DNA of 64,000 nucleotides from Bolinopsis microptera (Eukaryota > Ctenophora > Tentaculata > Lobata > Bolinopsidae). Positions 1 through 64,000 of this stretch are shown here, in pieces. The notes beneath the pieces are model-generated. The model was given only the letters and a program-made list of their open reading frames with translations. It was not told the origin of the DNA and did not search any database. Each line of letters opens with the position of its first letter. The stretch's first letter is position 1. The position numbers and the translations under genes are program-made. The DNA is taken from positions 5,356,483 through 5,420,482 of the forward strand of contig NC_087077.1 in NCBI RefSeq assembly GCF_026151205.1, read 5' to 3'.

Positions 1-1218
1 GCTGCACTTCTAAAAATTGTCTGCATGAGTTCTTAATAATTCTTATTAGTTCTTCCTAATGAGACAGACTTCCTATCGTATCTATACAAAGCCGTGTTTA
101 GCCGGACAAGTATAAACGTCATAATATGCTAAAGTAAATCAATGCTGACAGATCCAGACGCGATGATACATACAAAACTACTTAGAATTGCTTAAAGATG
201 ACTCGTTTCCATGCATACGGGCAATGTAATTTGAGGTCTGTGGCTGAACCCATTCACTCTACCTATATTTTCAATAGTAATCTATGTTACTAGTAACAAT
301 AGGGTGGATGGGATTAAAATCATGCAAATTAAGCCATTTTTTAGTAAAAAGCAGTGAAAGTGAAATATCATGACAGTTTTCAGTAATTGTTCCTCACCGG
401 CAAGTGTGGATCCGACCAGCTCCTTGACAGAGGTCCGGATTTACGTACAACCAACGAAAGGTTGTTTTTAAAACTTTGTTTTGATTCGTCGCATCATCCC
501 ATGGAAGCAATTGATCTAGATTGGGCGGAACTGTCGGGCAGAACTGTCAGTAGTTACATATAATGAGATTTTAGTGACGATGTAGTTTATTATACGATCG
601 TCACTAAAATCTATCTTTGGATTGACCGCTGATTTTGGCAGCCAGCTGAATTGCAAAACCTTTTACTCTTTAACATATCATAACCTCAACTAAAATACTT
701 ACTTGTCTGTCTTTTCGGCTATATTTATGAAATTATATCAATATCTATCGTAACTGTGTTACTTCAACTTGCGCGTAACCATGGCAATTGGTTACGTGGT
801 GTGTTACTCTGATTATGGCTCATCATGTTTGTTATTAATGCTGCTTATTTCGTTTTTAATGTTTTCAAAACTTTGTTTAACCCTTTCCCTATCATTTTAG
901 CTAAGTTCTATCTCTCCCAGCTCCCTCGTCGAGATACTTCTTTTTGTCAACTGTGACGGGCCCGCTCAAGGTAAAATATTCACTATCACAATATTAAGTT
1001 TGCTATAAAATTTGCAGATCAGCTTGCGAGAGCCACAAACAGTGTTTTTAATGAAATATGTCTATAACTTGGGAGTAAAAGGCCACTGAAATTTCGTATC
1101 GTCTAACCTGAACAAGCGATCAGTTTGGAAAGAAAAACCGTTTGATTCATTCTGTCTTCTGATTGGCTGAAAACTGTATACTACATTTTTTATCTTTTTA
1201 CAACCCCCCATTTACAGA
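1..1218. other. No gene seen; AT-rich intergenic DNA
   Basis: No open frame of note and no recognisable domain on either strand. The only structure is the short palindrome listed at 566-612. A pyrimidine-rich stretch near 1195-1218 ends in an AG acceptor that leads into the candidate exon at 1219. Confidence 0.5.
566..612. repeat. Short hairpin (16-bp perfect arms)
   Basis: The left arm AGATTTTAGTGACGAT (566-581) is exactly repeated in inverted orientation at 597-612, with a 15-nt AT-rich loop. It may be a small foldback MITE or a structured RNA. No target duplication was resolved. Confidence 0.6.
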
Positions 1219-1288
1219 TGGCCGCGGAGAGAGCAGTAAAGACAGAAGCTGAAGAGGACGATATAGAAGCAGGAGGGTCATTACGTAT
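1219..1288 (+). CDS. Candidate first coding exon, acidic N-terminus, unrecognised
   Basis: A C/T-rich tract ends in TTTACAG at 1218 and is followed directly by ATGGCC. The frame reads MAAERAVKTEAEEDD and a few more residues before a possible GT donor near 1289; without splicing it stops at 1293-1295. The acceptor immediately before ATG matches the pattern at other genes in this window. No downstream exon was identified with confidence. Sequence just 3' reads acidic residues in another frame, so a pseudogene with a frameshift is equally possible. Confidence 0.3.
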
Positions 1289-1319
1289 GGAATAAGTGAA
1301 TCTGACGATGAGAAAAAAA

Positions 1320-2901
1320 GCTGCTGAAGTTTTTGGTGAGATAAACGAGAAACCTGTCGTACGTGCGATTACTCGATAGTCGATAAGTTACCAAACTTTT
1401 CTGGCTTGATTAGACGATATTTTCTGACAATCTTGGATATTATTACAGCCTAGCTGTTATACTTTTAGTTTAATACCATCCTCTAACCCCTCCGGCCTCC
1501 ATACTCGATATTATGTTATTATTTGTAAAATTAGTGATATCCCAGGTTTAAAGCTAATGGTACTGGTAGTTTTGCTTTTGGTATTTGAGACGGACTTTGG
1601 GAACTAAAACTTTCTTTGAAAACCCCTCTAAACAGGTAAAACTGCATAGTTAGTGTGTCACTCAAACATTGGGGGGGGGGGGGGGGGGGGCAACCATATT
1701 AAAGTATATTAAAATATAGGATTTTTTCCGATTTTGACCCGGATATCTCCTTGGAGGCCTACATCAACAATTTTTGCCGGCACAATAAGCTTGAAATGCA
1801 ATTCTTAATCGATTCCAAAAAGTTCTTGCAAAAATATTGAAAACTGATAGAGTTATTTCAATTTTAATAAAGTCATAATTTTGGCTAGTATTCCGAACCG
1901 AGATAATATTATGTGCAATTTTCCCAATTTTTTTCATAGAGGTCTTTTTACTTAGTAATCACTATATTCAACAAACACTGAGGTATATCTTTCACATAGA
2001 GTTAGTCTCATTAAAAAATATTGAAGTTTGATCGAATTTAGGCAAAAGCAAATTTGGGCAAAATCGTATGCCCAAATGTGGGCATATTTTTTAAAGCTCA
2101 TAACTCAGCCAATTTTTGACCAATTTGGATGTAAATCCATGTACTAGTCCTAAAACAGGCTTATCTTGCGAATCTAAGCGAAAAATATAGTTCATCATGT
2201 AAATCTTAACGAAGAATATAAATATTCTAATTTTTTCCGATTTTGACCCGGGGATATACTTTATATTGCTGACCTTGTATTGTCCTTCCAAAAGATACAC
2301 AGCACCATCGGCCAGCCAGTCGCCAAATACTGTAATATTAATAAAACGGAATAATGGCATATTATCTTCTTAGATGACACTTAATACAGCTCCTCCGTAC
2401 ACACGGCTACACTCAGCTCTGTTCACACCGCTCCCATTTGACATTACACATTCCACTGTAATTAGTGTTATTGTAAGAATAAGTTTCAAATGTGTGGTAG
2501 CTGGCACGTGTGCGCGGCTCTAGTCATGCCATAATTTTATAGTCACGCACAAATTCATTCATAAAATGTATCCGAAAGTTTTATATAAACCACACTCACT
2601 TCAGCATATATTTCTATATTTTACCGCGCTCTCGGGCGTGCCGATCAGCCGATGGGGCAGGGCGGGGGTTTCAAATCATCAAATGATTTAGATTACGCTA
2701 GTGTTATTATGACACATAACAATAGCTATACTATCTGTAAAATTGATAACGTAGTGGGGGTGGGGAGGTGTAAGAATTGGCCAATAGTGATAACCTAATT
2801 ACGTAATATGTGAACTGTCCCTAAATCATTCGACACAATACCGTGTCAATAACTATTATTTAAGTACGTTACGTGAATTGTCGCGTACAGACGGTAAAGT
2901 G
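1320..2901. other. No gene seen; holds a 20-nt poly-G run
   Basis: Nothing coding is supported. A run of 20 G lies at 1671-1690. Similar phrases about a TTTTTTCCGATTTTGACCCG motif occur near 1720 and 2230, suggesting an old internal duplication. Confidence 0.45.
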
Positions 2902-2909
2902 ATCGACCC

Positions 2910-4559
2910 CAGGAGGTGACCGGGAATCCCGGTACCGGGATTGGCAATTTTGAGCTATCCCGGTCCCGGTCCCGGTCAACCGGGTCAAGTCACATTTTTC
3001 ATCCCGGTCGCGGTCCCGGTCCGGGGGTGATGCAACGTCAATTAATGTCAGTATTCCATAAAAACCCCAAACTGACATTGACATTAATTGACATTAATTG
3101 ACATTAATTGACATTAATTGACATTAATTGACATTAATTGACATTAATTTGTCTTGAAATTTGAGATTATCATTATTCGATAGATATTCACGTCTATGTA
3201 AGTTAGACCGGTTCAAAAAAAAACAAAATGTCCTTGAATAATTATGATTATGTTCTTATCTGTTGATCCTGAGGTTCAAAGACCACCAAAAAAAAATTAG
3301 CTTCCAACTCTTCCATCTTCGGTCCCCACCGGCCACGCCCATATTTTATTGGTTTCTTATACAGGTAAAATATCTAGAATCGGCTTTTTTAGCATGAAGG
3401 AGTAATGTTAGCTGTTTAAGATTCGTTATTCAAATATAAATGTCATGAAGGCATTTCGTTTAATGTGGGTTTTAAGTTCTGATGATGTTGAGAACCACGC
3501 CCTTGGATGGCCACGCCCATTTAAGAAAATTAAATTTCGGAAAACCGTTTTATTTTAGTTTTATTGTTTAATGATCTGAATTTTTCACATTTCACATTTC
3601 CATATGTGAAAGTAGTGAATAAATTGATGATATAAACGTTCTAAAGTGCTAAAAATATGGTAGAACTACATAATCTCTGGTCGAAAAATATCGTGTCAAT
3701 TAATGTCAGTATTCCAAAATTTTGCAAAACTGACATTGACATTAATTGACATTAATTGACATTAATTGACATTAATTGACGTTGCATCACCCCCCCCCCC
3801 CCCCCCCCCCGGTCCCGGTCAAATGCTGATTTATGATCCCGGTCCCGTCCCGGTTAATTCAGGATTCTTGGTCCCGGTCCCGGTCCCGGTCCCGGTCAAT
3901 CACTCAAATTTGCCGGGATTTTGACCGGGATCTTTCACATAATTTCATTCACTGTGATTTTAAGTTTTTACTTTCATTCATTGTGAATTTCATCTTTAAA
4001 CAACCTCTGAGCCAAATAACACAATGTTTAAAATTGCTAAACAAGTTTAGGTAACTAATATCGTTACATAACTCATAAGTGCAAACTAACATCAAGTTTT
4101 CAACTCGGGCTACGCCCAATTGTCAATTGGAATTGGAGAATGAAACTGTTGAATAATTTGAGGGATCATTGATTGAGGAATGAGGAATGAGGGTGAACTT
4201 GAGTAATCAGTACATGAACATTATTGGTGTAGTACATTAGGCCCATGCCCCATATTGACGGTTTTTTAAAAGTTTTTTCTAATTTAATATTCTAGTTATT
4301 ACTTATTCAAATTGTTCAATTATAATGTAAATGAAAGTTGCAGCTTTCAATATGAGAATACCAGTTTTGGTCCCGGTCATCCCGGTCATCCCGGTAAAAT
4401 TGGATTGTTGGTCCCGGTCCCGGTAAGATAGAAATCCCAGAAATTATTGGTCCCGGTCACGGTAAATTGATAATCTCAGTCCCGGTCCCGGTCAAGTCAC
4501 ATTTTGTATCCCGGTCCCGGTCCCGGTCAGGCCTAAAATCATGTCCCGGTCACCTCCTG
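2910..4559. mobile_element. Non-autonomous hAT element, 1650 bp, with CCCGGT subterminal arrays
   Basis: The ends are inverted copies of CAGGAGGTGACCGGGA (2910-2925 and 4544-4559). They are flanked by a perfect 8-bp direct repeat ATCGACCC (2902-2909 and 4560-4567), the target-duplication length of hAT transposons. Both subterminal regions are filled with short CCCGGT/ACCGGG repeats separated by AT-rich spacers. hAT elements commonly carry subterminal transposase-binding repeats, so this is a plausible role (inference). No transposase frame exists inside. A second inverted-repeat element (3023-3807) sits inside the left half. Confidence 0.85.
3023..3807. mobile_element. Inverted-repeat MITE nested in the hAT element
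   Basis: The left end GGTGATGCAACGTCAATTAA recurs inverted at about 3770-3792, followed by a run of 20 C. Both arms continue into tandem copies of GACATTAATT (about 3075-3150 and 3735-3785). The flanks are compatible with an 8-bp duplication CCCGGTCC (3015-3022 and 3808-3815), but the surrounding DNA is itself CCCGGT repeat, so the duplication is not decisive. The interior is AT-rich without coding capacity. Confidence 0.65.
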
Positions 4560-4569
4560 ATCGACCCTT

Positions 4570-5030
4570 TAGACTTAGTTACGCTACCACCTCTATCACC
4601 CCTTCAATCGCTCACCCCTACTAAGAGAAAGAAAACTTCGCCGGTTGAAGACGGTAGTTGATATTTGGGTTACAATGTTTTATTTTTTCTTCACTTACTG
4701 GTAATTTCCGTCAAAAATTTAAAAAGAATGTTCACTGTTAAGGACACAGTTTATTTTACATCCCAAACGTGTTGGGAATTTTCAAGATACCACATTCCAT
4801 ATGACACGTAACATGGATCATTCAACGTCAATTAATACAGCCACGCACTTATCCCATGAATTTGTGTTTATGTTTGTTTGTATATTACATAACCACTTTA
4901 TATTACGTAATCAATCACTTTTCCGACAATTTGTACCCATGCAACTCATCCCACGTAACTGGAATATTATAAGACTTAGCTTATAAATTCTAAATAGATT
5001 TCTAAACGCACACCTATTTTTCAGGAGGTG
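4570..5030. other. No gene seen
   Basis: AT-rich sequence between the hAT element and the candidate exon at 5041. The short frames here lack any recognisable domain. Confidence 0.4.
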
Positions 5031-5040
5031 ATCTACAATA

Positions 5041-5129
5041 ATGAAAGATGATCTATTTCTGGCCAGAAATTTGCGGAGTTCAATCGTCTTGATATCAGTC
5101 TTGGCTGCAGTTGTATCTCTAAAAATCAG
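5041..5129 (+). CDS. Candidate first exon with hydrophobic segment
   Basis: A clear 3' splice site (CCTATTTTTCAG) lies 15 nt before the ATG, and a GT donor follows codon 29 (CAG|GTATAC). The exon encodes a basic N-terminus and a hydrophobic stretch (SSIVLISVLAAVVSLKI), compatible with a membrane anchor. It might be the 5' end of the transporter fragments at 8.6 kb, but the reading phase does not join directly to them. The assignment is open. Confidence 0.3.
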
Positions 5130-5299
5130 GTATACATTATTTTAAAATAAAACTATCCTTCCTGGCTTAAACCCTGGTTGTTAAAACTAAAAGCCGCCTT
5201 GCATATTCATCTTTGATTAGAAATGAATCAGATTTGTTAATTTGGTAATTTCATGATAGAAGTTGAACATTTTCTCCTCATTTTCACACGTAGTAGCTT

Positions 5300-6460
5300 A
5301 TTTTCTTTCCCTCAGTGACGGTTTGAGGAGACACTGCATCTCACTGCTCAGTGGAGACACGGGGATATGAAGCAGTTTTCCCTCTCAAAGTCCACTGAAC
5401 GTTGTCACAGTCCGATCAGAGTAAGCAGCAAAGATAAAAAGAGACTTTACCTCTGATGTCAGACAGATAAATTTTGACGAAAACAGACCTCGGAGGGTTT
5501 AGTAAAGTAAACAGACTGGCTATGGTCCTAGTACAAGAGGAGGAGAACAAGATACTCGCAATCTGTACGACTAGTTACTCTCAGTCTAAAAGGACTAGGA
5601 CGAAGCAGACAAAGTGAAGAAGATTCTCGACGACCGGACCTAGCAGATAAAATAATAGCCGTTGGATTTGATACGACATCATCCAATACTGGAGTTCACA
5701 AAAGAGCATGTACTTCTCTTCAGCAGGTCCTCAATCGACAGATCCTCTGGATGGCCTGCAGACATCACGTCCTGGAGGCGGAGCTTGTAAGAGGATCTGC
5801 CTCCAAGCAACTGTTCGGTGACACAATATCACTCGAAGTAACCCTCTTCAAGATCATGAAGACCTCCTGGGAATCGATCTGCAGAACATCGTCCTTCCCG
5901 ATATCCCTACGCGCTAAAGGAACGACGTAGGAGATATTCTATCCTTTATTAATCACATCCGTCAACTCAACAACCAGCCCAGAACATTACAAGGAATTCC
6001 TAGAGCTTGCTAAACTAATCCATAGAGAAAGCATAGATATGAAGAAAGGATACGTCTTCCAGATACAAAGACCTGGAGCTGACCACCATGCCAGATGGAT
6101 GGCTAAGTCCATCTACATTCTACATTATGAAGATGGCTTTTCTTCACTAGATACCAATTCACTGTACGAAGAAGAGAAACGTGCAGAAGATGGCTCACTT
6201 TGTTGTCTTCGTTTATTTGAGAGCTTGGTTCAGCGCTCCTTTCCTTGAATCTACAGCCTCCGCCGACACCCGTTTGTTACAGAGTCTTCAAAGGTACAAG
6301 AGTGTGGACATAGTATCAGCCATCACCACGGCAGTCCTGAAGAGGCAAACATGGACCTGACTGAAAAGCTCGTCCCACAATCCTTGTTTGATAAAGACCT
6401 ACCTCTAGAGCGAAGAGCTCTCCTTGCAGCAAGAATAGGCCAACAAACTCTTTGAGCCTT
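5300..6460 (+). pseudogene. Decayed hAT-like transposase-derived gene
   Basis: Broken frames in order resemble a transposon-derived protein family common in invertebrate genomes. The first piece (about 5660-5930) has GFDTTSSNTG then ILWMACRHHVLE. After a stop, a second piece (about 5945-6248) has PGADHHARWMAKSIYIL, and a tail near 6360-6455 has DLPLERRALLAARIG. The D, CxxH-like and RW-type motifs fit an RNase-H-fold transposase of hAT-like kind, which is inference from motif order. Stops and frame changes show it is inactive. Confidence 0.5.
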
Positions 6461-7780
6461 ATGAACGTAAAATTATCTTAATTGATAAAAAATTATTTGG
6501 ATATGTTTTCCTTTTATGAACCTCTTTATAATGACCAAATAAGGATGTTGGTATAATTTGTCGTAGTCGTACGGGTAATGGTTTTCAACATACGTTCTAC
6601 ACTCTAATTTGGGTTTAGATTTTTAATAGTCTCTAAGGACTACTTGAAGTAGTACGTGTTAAAGTATGCTACGTGCAGTTGGTCGAGTACTGAGTGATCA
6701 ATCATCTTCACATGTTTACTGTTTCAGTTTAGTGTAGACCTTGTTGTAGAAACTCAGTACGGTGCTCCGCAGTTAATGTCATTCTGTATCATACGAAAAT
6801 GCATAGCTAGCATGAGGTATGATAATCCCTCGTATCGGAATCTTTTACATATCTAATCGATTGAGTACCTGGGGACCCCGTTTTAGGTTTTCATACACGT
6901 ATCAGTCATGAATCAAGCATATTTACTAAAATCTAATATTAATATAACTACTGTGTTTGAGAACACAAAGCCCGGGGTCCCCGGGTAAGTTAAAGCTGAA
7001 AATATTCTGAGTGATTTGTGTGTTTGGTAATGGTACTGGCTATAGCACTGACAACTGTGAACTGAGCACTCTCGTGAATAGCTATTTGTCAATAGTTTAC
7101 GAATGACTCCATTATTAACCGTTCTCTTTAAATTATGTAATAAAATTATTAGAATATGATCTTTAAATTATGCATATGTAATAAAATGATTAAAATATGA
7201 AAGTTGACATAAATTCTGAGATATGTCTACCACCTTTTTCCACTTGATTGTATTAACCTTTAGACCTCCGGCTTTTGTGTTCTTTAACACGATTGATATA
7301 TAATATGGTGGAATGACATTGGTCGCGTTTTTGGTGTGGAATGCTAGGCGAGTTGTCGTGTGATCATTAACAATTCAGTAATAGTAATACTAGTTATACC
7401 ATCATGAAACCTTTGATCCGTCAAAGTTCGGGATTGCAATTGCAATTGCAAATTGACCAAAACAAATGAGAAACTTCATAAAGTATCACAACGCTACCGC
7501 ACTAGTAACTTACAACATGTCGCTTGTCGGCTTGTTGCCACTCTGTCACATACTGCTTTTAAAAGGTCTACCGATATGCGATTATCATTACAAAACATAT
7601 ATTTTGCGCGCTCAGCATTCCACGCGCAAAAACGCGCCCGTCCGAGAGACCTGCGCGTATTAGAGGGCTCAGTCTCACCAGGCTATGTTAATGAACATAA
7701 TAGCCTGGGGTCCTCAGGTAAGATCACGTGATATGACCGTATAAGGAAGTTAGTCTTATTTCTCGTTAGGGTTAGAGTTA
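6460..7780. other. No gene seen; palindromic GGGGTCCCC motifs
   Basis: No coding sequence is supported. The motif GTACCTGGGGACCCC near 6866 and CCCGGGGTCCCCGGG near 6970 form an inverted pair about 105 bp apart. A related CCTGGGGTCCTCAGG motif occurs at about 7706-7720, after TTAATGAACATAATAG, matching the dispersed hairpin element described at 56688. Confidence 0.4.
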
Positions 7781-7786
7781 ATTGAC

Positions 7787-7904
7787 GATGTTGATTCACG
7801 ATGTCAATCCTTCGCAGCTCGGTGAGGCACAGTGGCGCATCTCGCCGATCTAGCCTCATTGAGTGCGCGGCGCGGCACAGTAACGCATCGCGCTACAAGG
7901 GTTA
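7787..7904. mobile_element. Mutator-type MITE copy
   Basis: This begins TTGATTCACGATGTC and ends GCATCGCGCTACAA, the same termini as the copy at 34943-35044, which has a 9-bp target duplication. The interior carries GCGCGG-rich sequence and the core TCTCGCCGATCT. Confidence 0.6.
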
Positions 7905-8006
7905 AAGTTTCAGCATATGCTTTTGTTAAGGATTGGGTTAGGGTTAGGATCAGATTAGTTTGAATTTATTTATGAATATAACATTATGTATTGATTGTTT
8001 CTAGGA

Positions 8007-8134
8007 TTCACCTAACGATGTGCTCTCGCGCCACTGCGGGCGCGCTTGTTTCACAAGTTTTTACCGCCGTGAGGCGGGCGCGCGCTACTGCAATGTGCAA
8101 GCGCAAGGGCTCTGGATAAAGCAATTTCTAGACG
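8007..8134 (+). repeat. Dispersed GC-rich repeat (family B)
   Basis: The segment from TTCACCTAACGATGTGC through GCAAGGGCTCTGGATAAAGC recurs at 33557-33657 in the same orientation and at about 33188-33305 inverted. It is GC-rich in an AT-rich setting. No ends or target duplication were resolved. Confidence 0.55.
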
Positions 8135-8354
8135 GCCCCAACGTTAATGTGGCTCTTGCTATGTGTTGGTTCAGCCGAATTAATTATTATGTAATCAAGT
8201 TTATTTTTATCTTTTAGTTAGTTGTCATCCGGCCAAACATTAAACAACTTATATTGCAGTTCCATTTATCAATTAGTATATCAAAATATGAAATATTGAA
8301 TATGTCATTGTAATTTTGCATGGCTGAAATGTAACGCTTGATTTATATATATAA

Positions 8355-8472
8355 TTAATTGACGATGTCAATTCATGGCAGCTCGGCGCGGCACAGTAGC
8401 GCATTTCGCCGATCTAGCCAGTGAGAAGCCTCATTGAGTGCGCGGCGCGGCACAGTGACGCATCGCGCTACA
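8355..8472. mobile_element. Mutator-type MITE copy
   Basis: A second close copy of the family at 7787, from TTGACGATGTCAATTC to CATCGCGCTACAA, bounded by TA-rich DNA. AATTAATTGA occurs on both sides, but an exact 9-bp duplication could not be fixed. Confidence 0.55.
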
Positions 8473-8595
8473 ATATATAATAATTAATTGAATTTTCAAA
8501 TTTTAAAAAAAGTTTTGTGGTAAATACGTTCAGGACGAGCTAGAGAACAGGTTGAAAAAGTCACGTGACAGTTGAGTGTAGTGATTAATCATCAT

Positions 8596-9510
8596 CCTTT
8601 TCAGCAGGTGCAAGGTGGAGGCTGGGTTGCTCTTCTGGGGTATTTTCTCCTAGATTTGGTAGGATGGAGGGTATTTGTTTTATGTACCTCAATTCCTCTT
8701 TTTGTGCCACCTATACTTATACTACACTGTTGCATAAAAAGAGAAAATAGAAATAGTGGCCCGACTGAACAACCTCTAATAAGTACCCAAGGAGGAGAAG
8801 AAACACCAAGCGAGTCTAATGAAACCATCCATGGTGAGAATCTCGCCTCAAGGATTACCAAAGCCAGTATTTTTGTCTTCATCAACATCTTCCAAGGATA
8901 TGGTAGTATAATTCTGCTTCCAGGATTGATGAGAGGAGAACGAGAAAAGGTGCAAGATCCTGACCGAGAAACAGGACGGACCCTGTAACAGTGTGGTAAT
9001 GTTGTACCACATTGGAGGACTTCGCCGCTTCGACGCGCCGCGCGAACTAGCATTCTTGCTTCGCATCGTCGATCGTTGCTCTGCTTCGCAGAGCAACGAT
9101 TTCGATGGGTTGACATCGTCAACCAAGTGGTAATGGTAATCAATTCCTAGTTTTAGCTCTTGTAACTGGTGCTGGCAACTTGTTTGGACGTGGGGTGGGA
9201 TATCTTCTCATTAGAATTATTAGATTCAGGATCCTCCAACCAACTCTGGCATCAGTCATCTCTAGTCGGATATCTTCTAGTCGAGAATAAAAGTATGATA
9301 TTGGTTGTCTGCTCAATGGGGTGGTGTAAGATAGTTTACTCAATGATGCGATGTGAAACTTGTCTCATTTCATTCGATCCTACGTTCTTTGGAACAGTGA
9401 CTATAGCTAAAGCAGGTGGAATCGTTCTCGGCATGTTCGGCTCCGTGGTTGGTAATGGGTGTGCTGCCTTCCTCAAACCCCACATCACTGTACAAGTTGC
9501 ATTTTTTTAA
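8596..9510 (+). pseudogene. SV2/SVOP-like major facilitator transporter, fragmentary
   Basis: Three segments read in the order expected of an SV2/SVOP-type transporter. The first (8596-8955) follows a TTTTCAG acceptor and has WVALLGYFLLDLVGWRVF, a hydrophilic loop, then ASIFVFINIFQGYGSIILLP, and ends at a GT donor. The second (about 9150-9290) has GAGNLFGRGVGYLLIRI, a membrane segment with basic end, and hits a stop at about 9288. The third (about 9340-9507) has FDPTFFGTVTIAKAGGIVLG, like the late membrane segment of this family. Missing segments and the stop favour a relic, though unseen introns could rescue parts. A paralogous fragment lies at 34.6-35.2 kb. Confidence 0.42.
9072..9100. repeat. 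Perfect 12-bp hairpin
   Basis: ATCGTTGCTCTG, a 5-nt loop CTTCG, then the exact complement. It lies in a GC-rich patch (GGAGGACTTCG followed by GACGCGCCGC) that recurs near 33976, close to the second transporter fragment. Confidence 0.5.
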
Positions 9511-10020
9511 AGCTTAGTACTGATTGGGGTTGTATGCACCATAACAGAGCGATAAAAATAAATAACTTTGATTAACCTTAAGTCTTCTACTGTTATTGAT
9601 TCTCATTTCAAGAAAGTTTCAGATGTTTGTCAAATGACATATTATAAGAAAGTAGTTGAGCAGCAAGAGTTGGGGAAATGGGGACGCGTTGAAAGCCACC
9701 GTAAGTCAGGCTTACTGTAGACGCCGACCAATTTGAAGAAGAGATATTAGAAAGTAGGTTTAATTTCTCGTCAGGGTTTCGGGAGAATTGGGTTCCGGGA
9801 GAATACAAGATTTTCAGACTAAAATTGTGTACCTATGCTACTAGTGTAACCCGGATGTGACAATAAAAAATCGGCTCATTTAAGATTATCATATAATTAT
9901 AAAAATAAACATTTAAGTCAAATATATCATCCATAAAAACAGTTCTTTAATTAAGACCACACTTCAAATAACATGCATATCGGACAGTGGTGCAAAATCA
10001 TAGCCAGTTAATAAATAGTT
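9510..10020. other. No gene seen
   Basis: AT-rich spacer between the transporter fragments and the pogo-like element. Confidence 0.4.
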
Positions 10021-10021
10021 A

Positions 10022-10891
10022 CCTTATCGGACCTTATTTGGACGGACATTACTTGAACGCTGGAGGCCCTAGTGTTCATCTTAATGTCCGTTCAAATAAA
10101 GTCCGTTCAATTAATGTCCGTCCAAGTTAAAGTCCGTTGAAATTTTTTCAAAAAGTTTTCCATTTCGAACTTTGTACCCAGAATATGACAACTATGAGAA
10201 CTTTATTGTGCCGTAAGTTAACGACGGAAAGGTTCTCCTTGGTCTGCCGGAGGCACAGAAAACTTTACTAGTATATGTTTTCAAGGGTCACTTGGCGGAA
10301 AAAGTCAACGAAATCATGGCACTCAACAACATAGTTCATGAGCTAGTCATGACAAACTTGTTCCAGCCTCTAGATATTACGGTAAATCGTGTTGCCAAGG
10401 ACATTGTCCGACGTTGTTATAGTTCATATTACTGAGGGGAGGTAATGAAACAGTGCTAGGAAAGCTCCACGTGATGTTAAGGTTAACCTAAAGTTGTCTA
10501 AGATAAAACCACTTCACGCCGAATGGCTTGTAAAAGTTAACACTGAAATGCAGGACCGGGGTAGTTTGATTAAAAAAGGTTTCCACAAAGCTAGAAATCA
10601 CTGATGCTTGTTTAAGCATGGACTATTTCATGCACGAAAACCCATTTAATGAATATGATATGTTATATTAGACACTGATCATGTACACATATTTTAACAT
10701 TTTTACTGCTTAATGACTGCTTTTCTTACTTAAGTACTTACTGTATAAAAATGGATTAAAAAATCATTTGCTGTAATTAAAAAAACGTCAAAAATTGAAA
10801 AAAATTCAGATTTTTGATGGTTTTGAATGCCTTCGAGCGTTCATATTAATGTCCGTTCATGTAACGTCCGTCCAAATAAGGTCCGATAAGG
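10022..10891. mobile_element. Pogo-like (Tc1/mariner superfamily) DNA transposon relic with TA target site
   Basis: Inverted termini of about 40 bp start CCTTATCGGACCTTATTTGG at 10022 and end with the complement at 10891; the next ~20 bp of each arm also match with few differences. Each end abuts TA (10020-10021 and 10892-10893), the target duplication of this superfamily. The interior holds decayed transposase sequence on the plus strand. At 870 bp it is far shorter than an autonomous copy. Confidence 0.8.
10213..10600 (+). pseudogene. Remnant pogo/CENP-B-type DDE transposase C-terminus
   Basis: An open stretch of about 70 codons reads KTLLVYVFKGHLAEKVNEIM, then NNIVHE, then TNLFQPLDITVNRVAKDIV. 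This matches the end of the DDE domain in pogo-like transposases, where the third catalytic acidic residue lies in a QPLD-type context. After a stop near 10432, another frame gives LKLSKIKPLHAEWLV, the usual tail. It has no start codon and no N-terminal half and is inactive. Confidence 0.7.
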
Positions 10892-11023
10892 TAGTTAAAA
10901 CCCTGACCTTACAGCATGTAAGGATGCGTCTAACAGCTTACTGATTAATGAATAACTTACATTTTAGAAACTACATCGCATTAAAAGAAGGACTCAATGA
11001 CTTCCATAAATAATTTAGTTGTG

Positions 11024-11083
11024 TACATTAGCAGGGGGCAACGTTGCCCCGCCCCCCCCCCCCCCCCTACATTAGCAGGGGGC
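11024..11083. repeat. 16-bp direct repeat flanking a poly-C tract at the METTL23 stop
   Basis: TACATTAGCAGGGGGC occurs at 11024-11039 and 11068-11083, separated by AACGTTGCCCCG and a run of 16 C. The right copy includes the METTL23 stop codon (minus strand), so a duplicate of the gene's end lies just downstream of the real stop. Confidence 0.6.
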
Positions 11084-12829
11084 CGAGTGGTCTATGCTTC
11101 TCCACAACTCGTAGATATTAATGTCGTGTCCGGTGGAGGTGCTGGACTCTATTTTGCGAGCTTTCAGGTCCCAGAACACCAAGTTATCTGCTACTGAGTG
11201 GGTCGAGCTGAGGAAATTTTCACTTAGAATACCCCAATTTGTTTATCTTACCTCAAATATAAAATCACAATAGAAATGAGCAAATATTTTCCAGAAATAT
11301 GCAAAATCCTGTCACAAAAAAGGCAGAATCTCATTAAATCTACAGTACCTGCGAATCTGATGCGCCATCCAGCATTTAGATTCCGGCTTGCGAGAAAGAG
11401 CGTCACTAATAGACGACAAAACACCATCAACGTCCGATTCTAGAAGGAAGAAAGTAAAGATATAATCGAAAACAAATCAGGGACTTGAAAACCGAAATAT
11501 TTCAATTCAATGGCGATGACACTGCAAAATATTGTACCTTCTGAGTCGTAAATTAGATCGGAGGCAAGAACTAGATCGACGGGGAACAACTTTTCAGATT
11601 CGTAGTATTTAATCTCCGTATATGCTATTTGAGTGTTATTCAGCTCTGCTACCTTCCTGAATTTTGGTTGTTCAGATGAAAAAAACATAAATCATACTTC
11701 ACGTATTGCTTTCATATGTATCTAAAAGCATTCTAATGTCGTTATGAGTTAGCTATCCTATGAACAGTCAACTCACATCTCAAAATACACACTAAACTGA
11801 GATTAGATCAGAAGTTAAAACAAGAAGAATACCCACCTCCAGTACTTGTAGTCCATGGTGGCGTCCGAGAGGGTAACTAAAGCCCCACATTTAGCAGCTA
11901 CTAATCCTGGTAGTCCAGTTCCACAACCTAGCTTTAGAGATGGGGTCGTTAGATTCAGCACCCATTCAGCACTAAAATAACTATAACTCAGTACAGCTCA
12001 GGTGACAAGGCAATCCACAGTCTATTAGACTTCGGCAGAAGAATTGAACAGATCTGTAGGTTAAGTTAGGCCCCTAATATCGGGACAAACGCAAAACAAG
12101 AACTGAGGAAGGGGGGGGGGGGGGGGGGGGGCCAATGACTACCAATGGAGACTTTTGGGGACTAAAAATCATGGGGACTAGAGGTCAACTCGTTGACGTA
12201 ATTCACCATTTGTCCCCATAAGTCCCCAGAATTTTTGACAGTTATTTATGGTTTTCAAGTTAGTTTAATAACGATACGATCGAGATGTTTTGTCCAAGAT
12301 AAGAGTAGGATAAATCTAAATGGGGACTAATGGAGACTTTTGGGGACTAAAAATCATCTAAATGGGGACTAATGGGGACTAAAAATCATGGGGACTCGGG
12401 GTAAAATCGTTGACGTAATTCCCCAAGTCCCCAAAAGTAGTCATTGGCGCCCCCCCCCCCCCCCCCCCCCCCCCCGGAAGGGGTAATGGATTACCAACCT
12501 CAAGAACGGAGCTGCATGGTGTGATGTTCCTTCGCACAAAGTCAGCCAAGACTTCAGCACATGGCCAAGTGAAAAAGTTAAACTCTTTACATGCTCTCTG
12601 AAAGGAAAGTATTGCGGTGAATCAGATGTAACTATCTTTTGTTGGATGGCTTAATGAGGCGACTGACTGCATTGTCAAATAGTTTAATCTTGATAAGAAC
12701 GCAGGGTTGCTGAACATTAAATTTATTCGAACTTACATCAACGACAGTGACAGAGACGTCTCCAAAAGTGAACTCTTTAGGAAATTCCCTCGGTTCGGAG
12801 GAGTCCGCGAACAGAATTTTAAATTTGAC
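11072..12829 (-). CDS. METTL23: METTL23-like protein methyltransferase, six exons seen, 5' end missing
   Basis: S-adenosylmethionine-dependent methyltransferase of the methyltransferase-16 group; METTL23 is an arginine methyltransferase in mammals. Exons on the minus strand are 12829-12737, 12597-12499, 11931-11837, 11656-11538, 11439-11349 and 11207-11072. Every junction is GT-AG with consistent phase, giving 210 residues. Exon 2 has FNFFTWPCAEVLADF. The exon 2/3 join restores the SAM-binding loop VLELGCGTGLPGL, followed by AAKCGALVTLSDA. Exon 4 has VDLVLASDLIYDSE, the post-I motif of this group. Exon 5 has CWMAHQIR, like the family's YQVRS segment. The first visible exon starts at a CTACAG acceptor with an in-frame stop just upstream and no Met, so the start lies in an unseen exon or is supplied by a spliced leader. 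It sits 182 bp downstream of RACK1 on the same strand. Confidence 0.85.
12111..12475. mobile_element. Inverted-repeat MITE with poly-G/poly-C ends, in METTL23 intron 2
   Basis: The left end is 21 G followed by CCAATGACTAC. The right end is GTAGTCATTGGCG followed by 25 C, so the termini are inverted including the homopolymer. Inside are repeated copies of GGGGACT and TTTTGGGGACTAAAAATCAT. The flanks allow an 8-bp duplication GGAAGGGG (12107-12114, 12476-12483), although low complexity makes this tentative. Confidence 0.7.
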
Positions 12830-13011
12830 CTGTAGCTGTGCAGATCAAAATGGATGAGAACAAAATCTCGTAGAAATCAGACATTTTGTGATATTTGAAA
12901 TCGAATTGTTCTCGTCAAGCTTGAAGTTTTAGTCATAATTTGTTAAACGATTGTAGATTTTGGTCGATTAAAACAAGGTTTCACAATAGGTAAAAATTTA
13001 AATTAATAAAA

Positions 13012-13953
13012 TTAAGTCGACTGGACTTCCCAGACGCAGATTTCGTTATTCGTGTAGCCGGCGTAAAGAGTTTGGCCATCTGAAGACCAAGCGAGGCAAG
13101 TGCAAGCGACGGCACCGTTGTTCGATGTGTTTTCCAATTTCTTCTCATCGACGATCTGTTTTCCTTCGAGATCCCAGATCTTGATTTGAGAGCCGGTGGC
13201 GGCACAGAGCCAGTATCTGTTGGGAGAGAAGGCGAGGGCGTTGATGGCATCACCACAGTCCAAAGTGTAGAGATGTTTGTCTGCGTTGAGATCCCACAGC
13301 ATGGTCTTGGTGTCTTGTCCACCGGAAGCAGCCAGGGAACCGTCAGGGGAGATGGTTACGGTGTTGAGGTGTCCGTTGTGACCGACATGGTTGGTCTTCA
13401 GCTTGCAGTTCTGGAGGTTCCATACCTTGACCATGTTGTCCCAGCCAGCTGAAACAAGAAGTGGGTTCTTCTGGTTAGGACTGAACCTGACACATGATAC
13501 CCATTCACTGTGACAATCTTCTTGGATTGTGTATTTACATTCGGCCAAAGTGTTCCACAGCTTGATGGTCTTGTCTCTGGATCCGGAAACGATCTGCCTG
13601 TTATCAGCGGAGAAGGCGACTGAAAGGATATCTTTCTCGTGACCCCAGAATTGACGAGTAGTTGCTCCCGTGTTGAGATCCCACAGCCTCATGGACTTGT
13701 CCCATGATCCAGACAGAGCGAACTGACCGTCTGAAGAAACAACGACGTCGGAAACGAAGTGAGAATGGCCGGTAAGGGCTCTCTTGGCGTATCCGTAGTT
13801 ATCACTACCACTTTCACCCAACTCCCACAGGATGATTGTGTGATCTCTTGACGACGAAAGGATCATGTTGGGCACTTGAGGAGTGGTTGCGATCTGTGTG
13901 ACCCAGCCATTGTGGCCCTTCAGGCTACCTTTGAGAACTAACTGCTCGGTCAT
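13012..13953 (-). CDS. RACK1: RACK1, receptor for activated C kinase (small ribosomal subunit WD40 protein)
   Basis: A 313-residue seven-bladed WD40 protein of full family length, in one uninterrupted exon. RACK1 binds the 40S subunit near the mRNA exit and scaffolds kinases, including PKC. Seven repeats are visible, with typical GH and WD positions such as [48 protein letters not shown] and [13 protein letters not shown]. The N-terminal SSSRDH segment carries R36 and D37, but the residue aligned to the ribosome-contacting K38 of other RACK1 proteins is His. The ATG is 2 nt after a pyrimidine-rich acceptor (CACTGTCCCTAG). Lack of introns could mean a retrocopy, but the intact frame and compact neighbours argue for the functional gene. 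Confidence 0.97.
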
Positions 13954-14474
13954 GTCTAGGGACAGTGATTTATTAAAATAAGAGTTGTGAAGAGAAAAAC
14001 GATATGCAATTTCAGTAAAATCAAACTAGCGCGCGCCGCGCAAAAATATAGGGCGAGAATGATAACAGGAGCCGAGAAAAACCACTACAATATTGTCCGC
14101 GCGTTACGTTTGGTCTTAAAAACGTCTGATTTGCCACGACTTTGGCAACATTTTAGAACCTTCGATCGTAATTCGGATTTAAGGTTAATCACACGAAATA
14201 AATATCACAGTAGATCAACAATACATTCCACATCAATATAGTCGTTTAAATACAACTTTGGATATGAAAATTTATTAAAATTTGTGATTATGATACTGTA
14301 CATATATAATCCACGTAAATTACAAAATAATTTCATGATATTGATATGACGTTCAAAATCGAATACTGTAGAGCTGTTATTCAAATAAGAGTTAGACAAA
14401 CACAAACCCTCAACATCTAGAAAAAAGTGCTTTCCTGGAACATCCAGCTAAAATCTAACTTGTTAAAACCAAGT
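13954..14474. other. Spacer between OXLD1-like and RACK1
   Basis: About 520 bp without a supported gene. It ends, on the minus strand, in the acceptor in front of RACK1. It may hold a promoter, a polyadenylation region or an outron. Confidence 0.4.
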
Positions 14475-14747
14475 TCACTTCTTCAACCTAAACATGAGTT
14501 CCATCTCAAGAAAAGCCTTCAAACTAGGATCGTCGATTTGAGCCAAGATGTCTTTTGAAACAGATTGAGGACAGTCCCCATACTGAGATATCAACTTATC
14601 AGCGTAGTCTATCCAAACACAATTAGCACAACCAGACATGCAACAAGTGGTCGGGGCAGGGGGCAGTGTACCAAGGGGCGGACAATCTGATAAATATCTG
14701 AGGAATTTGACGACTCTAGCTGCTGACGATCGTGCCATGTATGCCAT
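14475..14747 (-). CDS. OXLD1: OXLD1-like oxidoreductase-like domain protein
   Basis: A 90-residue single-exon protein. The core PPAPTTCCMSGCANCVWIDY is the hallmark of the oxidoreductase-like domain, with its CCxxGCxxCVW cysteine cluster, followed by YADKLISQY and a KAFLEMELMFRL tail as in OXLD1. The N-terminus (MAYMARSSAARVVKFLRYL) is basic, hydroxylated and helix-prone, as expected of a mitochondrial presequence. Biochemical function is poorly defined. An acceptor (ACAAACCCTTAG) lies 6 nt before the ATG, and a short out-of-frame ATG overlaps the leader. It starts 76 bp downstream of the TFAM-like stop on the same strand, so co-transcription is plausible. Confidence 0.85.
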   Translation of the reverse strand: MAYMARSSAARVVKFLRYLSDCPPLGTLPPAPTTCCMSGCANCVWIDYADKLISQYGDCPQSVSKDILAQIDDPSLKAFLEMELMFRLKK

Positions 14748-14823
14748 ACATCCCTAAGGGTTTGTCTTATTCATATAATGGATCTATTAGATATTAAGAT
14801 AATGAAATCGTTAAATTTAATGT

Positions 14824-15381
14824 TCATGGATTAAGAAGCTGCTGCATTCTGTTTTCGTAAGCCCCTTTCATAACTCCAACTTCATCAACCAGCCTAGTCT
14901 TCTCATGCTGTGACAGTTTCTGGTACTTCTGAGCAAACAGTTTCATGTTTTCTGGAGCTGTAAGCTTGGGATTCCCCTTTTGACGTGAAATAAAGAGCGC
15001 GTACCCAGAAATTGGAGGTCTCTTTGGTAATCTTCCTAGCTCCTCAAACTTCTTCATCATATATTTCTTCTCTTTCTTATCCTCTGCCTCAAATAGCAAC
15101 TGCAAAGAAGCAGTTTTGAAAAATTTGTCGTACTTTTTTGTTTCAACGAGAGCTTTCTGTTGGTATATGGTTTTACTTCCTGCAGGAAGAGTACTCCAAG
15201 CTTGACCTAGAGACTTCATTATGTCTTTACCAGGTGTATTCGGTGGGTGCTTGGACTTAACAAGGGGGAAGTTGGCTGATACATAGTGGATGTAAGGGTT
15301 AGAGGGTCGCTTTGGGAGAGAAGAGAGTTGAGCAGCAGAGAACTGAGGGCAAACTGCAGCCGAGACTCTGCTTAGAATCAT
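14824..15381 (-). CDS. TFAM: TFAM-like mitochondrial two-HMG-box protein
   Basis: A 185-residue single-exon protein. TFAM packages mitochondrial DNA and activates its transcription. A basic, acid-free leader (MILSRVSAAVCPQFSAAQL) fits mitochondrial import. HMG box A runs from about LPKRPSNPYIHYVS to KKYDKFF, a lysine/glutamate-rich linker follows (EAEDKKEKKYMMKKF), and box B runs from LPKRPPISGYALFISRQKG to about YENRMQQLL. The ATG used lies 1 nt after an acceptor (ACCACTTTAG); an in-frame GTG 15 nt upstream is unlikely to be used. There is no extended C-terminal tail beyond box B. Other mitochondrial HMG proteins are possible, but the two-box layout favours TFAM. Confidence 0.8.
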   Translation of the reverse strand: MILSRVSAAVCPQFSAAQLSSLPKRPSNPYIHYVSANFPLVKSKHPPNTPGKDIMKSLGQAWSTLPAGSKTIYQQKALVETKKYDKFFKTASLQLLFEAEDKKEKKYMMKKFEELGRLPKRPPISGYALFISRQKGNPKLTAPENMKLFAQKYQKLSQHEKTRLVDEVGVMKGAYENRMQQLLNP

Positions 15382-17570
15382 CCTAAAGTGGTTCACGTGT
15401 TATATCAGAATGTGCCAAGGGAACTGGTGATAAAATGACGCAACGCATAACCATATAGTCCTTAATTCAATACGTAAGAAAAAATAGAAATTTGAAACGA
15501 ACTAGGTTGCGATCTGTAATCATGCACTTGAAATTTGACCATAAAATATAAAGAGGGCACAATTTTCTGTGATACCTTTGGCAATGTTTAGACCGGTTCA
15601 CTTATCACTTAGACTTTGATTTAATCCATCAAGTTGTGTCTTCAAATAATTTAAAACCGGGGGCTGCAGGGGTGTTAAAATAACGGACCATTACTATTAG
15701 CATAAATACGTATTACGTAAGCTGCTTAGGGGGTCCAGGGGGATGCAGATGAGGCATGAAAAAGCTTACATGGGAGAGGGTCTAGGGCCGGGCTGGCATA
15801 ATTAAGGGGCGGGGAGGGGGCAGTTGTACGCTTACAGTGACTTACGAGAGGAGTGTAAGATAGCCAAATTCATCTAAGAAAGTAATATTTAACCGAATAA
15901 GCAAGGAAATCTGTGCTCTTAATTTGATGGTTTGGAAATGTGCTGCAACACAAACTGAATTGTACTAGTAGGAACATTCTTAAACTTGTATAGGAACATT
16001 CTTAAACTATAAATATTAACAACATTAACATATTCTGGCCCTTTTTACCATTGGCATTCAAGTAAGGGGAATAAAACTAGATAAGAAAAGCTACATTAAA
16101 ACAGATGAGTACATCTATTCTTAGTTAAGTTGAGAAATTTACTCTGCTTTTGCATTTATTCGATCATGGTAAAAAGCACTGTGCTGTAGCATACATCTAA
16201 TTTGCAGTGTTTGAAGTTTTCGATTCCAGGCGATGGATGAGCAGGAAAAAACTGACCGATGAGATTGTTGTCAACAATCCCTACATTGTAGTTAACGGTA
16301 TTTTATTATTCACACAATGTATGTAAAAAAACTTAGTGGAAGGAAATGGCCACAGTAAATTGCCATTAGGGTTAGAGCAGCGAATTGGAATTTTACTGTA
16401 CTCACTGTTAGTCCATCAAAACGTAGAGCCAGTTTAACAGCAAACTTCACCTTGTTTGACGACTCATTTGCAATTCAAGGAACTGCATTGTGGAAATGCA
16501 ATCCCCTACCATCTGAGCGTCATTCAAGATCTCGAGCATTTCAAAGATAGGCTCATCAAGTTCATGTTGTTTCTCCCTGATAAGCTGCCAATCCGGGCCA
16601 ATCAGGGGATATATACTCCTTCAAGTACAATCTCTCTGTTGTGCTGGCGCAACAAACGAGAACTAACGCAACAAGCGGGAACTTTGGCACAAGACTTTAC
16701 TTCGCTGAGTGACCTATATTGAGTTTGGAGGAGAGAAAGCAGCAGATGTAAAAGGAAGATTTGCCTGGTGCATGAAGGATATTATCCAAAGACGAGGAGC
16801 TAAAACGTCATGACATGCAGACATGAAGGTAGACATTAGGTCACTCCTGTTTGATCTAATCCCTTGAGCACATTAAAGAGAAAGAGACTGTTGCGTTGGG
16901 TGAGAAATGACAGTCCAAGTGAGAGGTTGAACAAGAGACTTCAGTGAGTATTGAGTGAGACACTCTATACTAGGATCCTTATCAATAAGAGTTTGTAGAG
17001 AGTTTTCATTACAGAAAATCCTAAAACTGATAGGCTGGAGGATTTGAAGGCCGGAGAAGCTGGGGAGACATTAGAGAGGGAGAGGCTGAAGAGAGTTCAA
17101 GAAATGTAGAGGTACGGTACAAGGATACAAAAGTGATCATTACTTTATTGAGTACACAATAGTTGAAATTCTGAAATAATTTAAGTTACGCAATTCTAAT
17201 TATTTACAAATGTGTAGGGATAATTAAGAAATGTTATTTAATACTAGTTTTTTAAACTATCGGTTACATATATACTTGAACCTACTTGAGTCCTAACACT
17301 ATCCCATGAAAACACAATATAGTGCAGTTACCCAGAAAGAATACAGGCTGGGGGGTGAGTGTTTGCAGAAAGAGGAGCTGAGTTAGAGGCAATGTTGGAG
17401 ACAGATTCTGTGAAGCGCAAGTTGCTGGAGAGATAAGAGCCAGGTAGGGTTCAAGGACAGAGAGAGGGCAGCGAGAGAAAAGTAAGAGAAAGATCTGGGA
17501 GAGGTTTGAGGCTTGTCAGATGTTGAGCTGCAGCGGGGTGAATAGTGGGAGGATGATACACTGTAGAGGA
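15382..17570. other. No gene supported; purine-rich low-complexity DNA
   Basis: No convincing exon. From about 16,730 to 17,560 the plus strand is rich in GAGAGG-type sequence, and similar purine-rich DNA resumes at 18,330-18,460 on the other side of the LINE tail, suggesting that tail inserted into it. Confidence 0.4.
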
Positions 17571-17572
17571 AA

Positions 17573-18170
17573 ATGAAAAAGTACAACAACAGAATCATCC
17601 AGGTGGAAAAAGGCACCTTTACCCCACTTATATACTCAACAAATGGCGGATGGGGTCCACAAGCCACAAGATACCACAAGAGACTCGCTGAAAAACTATC
17701 CCAGAAGAAAGGAGAAGACTATGCGGCTATTATGTGTTACATGCGCACCAGGATTAGATTCTCAATCCTCAGGAGCACCCTGATAGCGGTCAGGGGTGAG
17801 AGAGGGAGACGGCAATCGTATACATTGCCAGTCAGTGTAACTTCGTTTAATTTGACACCATGGACTATGAATGTTTCTAGACACTATCCTTTTGATATTG
17901 AGATATTGGTATCTCAGATCACGTGTACATCGTTGCTTTTTATGACACAGTAATTTATTGACACTCACAGCTATAATTTTAATCATTGAATCAGTATTTT
18001 AATCTGTGCTCTGCGTAATGCATCACATGAATCAGTTTTTTAATCTATTAACTTATTACACATTTGTGCCCTGCTTTAGCATCACTTGACTATTTTAAAA
18101 AATTGTTTGTTCAGGCCATGACCTTATAGTCAGCCAATTGGCCATTGCTATATTATGTGCATATTGTTTT
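17573..18170 (+). mobile_element. LINE 3'-end fragment (copy 1)
   Basis: From MKKYNNRIIQVEKGTFTPLI through RTRIRFSILRSTLIAVRGER this encodes the C-terminal FTPLxxxTNGG segment that ends many invertebrate non-LTR retrotransposon ORF2 proteins. The coding part and about 300 bp of 3' sequence, ending near AATTGGCCATTGCTAT, closely match 30187-30775. It is 5'-truncated and has no reverse transcriptase core. Confidence 0.7.
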
Positions 18171-18199
18171 ATTATGTTTTCATTTCTACCTAATTTTAA

Positions 18200-19206
18200 G
18201 AAATTCATGCTGATCTTTCTTGCTGAGTTTTTTGACATTTTCATCTACACTGTAGAGTTAGAGGAAGGAGAAAGTGAGTGCACTGGTTTTGATTGGGATA
18301 TCAATGAGATTGAATTACCATTTGCCAACAAGTTAGAGTTTTGAGAGGGAGAGGTCGGATATTAGAGAGCTCGAGTAGAATTTGAGGTCACAGAGTGAGA
18401 AGCAGGATAAGGTGCTAAACTTATGACTGGTGAGGCTGGAAAGGCAGAGGGTTGAGAGAGCCAGTGAGAATACACCTACAATCTACATAGGTTGGATTTT
18501 CTGCGCAAAACATGATAGTTGTTTTAGGGACAGAAATGAACATATGCTAATAATATTTCTAATTTAAACTTTCAAAAATATAAGATTACAGCAATAACTT
18601 AATATAAAGTATAATCCTGATCAAACACCTAAGAATAGATGGTAGGTATTAACATTGAGATTCCGTTAGATGAATAAAACTAAGCTCGAAGAATCAAGTT
18701 ACATATGCATATGCCATGTTCAAACATTACGGGTGGATGCTTATCACTGCAATCGATGTTTGTGGGAAAGTGAGACACTTGGCCTGGTGATCTCAAGACA
18801 CAAGATCGTGACTCAAATCCCCAGCCACTTTGTAATTCAACCCCACTGTGCAACAACATATAAATCAAACTTAAACTTAGACAATAATGGCAATTAAAAG
18901 TATTGAAGAATTTTACCTGTGTGGACGATCATCCATAACACACCCCTGGGGCTGATGGCAAATGGGTCTCATACTAGCAAAATACATGAGCATTCAACAC
19001 AAAAGGATTTCATCAGACCGCATGAAAAAAAGTCAGATAGAGAATGGAATAACACATATGTTGAGAGAAATTTGATAGCTTCAGTCGGAACCTCCACAAA
19101 ACGTTTCTTTAATCTTGAGGTCAACATACAGGTAAGCAAGCCATGCACAATGACATTTCAATCTGATACAAACGATCAACAGACATCATTGGAAAAACCA
19201 AGGATC
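18200..19206. other. No gene supported
   Basis: Short frames here show no domain. The DNA between the LINE fragment and the Penelope-like element is AT-rich. Confidence 0.35.
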
Positions 19207-19756
19207 AATGATAACTAATATAACAATAGACAGTTTTTGGGTTTTTCCAAATAGTTTCTGATTATTCTGATTTGCGACAAATGATATTGCACTGTTAGGA
19301 TAAACGACGTTTCAAAGTAACAACTTCTTATTCATGCTGACAAAATTGGTAAATATGTGAGAAAACTGTCTCATAAAATTTCTTAATCAAAAATGGCTAA
19401 ACCGAAACGACAACAAATTGTTCAAATACTCGACTAAAATTAGAATCAAAATCTATATATATACAACACTACTCGATCTGCTATTCAATAAACTTAAAAC
19501 ATCCACTAAACAGCAAGTACGTGATTGTGATCGTGTGATGGAATGACATGTACAGTGATAACAGATGATTTAAGATGTAAGTGATAACAGATGATAAGGT
19601 AAAAGATACAATACATGTGAGATGGTGTATACACAATGTGAGTGAAAATATAGTGAGTGGTTACTGATTGTGAGCGAGATGTGAAAAAACATTAAAACTT
19701 ACTACTGCTAGAAAACTTAAACTGTATGCAATAAAAAGGGAATGAAACTAAAATAT

Positions 19757-22700
19757 CTAAAATTCTTCAGTACTAGCTATGATAAAACGTTTAATAGTAT
19801 CCAGTTCTTCTCTCTTGTTAATTGTAGGGTTCAGATTAATAATAAACATCGCTTCAAAAATCTTTCTTCTGACAGTATTGGGTTCAATTCTTAAAATATC
19901 TACTTCTAAACTGGGATTTAACCCCTCATGACAGCTCGAATAATGTATGGCAAAAGCTTGACTAACATTAGAAGGGGTAGCAGGGTAGGTAGCGTAACGT
20001 AAGTGTTCTCCTACACGAGCATGTACTTTCCTACTGGTTTCTCCAACGTACAGCTGGTCACATAATTTACACTTAATCTTATATACAACATTCTTCACTT
20101 CACAATCTTTATTACAAACTATCAAAGGACAAATTTTACATGAATTAATACTGCACACACGTTTATCATACGGTCTGTTACTACATAAAATATTTCTCAA
20201 TTTCGAAGTAGGTTTAAAGTTTACTTTAATAGGTAAATTGTTCTGCTTTACATAATTTCTAATCTTATTGCTAGTACTGTCTGAAATAAAATCTAAATTA
20301 AGAACTGTCCTGGAATCATCCTCAACACTCTGACGCCTGTTAGAATTACTACTGTTACAATAACGTCTTGGGTTCTGGTAACCGTTTTTCTGTAATAGAT
20401 CATCAAGGAGTCTGAGAGAGTGCTCCTTTTCCGCTGGACCAGATGAGATACGGCAAGCCTCGCTATATAGGTTCTTCACTGTATTAATCTTAACAGACTC
20501 AGGATGGCAAGAGTTGTTGTGCAGGGTAATATCCTTTTGTTGCGGCTTGCGGTACAATCTGCTGGTTAATTTACCGTTTGGCTCGATCCGGACCTCAGTG
20601 TTCAGGAAGGGGATAAAATCGTCCTGTTGTTCTGGAAAGTCGACCTCCCACTTCAACTTTTTGTCCGGATCTTGGTCTGCAATCTGTTGAACCAGAGCAA
20701 GGGCTTCTTCTTTCGTCTCTGCAGTACTGGCAGCATCATCTATGTAGCGTTTGTAGAAGTTCGATAAGTATACCGATAGGTAGTGTCGATCGGTGTAGAT
20801 AGAGTTCTTCTCGAACTTGTACACTCTAATGATGGCACAGAAGGGCCCTGGCCTCAAACCCATGAACAGACCATCCTGCTGTAGCCAGAGAGTCCTGTTA
20901 TACACAAAGAAAGAGTTGGTAAGGATGTGTAGTAGGATCTCATGAATGTCTGTCAGGCTGAGTCCCATCAGGTCCAAACTGTCTCGGTGCTCTGTAGCTA
21001 GCTCAATGACATCGTCTATACAGCCCTGTACGTTTATGTTAGTGTATAAAGCTGAAATATCCGCGGCAAAGAACTTTCTCCTGGCAAGCTGTTCCTGAGA
21101 GATCTGGCGGAGCATCTCTATGTATGTATGTATGTATGTATGTATTTTGACACGGGGCAGCGCTAGACCCCATGTAGTGCCCTCAACCTACTTTTAGATT
21201 TGAAGGTCATAAAGGCGACAACAATGCCAAGAGGACAGCGCAAGCCGGTGGGCTGTACACTGGGCACGTGCGCGTAATAATAGAGCTCAAACAGGTAATA
21301 GACCCCGCGAGCATATAGAATCAGGATTTTACAGGATGTGGGCAGCCGGCCCTGTGAAGGTGATGGATGCGTGCAAATCTGAGGGCTTGAAGCGAGTGTA
21401 TTGTGGAGCTAGCGTACTCTGATAAGTGAAGTAGCCCGAACCAGGTAGCTCACCTGCTCCGCATCGCGGGGGGCCGCTCCAGTTTACAGATGTACATGCG
21501 GAGATATGTCGACGCTCGTGAGTGAATGGGGAATAGCTGATTTGTGCGAAGGTAATGTGTGGGTTATGATGGTGCTGTTACTTTATAAGTTCTAAGCTTG
21601 TAGAATGTGTTGCAAAAACCATCCTAATTGAGGTTTATTGGTTGGCGTATGTAGTGAGGGTTTGACGATGAAAGAGCGCTAAGATAATTTTGGGAATGTA
21701 GTATGGGCAGTGACAGATTCAAGGTTGATGGAGATAATTAAAACAACGAATATAACTGCAATTGTAAAAAGTAATAGCAAATATTTGTAAGTGAATCTCG
21801 ATTGTTTGTGAATCCTCTTTATCGACACTAGGCAGAGTATGATGCTGAGGCAAAGTTCGGGACTGATCTGGTATCATCTTCCTTGAGTTTACTAATCAGA
21901 TCAACCTGGAGTGATGGAACGTTTCAATTATGTGGATTTGTCGTAATCTCGTGGAATAGTCGTAAGCTCGTGCGCGCGCAGGCTCGCGCGCGCACTAAAT
22001 TTTCTGTTAAAAAAATGACGACTATTAGGTTGCTACGTCCTTGAGTTGTATGGCGTTCGCGCGTTACGTTTAATGCGGGAAATTTGAAGGACGGATTTAA
22101 CTGGTTTGAGTAACTGGATTTCATTGAAGTTGTGTTTGGTGGAGCAAGGCGGTAGGTTCGTTTTTTAGGGGTGATTAGTGGGAGTGTTCTAACCTGGTGG
22201 TGGTGGAGGAACTGCTAATACCGGATGAAGGGGTACCCTGGAGGCAGTGATTGGATCTCTACTGGTTTGGAGAGTGGGAGTCCTTTATTTAGGTTGTCTG
22301 ATGAATATCTGTGTCAAGTCGTCAATCTGGAATAACTCGAGTTTTAGTAATTTATAAAGTGGGCTGTAACATTGCGTTCCAGCCCTGAGAGGGAAAATAA
22401 ACTAGTAAGAAGATGTAATTATTGGAAAATTGATGCAGATTACATTTATTGACTGATCAGAACAAGGAATAATGTTATGTGGAGTCCAACTTGTAGTTAT
22501 TCATCTCATGTGATGGTTTAGCGAAGATTTCTGGATCGGAGTAGTATGATGCGGAGCATCTCTATGTGCTGGATTAAATTACTCAGGTGACTAGGCACCT
22601 CATTAAGGAGAGGTTTAAGAATGGTCGTCACTAGCCAACTGAGTCTCTCTGTAGGTGAGTCCACGCAGCTGATGATGGGTCTAACCTTAACCTGCTCAAG

Positions 22701-23696
22701 AGGGATCGTCGAGCGGAAGCTCTCCGGAGGGTTCTTGTGGGTCTTGATTTGGACGTACATGACTGGGAGGCTGACATGGTCAGGAACTCTGATCCGTCGC
22801 TTGTAGTCGTCGTCAAGGTTCCGCTGTGATGAGATCTTCTTCCACAGGTTATTCGACTCCTTCACCAGGTTCTCCGTCTTCTTCTTGATGAGCTGTGTGA
22901 GCTGTTGAGAGGTGGGTTCCGCTACTGAGACAGTTTTACCGTTGATTTTTCTCGTGGGAAGCACACGCTGGTACACAGCTGTCTCCTGGAGGTGATTCTC
23001 TGTTAGATGCCGATGTGTGTCCTTAGTTGTCACCACAAACTCACCGCACTTGTCTGATACCGACACGTGTAACGTCCTGTTTGTCAGAAGGGAGCGTAAA
23101 CCATCTTTCTGAAAACGAGTGAGGTTATCCTGTGGGTTGGTGTTAGTCACGAGGTCCTGTACAAAGCGGTTAAACTGTGCCAGTTTGTCCTCTAAAACCG
23201 GGTGAGTGGGGTCAGGTGTACTGGTGAATGGTGAAGGAAAGGGACACAATCTCCTCACTTTGCTGGAACTCGACTCCTCGGTGGGCTCAATCGGGGCACT
23301 AACTTCCGCACTAGTGTCTGAGTTGGCACGTTGAGTGATAGCGTGTTTGTGTCTGATCTTAAACACACACTGAGCGATATCAACGGCAACTTTATCCTTG
23401 AATGACTGGTCAATTCGCGGAGACACGGCGAAGTTAGGTCCGAGAGCTAAAACTGACTTCTGCTGCTCGGAGACACTGTCGATGTTGAGAGTAGTGACTC
23501 TATCGTCAGCAGGTTGAGTAGTGGATGGAGGAGGAGGAGGAGTAGGAGGGTAGTATTTCTCCAACAACCAAGAAAACTTCTTCTGTAAACGGTCCTTATA
23601 ATGCTGCTTAACATAACGCTGGTGCACAGTGCGCCGAGGAGGCGATTTTCTGGAAAAAATCAAGTTTGTTCCACAACTCTTCATATTTTTCGTCAA
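19757..23696 (-). pseudogene. Penelope-like polyprotein: reverse transcriptase plus GIY-YIG endonuclease, interrupted
   Basis: The N-terminal part (23696-22551) has a proline-rich segment, then FQKDGLRSLL, KTHKNPPESFRS, VRPIISCVDSPTERLSWL and ends at HIEMLR. The same residues resume at MLRQISQEQLARRKFFAADI in the second part (21122-19757). This contains DISALYTNIN and the catalytic YIDD of the reverse transcriptase, the family-typical LYRKPQQKD segment, then a cysteine-rich linker and a GIY-YIG domain (VVYKIKCKLCDQLYVGETSR, RVGEHL, EAMFIINLNPTINKREE). Only the nested insertion breaks the frame; the two parts adjoin in phase across it. Penelope-type elements use this domain pair for target-primed reverse transcription. 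Confidence 0.88.
21124..22550 (-). mobile_element. 1.4 kb retroposed insertion with (ATAC)n tail inside the Penelope-like element
   Basis: GCGGAGCATCTCTATGT is present on both sides (21107-21123 and 22551-22567), a 17-bp target duplication. One end is an ATGT tandem run (about 21120-21146). Read on the minus strand this is a 3' ATAC tail after a GC-rich segment, as in L2/CR1-type LINE or SINE tails. There is no long reading frame, so it is a non-coding or 5'-chimeric retroposon. A GGTTCGGGCTAC-like stretch near 21,435-21,446 (minus strand) faintly recalls a tRNA B box. Confidence 0.75.
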
Positions 23697-23699
23697 AAA

Positions 23700-24156
23700 C
23701 TACCTTACTAGACTAAAATTAAGCAAGGAATCGTTTAAAGCCATTTCCGAAATCATTGGATACAAGGGTTAAACACAAAACACGATTTTCTAAAATCAAA
23801 ATTTTTCAAAATTTTCAAAATTTTTTTAAATGATTTTGAACACAAGGAAATATGTTTGACAATGTTATATATATGTACGTTCAACACTCAATCTGATGTT
23901 ACGTAATGTGCTGTTCAATTGATGCCAGTGAAATGTATTTCATGATCTGTGCAGTATACTTTTACGAGTTGTTTTTACTTGTCACTTAGCTTTGAAATGT
24001 TTGAGTAAAATTTGAGTAAATTTTTATTGTTTGATTGCATTTCTGGGTTTGAACGTTGAACCTCTCAGTCTAGTTGATATACTAATGCAAATGGAAATCA
24101 TAGTAATCATTGTGTCATCAATCACTGTAATTATTGAAATCATTGTATAGGAAGAA
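23700..24156. other. Region 5' of the Transib-like gene
   Basis: AT-rich, with runs of AAAATTTT. A similar AAAATTTTGAAAATTTT pattern lies inverted at about 26,790-26,815, a weak candidate for terminal repeats. No CACWGTG-type heptamer pair could be fixed as element ends. The last bases form an acceptor (ATTGTATAG) 6 nt before the ATG at 24157. Confidence 0.35.
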
Positions 24157-26605
24157 ATGGAGTTTACTAACGGGGAAGTCTGGAAGTTACTGAAAAGTTT
24201 AGGATCACCTGTACCTGTAACTCAGCAACTTTTGGAAAGGTGCCCGACTCTGGGATCTTATGATGTAGTCCTGGGAAAAGTACGGAGAGCTATGGGTAAA
24301 CGCCCACATAGAATTGAAAAGATCGTTCAGTGGGAGAAGCAAGTGTTATTTGAGGGTGCAGAATTGGAAGCAGAATTGGAAGCGGAATTGGAAGTTGAAG
24401 AAGCTGCTCCTGTGGAAGAAGCGGTATTTGAGGGAGAATCGGAACCACGTGCTCATGGAGGTTGTAGGAATAGAGCAGGCAGGAGCAAACTCCGATTATC
24501 TGATAAACCTGGAAAGAGGACTGCTCATAGTATTTTGCAACCTAAAATCGATGAGCTATTAGAATTCGCCACTGACCAAGGAGTGACGTACGAGGAGGTT
24601 ATTGAACTACTCGAAGAAAAAAGTAGAAAGAAGAAAAAAGGGCCAGTATATGTTGCTGAGGTTCCTATCAATGAAGCGGTTGGGTTTTACTTCAACCAGG
24701 AACATAGTACTCGGTCTTGGACAGAACTGCGGTTGTTTTTAGGACAATATGGGCTGAAACTCCCCACTAGAAATGCCATAGACCGGAAAAAAAAAGAAAT
24801 GCTTCCTCAAGGTATGAGGAACGAACAAATAAAGAGTGACGTCAACTTTGAATGTCTTGCTGCTGACACTGTCAAGGGTGAATAATATATAATACGTTTT
24901 AGATTTTGTTTTGTTTTGTTAAGGATCGATTTATTGAATTCAAACTTGAACAAAGTATCAAACTTTCGGTACTAAATTATCTGTAACTTAAGTACACTTC
25001 TTCAGGGTTACTAGAATCCACAGGCTACCAGGTTGAGATTGGAGAGAAACTGAATCTGACAGCCAAAGCAGGTATGGATGGGTCAGGCAGCCACAGAGCA
25101 AGACACCAGAGAGTGGATAGGGCGAAATCTCTAGAGGAGAATCCACACCTGGACCCGGATAGTTACAAGAACTATCTTCTTACCTGTTTCTGTCCACTCA
25201 CCCTGACAGCAGTTAAGGATAATGGATTGGAGGTAAACATCTGGGTAAACCCCTCCCCAAACAGCATGTCCTACACCAGACCCCTCTCCCTCATAAGAGC
25301 AGCCGAGAGCAGAGAGGTGATAGAGAAGGAGTTTTCTGACACACTTTCAGAGATTAGTAAGCCCAAGGTTGAATAAACACTTAAAACATTTGCACATTTC
25401 TTTGTATAACCTGACTGATACGCAGTAAATTATTTTAGTTTTCAGTTTGTATTTTGCTCATTCACATAACAACAATAAATTTCATACCATTTCAGACAAT
25501 AAACATCACGTCATCAACCCTACCCCCACCACACATCACATCCCTCACAGTTCACACAACTATGAGTATGATCGATGGCAAAATGGTCGACATACTTCAG
25601 GGGGATTCTGGAGCCCCATGTCATTTTTGTGACAATACTACTGCTGGAATTAACAACCTTATTAGTATCCTGGCAGGATTCAATATCACCAAAAGTTTTG
25701 AGAAGTGTATGGAAACTTGGGAGAAAGTGGTAGTAGGAGAAATCGTATGGAAGGATGAGGCGAGAGCAGGCCAGTGCCATGCACCCCTAGCTGATCTAAA
25801 AGTGTTTGCTGTGCTGCACTGGAGTTTACGGACTTTCGATTGGCTTCTTCAAATCCTGTATAGATTGGTAGCCGGGGTGAGACGCTGGGGTATATCTCAC
25901 AAGCCATCCCAGCCATTTGTTAAAGCTGCCAAACAGCAAGTCATTGACTTTTTGAGGGAGAAGACGGGAATGTTGGTAGACACACCCACTTGCCAAGGAG
26001 GTAACACCAACACTGGACAGTTGGCTGAGCGGTTCATGGCCCCTGAACACCGGGAATTGATCTGCAGCCTCATAGACAATGCCACTGACAGGGAAAATTT
26101 CTCTCTCCTGCTAAGAGACATTAACATCATGCTCAGAATTACCCAGAGCACGAGAGTAGGAGTGGTCTCTACCAAACTGAAGCAACTAGGGATCGACATC
26201 ATGAGCCATGTCAGATCTAAATTTTTGGATCACTTGGGGCAGCCGTGGATTAATGTGAACCCCTCGTTGCATGCGATGTGTGGGCACGCTTGGCAGCTGG
26301 TTGAGGTGCTTAGTGCACCTGTGGCTATGTACAGTGAACAAGCCCAGGAGCACTGGAATAAGTACCTCACCAAGTACAAGAGTGGGCCATGTGCACGGGC
26401 GAGGCAGCACGATGTTAGTGTCAACCTCACTGACATTTTTCAGCGGATGCTGTTAATGACCCATCCTCTCATAGCTTGCAAAAAGCGGAAAGTTGTCTGC
26501 AAGTTATGTAACAAGGAGGGCCATTCAGCATCATCTGTTAAATGGCATGGATATGGGCCTAACAAGTGGGAAGATGCACTATTAGAGAATTATTATTTAC
26601 ATTAA
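24157..26605 (+). CDS. Transib/RAG1-like DDE transposase, three exons, apparently intact
   Basis: Exons 24157-24877, 25006-25367 and 25496-26605 join in phase with GT-AG introns of 128 bp each to give 730 residues, a normal Transib length. The N-terminal third is charged, with an EAELEAELE repeat. Catalytic and zinc positions match the RAG1/Transib core: D265 in GMDGSGSH, D388 in MIDGK, a CxxC at C403/C406 (PCHFC), an HxxxxH at H620/H625 (LHAMCGH), and the glutamate E646 in SEQAQEHWNKYL, equivalent to RAG1 ESGNK. Downstream IFQRMLLMTHPLI matches the Transib tail. In vertebrates this fold is the RAG1 V(D)J recombinase core; here it is most simply a transposase. No RAG2-like gene is nearby. It may be active, recently inactivated in its ends, or domesticated. 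Confidence 0.85.
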
Positions 26606-27004
26606 TTCTATTACTTTTCACTTTGTTCTAAATATTTTATTATGGTTTGACTTTATTTTGTTTATTACCTTATACCTTAATCTTCGTACTTTATTAGTTC
26701 ATCAAAACAACTATTCCTTGTTTTATTTAAAATGAATGTGGAATTTTAAGTGATAGAAATTCATGAAATTCATGAAAATTCGACGTTTTTGTCAAAATTT
26801 TGAAAATTTTTGTTCGTCGCGTGCCGCATGTCACTATTTCAGCATAAAAATAGCTTTAATTCGACTAAATTATTGCAAAATCATCAGATTTTTTATTCTG
26901 CCAGTGTTCAAATTAAGTTAAAAACTTTGTCTGAAGAGTTAAAGTAGAATTTAATGTAAATCATTGCACAGTGTACAATTATACAATTATACAAGCAACA
27001 ATAG
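26606..27004. other. Region 3' of the Transib-like gene
   Basis: AT-rich and without a gene. CACAGTG at about 26,967 is the only heptamer-like motif noticed, with no matching left partner. Confidence 0.3.
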
Positions 27005-27770
27005 AATTTACCTGTATTTTGACAGTCAAAATTTTTGATCGAGGCTGGTACCAACATCGACCCAGATGATCAGCATGTCGCACCGGGGAGGCTTCAAAAT
27101 TATGTTTTATGATTATGAAACCGTTTGGAAAGTCAAACAAACATCATGAGAGAGCCTCCCCATTGTGACATCATAGTCAATTTTGACCATTTGTGGGTGT
27201 GCCCTAGAAAAAAATACACCAAAAAATCGCAAAATCTCTCATTTTCATCACCAAAATTCAGTTTTTTCACAATTTTGTAATTTGGGAAGCTCAAAATAGC
27301 CTCAAAGCTGCCATAGAAGCTAATTTAAAGTGATATAAACGACAAATACATACATTTGTGGAAATAGAGTGGTTGAAAAGAATTTACCTGTATTTTGACA
27401 GTCAAAATTTTTGATCGAGGCTGGTACCAACATCGACCCAGATGATCAGCATGTCGCACCGGGGAGGCTTCAAAATTATGTTTTATGATTATGAAACCGT
27501 TTGGAAAGTCAAAAAAACATCATGAGAGAGCTCCCCCATTGCGACATCATAGTTAATTTCGAACATTTGTGGCAGCGCCCTAGAAAAAATACACCAAAAA
27601 TCGCAAAATATCTAATTTTCCTCGCCAAAAATCAGTTTTTTCACAATTTTGTAATTTCAGTAGCTCAAAATAGCCTCAAAGCTGCCTCATTACTATGTAA
27701 ACAGAGCTTGAATAATCAGAATCATGTAAAAGCCTAAAAACGACCATTATTTGTTCCATTTAAATGAACA
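27005..27770. repeat. Tandem duplication, two units of about 375 bp
   Basis: Unit 1 starts GAATTTACCTGTATTTTGAC at 27005 and unit 2 with the same bases at 27380. The first ~180 bp (through ACATCATGAGAGAG) are nearly identical; the second halves diverge. Neither unit codes. Confidence 0.75.
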
Positions 27771-27956
27771 AAATTTGAGATGCGCTGAAACTAGGAAGTA
27801 AATTAAGTCAAAATGGGCCACTTTGAATTTTCGTAACTCAAAAAGTAAAAAAGATATGCCCATAATTTTTTTAACTTGTGAAAATTTAGTTAATTGTCCA
27901 CCTGATGAAAGCTAAGTTATAGAGATTTTAAAAAGTGCCAACTTGATTCTTTCCAG

Positions 27957-28379
27957 TCATGGGCACACTGTGTGGTGTTCCTCGCAAATAGTAGCAATAC
28001 TGATGAAAGTAGAGTGGTCCACTTTATGAAATAAACTGTCCTTCAACTGTAATAAATCACGTTTTCTGTCTGCAATAAACTGATACTGATATGATATGTG
28101 CTGTTGCAATGATAATGTTCTTATTCTGTGCTGATAACGTGTTACACTGCCAGAATTCTGCCTCATCGGAAACAATGATGACTGATTAAACGTAGTACTG
28201 TTCAACATAAATACAGGAAAAACTTGCTGTCGTTTACAGCGTTTGAAAAAATTCAACTTCTGTTCTGAAATTTTGAGTTTTTCTGCTGTAGCAATGAAAG
28301 TTTTGGCAGTTCCAAAGTTCTCCCGAGAAAGAGTAAGGTTCCAAAGATTACGGACTGGAACATTATTTATTAGTCGCAT
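27957..28379 (-). pseudogene. Retroelement N-terminal fragment abutting the Penelope copy
   Basis: A 140-codon frame with LKISEQKLNFFKRCKRQQVF and SYQYQFIADRKRDLLQLKD resembles N-terminal helical segments seen ahead of reverse transcriptase in Penelope-like and related retroelements. It starts exactly at the 3' boundary of the truncated Penelope copy and ends in a stop, with no RT following. Head-to-tail arrangement of two elements is a known Penelope habit, so this may be the start of a second, different copy. Confidence 0.35.
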
Positions 28380-28385
28380 TATAAC

Positions 28386-29446
28386 AATAGACAGTTTTTG
28401 GGTTTTTCCAAATAGTTTCTGATTATTCTGATTTGCGACAAATGATATTGCACTGTTAGGATAAACGACGTTTCAAAGTAACAACTTCTTATTCATGCTG
28501 ACAAAATTGGTAAATATGTGAGAAAACTGTCTCATAAAATTTATTAATCAAAAATGGCTAAACCGAAACGACAACAAATTGTTCAAATACTCGACTAAAA
28601 TTAGAATCAAAATCTATATGTATACAACACTACTCGATCTGCTATTCAATAAACTTAAAACATCCACTAAACAGCAAGTACGTGATTGTGATCGTGTGAT
28701 GGAATGACATGTACAGTGATAACAGATGATTTAAGATGTAAGTGATAACAGATGATAAGGTAAAAGATACAATACATGTGAGATGGTGTATACACAATGT
28801 GAGTGAAAATATAGTGAGTGGTTACTGATTGTGAGCGAGATGTGAAAAAACATTAAAACTTACTACTGCTAGAAAACTTAAACTGTATGCAATAAAAAGG
28901 GAATGAAACTAAAATATCTAAAATTCTTCAGTACTAGCTATGATAAAACGTTTAATAGTATCCAGTTCTTCTCTCTTGTTAATTGTAGGGTTCAGATTAA
29001 TAATAAACATCGCTTCAAAAATCTTTCTTCTGACAGTATTGGGTTCAATTCTTAAAATATCTACTTCTAAACTGGGATTTAACCCCTCATGACAGCTCGA
29101 ATAATGTATGGCAAAAGCTTGACTAACATTAGAAGGGGTAGCAGGGTAGGTAGCGTAACGTAAGTGTTCTCCTACACGAGCATGTACTTTCCTACTGGTT
29201 TCTCCAACGTACAGCTGGTCACATAATTTACACTTAATCTTATATACAACATTCTTCACTTCACAATCTTTATTACAAACTATCAAAGGACAAATTTTAC
29301 ATGAATTAATACTGCACACACGTTTATCATACGGTCTGTTACTACATAAAATATTTCTCAATTTCGAAGTAGGTTTAAAGTTTACTTTAATAGGTAAATT
29401 GTTCTGCTTTACATAATTTCTAATCTTATTGCTAGTACTAACTAAT
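28386..29446 (-). mobile_element. 5'-truncated Penelope-like copy
   Basis: Nearly identical to 19219-20276 (I noted only two substitutions, in the 3' non-coding part). It begins mid-ORF at about 29446 (TAGTACT junction) and ends at AATAGACAG. The right flank starts AACTAATATAAC, the same 12 bases that lie left of the other copy at 19213-19224, bridging its boundary. Confidence 0.85.
28918..29446 (-). pseudogene. Penelope GIY-YIG endonuclease domain, truncated copy
   Basis: Encodes STSNKIRNYVKQNNLPIK through the GIY-YIG domain to the same FIIASTEEF end as the longer copy, with identical residues where they overlap. It lacks all of the reverse transcriptase and any start codon of its own. Confidence 0.85.
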
Positions 29447-29858
29447 ATAACGTTTACAAATTTTAGCAATCTTATACAGGTTGAATTAATCGATTAATCC
29501 ATTTTTTGAATATGGTCAACTCAATAATTTGCTGAACTCAAGTATTTGTGAGCAAAAAATGAAACTGGACTAGTGAAGAATAAGTTTTAAAGGTGTCACT
29601 GCGAGATACAGAGAAAACGATCATATGCACTTACAGGAGAAAATAATTAGACAGCTTAAATGCTCCTAGTTGCGAGTCACAATTTCAAAGGTCAGTGGTG
29701 CAAGCGAGAACATAAATGATGGTATAAAACAAACTTCAACGAGAGAGCTATGGTAGCCCATTTTTAATGGACTAAAATTGCTTACTGTTCAAAACTTGTA
29801 CAAATACCACTGTATATCTGAGATATTTCGAATTATGAAATTTCGCACTCCATACTAG

Positions 29859-30780
29859 TTGTATTGTACTTTAGACTCATCAAAACGTGATACAAGCAAT
29901 GTCATAATCCTCCCAAGAAAAACCAACACGTTTCTTTACAAAGCCTCCAAATTGTGGAATAGCATACATAAACGTATTCTAAATGAGAATGGGGTAATTC
30001 TCACTACTTCTGTATCTTTGGTTAAATTACGTTGTAAAACTATCATCCTAGGATCCCAATCCATCAACAATAATAATACCTGGACTTACCACAACTTTCA
30101 CATCGCCCCTCACTCAGTCAGAGACCAAACCAGTTCATCACTCAAAAAAGATATGGAACAGATCTATAAAGCTCATGAAATGAGGAAAATGAAAAAGTAC
30201 AACAACAGAATCATCCAGGTGGAAAAAGGCACCTTTACCCCACTTATATACTCAACAAATGGCGGATGGGGTCCTCAAGCCACAAGATACCACAAGAGAC
30301 TCGCTGAAAAACTATCCCAGAAGAGAGGAGAAGACTATGCAGCTGTTATGTGTTACATGCGCACCAGGATTAGATTCTCAATCCTCAGGAGCACCCTGAT
30401 AGCGGTCAGGGGTGAGAGAGGGAGACGGCAATCGTATACATTGCCAGTCAGTGTAACTTCGTTTAACTTGATACCTGCCACCATGGACTATGAATGTTTC
30501 TAGACACTATCCTTTTGATATTGAGATATTGGTATCTCAGATCACGTGTACATCGTTCCTTTTTTTATGACACAGTAATTTATTGACACTCACAGCTATA
30601 ATTTTAATCATTGAATCAGTATTTTTATCTGTGCTCTGCGTAATGCATCACATGAATCAGTATTTTAATCTATTAACTTATTACACATTTGTGCTCTGCT
30701 TTAGCATCACCTGACTATTTAAAAAAATTGTTTGTTCAGGCCATGACCTTATAGTCAGCCAATTGGCCATTGCTATAATG
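29859..30780 (+). mobile_element. LINE 3' portion (copy 2)
   Basis: A 214-codon frame (29859-30503) starts with the LINE C-terminal region: FLYKASKLWNSIHKRIL resembles the post-RT segment of CR1/L2/Jockey-type ORF2. It then continues into WTYHNFHIAPHSVRDQ and the FTPLIYSTNGGWGPQ tail shared with copy 1. About 280 bp of 3' sequence follows, ending near CCAATTGGCCATTGCTATAA. It has no RT core. Confidence 0.7.
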
Positions 30781-30784
30781 TATA

Positions 30785-32285
30785 TATTGTTTGAATATTC
30801 TTTCTCATCCCTGCCCCTATAATGGAGTAGATCATGTGTTTTGTTAAAATGTTTTTGAAAAAATTATTGGTAGCAATGAATTGTGCTCTGCCAATTGCAA
30901 CACTTAAAATTTGATTGTGCTCTGCCAATTGCATCACTTGATTTAATTGAATGTATATATATACTGTTTGACACATTTTCAAAAAAAAAATATTCTTTCT
31001 CATAAGTTCATCACTCACTCACCAAATTGCCGACCCAATATCTATTGAAGTGGCGAAGATTTTTTAGACGAATAACATATCGATATTATTGCTGCAGCAG
31101 ATACAAATACTAACATTATCATATACCCAACCGTTTCAACCATTAAATTAACTAGGAAATTCAATCCTCAACTTAACTTTTACTGTTTTATACTAATATT
31201 GGCAATCCCTCACCTTTACAGTAGGCAAAGTTGATCATGCAAATGAAACTTTAGACTAGACATTCAAAACTACAGATGATTTCTTGTCAGGGATAGATAG
31301 ATCCCGAACTTAATAAACAATGAACTTTAAAAGACCGCACCCTAACAACTTTCACACTAGCACAGAAAACATAGATCATGTTTCAAAATCAAGACCGACA
31401 GCCGAGCTGCTACGTTAGAAATACACAGTATCGATCAATTAAATAAGTGTTTTGAAAAGTATCTTATCAGGGATGAGGTTAGGTAGGTTTACTGTCATAC
31501 AATCTACAATGCTCTGAATGATGGGATGTAGACTGCTAACCATATTATTAGGGTACTTAAGCATAATCCACAGATTAGAGATCTACTCGATATCAAGTTA
31601 AAAGAGGTTAGGAGTTGTTGCATTCGAAAATGTATCTCTAACTCTAATCATTACATCGAAAACATTGATTGAACAAGTGACAAAAAGTGTCAAGAATCAC
31701 AGTAAGTGTCAGTATTGTGATTGGAATCGTCATCAGAAGATTGTGATATCGATGTGTGATGCTAACTTATTGTTCATTTATTCAGATATGTTTAGAGAAA
31801 AATTGAATGAGAGTGAGAAACGATCCATGGAGGAGCAGTCACCTTAAATATTCATCATATGCAATGGTAAATCATATACAATGGTAAATGTGCAAAGAAC
31901 TTTAATTTAGCGCTCGATTTCCATCGTATTAACACAGTATTACAAAAGTATGCGCGGCGTGCCTCAAATTTTAAAATCGTTTTGATAAATGTACTATTGA
32001 TTGTTTTGTAACTGGGCGGCACTCAACTTGTCATCTTCAATGTTTGTAACGGGTTAAACTCGTATAATATTTGTTGGCGCAGGTTATATATCCAGCGAAG
32101 GCACACTCCCTTGTTATGTAGCGCGATGCATTGATTCACGATGTCAATCCTTCCACCTTCGCATCTCGCCGAAAAGTGTAGTCACAGAATGCATCACAGA
32201 ATTTTAATCGAGTAAAGTGTAGTCAAATATGAAGTATAGAGTAACTGAATAAAGTGTTAACTGAATAAAGTGTTAAATAATATAA
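30785..32285. other. No gene supported; one partial MITE
   Basis: A partial copy of the Mutator-type MITE lies near 32,115-32,165. Otherwise AT-rich DNA without recognisable exons. Confidence 0.4.
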
Positions 32286-32294
32286 GGCTGGACG

Positions 32295-32378
32295 TTGTAG
32301 CGCGATGCACTACTGGGTCGCGCGCGCGCATCCAATAATGCTTCTCGCAGATCGGCGAGATGCGAAGGATTGAATCAA
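32295..32378. mobile_element. Mutator-type MITE, 84 bp, with 9-bp target duplication
   Basis: Starts TTGTAGCGCGATGCAC and ends GGATTGAATCAA. The flanks GGCTGGACG (32286-32294) and GGCTAGACG (32379-32387) differ at one base, a 9-bp duplication as made by MULE/Mutator transposases. The interior holds GCGCGCGCGC and GATCGGCGAGATGCG. Confidence 0.75.
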
Positions 32379-33106
32379 GGCTAGACGTTAACTGAGCTTG
32401 AAGCAAACTACTGATGATAGAACCAGCACTCCTGACAGCCAAACCAATTTTGCAATTTATCCAATGCGAAAATGCGCATTAACAGTTAAATGAAAAAAGT
32501 GTGGGCGAGCAATTTAGTGAGCGCGCTCGCCGATCTGCATACGAGAAGCATTATTGGATGCTATAACTAAAAGCACAATTGTAGGTATATAACCTATTAT
32601 ACCAAAACGCGCACCGAGTTGAACTCGTCGACGGTCTTGAATAATGAATATTTGAAACAAATATTTTACAAGTATAACCCGTTAAAAAGCACAATAGTGT
32701 GACATGTGAGATCAGAAGCCTTTGTCATTTGTCGAAGTGCCTCAAAAGTGATCCTAAACAATTCCCCCGCGTTCAATTTTGATCGCAGAATTACGCCAAC
32801 TTAATGCATAATTAAAAAAGTTATAGATGATAGACATGGCATATTTTGGCTTTTACTAAATTGCTCGCCCAAAAAGTTCACGTGACTTTGGTTTTTTGGT
32901 TTTGCAGCCGTATTGACCATTGTTAATGATCTGGCCCGGCGCGCGCTACTTCGTAGCACTTGCCATCGGGCCACATTTCGAGAAGAAAGCGGCGCGCGCT
33001 ACTTCGAAGAAATTATTTAGACGAGTAACATCCGTCAACAGCCGTACAAAACAGTTTTACATAGACCCTAATCCCAACCCTAACCTTAACCATAACACAC
33101 CACAAT

Positions 33107-33370
33107 ACACCGATCTAGATCACCTTTCATGCCTAATATAAAGGGCCTTTTCACAAGAATTTTCTTAAAATTTGGGCGAGCGATTTAGTCGCTCCTACTT
33201 GCTCTATCCAGAGCCCTTGCGCTTGCAGTAGCGCGCGCCCGCCTCACGGCGGACTTGTGAAACAAGCGCGCCCGCAGTGGCGCAAAAGCACATGGTTAGG
33301 TGAAGCTCCTACTAAATCGCTTGTGAAAAGGCCCTTTAGGCATGAAAGTGATCTAGATCGCGATCGGTGT
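33107..33370. mobile_element. Foldback element carrying the family B repeat
   Basis: Inverted arms of about 50 bp: ACACCGATCTAGATCAC and TTTCATGCCTAA to GGGCCTTTTCACAAG at 33107-33156, and the complement at 33321-33370. Small insertions differ between the arms. The loop contains the GC-rich family B repeat in inverted orientation (33188-33305). Confidence 0.65.
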
Positions 33371-33446
33371 ATTTTTGGACGCTGATTCCGAATCACCCCC
33401 CATGACGTAGGGTTAAAATGCTTCCCTGGAGAGTTATGGGCAAAAA

Positions 33447-33690
33447 ACCGTTTTGGTCACGTGACAGGCTGGTAAAACGTGAATTCCATTATTTAGGGCT
33501 CGGCTTAGGGTTAGGGTTGTGGTTAAAATTTATATGGATAGCTTCGGGGTTATGGTTTCACCTAACCATGTGCTTTCGCGCCACTGCGGGCGCACTTGTT
33601 TCACAAGTCAAGGCGGGCGCGCTACTGCAAGCGCAAGGGCTCTGGATAAAGCAAGTTATGGTTAGTATAGGGTTAGGGTTGGGATTAGGA
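33447..33690. repeat. TTAGGG-type interstitial repeats and family B copy
   Basis: GTTTTGGTCACGTGACAGGC is followed by AGGGTTAGGGTT-type sequence, then a family B copy (33557-33657), then more TAGGGTTAGGGTT. The same order, TTTTGGTCACGTG then GGGTTAGGGTTAGGG, appears at about 50985-51050. The telomere-like units seem part of a dispersed repeat rather than a true telomere. Confidence 0.55.
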
Positions 33691-34604
33691 TTTATGTAAA
33701 ACCGTTTTGGGCGAGCGATTCAGTAAGAGCCCGATTTAGTAGGAGCGACATATTTTATACGTATCAAATTGGATGTGCGTTTGGCGGAGATTTGACATAC
33801 GTTGCAGTACTTGCATGCCACTTTTCGCGCGCGAAGCGCGCGCCGCCGAAGCGGAGATATAACCTGCGCCATATTTGTTTGAAAAACCGTGGTTTTGCAT
33901 TTACTTCAAGACTGTTGACGGGTTCAACTCAGCGCGCGTCTTAAAAGGTTATTATCCATTATCTAAAACCTAATTGGAGGACTTCGACGCGCCGCACAAA
34001 CTATAGCAATCCAAAAAATCGATTTTTGGAAGTAAAGATCAATTTTTAACGACCATGCATGTGGCATATTTACAAATCGGTCCTTTCTTGTTCACTGTTG
34101 GTGAAATTTTTAACTTTCTTGTGATATAAGGTAGGCCAAAAGCAACGTTTCATACGTTGGGTTTCATACCACCACCGCGTTTCATATTTGAGACCTGAAA
34201 CTTTGCAGATGGTATGTTGTAACTACTCATTCGAGGATTCCGTCACCAAAATTCGAAAACTCGAATATTATATTTCAGACCACGCCCATATAATATTAAA
34301 CCACTGCACCGGCTAGATCTTCTCGGCTGGACTTGGAGAACGTTCCTGCTTATATATCGCCTCTCTTCCAATGTGTTTAATTTTACTCCAATTTTGATCC
34401 TACACATTTTCTTAACAAATAACTCGAATACCGAGCAACCAAACAGAACAAAGTGGAAATGAAAAAGTTGATGCTGTGGAGGTACCAAATTTTAAAATGA
34501 GATTAAAGATGTCTTTGTTTTCCAGCATTAATAACTACCATGGGTGGGGAAATATTCTACTCGTAGTCGTACCTTCTTTGATACATATAGATACGACTTT
34601 TCAA

Positions 34605-35180
34605 CGTAAAAGAAGTTGGACTTGGAGGAAACGGTACCAACTGCGAAACAGTGATCACCCAAGGAACTCAATTCTTTCTCCTAGCATTTGTCGCGGGAGC
34701 AGGAGGACTAGGAAGAATTGCATCTCCGATCATCAGGAAGAAGATAAGATTTAGAATTTTGTACACCTCACTTGCGGTGATTATTCTAGTCGGCTACATG
34801 ATATTGATATTGCTGCTCATGTAATGGAATTGAAAACCTAATTGTTATTGTGGTCGTAAAATTAGTAGGGGAATTGGTATACGGGATAATCTCAATGGAA
34901 AAAAAATTACATCTGGCATAATGCAAGGTGCAGGTTTGATGGTTGATTCACGATGTCAATCCTTCGCATCTCGCCGATCTGCATACGTGGTTGCAAGAAG
35001 CATTATTTGATGCGCGCGCGACCCAGTAGTGCATCGCGCTACAAGTTTGATGGCAGGTGTAGCAGACACTGTTTTGGTTTCTTTTGCTTCACCGCAAAGA
35101 GCTATCATCACTGGCTTGGTACTGAGTGTTTTTCAAATCTTTGTAGCAAATTCTATGAGAGAGCAAGATCATCGGCAATA
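34605..35180 (+). pseudogene. Second SV2/SVOP-like transporter fragment, broken by a MITE
   Basis: The first piece (about 34612-34824) reads EVGLGGNGTNCETVITQG, FFLLAFVAGAGGLGRIASPI, RKKIRFRILYTSLAVIILVG and a hydrophobic end before a stop. The IRFRIL segment and preceding GAG/GR pattern align with the copy at 9.2 kb. The second piece, once the MITE at 34943-35044 is disregarded, reads ITSGIMQGAG, then LMAGVADTVLVSFAS and AIITGLVLSVFQIFVANSM. The MITE sits inside this open stretch. No full-length gene can be assembled. Confidence 0.42.
34943..35044. mobile_element. Mutator-type MITE, 102 bp, inserted in transporter fragment
   Basis: TTGATTCACGATGTC to GCATCGCGCTACAA, flanked by a perfect 9-bp duplication GTTTGATGG (34934-34942 and 35045-35053). 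Same family as 32295-32378 and 7787-7904. The weakly inverted ends share TTG and a CGATG core. Confidence 0.85.
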
Positions 35181-35199
35181 ACCAAACTGGAAATATCGA

Positions 35200-35715
35200 C
35201 GTCACGTGATGCCCATATATGGAGATATAGTAATAGATTATATGTAATAACATTGGACGCCCAATTTGAAACTTAAGGCAACCTTTCTATTTGCGATGGA
35301 AAAACAGTAAACTAAATTCCAAGATGTTAACAAAGTGAATCATTTAACATTTAAAATTAACTTTAAGGTAGTAAGCACGTGATCGAGACAGTTTTTCGCC
35401 GATATCTCGCCAGGGGAGTATTTTAACCCTATCCCATGTGGGGTGCTTCAGAATCAGCGTTCAAAGATACATCGACTCAAGTTGATTTCAACTTTCAGAA
35501 AAATCTAAAAATTCGAGTTTAAAGTGATTTACCACGCTCGCAGCAAAATTGTGCGAAGTAATTTTATTAACTAAATAGTATTTAATTTTTTGAATTTGTA
35601 ACTTTGATACGTATTTTGTAAAACATTCTACATTATCATCATAAATTGTATAATATTAATATAAATTGCAAGCATCGTAAATCCAAGACCGATATCTTTC
35701 CTTCGATTTAATCAT
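35200..35715. other. No gene seen
   Basis: AT-rich spacer between the transporter fragment and the small membrane-protein ORF. Confidence 0.4.
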
Positions 35716-35720
35716 TAAAT

Positions 35721-35954
35721 TCACAGTTCATCTTTTGCAAAGAAGAGCCCGATGAAATTGATTAAAGTTAAACAAATAATCAATAACATGAACTGATATG
35801 CTGTTGCTTCCGGTTCCGGTTCCAGTCGAAACGATATCGTCAAAATGGGGTCGTCAAAATAGTGGATGAGGTCGTCCAAATTTGACAATATCTTCTGTAA
35901 GTGCTCTAAGTCTTCGGTAACACATCCATAACAAGAGAAACAGCGCTGAATCAT
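35721..35954 (-). CDS. Candidate 77-residue tail-anchored membrane peptide ending in KDEL
   Basis: Unrecognised small ORF. A hydrophilic N-terminal half (EDLEHLQKILSNLDDLIHY) is followed by PEPEATAYQ and one strong membrane segment (FMLLIICLTLINFIGLFF). The last four residues are KDEL. As a single-pass protein with a lumenal C-terminus, it would present an ER-retrieval signal. It starts 141 nt after the EF-hand gene's stop on the same strand, so it could also lie in that gene's 3' UTR. Short length and no family match keep confidence low. Confidence 0.33.
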   Translation of the reverse strand: MIQRCFSCYGCVTEDLEHLQKILSNLDDLIHYFDDPILTISFRLEPEPEATAYQFMLLIICLTLINFIGLFFAKDEL

Positions 35955-36095
35955 GATAAATGATGATTATGTTTCCAACTGTCTGCATCACGAGAGAAGC
36001 TATTTATTCTGCACTCAGTGCACTGTTCAACATTGTTACAAGTATCGACCTCAGAAGAAGCTCCAACGTATCATTTCTCTTAAAGTTGAGCTACA

Positions 36096-39000
36096 CTAAT
36101 TCTCCTTGCATCTGTTCATCATCATCCTGATAAAGTCTGATCTGGTCAGTCGGCCCTCTCCCCGTCTGTCTCCTCGTTTCATGAGATCGTCCAGACCCTC
36201 CTCTGATACAGGGTGGGCCAGGCTAAGCATCACCTGCCTCAAAACGTCCTGAAAATAACGGCAAATCAGACTCAACATTACTTGCCTCAAAACGTCCTGA
36301 AAATAACGGCAAATCAGACTCAACATCACTTGCCTCAAAACGTCCTGAAAATAACGGTAAATCAGACTCAGCATCACTTCCCTCAAAACGTCCTGAAAAT
36401 AACGGCAAATCAGACTCAGCATCACTTGCCTCAAAACGTCCTGAAAATAACGGCAAATCAGACTCAGCATCACTTGCCTCAAAACGTCCTGAAAATAACG
36501 GTAAATCAGACACCATCACTTGCCTCAAAACGTCCTGAAAATAACGGCAAATCAGACTCAGCATCACTTGCCTCAAAACGTCCTGAAAATAACGGTAAAT
36601 CAGACTCAGCATCACTTGCCTCAAAACGTCCTGAAAATAACGGTAAATCAGACTCAGCATCACTTCCCTCAAAACGTCCTGAAAATAACGGTAAATCAGA
36701 CTCAGCATCACTTGCCTCAAAACGTCCTGAAAATAACGGGAAATCAGACTCAGCATCACTTGCCTCAAAACGTCCTGAAAATAACGGCAAATCAAAACTA
36801 GTTACTGTTTTGTGTTTTGTAGTATTAATATTATACGGTCAATGTTATTAATATTATAAGATAAGATATTGTAAGATATAGAAAGACATAGAATGTGGTT
36901 ATGCAATCATAAGCTATAAGTATAGAAAGAAAAAAAAGCTACACTCAAGGCTTTCACAAAGTTTCAGTTGAATCGTCCTAGATAAAATATAAAGACACCT
37001 TATATTAAGTTATTGAATGGTGACGAGTTATAAATAAAAGCGCATACCCTAGTGATAAAGCCACTATGGCCTTTGTCAAAGATGCGGAAGATATCTTCAA
37101 GTTGAGACTCTGGGGTAATAAGTGGATTCTGCTGAAGACTCATCATTCTGATAAACTCGCATATGTCAATGATACCGTCATTATTAATATCAACTTTGGA
37201 TACCATTACCTGTGGAAGGATGATGTTGAAATTATGGTAAAATTATGGTAAAATTATGGTGAAATAATAGATTATGGTGAAATAATAAAGCGACTTCCAT
37301 TCAAATTGCTATACTTGTACTTTTGTTGTTTTACGAATAAAAGTTCAGATCTAAAGTGCTACCTCTACTTCTTCGGGGCTTGGTTTCAGACCAATGCTGT
37401 CTAATACGTCTGGAAGTTCGTCAACTGTGATGATACCTATATAAATAGATAAAATAAGCTTAGGTTAAATGAATTAAGCCTAAAACTGAACGTAGCAATT
37501 TGCAATAGGTTGCAACCTGGATGTGATCATCAAAAATTGTATTGTTTTATAAGCATTATTCTGTGCTTTTCGGTGAAAGTGCATTATATCGAATATCGAT
37601 ACTATCAACTTATTTGTTACTGGGCGGCGTTCATCCTGTCATTCCGCCGAATCTCTATTCGGTTGTTTATGAACATGATAACCTGGGGTCCCCAGATAAC
37701 TTATTTGTGGTATTTGTGGTATTTGTGGTATTTGTGGTATTTGTGGTATTTGTGGTATTTGTGGTATTTGTGGTATTTGTGGTATAGTATGAATATCTAT
37801 CAGTATCTGTTTAACATCCCGCCAGCTTACCATCTCCATTTTGATCGAAGTCTTTGAATGCTTGTTCGTACTCCTGGATCTCGTGCCAATCCAGACTGAC
37901 GGGTATTGGCAACGGTCTCTCTCCATTGTTATCTGAAATTAATCACAATCAATAAATCAAGTAAGGTTAAAGATATTGGGTTCCGTCTAGACGACCAGAG
38001 GCAAATACGCGGATCAGAATTAACTAGATCTCTGTGAGCCATTGTGGACATGGTTAGCATGGTCACAGATCACGATTATTATACTAATTTGATACTGGGA
38101 TTAGTGTCATCTTCCATAATCATGAAACCAACGACAAACCACAGGATCTGGTAGTGGTAAACATTTCAGATAGAAATACCGTTTCTATGACCAAGATTAA
38201 AAGCTCTGCTTGATAAAAGTAATTGTATCAAGTAAAACCGGATTAAACTGCATTAAATTCAAACGGAGCAAACTTACAAATTTTAAGCCTCACAAGAGAT
38301 TTATAAAGTCCGCGAGTTTCGCACAAATGATACCGACATTCAGAATAATTTCTGGGTGATCGACTGCATGATAAGCCCATTTATATTTATCAGAAATAAA
38401 AGAAGCAAACGGAATGGTATAATTTTGTGAATACGCAAGGTTCACACATTGGATCCATTTATTAGGCTAAGATCAGGAGACCCGTGTACCAGGGGTGTAG
38501 GAATGATTTTCTTCATGGGGGAGGGGGGGGGGGGGGGCAATTCTAAATTTTTTGGAGCTTCGCGCCACAGCCTGGATTTGTTGGCGGACATGCAACAGAT
38601 CACGATTATTATACTAATTTGAGACTGGGATTAGTGTCATCTTCCATAATCATGAAACCAACTTCAAAACACAGGATCTGGTAGTGGTAAACATTTCAAA
38701 TAAAAAATACCGTTTCTTTGACCAAGATTAAAAGCTCTGCTTGATAAAAGTAATTGTATCAAGTAAAACCGGATTAAACTGCATTAAATTCAAACGGAGC
38801 AAACTTACAAATTTTTAGCCTCACAAGAGATTTATAAAGTCCGCGAGTTTTTCACAGCCTGGATTTGTTGGCGGACATGCAACAGATCACGATTATTATA
38901 CTAATATGAGACTGGGATTAGTCCTGTCATCTTAAACCATATAACTAATAACGTAAATCATGAAACCAACGACAAACCACAAGATTTGCAGTAGTGGTAA

Positions 39001-42000
39001 ACATTTCAGATAAAAATACCGTTTCTATGGGCAAATTCTAAATTTGTTTGGCGCTTCACGCCAAAGCCTGCATTTCAAAAAAATGTTCAGTTCTCCGCGA
39101 CAAATAGCGCATTTTCTTTTAAATCTGAAGACCAAATTCGCGTATTTTCTTCAAATCTACGGTCCAAATATCACGTTTTCTATAAGTAAAGTATATGAAA
39201 CCAACCATGTCCACAACCTTCCGAATGTAGGTGCGGACTTCGAAAACAAAAATATTTTCGGCTCATAATGATCAGGATAGCATGAAACATGAAAAAAAGT
39301 AATTTCCAGGAAAACTTTGAAAAATTTTGACTGAGAAAATTTTCGGTCCGAGTCATTCTCGATACTGGATACGTACCTCTGAAGGCAGAGCTCCCGCTTC
39401 CGAGCTCGTATTGCGAAGGGGAGGCCTGCCTTCCGAGATTGCCCCCTGCCCCCCCCCCCCCGCTTCCAACACCCCTGCCGTGTACCGATTAGAGCTTTAA
39501 GCTATATAAAGTAATGAATATCCAATAATAATATCAATTATGTATAGCTGGGAATCCTGATAGCGTCCATGTAATAATCTGTACATATAATACCATGTGT
39601 ATTTCTATAGTATTTTATTATACACCTATGTCCAATTTCCGTTAAATTTTGAGTATCCATTTGACACCTTTGAGTTTGGGGCTTATGTACGGTTTCATTA
39701 AAACAGAAAACTGTTGATATTAAAACTTTATTTTTACACAGATTAATTAAAACTTAGCAAAAATGTAAATAAATACGTATATTTCTTTAGAAAATGCGCT
39801 CGTATTGGAAGAAAATCTGACAGGGTCAAACTTCTACTTTAATCTTTTAATCGGTTTTTAAAAAACTTTTACGTTTTTCTTTAATTCATTTTTAAGAAAT
39901 GAACTACGGTCTGTTAAGCATTTTTAAGTGACTTTTGACAAATTTAACGCAGAAAAGATTCCAATAAACAAAAACTCAAAAAATAAAACTAAACAACAAT
40001 TACGTACACTTTCCTTCTCTTCGTTCAATTCGTAAATTCAAAAGAGACTTTTTGAGAATGATCTCTGGAATTTTCTGAGGTTTCGTCTTTCTTTTTTTTT
40101 TCAAAAGGAGCATGATGCAAAATCCCCAGTGATAAATACGCCACTATTACATGAAATCCGGCAGAAGCTAACTGTATCAAACTGAAGTAGGGGATATCAT
40201 AAACAATTACAAAATGTTTCGTTATTTAAGGTAGACTCCAAATTGGTTCCACTAATTTCAGAGATCGAACCTAATACAATAATGCTAACTGGTTTAAATG
40301 GATGCGGACGCGGAAGTACCATAAATGATACCGTATCAAGTCTACCAAACTTGTACTTAATTACATATAATTGTAAATTGAAGATATTAAAAAAATAATT
40401 ATCTCTCCCGTCTAACCCTAACTCACGTGATTCCTCACAATATCTCTCCCTTCACTTGGTCTAACCAAAACAGCCCAGTTATTAATCCTCCCAATATACC
40501 CAAATTGTTCCTCTCCATTTGACCATCATTTCTTGGAATACAACTTAATCCAGTTCATAACTTAATGCCCTCACTCAATAACTTAATCGTTCGCATTGTC
40601 GTTATGCTATCACTGAGGGAGAGGGAGGGGTTTCCCAATTATTACACTAGTGTCATCTTAACACATGTGTGCAAAGATGGGGGGGGGGGGGGGGGGGGTT
40701 GGATGGGGGTTCCATACTAGTTTGATCCTCTTTTAATCCATAACCCATAATAAGGGGGGGGGGGGGGGGTTTAATGACCCATACTAAAAGATAGGCGGGG
40801 GGCATACTAAAAGATAAGCTTGACAACACAGGGACTCAAGAAACCAACACTCGCTTACGTAGGCGTACAAATCAATACCCTTAGCGGCGAATTAACGTTA
40901 AGCTGTTATGTATATCTATTATATAGTTATGTAATGATTTGAATAGGCATCAAGACCCCACAGATATGGGCAATTTGTTGTAATTACGCAAAATAGCAGC
41001 TGTAGTCTTTAACGAAGACGACGGTGTCACTCTTAAAACATCAAAGGTAGAGTGGCTTATCAAAGCACAGTTAGTATCATGCAATAAACTATAAATATAA
41101 ATAGATCATTTATAGTCAGCTGTATTCTATAACTAAACTACTACAAATTCATTGAATAATTTTCTACAAAGGTAGGGTAAAATTCTGGGTTTACGATTGA
41201 GAACCTCCGGTTCGTTGTACAGGGTACTAACAGTTACGACTTTGGAAGAGAGTCCGGCGCCGCTTAGCAGTTTCGAATTAGAGTCGTCATTATTGGTCAA
41301 AACTATCAAACAACCATATGTTAATGACGCTTTACCGCTTCTAATTGATACTCAATTAGTCACTTCCAGCGACAAAAAAAAAGTATCAACCTAACACAAG
41401 ATGTTTGTGACACGGGCAGATTTACCATCAAGTTCTTAGGAAATTGTTTTCTATTAGGATGTAGGGTGTCTGTTGGAGAGGCTATGTACGGGCTAACGAC
41501 GAGCTATCAAAATTAACATGATTTAACAAAATTAACAAAATTAACAAAATTAACAAAATTAAACAAAATTTAACAAAATTTAACAAAATTAACAATTAAT
41601 TTATAGGATCATAGTCAGTCAGTCTGTCTGCAGCTGATTATGTCTCAAGACTGAAAATAAGGCTTACTCTGACCTTTTAGTGAAGATAAGGCTTACTCTT
41701 ACCTTTTGTCTTTTTGGCTTCTACATACTCCTGGAAGTTTGGCTGATCCCGAAGTTTCGAAAATGCGCCTTTGAGGTTATCCAGAACTGAAAAAAGAGAT
41801 TAGATATCAATTTCACTCCAATATTCAGTAAACAGTTCTTAGACGCTACTAAAAAGTAGCAAATTTATAAATGAGAACACAAGTCAGGCTAAGAAATGGG
41901 TGCTATATTGGCTATATTGGCTGCAGAATACCGGCGTATACTAGCCAGTAGCCACCTTATCAGCTGGTGTTCACACAATTTATGATATATACGATAATAC

Positions 42001-43228
42001 AGACGATTGAGATTATTCACGGTTAAAACTCTGGGTTTTGTTCTCAGACAGGTATTTATTCTCTCTATTTTTCTAGTCTCAGCACATAAGCACCCGATTG
42101 AAATCTCAAGTTGCGAAAAAATAGGTACAATGGTCCGTCTACAACGATTAATAACAGTTTGAATATTGAAATAGTTATGCGTTGCTTCAAGGAAAGTTCA
42201 CTTTACACAAAGAGGTGAAAATAAATTATAAACCACCTACCGGGACAAAATAACACTTTTTGTGATCTCAGAGCAATAATTATACTTATAGTGCACAGTT
42301 CAACCTTATAAGTCAGCAGCAAACATTAAACAGAGAACAACAGAGAGCTGCATGAAACAGGGGGAAATCATTGAAATGACGCTGTTGATAAAAACCGGAT
42401 ATGCACCTGTCATGATGTGCATTTACAACTAATACATATCACTATCATGGTTATTGGTTATCACGAAGTGAGCTGCCCGACTAACAAAGAATGGACAATG
42501 CTAATAGTCCGCTAATCGTCCGCTGATAGTCCTCTAATAATAGGCTGATGTAGAGCCCATAATTATCGTTGCTCGATTGTCGATAAGCTGGTCTGACCTA
42601 ATAGTTTAAATTAGAGTAAACAGATGAATTGTCAAACCCTGGAGGCCAAATCAAATAATTGTTGAGTGTATGTCAGGTGGGCGTGGTATCTGCAGTATGT
42701 TTGATGTAATTGGTAGTGTAGTTTTGATTTTTATGGACAAAAGATGACTGGAAGAAAGCGTTCACTTTCAGGCAGCGGTTTCAGCAATTTAAGAGGTTCA
42801 GGTAAGCAAAGATGGGGTGCTCATTGTCCCGATGAGAAGTTTCGAGTTAATTAACACAAAGCAGCGAAGTCAGCGATCAGCAGTTTCATTTCATAGCATT
42901 CTTCTTAGGAAATACAGCTTAAAGAAAATAATTTTTAAATCGTTCCGTGTCTCATACGTAGGGTACAATAATTTTAATTATTTTTCTCCAACATAGTAAT
43001 GGTCCCCGCCAGTATCCAGATATATAAATCTATCAGACCAGAGACTATATCCAGACCTGAATGGGGAGGTTACACGACAAAACAAATATGGTTGCATCTA
43101 TCAGACACAGAGACACAAGTCTGGCATAATTCTAATATCTACTCACACTGAGCCCTTTTAGATCCCTTAATACGATGAAGCGCTCTAGCCCGTCTTTTAG
43201 AACCGGCGCTTAAATCCTTCAAGAACAT
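36096..43228 (-). CDS. Calmodulin-like four EF-hand protein, six exons
   Basis: Minus-strand exons 43228-43147, 41786-41703, 37932-37831, 37436-37363, 37209-37048 and 36248-36096 join in phase with GT-AG junctions to give 218 residues. A basic N-terminal extension (MFLKDLSAGSKRRARALHRI) precedes a helical segment and four EF-hands. Loop 1 (85-96, DQNGDGIITVDE) and loop 2 (121-132, DINNDGIIDICE) are canonical calcium binders. Loop 3 (from D159, DKGHSGFITR) and loop 4 (195-206, DRRGEGRLTRSD) lack key acidic residues, so probably only the N-lobe binds calcium. It resembles calmodulin/troponin C/centrin-type sensors without a clear orthologue. The 3' splice site of exon 6 is the source of the 48-bp tandem array at 36241-36794. 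Confidence 0.82.
36241..36794. repeat. 48-bp minisatellite built from an intron-exon boundary
   Basis: Eleven full units plus a partial one. On the minus strand each unit is 16 codons, DVLRQVMLSLICRYFQ, and contains TATTTTCAG followed by GACGTTTTGAGG, i.e. the 3' splice site and first bases of exon 6 of the EF-hand gene. The unit nearest the exon supplies the real acceptor (AG at 36250-36249). Unit 6 (36481-36526) is 2 bp short (46 bp), which shifts the frame for anything beyond it. Units differ by only a few substitutions, so expansion is recent. Confidence 0.92.
37615..37702. repeat. Copy of dispersed double-hairpin element (intron 3 of EF-hand gene)
   Basis: TTACTGGGCGGCGTTCATCC, then CCGCCGAATCTCTATTCGG, TTTATGAACATGATAACC and TGGGGTCCCCA, the same order as at 56688-56784. 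Confidence 0.6.
37704..37786. repeat. 9-bp microsatellite TTTGTGGTA, about nine copies
   Basis: Tandem TTTGTGGTA units begin directly after the hairpin element at 37702, in intron 3 of the EF-hand gene. Reading frames across it are artefacts of the repeat. Confidence 0.9.
38062..39030. repeat. Direct duplications of intron sequence (three copies)
   Basis: A segment from ACAGATCACGATTATTATAC to TTTATAAAGTCCGCGAGTTT occurs at 38062-38322 and 38591-38850, and its first half again at about 38883-39029. The last two lie inside the hAT element, the first outside it, all in intron 2 of the EF-hand gene. Confidence 0.8.
38490..39477. mobile_element. Non-autonomous hAT element, 988 bp, with G-rich subterminal
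   Basis: Ends CAGGGGTGTAGGAA and the inverted TTCCAACACCCCTG. A perfect 8-bp duplication CCGTGTAC flanks it (38482-38489, 39478-39485). Inside each end is a poly-G/poly-C run next to GCAAT (about 38517-38540 and 39438-39461). The middle carries two copies of neighbouring-intron-like sequence. No transposase. Confidence 0.85.
39600..41700. other. Intron DNA with poly-G runs and an AACAAAATT repeat
   Basis: Poly-G runs of 20 (40679-40698) and 16 (40754-40769) nt lie in this intron. An imperfect AACAAAATT tandem repeat covers about 41515-41596. No exon of another gene is supported. Confidence 0.5.
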
Positions 43229-43939
43229 GTTGCAGCTCTCAACAATGAACGACCACCCACGTGCAAATCAGAAGCATATCGTCGAGAGCGATGTCACATT
43301 GACGGAGCCCAGCAGAGCCCAGCAGAACCCAGCATCAGTGATAAGGAGACAATTTAACAAGGCGGATTAAAGCAAGTGCGATCACGATTATATAGGAGAC
43401 GACGTCGACTTTTGTAATTTCAGGTTTAGATCTGGAAACTTACTATAAGGTTAAAAGACAGAGGAAGCGGCGAAAGTGTCTGTTAGGAGCAGGCCCGTGC
43501 CATCATAATAAGTAAGTGAAGTACTTAAATTTCTACATGATCTGCCTAAAAGTAGGATTTCTCTTCGGATTCGATCTCGGTAAGGATAATAGTTAGTCTA
43601 ACATAAAATTTAAAACATTTTGTCCGAAATCTGTCGAATACAGAAACTAAGCTTCGTTTGTATACAAGCACCAAACAGGAAAGACGAGGAGCGTGCAGGC
43701 TCTCCCCACTGCGAGGAGTTTTTGAGTGGGATGTTGGGATGAAACTGGCTTTGACGCTGACGTATAGTGAAATTAAATATTCAGTACTGACCAGGACCTC
43801 GATCTTGTTTTTCTTAATTAGTCTTGGGGAAAATTTAGCAGGAGAATGATCATGGCTGACGACGAAATGTCAGGTACTGCAGTCTTCAAAAGCGGCCGAC
43901 TCGACATCTAGTGCAGTGGTGTTCAAATTAAAAATGATT

Positions 43940-44001
43940 GAATATTGATCACATACATATTTATTATTTATATATGTATGATATGTATGTGATCAATATT
44001 C
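43940..44001. repeat. Perfect 21-bp inverted repeat hairpin
   Basis: GAATATTGATCACATACATAT (43940-43960) is exactly inverted at 43981-44001, with a 20-nt AT-rich loop. Either a tiny foldback element or a structured transcript. It lies about 700 bp upstream of the EF-hand gene's ATG. Confidence 0.75.
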
Positions 44002-44874
44002 TGTTATCTGTATACAGACAACATGTTACAACAGAAGATGCAAGGGCAGGTGTCTTCAAACGTACGCTGGTAGTTTATTGAGGAATAATAAATTTTAATT
44101 TTAAAGCTGTAAACTGCGTTGGCCTTCGTGTAGTGGGACTGGTAGTAGTGGTAGAGGAAAATTCTTTACTGAGTTCCGTGAAGCTGGTAGAATTAGGATC
44201 CGTATTTGAGAGTTAATTGTTGATTTTGGTTATCAAACGATGTTGATATCTCAGCAAAAGATTTCTTACTACCTTACTTCATAGACAATTTTAAAATTTG
44301 GCTGGACACCAGGACACAATAAACTGTTTAGAATTTGTTTGGATATTTTGTAAATTTTGATAGTTTTGATAATGTTTCATGACCGATAAAAATCAACTTA
44401 ATAACACCAGAATGTGTGTGTGTGTGTCTGATCGTTCGTGTGTAATTTCCGAACGGTTATACAAAGAAAATGGTAAGAGTTACGGGACTGGTTTTTTCGG
44501 TATAGTGTCGACAAAACTCTGCGCCAATGAGAGTGCTCGACTGCCGGACTGCAGTTAAGCAGGAGCATCAAATTGGCGGGCAAACGCGAACGAAAACCAA
44601 TAATCATATAGTATAATTATATACAGCTTTATCACGTGTTTAATTACGCGTGATTTATTACGCGTGATTTATTATTGATTATGTGTAAAACTTGTAACAA
44701 TTTTTGACATATCCAATATGTATAGCTGGTGACGGTTGCATGAAAACCACAATTCACAATACGGATACCATGCGCTAATAGTAATGTGCTAATATGCTAA
44801 TGTAAGGCCTTCAATTGAATGAAGTTGCTGCAAGGGTTGCAAGGGTTTCAGACCATATATCGGTGCTACACTTA

Positions 44875-46692
44875 CTACTTACTAGTGCTACTTGGGTTTG
44901 ACACCAGATCTGCGAACATCTCTCTTCGGCTTTTGCGTCGCTCCTTCTGCTTCTCCATCGCTATTTCTGCAGACTTTTTAGCAGCTGTAGGGTACGAGCT
45001 AGGTTTAGGTCGACATTAAGAAATGAACCCCTCTACTTCGACCTCTGAGATTCCTTCTACAATTAATACAAAAATGAAAAACGTCTCACTCCAACCATAC
45101 CAAGGTCTCAGTATATAATTTGCTTACCCGCCGTTATACTGTCTGACACGCTAACGCCGATTAAGGCCGACCAGCAATGACTCGGTAACCTTTATTCCCC
45201 CTTAGTTTTTGAATGTGTAAATTTGTCCGACAACTGTATAGTCTATACTTATACAATAAACATTGGACAGTAGACACATATGATGTATAAATATCACAGT
45301 TGCATTGGTAGTGCCTGTTCGCGAGATCAATCCGTTTTCATAAACCATATTTTGCACATTTAAGACATCTGCACGGAATTTGTGTCGCCGCAAGTTGTGA
45401 TAAAGTTTTATCAAAATGAGTTTCCATGTGGCTCAAATTTTTACTACGTTTCGCCAGTATCTCTGCTAGTATAGTTTAGTATAGGGTGCTACTGAATATT
45501 ACTGAATATTACTGGACTAAATTAACTTCACTTTAACTCAGTTCCAACTAACCAAAGCAAAAATAGTAAACCAGAATGGCTTATAACAAACTAATAAATT
45601 AATAATAATAGATAATATTCGCTCCCAACCATGAAACACGGCAAAAAATGGCTGGTTATTTGTTATAACAATTTCTGAGTAGCATAATTCTGAAAGTATG
45701 AATATCATTGCTAGAGCCATCGGTGTTGATTTCTGTAAAACATCAAATTCGACGCACCAATTCACCAAAGTTCATAAACCAAAAAATTCGCGTTGCTGTA
45801 TTAATAGCGGCGTTTATTCATCCCGTCGAGATTAAAATGCATAACTCGTTTCCGAAATTAATATCCATTGTTAATTTAACAATTAAGCCAAGCAAGATCA
45901 TACTTCTAGCGCATTTTCCGTCTTTTCTTTCATTAATAATTAACGATTAATAAAATTATCAGGTCACAAACCTGGCGGCGAACCTTTCAGGAACCAAACG
46001 ATCTGACCATCATACAGATCATCAAGTAATGCTTGAAAAGCACCGTGGGAAATTAGAGTAGATTTAGGAACCAATTAATACAGATTACCAAGTACTCAGG
46101 TTCTGAGTATGTAAAACGAGCAAATGTAGTACAGAATACTGCAGGAAACCCTCTTCTTAGAAGAATTGTCTTTCCAACAGTCAGACGATCCAGATGATAG
46201 TCAATTATAACCTAGGTCGTTCCTTTATAGTACGAAAATACTCTCGAACGGAGGGCCTTATGCGATTCGTTTAAGTTTTAAAACTATAGATAAATAGTTG
46301 TTGTATATCATAGGACTGCCTGTCCTCTTCAGGGATGTTATGGCCTTGTCCATTTCTAAGTCAATCAAATGCTATCCGGATCACATCACCAATTATAAGT
46401 CACTGATTGGGTGACACGATCTGATCTCTCTGGAGGTCGGATCAGTTTGGTTCAATTTGGATCAGTATAAAAATGTATACCATAAAATTCGCGGCACTCT
46501 TTAATATTGACAAAATACGCTTGCGATGAATTTGATGCTTATCAGTATGCGAAAAATATCAAAATTTTCACCATGTGGTGGCGCTTTATTGTAGTTAGTT
46601 AAGTTAGTTACTTAGTTAGTCAGCTACTCACCTCTTGCAGTATCTGAAGGCTCAATCAGGGAGCTGAGCCATGGAAACTTGGACATTGACAT
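44875..46692 (-). CDS. Candidate two-exon small basic protein, unrecognised
   Basis: Exon 1 (46692-46632) reads MSMSKFPWLSSLIEPSDTAR and ends at a GAG|GTGAGT donor in phase 1. A phase-matching exon (44984 down) follows a CCCTACAG acceptor and reads AAKKSAEIAMEKQKERRKSR, REMFADLVSNPSS, then either a stop at 44875-44877 or a GTAAGT donor at 44882. The joined product of about 56 residues is strongly basic and helical. A possible alternative first exon, also phase 1, begins ATGAAACGACAAACATC (about 47833). I do not recognise a family. Confidence 0.33.
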
Positions 46693-48067
46693 TCATTAAT
46701 ATTAAATATTCGAACCGAAAATGGTTTCAAGTCGAAGTAAACTAGAAAGTAAACCAGAAAATGTATAATTATAATATCATGAATAGCATATGAAATTGAA
46801 ATGGAATGGTGCGGTTTATATACAGCCGCGGTTCTACCACCGAGGTCAGAATCTAAAAGCGGCCCTGGTTGTGATGACGCGGCTAACTAATAACTAATAA
46901 CTAATAACTTTCATTTCCATGTCCATACGTACAGGGGTTTTATTAACTTAATGCACATTTAAATATCGAGAGGAGGATATTTGAACACGCATGGAAATTG
47001 CTATAATACGATAAATGAAACAAGCAGATAAGCTTGTAAGCAGCGTATATTATATTGATATTTTATTCTGTTGATATTTTTCAAGTCCAATGAGAGTTGT
47101 GGTGATCACGTCTAGGAGTAGATAGCCAACAAATTAGTGGTTTTCAGGGCTCACATCTAGATAACCAACAAATTAGTGGTTTTCAGGCCTAAGCTAACTG
47201 TCCTAACTATGGACCAGTCAGCGGAAAAGCTTCATTAGTAGTATTTCACTGATAGCTAATATATGTAGCAACTGTAATCTACAGAAGGCTTCACTGACGG
47301 GTCGGGTAAAACAGCTGTGCAGGCGAGTGTCCGGCCGTATTTCATGAGAATAGCAGTAGCCAGTTAGAGTAAGCCACAGCTTGGCGGTGTACGATTAAGT
47401 AGCTCCACCCTTCAAAACAGTTGCAATTAATAGTAACTAATAATAAGTACCTACCTTAACAGTAAGTAGTAACCCTAACATACATGTACCGGTACGAACC
47501 ACTTTTAGATAAATCATATAGAAATTGAACAGTAAAGCAAGATGTGAAGATAATATTAAATTTAAAGTCATACTAGGTTGATTCAAAATTAAATTTCCCC
47601 AAATCACTCATATGATCGAGAGGGTGATATCAATACGTATCTGTAAAACAAAATTTGGAAAATAAATTGAAAAAGGATACGATAGTTAATTAATATACTT
47701 AGAGCAGCTGATTTAATAGTTTATCATCAAATAAATGCTGACCAGCACTGCAATGACAGCAGCAATTTTATAGATGATTCAGAAAATAATATAGATGACT
47801 TACCTGTAATCACAGATGTTTGTCGTTTCATTCTTCGGTTATTAATTAAACATTTCATTCTTCGGTTATTAAGTGAACGTTTCATCACCGATTACTGGAT
47901 CAGACAATATTGTATAATCAATTAATAGTAATACTGATAATTGATAATACTGATTATTAATAATACTGTATACGCCTATACTATTACTCTATAGGCATCA
48001 CGGTTTCATCAAACTGAATCAATTATCGAAAGCGATCACAGAATTAAAGGATTTCATGAACTCAGTA

Positions 48068-48135
48068 AGGGTCTGCCCACACTACGCCATGTGGCGACGG
48101 GCCACATGGCGTAGTATGGGCAGACGGCAGACCCT
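48068..48135. ncRNA. Long near-perfect hairpin, miRNA-precursor-like or palindromic MITE
   Basis: The arm CTGCCCACACTACGCCATG continues to GTGGC, and its complement follows after a short GACGG loop with one mismatch in 23 bp. An outer AGGGTCTGCC at the left pairs with GGCAGACCCT at the right end; the right arm has a 7-nt duplicated GGCAGAC. Size (68 nt) and loop are compatible with a pre-miRNA, but the near-perfect pairing also fits a young inverted-repeat element. Strand unknown. Confidence 0.5.
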
Positions 48136-48139
48136 AATA

Positions 48140-48770
48140 GATAAGTAAAAGTAACGCTTAGCTGCGAAGGGAGCTCAGAACAAAAGTCAATGCTGTGGAG
48201 GATCACCCTTACAAGAGTTCGTGTCGTGGTGGTGTTACAATCGTTCTGAATATAAACTCTAAATTAAAGGTTTATCAGCATACTCCAGAGTCCCCACTTT
48301 GCCCATGTTTTAGGCACGTGATATTTTATGCATATAATAGGATATGCTGGTTGGATAAATGGTTAAGCAGGGATATTATTAGTAGTTAGCACAGTACTCA
48401 ATATTAATGCAGTAATAGAGCTGAGTTTAAGCTTAAACTGCAAATATGTTCAATTGATGCAGTTCCCACCTTTGCTGGCTAGTTCTAAAATGCGCTAATA
48501 TATAATTGCGCTAATTTATAATTGTATCGAAAATATTAAGCTATACTAGGAATCGAATAAAGAAGCTGATATCGTGAATCGACTAAATTATAAAAATCTA
48601 ATTAACATAATCAACCGTTTATATCACCACATCAGTAAACAATACCGATATGATATAAAAGATCCGATTATACAAAACGGTTAAAATGTAGCCTCTTTTG
48701 TAATATAAATACCCCTCAGGCAATTCCGTATAGTATACACGTTATAACATTACTTTTTCTACAATTCCAC
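48140..48770. other. No gene seen
   Basis: AT-rich spacer 3' of the GPCR gene, with repeated TATAATTGCGCTAATT-type words. Confidence 0.4.
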
Positions 48771-48774
48771 GAAA

Positions 48775-50223
48775 TTAACAAATTAAAATTTTATCCATCC
48801 ATTTATCTTTCTTCCTATAAAAGTATCTCTTCCAGCCAATCATGGTGATATCCAATTTGTCCCGTATGCTCTTAATAGTGAGGAGGTATGCGTAGGGAGA
48901 GCAGCTAAGTGAAATGAGCAGTGAGAGGAGAGCTATGTCAAGAAACCAGTCCCAGGAATGTTTGTTTCCCTTAATCTGCCCGATCTTGATAACATTGCAA
49001 AGCAGAGGCAGGACAGTGAGGGATGTCAACACCACCACCAGGATAATAGCGAATGGCACGTTGTGCAGGTCCTCCACCAGTTTCTGGTATGTGGTCCGTT
49101 TCCTGCACTCGAAGCTGGTGTACCGTCTCATGGTACGGCCCGAAGGGTGCCTGTCCACAATGCTGTACCCGCGAGGTCTCTGCACTTGTTCCACGAACTC
49201 TATTGCTCCGTTAAACATGGTCTTCTCCCTCCGGCTCATCTGCGGTGACTTGATTCTGACGGGGGCCGGTACTCTCCTGGATCGTATGACATTGTTACTT
49301 GTGTTCTCTGACGACAGCACGAAGGTTAGCACGGTGGTTATGGAGAGCACGTTCTGCAGACCGTTTAAGAAGGATGTTACCCTAGCGTATCTCTTCTTCA
49401 GACTCTGATTCTTTCTTACTGACTTGTAAATAAACCCATATAAAGTTATTGTGACTAGTCTTGGGAAAAAGATCCCAAAAAAGCAATATATCCCATAAAA
49501 AGCGGAGCAGCCATACTCTGAAACGTCCAAATACTCGCACCTCTCCTCCTCCCTATTGTAAGCAAATCCACACAGACCAAATATAGGAGGGATGGACAAG
49601 CAACAAGCCCAAGTCATAGCCACCAGACATACAGCCAGTTGGTTTCTAACGTGAAGTATTCTCTTATACCTGAGAGGTAGTTTGAGAGCAGTGAGCCTAG
49701 CGGTGGTGATGCAGCTCATTGAGTAGGATAACATGCTCACTGCGGTGGAGCGCATTGTCATGTTGAAGGAACAGTCCAGTTCTTTTGTTGAGGAACCGAA
49801 GAAGGACAGTAAGAACTGTGATAGAACGAATATCTGAAATAGAGATGGTCAAGTATTCTCCTATTTAACAGTATCTTTATATTTATGAGCCAATGGCACA
49901 TAACAACAATTGAAGTTCGTACGGTCAAAATGAGCCAGATGTTTTAGCATTATAAATATGAATGGTAACAGTAGAAGCATTAGAAAATAACAAACCTGAC
50001 AGAAGCAAAAGAAGATCAAGAAGAAGTAAGGATGAATGGAGCGACGGTAGAACTTGAGTATAACATAAAGTAGGAGGGAAGTAGCGAAACCGCCCATGAA
50101 GAGAAAAGGAGTGAAGAGTATGGGAGTGAGGTAGATGAGGTGCCCTCCTCCTTCTTCTTCAGTGAGAGGAGAAGGGCTGGTGGAGTTGGTTGTAGTCCCA
50201 TCCTCACCAATAGAATTTACCAT
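48775..50223 (-). CDS. Atypical rhodopsin-like seven-transmembrane receptor, two exons
   Basis: Exons 50223-49996 and 49833-48775 join at CAG|GTTTGT and TTTCAG with phase 0, giving 428 residues. The N-terminus has an NSTS glycosylation site. TM1 is near YLTPILFTPFLFMGGFATSL; TM2 spans the exon join (FFLIFFCFCQIFVLSQFLL). C97 sits at the usual TM3 cysteine, and exactly 25 residues later R122 lies in ARL instead of DRY. TM5 is about YGIYCFFGIFFPRLVTITLY. A long basic third intracellular loop follows, then TM6 (AIILVVVLTSLTVLPLL, no CWxP) and TM7 ending SPYAY (388-392) instead of NPxxY. The ATG lies 1 nt after CTCCCCCTACAG. Ligand unknown; likely an orphan class-A-like receptor. Confidence 0.8.
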
Positions 50224-50299
50224 CCTGTAGGGGGAGGGGTATTTTATAGTTTATCTCACTAAAAACACTAATTTGAAATACTGAAAAATAACTATTGTA

Positions 50300-52030
50300 T
50301 TCAGGGCTAGCCACAGAAATTTGAAAATAATGCTGATTATTAAGTAAGTAAATTGCATATATTATCATTCTATTAAAGTATTTGAATAAAAGATAAAAAC
50401 CCTAGCTTCACTTTCAGTTTCAGTAGTAAATTATTCGATCATTAAACTATAAAGTTGTATAACCTACTCAATAGCTACGATCATCCAGAGGAGAAAAAGA
50501 GCTAATAATTAGATTTAGACAAAATCTTTAAAAATCACGATAAGACGATTGTAATTTTTGAAATAGTTTTGAAAAATCAAAAATGTTACTATTAATTAGA
50601 ATAACTCTGAGTTTGACCTTCGCCAGGCTATGATACAAACAATATGTCGATATATCCTGATCGTACCAGAGACTTAATAGTACTAGAATGTATTAGTAAT
50701 ACATGTCCTAGCTGTCTTGAAGGCGCAGAGTGGTACAGACGGCAAGCACTAGAACACTCACCCAATTAATAAGTCTTCGTCATTATTCATTAATGAATAA
50801 ATGATTTTGGATTGTTATGGATGTCAGTGGGGGTAAATGTAACCAAGTAATATTGTAAAAAACAAGTAAATATATATTATATATAAGTACCTTAAGAACG
50901 ACAAATTTAGTTTACCATAAGTTTAGTCAACATTTTTACCAAAATTGTTGTAAACCAAATTTATTGCCCCCGTGAGTAAAATCCTGTTTTGGTCACGTGG
51001 TAGGCTAGTGAAACACGAATTCGATTGTTTAGGGTTAGGGTTAGGGTTTATTTAAAACTGTGTTGATCAGCTGCAAAACCATAAAAACCCAAGTCACGAA
51101 AAAAGTATGAGCCAACAATGAGATCGAATACTAAAAGTAAATGAATTGTATGGTGGAAAAGGAAGAAAAGGAAAAAATGATCAAATATTATGGATATTTG
51201 TAGTAGCTCAATGGATAGTAATTGTAATATTGGATGCGATTTTTTGTATAAATAATTCCTTGATAAACTTTAAAAGAAAGCCGATAGCTGACAAAAATTC
51301 AGATTCGGAGGTAAGTTGCTGACCAAAGTCAGAATGTTAGCATATTTTAGAGTTACTGGTTAACAAATTGCAGGAATTTACGGATAGCTGACAGGAACAC
51401 TTTGCCAAAATATAGCTAAACGATTTCTGCCTTCAAACCTAGAAGAAACAAGGTAAGCTTGAGAGCTGTATAGGAAAAATAATTGTAAGCTTGAGAGCTG
51501 TATAAGAAAAATAATTGTGAGGAGTTTTGTGTCTTAGTCTATGATGTGTTTGCGATATAGGTCGGTAACTGTAAGAATGTATCTTTGATCAATGTTTCTT
51601 TCCTGTAAATCCAATGCCCTGGTACAGACGACCAGTGCGAATCAGTAATTTTCAGTGGAATGAAGTTGGTATGTGGCACTGAGGATAAATTAATTAACAA
51701 GTTAAATAATATTCCATCGCGGACATTTCCACCAATTAGTGGCAGCTGACTGTCGTTATGGCGAACAGTTGGGGTAGATGGTAGAACTGAGGTGGATTTG
51801 CCTGAGTTGTTCATTTCACAGGAGAAGTGACTTCATTACTTCTAGAATTAAGAATTAACTGATAACGGAGTAATGATTCATTATCAGATGGAAAATAAGG
51901 GCTTGTACTTGAAGATAAAAAGTAATGGTTGAATGCAGCCAAATTCAATGAACATAGCATCGTGTGAATAGTTGTATAACCGAAGGATTATTTACATCCT
52001 CGGAAAATTCTTGGAAATTAAGTTCACTTG
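50300..52030. other. No gene supported; TTAGGG-type repeat
   Basis: TTTTGGTCACGTGGTAGGC then GGGTTAGGGTTAGGG at about 50985-51050 repeats the arrangement seen near 33447. A 91-codon minus frame at 51539-51814 has no recognisable features. Confidence 0.4.
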
Positions 52031-52032
52031 CT

Positions 52033-52454
52033 TTAAGGGATAATGACCTTTACAAGACTAGTGCAGTCAGCCTCGATTGCCACAACATGCATTGTACGTG
52101 ACGGGAAATTTGTGCCACCATTGTACACATAGCACGAATATATCGAGTTGAACGGAACAATTGCCACAGCGTGTTGAATGGTACGCAACCAATTGGTCTG
52201 TATAGTGGGTAAATAAGCATTGGAGTTCAAACACGTGGTACATCGTACCAGCAGTGTGGTTTGATGCAATCTGTAGGTGGTTTAAGGCAATCTATAGGTG
52301 GTTTGATGCAATCTGTAGATGGTTTGATGGAATCTGTGGGTATGACAATATGTTGATCACAATAGAGTATCCCACATTTTTTGCTGTTCTGAGAAACTAT
52401 CAGAGCAGCAGATCTCAGAGTAACCAATATAGTGAAACGCACAACGAACATCAC
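52033..52454 (-). CDS. Candidate secreted protein with heptad TDCIKPP repeat
   Basis: A minus-strand frame from about 52451 begins with a signal-peptide-like MFVVRFTILVTLRSAALIVS, then CGILYCDQ, then about four 7-residue repeats (TDCIKPP type). It then stops, while an overlapping frame continues RCTTCLNSNAYLP, then HAVAIVPFNSIYSCYVYNGG and PSRTMHVVAIEADCTSL to 52033. A splice within the repeat, whose units contain CCACCTACAG, or a frameshift would be needed to link them. No family recognised. Confidence 0.3.
52257..52342. repeat. 21-bp minisatellite, about four units
   Basis: Unit GGTTTGATGCAATCTGTAG plus two bases on the plus strand. On the minus strand each unit contains a pyrimidine-poor but acceptor-like CCACCTACAG. 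It encodes the TDCIKPP repeats of the candidate secreted protein. Confidence 0.7.
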
Positions 52455-52499
52455 GAATCAGACATCCTAACCGCTGATGTGACACAAAATTTGCTATAA

Positions 52500-55400
52500 C
52501 GTGCGGAAATTCCACCTCAAAGCGTTCATAAAATATTAAACATGTACCAGTTACTCCACTTGAATCAGCCTCTAGCTGAGCCGCTGGAACTATCAGCTCC
52601 TTATACGGGCATCACGTGGGAGAAAGTTCACCGCAAGTTCCGGCGACAAGTTGTCTCATCGAGCCCAGCTGTTGGCTGGGTCACTAATTCTCACACTCAC
52701 AGCGAGAGTGACATGTTGTTAAGGGTGGGGTTGTGAGGAGTTCAACTTATATTTCAACAACTTCTCGGATTAGAAAGGGGTCCAATAAAATGATTGATGG
52801 ATCAGGTAGATATTTTACCGATACCAAATTCCTACTGCCAAACTATGAGCAACGGAAGTAATAAAAATATATGGTGGCAACAGATGGCAACGTAACCAAC
52901 TGATTTTTTCATTTTCAATTATTCAACGTATTCCTCTGTTTTTGGGGCTGAATGAAGTTAGACCATTTTACTTCACGAAATGATTAAAGATGGAGCCAAA
53001 AATAATCAAAATTAGTCCAGTTTGATTATCATATTCAATAGAACACACGCAATCTTGAGGCAAAGCTTAAAATTAATGCAACTGATCTTATCAAATGATA
53101 AAGGAGAACATAGAGAAGTGTTGAGTAGAGTAAATAAATAAAAATTGGCACAGTAAAAACACAAATTCCTCCTCGGCTTTGGAGGTACATATTTTACTCC
53201 TTTATGACCTTATGAAAAGACAGTAAAATTTTATGTTGAGTTTTAATGCCACGGACCGTGGTACGCTCCAACAATGACGCATAAATGCGCTAATAATGAC
53301 GTTAATAATAAAAAATATTCGGACCGTGCTAAAATTTAGACACCGATAATGGAGAGGACCGCGTTATCGAGGAGCTGTAAAACACAGTCCAATGCATCTA
53401 AATTACCATAGATTAAATAATGGAGGTGCTGACAGCAATTTTTGGATTTCTGGACGATTTCTAATAGTTGTAAAACTTAGCTGGCTGCGATGATTTGATG
53501 ACGCAACCTTGTCGTTATGATTCTTTGTTTTCTATTCTGCAGAACGATCAAATTGGGCATGTTTAGGTAAAGATGAGCATTAACAAGACTCTGCCACCTA
53601 ACAAGGAGTTGAATCTGAGGGTAATTTCATAGCACGGGATATAATTTATGGAATTCCGAATAAACCTTGCTGTTAGCACTTATATTTCTTCTACCAGGCA
53701 TAAGCTAACCCTGCCTGGGTCCAACTCTAGTTTCCTTATTTTTTAATATTCAATCGATAATTTTATTGAAATTTTAAGATCTGATGACTAAACCCAATGA
53801 TGCCATTGCTTTTACATCACAATGACGTCATGATTACCCAATTTGGCATATAAACCTTTTATACGATCTAAAATCATTAATATATTTCAGCTGTATATTA
53901 CATATTGCAGACTGACTGTTATCATAACTTCAATCAAGCTTACAGGAAATCCAGCAGGAAAGGCTTAAAATTGATTTTCAGCAACAAAATAAATACTAAA
54001 TTATCTAAATAAATGCTTATTGATGGCTGTCAATTAAGGCTGGAATGCTTAACTTTACAGACATGATTGTGCTCTTACCCCGACTGAATAATGCTCATAT
54101 GTTACAAGAAAAATGCTGGAATGTGACCAGATACACGTAATGATTCTTGACAGTCAGTTTGTACGGTTTATACATATTTAGAGCATGAAAATTGAAACTC
54201 AAATAACGATCAACATATTGTTAATGTAGATCTCATAAGAAAATCATCGGGAATCGGTTCGAAAAATGTTCAATAAACTGGTTACGGAAATACAACAGCC
54301 ATCACTTAATTGGATCGTGAACACTGTAGGAAATGGTTTACAATCATTTTCTGTAAATCTTCAATAATTGTCGATACGACTTTCTTGAATCTTAGAGCAA
54401 GACAGTAGCATCAAAAACATTTCCACTGGTGCCGTCTTTTTTCCATCGCTTAGCATTTTTCTAATTGTCAGTTCATAATCTAATTCTAATCCAATAATCT
54501 ATCTAATTCTACAGCTATTATTGTCTTATAATTAGAACGATCAGTTTGACACGTACTTGGGCTACATTAGATTAACAAATATGCTAAGCATTATATACCG
54601 AAGCAGCAATTAAAGCTTACACTTACAGCGACAGTATAATTACGTTCAATATTGTAAAATATCATCGATGGATATTAATTTACATGAAACGGAGCACAAC
54701 AACTTACTGGCCTAGCAACAACTCATAAATTAATGGCATCTGAAAGTCTGGTGTTCTGGTATGTGTACGCGGCTTTTAAACTTAACTTTGTAAAGTATGT
54801 TTACTGCTTTTCCTCCGCACTGAGAACTGGGAGGCCCTCTAAGGCCAGTAAAAATTCGTGATCAAAATCTGAAAAAAACCTGAGCTACTGTCGGAAATGG
54901 TAAAATCAAAGCGCTGCTCGACTGTTTTCCATTCAGAAAGTGACACTACCATAATTTTGACAGACTCGTAGTTGGGTTATTGTCAATTGTCGCGACTCAT
55001 GACATGATTGTCCAGTCACAAAAGAATTTTAATTTTCTTATTTTTAGCACTTTCAGGTTTTGAATAACACGTTTTCGAGTACTAACTTTGCAGCCATTGG
55101 AAACTGGACATGATGTTTAAACTAAAGTTTATATGTCGACAACAGACATTTTTCAAGTATGGTGACCGGATATAAAAATGGTGGTCACTCTAAAGAATTA
55201 TTAATATTACTATTAGTATTAGCGTAAATAAATTCATGGCATGGAAACGTTATTGAAGAAGAAGATTTTAAACAAAAATTGCTATAATTCGTAGAAATGG
55301 CCGAGTGAAAAAGGTGTTGATTTCGATTCAAACTATTCTGATCAATAATCATGACACTCTAAATTTTACTAAACAGTGCCGCCTTCAAAGCCACGGAATT

Positions 55401-56680
55401 CAACTCCTTCGTGACATCCCAAAGGCTCTAGCAACGTATTCCAAAACATTAAACAACTTAAACCGTGTTGATTTAAACCCTTCAGCAAACAAAACCTTTA
55501 CTTAAAGTGTGAAAAGGACACTTGTTGACTTGTTGGACAAGGTTTAAGTACGTTAACTCTGTTTGACTAATTTGAGGTTTAGCGAGGTTTGAGTCAAAGC
55601 TACTGCATATTTGCTGGAAAGGAGAGCTGTGAGCTCCTTTGTGAGCTGACTTACAGCTTTTAGCGCTAATATAAAGGATGTGAGGCTGTTACAATTACAT
55701 AACAACCAACCAATGAACGATGCTGTCTTGTATTGGGAAATAAAGCAAAGCCTGCGTAATATAAAATATAAAACTGCCAACAATGTTTGCCATGTTGACA
55801 TCTTTCTTGTTGTTATGTTGAGAAGAAAGAAGAGGGGAGAAGGGAGGAAACGATATCATGTCTCTAAAGCAAAGCGAAAAAGCCAGAAAATTGCATGAAA
55901 ATATATTGCACTAGTCTGAGTTGCAAGTGTGAGTTATTCTCCTTCAATTAAGTGTGAAAAACATGACTTAAATTCTAAATAAAGTGCAGATGACGATACA
56001 TTAACATTTTTTATTTTTATGCGTTACTCTAGCAGCATGAAGTAGATATGATATATTCGTTATATTTTAGGTTTTAGCAAAAATTACAGGATACGCGACT
56101 AAGAAAAATGAAAAATCAGTATGAATATTGGATATAAAGATTGTGTTTTCTATTTTCAAACTAGCTAACCCAGTATAACCAGGTCTATGCGGCAACGACA
56201 ACCACAAAAAAGACAGCATATTTCATGCAGTTTCAAGACCCGAACATTTGTCGGCTATTTCGGTATGAATTAAAAGAAATTATCATAATTAAGCACAGTG
56301 AGTCAGATAACTGAGGGCCAATTAACTGTGCTCCACGTTTATATCCGTATGCCAGCCGCCCTGCCATGTAGCGGTTATATTTATAACTTAACTACCAACC
56401 ACAATCATTCAGGATCCGCGGAGTTTACCAAGCGCGGTACGGACGTTTGTTAAGTGGCCGTATAATTAATAGAAATAAGAATGTGATCTTATTGTGAAGT
56501 ACCCTTTTGTAATTCGACTAGTTTCGGATTTTTACGGCCTTCCACCAGGGAGTAATAATTAAACGAAAAAATGACAAATATAACGGTAAAAGTTAGGTTA
56601 ACGTAAAATACTTCTATTTATAGGCCTAATAATAATTCTTGCTTCATACTGTTCTAGATACATATCTTAATCAAGGTATT
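52500..56680. other. No gene supported
   Basis: About 4.2 kb of AT-rich DNA with only short unsupported frames on either strand. Confidence 0.4.
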
Positions 56681-56687
56681 TATATTT

Positions 56688-56784
56688 TCTTACTGGGCGG
56701 CGCTCAGCCTGTCATTCCGCCGAATCTCTATTCGGCGGAATTTTATGAAGTTTATGAACATCATAGCCTGGGGTCCCCAGGTAA
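56688..56784. repeat. Dispersed double-hairpin element
   Basis: TTACTGGGCGGCGCTCAGCC, then the hairpin CCGCCGAAT-CTCT-ATTCGGCGG (perfect 9-bp stem), TTTATGAACATCATAG, and the palindrome CCTGGGGTCCCCAGG followed by TAAGG. Shared parts occur at 37615-37702, about 7675-7725, about 6866-6988 and faintly near 32,010. Confidence 0.6.
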
Positions 56785-56789
56785 GGTAT

Positions 56790-57800
56790 TATACATGTTA
56801 TTATTATAGTAATGTTAAATTAGAAAGTTCATTGGAAAGTGTATTATTATGAGCTTATTTATGAGATTTCGCCATGTAACATGTATGTATGTATTATTTA
56901 TGAACTTCATAAATACTTGAGCCTAAGAAGAGTTTTGTCGCGGAAGAGGAATGTCCAAAAGTTTATAACCATGTTGGACTCCGCTATAAGTTATAACTCT
57001 GCTTGTTTCAGCTAAAGTTTATTTTTTCTTCAACATCTTTTCATATCATAGTATATATTATATAGCTGTTTTATTAATAAAATTCAGACTTATCTCAAAT
57101 CTAATTATTCGAAGGATTTACTGAAAAGTAAAAAGTTGCGTTTCGGAACAAAATTGTCCAGAGGCAAAACAACGAATATTACAAACAATGGAACTCAGTT
57201 TTAATAAATATCACACATTCCAGCTGTAACTGAGTATTATCCTATTATTAACTTACCATTGGCATTACCTGGCCAGTGACCATTAATTGACCACAATGAA
57301 CTTACCATATGCTGACTAGTATAGTAGTACGAGCACTGACAGACCATTGGCAGACCAATTCAGCGAAAATACCAAATACTCGAGGAGCCAAATCAGTAAA
57401 TCAGGAAATATAAATCGTAAAAGTCAAAACAACACAAGTTAACAAGTAAGTGGTGATTATTAGAACGTCATTCAACAGCATTTGTGCGTTAAGTGGGCTT
57501 ATTAGATGCATTAAATCATTAATTAGTTGAGTTAAGTCTTAACTAGTTGAACTGTAGCCTAATGCAGGGTTAATTTTGCCTTGATTTAGAACTAAAGATA
57601 CACAATGATTCGTGTTACGATCAGGTTCTGATGTCTAGAGTTCGTCGATTCGGTTGTTAATCAAAGAAAAATAATCTGTTATTAAACTTAGTAAGTTTTC
57701 AATCGATCGGCATTGTGATCAAAAGTTCCGAAGAATTCTCAATACCGGTCACTAAATTCCAATTGTCAATAGAAATAATAAATAGTTCTAAGAGTAAAAT
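56790..57800. other. No gene supported
   Basis: AT-rich DNA between the hairpin element and the candidate exon; no supported frame. Confidence 0.35.
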
Positions 57801-57803
57801 TAC

Positions 57804-57934
57804 CTTTTTAAGCCAGAGATCTGCAGCCAGTCAGCGGCATTATCCCCGGATTCCCCACCAGATGCTTGACCGGTGTTAACACTCCGGGAAAAACTCCGGT
57901 ACTTTTCCGTTATCCGGTCACATCCTTCACCACA
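57804..57934 (-). CDS. Candidate internal exon, possible start of a SAM-type domain
   Basis: On the minus strand the sequence reads CGEGCDRITEKYRSFSRSV, NTGQASGGESGDNAADWLQI and SGLK, then an AG|GTAATT donor at 57804. Composition and the ADWLQISGL ending look coding and recall the opening helix of SAM domains. A TTTCCTGTAG acceptor is close, but its exact use would put a TAA in frame, so the true 5' edge is unclear. No partner exon found. Confidence 0.3.
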
Positions 57935-57949
57935 TTACTACAGGAAATG

Positions 57950-60830
57950 AAATGCGGAAATTGATTTATTGAAATATGTGTTTTTGATAATCACTATAAT
58001 TACGACCACTTTACTGTCTGGTTTTCAGTATTTACTAGTGGTATTACGGAAAGAAATGACTGTCGGCGAAAATTTGAAGATGATAAAGATACATCCAGAT
58101 ATCAAAATGTAGAACAAAAGAATGTAAAACAGAAAAATTTCGACATCGTGAAACAAATGCAATAAATTGTGAATGACTAAGTGTGTAGCAATATTAAAGT
58201 TACGAATTTACAATTAGCAACTATTACGGTGAGTCATTTACAATTAACAAACATGCAATCTGAACTTATATTCAACTCGTCAGAACCAAAACGGTTTGTA
58301 ATTGTGACACAACAATAAATTAACATATTCGCAATCAAAAATAATATTCAATTCATCACCTATGAAATGAATATGTGATAATTTTCAATCTTGTACAGAA
58401 ACCTTCCAATTTACTAACTTAGTTTCAGAGTGAACAAAAAATGAGTAAAAACTTGTTATTTTGAAATGAAGAACACTCACAGTCACAGTGGTTAAAAATA
58501 AATTGAAACTCTGATTAAGACCGTGTTCGCTCCGGCTCAAGTGGTTATTGTGTTTGTTTTAATACCTACCTACATTACTCACTTCCACACAAATTTTCTA
58601 ATGAAAATCGAGCTTCATTTGTTAAAGAGATACCCGACACTCGTCTTTTTCACTTCGTTATGCGGTGAGCAAATATAGATAACTCCCTCATTAGCGAAAA
58701 TGTGGACGGTTGAATTAAAATAAAAGTGAGAAGCCAAAATGTTAAACGGCTTCAACTATAAACGTTTTTGCCCACATAACACGACAAACATTGTCAGGCT
58801 TATATTATAGAAAAAAATACCGAACGGTTTAGTTTAAGTATAAAGGCTGCGGCTATTTAAATTTGCGTTCTCATTAAAAACGTCCAAATTATCGCCAATA
58901 TTTCGGTATATCAAGAATCAATATTTCGGTATATATCCATTATCCAACGAACGTGGTCACAAATTAAGAAATTGCTAATATATCTTTAACTTTAACTCGG
59001 TTCGGATGGCTCAGTCTAATTCTATAGCTGATCCACGCTTTTAGTCACGTACCTACTTAATACTTATACGTGTAACCACAGAACACGGACGATTGGTAAC
59101 ATTCTAATTTCCTTTTCAGACCTGGTTTGGTCACGTGCCAATTAGCAAATGATTATAGGCGGAATTTGTGTCTGCCAAATTGATTAATCAAATTACAGCG
59201 CTGTAATATGCACATAATTAACACTAATTACAACGCTGTATGCACATAATTAATACACTTGACAGGGTAAACTAAGAGTAGATTCGATAGATCACTAGAT
59301 AGGTTTTACAATTTACAGCTTGATGCAATGTGAGAGCTGCTAACTTTAAGCCATAGAATATACTATACGTTTATAGGCTTTTGTGCATAGGTTCCTGACA
59401 GCCTTTTTAGGTGCAATTATGCGGAGACCATAAAATGCTGCGCTCACACGATTAAGAATGAATTTATGAGTGGAGCGAGTGACCAATTTGATTTTTGATA
59501 TCAATTCAATTTTCAAACGGTCTAATATAACGGGAGGTGAATAATCTCAGGGGTGAAATTTCGTTTCAATTGACGCAATGTTGGAGGAATGAAATTACAG
59601 TGGGTGATATAAGACTAGGATAAGCGCCTGGTCACGTTGGACGAACAATGATTAAATTTCTTTCTAGCCCAACTTTGTATTGAATATGAATATATAATAA
59701 ATAGGTACGGTATCTTCAAACGAATGTGGAATAATTATCAACTTTTGGAGCAGTCTTTCACGTTTCATAGGGTTCGTCTAGTTCGACTGAATCCATTCTA
59801 TGGCAAACACTTATGAGTTATATGGAATGAACGAACCCTTGGATAAGCACAGGGCTTCAATGCTTTATCTTTTAGTGGTCATCTTGACCACAGCCCCCTA
59901 CGAAGAAGAACAACCCCTGATAAGTATTATTCAACCGCGTCAGTCTGCTGAAAGTATTTATTACTATCGTCTATTGACTTGTTTTACACCTCGAATAGCG
60001 AATCGTGATAGGTTTAACATTAAGTAGTCGGCGGAGGTTCACATAATATAGTCCGGATTCGTAGGTCTTCACTCATCACTTGGATCGTTATTACTTTCCG
60101 TGCGTACCACTACCTCCTTATTGTTATCGTTTATTATTGTATTACTGTTAAGGCTAAGCCCGATTTTTTGTTCATCTGAGGGCGTATTTCAGACCGATTA
60201 AATTTACCGCAAGCCCCGATTGATCGCGGGTAATTCCCTTCCCCCGAATTTGTTATCAAAATTTACCTAACATTTATTTTCGAAAAATTTGACTTTCCGA
60301 CAATTTAAATTTTTAAAGAAACGTGATCCCTTACAGAAGTGGCAGTGCTTAGTAATCGGTACCTTGCGATACACGTGATTGTCTGGACCACAAATATCAA
60401 AATTTACTAGATCCTTAGTAAATCAAGACAATCAGTAATTTATCTGATGAATACTTCAAAAAAATGAAATGCATTTGTGAGAGATTAATCTCCACACTAT
60501 CTGTTTACCGTTTTATTAGCCTTCATTAAAATTAAACTGAAGCATTTGTAGTAGCCAGTAATCCGATACATGTCCTTGAAACGTGAAACCATTTCTAACA
60601 AAAAATATTAAGATATCGAAATAATTTTCTGAGTTAGCATTTACCAAGCTGACTGTTGGCTAACCTTCCGAGTACTGGTCTAATTTACCGCTGTGACTGT
60701 GAGATCTTAGTCTTGTTCCTTACCTACCGAAGTTTTGTTCCATTTGTGTGATTCACATTGTACTTGTAGTTCCTACTAGTTCCTCAATCTTGTTCCGTGT
60801 GTTTAATTCATAGTTATTCCTCAATTGTTA
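57950..60830. other. No gene supported
   Basis: AT-rich intergenic DNA upstream of the UDP-glycosyltransferase gene; short frames lack domains. GTTTGGTCACGTGCC at about 59126 echoes the repeat near 33447 and 50985. Confidence 0.4.
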
Positions 60831-60875
60831 TATTTCTTTTGTACGTTTAAACTGCTAACAGTTACCTCTCTCAGA

Positions 60876-62387
60876 ATGAAGAGCCCTCTGCTCCACCTCG
60901 TCCTGCTAACCGCTCTCTTGGCTCTGTCTGGTAGCTGGAGGGTTCTTGTAGCCAACCCTTTTGCAGGAGGATCCCACCAAAGCGTCTCACTGTACCTGGC
61001 TAACCTACTGGCAACTAACGGTCATCATGTCACATACCTCTCAACCAACATTCCTAAGAAACTGAACTCGGGGGTCATCAAGCTGGAGTTACCTAAAACT
61101 GCTAACGTGGCTAACACAGCTATGGACGGAGGAGCATACAAGCAAGTTTGGGGGATAGAGTTATCCTGGTCCGAGAAGTATGAAGTGTTCCGGACTATTT
61201 CTAGCTTCTGTCACCTTTTCTACGAGGAGCCAAATGTTCAGATGATGATTAAATCGGGCCAACAATTTGACTTGCTCATTGCTTTTGGGGCACAAGATGG
61301 GTGTGCTTTAGCATTAGGGCAGCACTTGAAAATCAACAATTCCGTGCTTCATATGCCGGGAGCATTCCTTCTACCAACCCAAATTACTCATCTGGGAATC
61401 CCGCTGTATGCTTCCAGCCACAATGTAGATGGCATCAGGCTTGCTGATCCAACAAGCCTCCGAGAATCAATGTTATCTCGAGCAGCACAGCTGATAAAAG
61501 TGTTTGTAGCAGACGCACTAAACTGTCTGTTCTTCCGGTACTCAATAGACACAGTGGCTTACAAACACCTCCCCCACTACACCGGCTACAAGGACATGTA
61601 CAGTACTGTGAGGGTGGTCTTCATGCACTACAACCCTCACCCTCTAGTGGATCTACCTCTACCAATGGGACCAGGGGTTATAAACCTAGGAGGGTCTACT
61701 TGTGACATTGGTTACGATGAGAATAAGCTCCCAGCTGATCTGAGAGAGTTTGTGGACTCATCCCCCGGTTTCATCCTGATTTCGTTTGGAAGTCACTTGG
61801 ATCGTTTACCCGAGGAGGAGGTGAAGCTGTGGGTGAAGGTCTTCTCAACTTTACCCTACTCGGTAGTGTGGAGATTAGTGGGACACACTACAACCCTGCC
61901 GGACAACGTGAGAACGTACAAGTGGCTCCCTCAGCAAACCCTCCTACACCATCCCAACATCAAGATGTTTATCAGTCACGGAGGATACGGCAGCAAGATA
62001 GAAGCTGTGTGTGCGGGAGTGCCGTTACTTTTCGTGCCCAGATTTGCAGAACAGTTCTTCACAGCTCAGCATTACAGTGATATCGGAACAGCCGAACAAA
62101 TTCTGATGAAACCTGCTGAGAGAACAGTGGAGGAGATAACGAATAAAATTTCTAAAACTCTGGAAGTGCACTCAAAGACGATGAAGCAGGTGTCAAGACA
62201 GGTTCTACAAACCAGGGTCACTGACGATCAGGCGCTTGGATATCTGGAGATGGCGGCATCTGGTCACCAGCTGCTACCAGGATACCAGCCCTGGTACCAA
62301 TACTTCTACTTAGATATGATCATAATACCAACTGTTATTGTAGCGGGGTTGAGGTATTTAATACGCAAGTATATGTCCAGAGTTTGA
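60876..62387 (+). CDS. UDP-glycosyltransferase (UGT family 1), ER membrane
   Basis: A 503-residue single-exon protein of full UGT length. UGTs transfer a sugar from a UDP-sugar to small lipophilic molecules in the ER lumen. A signal peptide (MKSPLLHLVLLTALLALSGS) precedes the N-terminal acceptor domain with ANPFAGGSHQSVSLYLANLL, whose His is the likely catalytic base. The UGT signature is KWLPQQTLLHHPNIKMFISH, then GGYGSKIEAVCAGVPLLFVP and RFAEQFFTAQ, equivalent to the usual DQ donor-binding pair (EQ here). A C-terminal membrane helix (DMIIIPTVIVAGLRYLI) ends in a short basic tail (RKYMSRV). An in-frame ATG at 60825 exists, but CTCTCTCAG ends 1 nt before the 60876 ATG, and the signal peptide starts there. 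The sugar donor cannot be told. Confidence 0.93.
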   Translation: MKSPLLHLVLLTALLALSGSWRVLVANPFAGGSHQSVSLYLANLLATNGHHVTYLSTNIPKKLNSGVIKLELPKTANVANTAMDGGAYKQVWGIELSWSEKYEVFRTISSFCHLFYEEPNVQMMIKSGQQFDLLIAFGAQDGCALALGQHLKINNSVLHMPGAFLLPTQITHLGIPLYASSHNVDGIRLADPTSLRESMLSRAAQLIKVFVADALNCLFFRYSIDTVAYKHLPHYTGYKDMYSTVRVVFMHYNPHPLVDLPLPMGPGVINLGGSTCDIGYDENKLPADLREFVDSSPGFILISFGSHLDRLPEEEVKLWVKVFSTLPYSVVWRLVGHTTTLPDNVRTYKWLPQQTLLHHPNIKMFISHGGYGSKIEAVCAGVPLLFVPRFAEQFFTAQHYSDIGTAEQILMKPAERTVEEITNKISKTLEVHSKTMKQVSRQVLQTRVTDDQALGYLEMAASGHQLLPGYQPWYQYFYLDMIIIPTVIVAGLRYLIRKYMSRV

Positions 62388-62389
62388 GA

Positions 62390-63640
62390 TTTAACAATCC
62401 TTTTAGCTTTCTAGTGTTAACAATTCGGTTTTCTTTCTCCAGTGCACCATCTCCTGAGTCGGGTTTATTTGAGATATGATCTACAATTAGGACTCCAACC
62501 ATAATGTACTGAGTTAGTACAGTGAACTGTGACCCTTACTAGATGCTAAGTATATGTTCGAGTATGTTCAATTGTTCATGGTATTATAATTTGATGTTGT
62601 GTCTAATAATAAAAGTCAATAGATATAAATTAGTATAGGATTGTTCACATATAGGTGAACCATAAAGTGCGGGGGAGTATGAAGGGTTTCATTACGTTAA
62701 AGTTATTCTTACACAATAGCTATTTCAACAGTTGTCTCGTACGTCACGACTTTTATTTTTATTTAATTTCTGTTCCCCGTGGTTTCGGACTTGTTGCTGC
62801 CTCACAGCAGCTCGACTGCGAGGATGGGCAATAATAACAGAAGAGAATGGATATCTACAACTGGTTACAAACTAAAAAGTGATAAAGTAAATGAAAAATA
62901 AAGGGAAGTTTACTGATTGTCATTGAATTATTTGTATTCTTGGGTCGTTTCAATCCTGTCTATATAAATTGTTGCATGTTGTAATATTGTTTTCATTACT
63001 GACTATGATTATACGAAAAAATAAAAATTGTATCCCAGAGTTAACAGAAGTATTATTTGAAAAAATGAGCAACTTACAATCGGATAGTATTTCGTTGGTA
63101 ATGGTTAGTAGCCACGGATCGAAAGGTTGCATATCAATGTTTTTCTATCACGGTCAGCACTTAGCAGTAACGAAATGTTTTACTATAATAAAAATTACGC
63201 ACTTACTTAAATTATTAAATAAGCTATGGTACCTCGAATCAGAGCAATAAAAGAAACAACCAAATGTAAATAACATGAATGATTGAATAATATAACCGCT
63301 AAAGATCTCGACTCAAGCCAGCCTCTCCTGAGTTAATGTTCCTGGCGAGACTGAAAACCAATTCAGAAATCCTCTCCTGTTTCAGCTCGTCAACCAAATA
63401 TATACAAAGAACATCCAGCATCCTTAAGAAGTGGAAATAAAGTGACAGCGAAAGTTTGAAAGTCATTTAAAGAAGTTGGTACCAGACGTGGTTGCGTTAT
63501 TTCAAACTTTAATATGGATTAAAATATAATAGTATATAAAAATAATTCGATCCTCTCATCAGGAGCACGACAGGAACCAACAGTGAAATACAGCAAATTT
63601 ATTGACAGATCGTTCCATACTTCTGCAGCGCTAGATATAA
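62390..63640. other. UGT 3' region; no other gene
   Basis: AATAAA at 62608-62613 is a candidate polyadenylation signal about 220 bp after the UGT stop. The remainder is AT-rich without supported exons. Confidence 0.45.
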
Positions 63641-64000
63641 TTATAAACCGGGCAATTCAAGGTTAGAGATTGTATTTCTACCTGGTTCACATTTATCTGA
63701 GTCATTCACAAACTGCAAATACCAACTGGGCATGAACTGCTTTCCTTGAAATTCCAGAAGTAATTCTCTCATCCCTGTGTATTTTAGCACCCAGGTTTCA
63801 TCACTATCTGGTAAAACAGTGTAAACCCAATCAATTACATCTCCAATGAAACCAATCATAGCATTCGCCTCATATGTTTTCACATACATACCAGGTATTT
63901 GATCCACAGAAATCTGTGTCGGTTCGTCAGAAATAATACCTTGCTTGTTCTTCATTCCGTAATAGAGAATATCTACTTTTCCTAGGAGGGACTTTAACCA
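63641..64000 (-). CDS. Terminal exon of an unrecognised gene, open at window edge
   Basis: The minus-strand frame is open from the right edge (64000) to a stop at 63641, 119 residues beginning WLKSLLGKVDILYYGMKNKQ and continuing VDQIPGMYVKTYEANAMIGF, IGDVIDWVYTVLPDSDETWV and LLLEFQGKQFMPSWYLQFVN. The ordered mix of aromatic, charged and hydrophobic residues is typical of a globular, possibly secreted or lysosomal protein. I do not recognise the family. The first Met at 63955 is internal, not a likely start. Confidence 0.6.
   Translation of the reverse strand, partial: WLKSLLGKVDILYYGMKNKQGIISDEPTQISVDQIPGMYVKTYEANAMIGFIGDVIDWVYTVLPDSDETWVLKYTGMRELLLEFQGKQFMPSWYLQFVNDSDKCEPGRNTISNLELPGL

Follow-up and report, generated by a model that had tools for sequence, protein, structure and literature searches.

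Tandemly repeated splice junctions in an EF-hand gene and other conserved genes of the ctenophore Bolinopsis microptera

Human segmental duplications have been reported to contain minisatellites that lie across exon-intron boundaries (De Grassi and Ciccarelli 2009, PMC2812944). To go by the parts of that paper drawn on here, the human minisatellites share this position with the arrays described below, and they vary in repeat number and are able to alter splicing; they concern recent human paralogues for which variation and transcripts were examined, whereas the Bolinopsis arrays contain up to about 79 repeated splice sites, lie in conserved genes and are known from sequence alone. Introns are also recognised to originate by tandem duplication at splice-like words (2010, PMC2891723), and the sections of that paper used here describe a small tandem duplication at a splice-like word much like ours, with the difference that no new intron results in the Bolinopsis case. 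In C. elegans, CeRep25B and other intronic minisatellites occur near alternative exons (PMC4039745), which likewise places an intronic minisatellite beside a splicing decision, although a junction within the repeat unit is not described in the portion of that report consulted. Judged by titles and the starts of abstracts, none of the open-licence PMC matches listed describes splice sites arrayed by the tens in conserved genes.

The array that we describe lies in the window, by which we mean the whole stretch of 64,000 nucleotides analysed (C6:5356483-5420482; the genome comprises 232 contigs that total 264,652,675 bases); positions given without a contig name refer to it. At 36219-36794, TRF reports a repeat with a period of 48 bp, 12.0 copies, 95% match and a score of 1033, which is not a chance pattern. 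Cutting the units at TTTTCAG on the minus strand yields 12 acceptors within 36249-36794, confirming the acceptor array that the preliminary description had claimed for the boundary of intron 5 and exon 6. Their last intron bases lie at 36775, 36727, 36679, 36631, 36583, 36535, 36489, 36441, 36393, 36345, 36297 and 36249, a spacing of 48 bp throughout save for one 46-bp unit (36489-36534, minus strand), so that exon 6 is preceded by ten units of 48 bp and one of 46 bp. The consensus unit joins 30 nt from the start of exon 6 (GACGTTTTGAGGCAAGTGATGCTGAGTCTG, with the exon frame taken from paralogues) to 18 nt from the end of the intron (ATTTGCCGTTATTTTCAG), and it holds intron sequence, exon sequence and the junction itself; its head-to-tail copies are of the class of about 10-100 bp that characterises minisatellites. 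Exon 6 reads GACGTTTTGAGGCAGGTGATGCTTAGCCTG in the genome, followed by GCCCAC. At all 12 acceptors TTATTTTCAG is kept, and the word CTGAT, which we take to be branch-point-like, is present in every one of the 11 units that precede exon 6, with TTGAT before the farthest acceptor. A two-unit query against the genome returned four reported matches, all inside the array, a missing match elsewhere being no proof of absence. The units also contain a GC-type donor word (GAG/GCAAGT, the slash marking the junction), which we rejected as a source of micro-exons, given that it would require a 37-nt intron and has no support.

The four exons read in the host gene (37932-37831, 37436-37363, 37209-37048 and 36248-36099, minus strand) join into a four-EF-hand protein. 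The first of them, which begins EF-hand 1 and ends at a phase-1 donor (GAT-G/gtaagc), was placed by similarity to paralogues on contig C9, with its 5' end set by eye at aatttcag; exon 4 (tatag/GTATCA to GTAGAG/gtagca) completes EF-hand 1; exon 5 (ccacag/GTAATG to ACTAGG/gtatgc), which is covered by a protein search match, encodes EF-hand 2 together with the greater part of the EF-hand 3 loop; and exon 6, with 50 codons ahead of a TAG stop at 36098-36096, encodes the end of that loop, its F helix and EF-hand 4. Given use of the exon-proximal acceptor, intron 5 would span 36249-37047. Paralogue similarity suggests a further upstream exon near 41800-41690, placed by eye. Paired EF-hands are recognised by Pfam (PF13499, EF-hand_7, E 1.7e-21), and the best PDB matches of the protein are a calmodulin chimera and calmodulins. 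Loops 3 and 4 (DKGHSGFITRDV and DRRGEGRLTRSD) are presumably non-canonical by EF-hand rules, and the insert site is therefore not an obvious calcium-sensing one. Other repeats were seen in introns of this gene: 9.3 copies of TATTTGTGG at 37702-37785 (100% match, TRF), in the intron that follows the 37932-37831 exon, and, by eye, similar copies of ~240 bp at 38080-38320 and 38600-38840, both within one intron.

Six acceptors (36249, 36297, 36345, 36393, 36441 and 36489) are in frame and free of stops, with inserts of 0, 16, 32, 48, 64 and 80 residues respectively, exactly as had been claimed. The six farther acceptors (36535 to 36775) are shifted in frame by the 46-bp unit, and from them the frame ends at a TAG in exon 6; the 2-bp deletion said to bar their in-frame use is thus real. 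The unit peptide is DVLRQVMLSL (DVLREVMLSL in two units) followed by ICRYFQ (five units), IYRYFQ (four) or ISRYFQ (one), and the 16 stop-free codons attributed to every unit are present in ten of the 11 units that precede exon 6, the 46-bp unit being the exception. This openness is weak evidence of coding, since a second frame of the unit is likewise open (GRFEASDAESDLPLFS), one third of unit lengths keep the frame, and a run of six intron codons is often stop-free by luck. The added residues had been placed inside EF-hand 3; each included unit, however, supplies its own DVLRQVMLSL, such that, on a reading of the sequence, the EF-hand 3 loop and its F helix remain whole, EF-hand 3 is left unbroken, and the segment ahead of EF-hand 4 is what becomes longer. 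Modelled with AlphaFold2 from a single sequence, the five in-frame units together with exon 6 (minus its last codon) form one helix (residues 2-91) with a mean pLDDT of 85 and a pTM of 0.42, which makes a longer helix plausible and goes no further than that. Longer isoforms may exist, and would be at most minor.

At least eight further arrays in the genome repeat a splice junction, at acceptors and at donors, with units of 20 to 47 bp. An EF-hand paralogue of the host gene on C12 carries two, one at an acceptor (37 bp, 12.1 copies, each reading TT(C/T)CAG/GA) and one at a donor, which is present three times. A myosin donor on C2 is repeated as 22.1 copies of 40 bp with 100% match, after ...GSGKSTALHYIVHYYAQ. 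Another, at an acceptor on C3, consists of a 47-bp unit extending over about 3.7 kb (a length that corresponds to about 79 units, with the middle known from pattern matches only), and a query that joined the array-adjoining exon to a neighbouring open stretch matches MFS_1 (Pfam, E 1.1e-8). An acceptor on C10 (L078), whose adjoining exon matches Aa_trans (E 1.4e-13), has a 44-bp unit made of 36 exon nt and TTTTTCAG over at least 3.1 kb (a length that corresponds to about 70 units, including a ~0.5 kb stretch unmatched by the pattern). Three more donors complete the set: one with a 35-bp unit after position 45 of 57 of a homeodomain (E 3.2e-13), one with a 29-bp unit after the WD40 exon of a MABP1/WDR62-like gene (E 6.2e-5, below Pfam's own cut-off), and one on C4 (L029) with a 20-bp unit that includes hardly any exon, after a weakly matched exon (E 0.12).

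Some related repeats were noted alongside these. A second array of the MFS-type 47-bp acceptor unit occurs at C3:10725660-10727363 and beyond, about 203 kb from the first. The donor-array myosin gene has a G-rich array in a later intron (L024 2022-3161, C2; about 41 bp x 29), which was set aside as a junction array because it is intronic. At L033 592-961 (C8:7268791-7269160) ten copies of a 37-bp unit (TTATTTCAG/GTAAGTAG) place an acceptor directly before a donor, a unit that resembles a repeated ratchet point of stepwise splicing; no exon was seen beside it. A donor-word array of about 41 bp after a 39-codon open frame (L030, C4:3729500-3730300) may be another junction array.

In the frame of the adjoining exon, alternative junctions that keep an open frame number five of 11 in the host array and one of five examined in the MFS array, against 0 of 11 for the C12 acceptor, 0 of 2 examined for the amino-acid transporter, 0 of 21 for myosin, 0 of 2 examined for the homeobox gene, 0 of 6 for the WDR62-like gene, 0 of 7 for the C4 donor and 0 of 2 for the C12 donor. 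Across the eight other arrays, 55 of the 56 extra junctions examined are frame-shifted or stopped (from all 11 upstream acceptors of the C12 array a stop is reached after 4 or 6 codons), which implies that these genes work only if the junction giving the shortest exon is spliced, namely the one adjoining the body of the exon, which is the last in an acceptor array and the first in a donor array. Treated in the same way, the host gene would be spliced at 36249. Moreover, since the other units range from 20 to 47 bp without regard to frame, the 48 bp of the host unit can be viewed as one draw among nine.

C9 carries a tandem pair of close intronless paralogues, with protein identities of 86% and 83%, and both run through the junction position without an insert. 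Over 450 coding nt, dN between the host gene and these copies is 0.08 and 0.10 while synonymous sites are saturated (about 88 synonymous sites with 84.0 and 80.2 differences, and about 362 non-synonymous sites with 27.0 and 33.8). Within exon 6, synonymous differences number 30.0 for the first copy and 28.8 for the second, against 7.0 and 8.2 non-synonymous ones; the exon is therefore constrained past the early TAG that the shifted frame would meet, which requires that splicing mainly use an in-frame acceptor. Compared with the consensus unit over their shared 30 nt, exon 6 shows three differences, all synonymous, and at each of the three codons the paralogues match the array at the third base (CAA, TTG, AGT), so it seems to be the exon that has changed since the array began, few as these sites are; an array age based on them was abandoned for that reason. 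In the array itself one unit is 46 bp long, two carry a Gln-to-Glu change and Cys/Tyr/Ser variation occurs, and these frame-breaking and non-synonymous variants leave no sign of coding constraint within it. Constraint is thus seen on exon 6 and not on the array units, as far as sequence comparison can tell. Given that the C9 paralogues may predate the array, their clean junction is uninformative about how the present array is spliced.

New introns reportedly arise from tandem arrays, as is said to have been proposed by Zhuo et al. in PNAS in 2007, and that process resembles ours in involving tandem repeats that contain splice signals; here, however, it is the acceptor of an old, paralogue-shared intron that is repeated. 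Host intron 5 has a counterpart at the same residue in the C12 paralogue (54% identity over the matched exon), and was consequently not newly gained from a tandem array. That two genes sharing one intron both have acceptor arrays suggests more than a single chance event. The C9 copies lack several introns at once; their locus (L007, C9:6042500-6047500) holds them in tandem with frames intact and with TTTCAG just upstream of the similarity in each, and they look as though copied from spliced RNA and then duplicated. EF-hand matches listed in the genome lie on C1-C13, and EF-hand frames of about 205-275 residues are clustered in tandem at C13:11082760-11094295, C5:17013039-17026356, C1:21999721-22006881 and C3:3415799-3427318, spaced about 0.94-1.03 kb apart except for some larger gaps; we assume that these are akin to ctenophore photoprotein clusters.

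The frequency of junction arrays was gauged in two gene families taken regardless of repeats, in which match ends are not always exact junctions. Myosin heads contributed 72 of 73 matches (93,915 bases, 136 internal edges), and protein kinases 45 of 136 matches, from 40 regions selected for being divided among exons (51,814 bases, 63 internal edges). A clear junction array was found at one of the 136 myosin edges (the 22.1-copy donor), together with a borderline one (L019, 2.2 copies, with GTTAGTAA from the intron side of a myosin donor twice and no more than about one exon base in each unit), and at none of the 63 kinase edges. With 45 distinct arrays of period 15 or more in the myosin regions and 15 in the kinase regions, and a founding-unit chance per point of 0.011 and 0.0068, the total of one clear and one borderline case among 199 edges compares with about 1.9 expected by random placement. 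Several arrays near these edges were discarded on the ground that the junction is not repeated: L018, beside or inside the intron near a myosin acceptor; L012, similarly placed at two places (one in a poor match); and L067, L054, L065, L047, L011, L021, L010 and L014, near kinase or myosin edges.

Genome-wide, we searched for splice-site words occurring three times, using the reversed word as the comparison and counting matches, of which one array may give many. The donor word CAGGTAAGT gave 443 triplets against 0 reversed (singles 2463 against 1212), the acceptor word TTTTCAGG, at gaps of 30-58 nt, 368 against 93 (singles 21700 against 8941) and the acceptor word TTTTCAGA 208 against 99; such counts are only a hint, the matches not being independent arrays and the loci being drawn from the first 100 or so. 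The first 100 of the 443 donor-word matches fall into 10 loci, three of which (L036, L031, L029) directly follow what is clearly or probably an exon. Two more (L030 and L035) are doubtful, with open frames of 39 and 34 codons that have no Pfam match, L033 is the AG/GT array already mentioned, in which no exon is seen, and L032 and L034 show none either; the sequence opened stops short of the exon side in L028 and L037, and of the end of L083. One of eight TTTTCAGA arrays opened (L078) and one of two TTTTCAGG loci (MFS) adjoin an exon, the former a recognised one, and the open stretches that follow L080 and L084 gave no Pfam match.

We consider it probable that the host array is a minisatellite seeded on a splice junction of a constrained gene that is spliced at 36249, with the array passed over and an ordinary four-EF-hand protein made. 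A 48-bp tandem duplication across the boundary of intron 5 and exon 6, perhaps joined at 2 bp of shared sequence, would have begun it, and ordinary minisatellite turnover would have taken it to 12 copies, every one with a 3' splice site sequence. Exon 5 would be joined to exon 6 at the acceptor of the shortest exon, the other five in-frame acceptors being used at most to a minor degree, and the 16-codon unit and its open frame would be luck. The array would then be neutral, and one case of a class of minisatellites that started by chance on junctions and are tolerated as the outermost junction is used. Against luck it must be said that the host array is the very one that allows many in-frame products. 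The proposal that it forms a "machine for length variation of a calcium sensor", in which all six in-frame acceptors are used to add 0 to 80 residues and unit number differs between animals, nevertheless appears unlikely. The six acceptors are in frame and open, their surroundings are the same but for one intron position with few exon-side differences, TTATTTTCAG has been retained throughout, and the single modelled helix could allow the insert to be tolerated as a longer one; yet single-sequence models of repeats often come out helical, sister arrays do not keep the frame, the array includes a frame-breaking unit and non-synonymous changes, exon 6 is what is constrained, and the intronless paralogues have no insert.

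The acceptors from 36535 to 36775 might at times be used as a truncation switch, giving EF-hands 1-3 and a repeat tail that ends at the TAG in exon 6, and if exon 6 is the last exon such a product would escape decay; the frame is open through the remaining array and stops only in exon 6 (as displayed in full for the two nearest of these six acceptors), but constraint on exon 6 beyond that TAG excludes this as the main product, there is no evidence of regulation, and we regard the switch as very unlikely. Still less credence is due to a misassembled array or a pseudogene, which the frame-breaking unit might evoke, considering that none of the four exons read is disrupted, that they have splice sites and encode a conserved protein, that the units differ by small variants, and that similar arrays occur in several unrelated genes. 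More room, though not much, is left for the idea that junctions are favoured birthplaces of minisatellites, in which short homology between splice-site words and the nearby exon seeds tandem duplications. The donor-word excess would fit, as would the myosin array, whose 22 units plus 5 nt are consistent with a shared CCTTC, and the homeobox donor, whose TAAGT recurs in the exon one unit upstream; however, those donor matches collapse into few loci, the acceptor words show little, and the exon sample fits chance, which makes this account improbable at present.

Chance seeding followed by use of the outermost junction remains our preferred reading, and its extension to a wide class, in which conserved genes have junctions copied 10 to 80 times and splicing picks the one of the shortest exon, is put forward tentatively, as something we would sooner doubt than assume. 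If true, it would supply natural and repeated evidence, in an early-branching animal, that exon definition sets splice-site choice, and the host array would be the rare case whose rejected sites would also make protein. Choice among equal splice sites has mostly been studied with engineered constructs. Where 12, 22 or about 79 near-identical junctions follow one another next to the conserved exon of a natural gene, position must largely decide, and transcripts would show which site wins, be it the first made, the one nearest the branch point or that of the shortest exon, as well as how much error leaks through; in the host gene, such leakage would appear in steps of 16 residues. The class deserves transcript study more than the single case does.

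Elsewhere in the window, long open frames occur on the minus strand at 19760-21187, 22521-23699 and 28921-29493, the last of which repeats the end of the first; they look like pieces of reverse-transcriptase/endonuclease elements. A single-exon open frame of 337 codons with WD repeats, presumably RACK1-like, lies at 13015-14025 on the minus strand.
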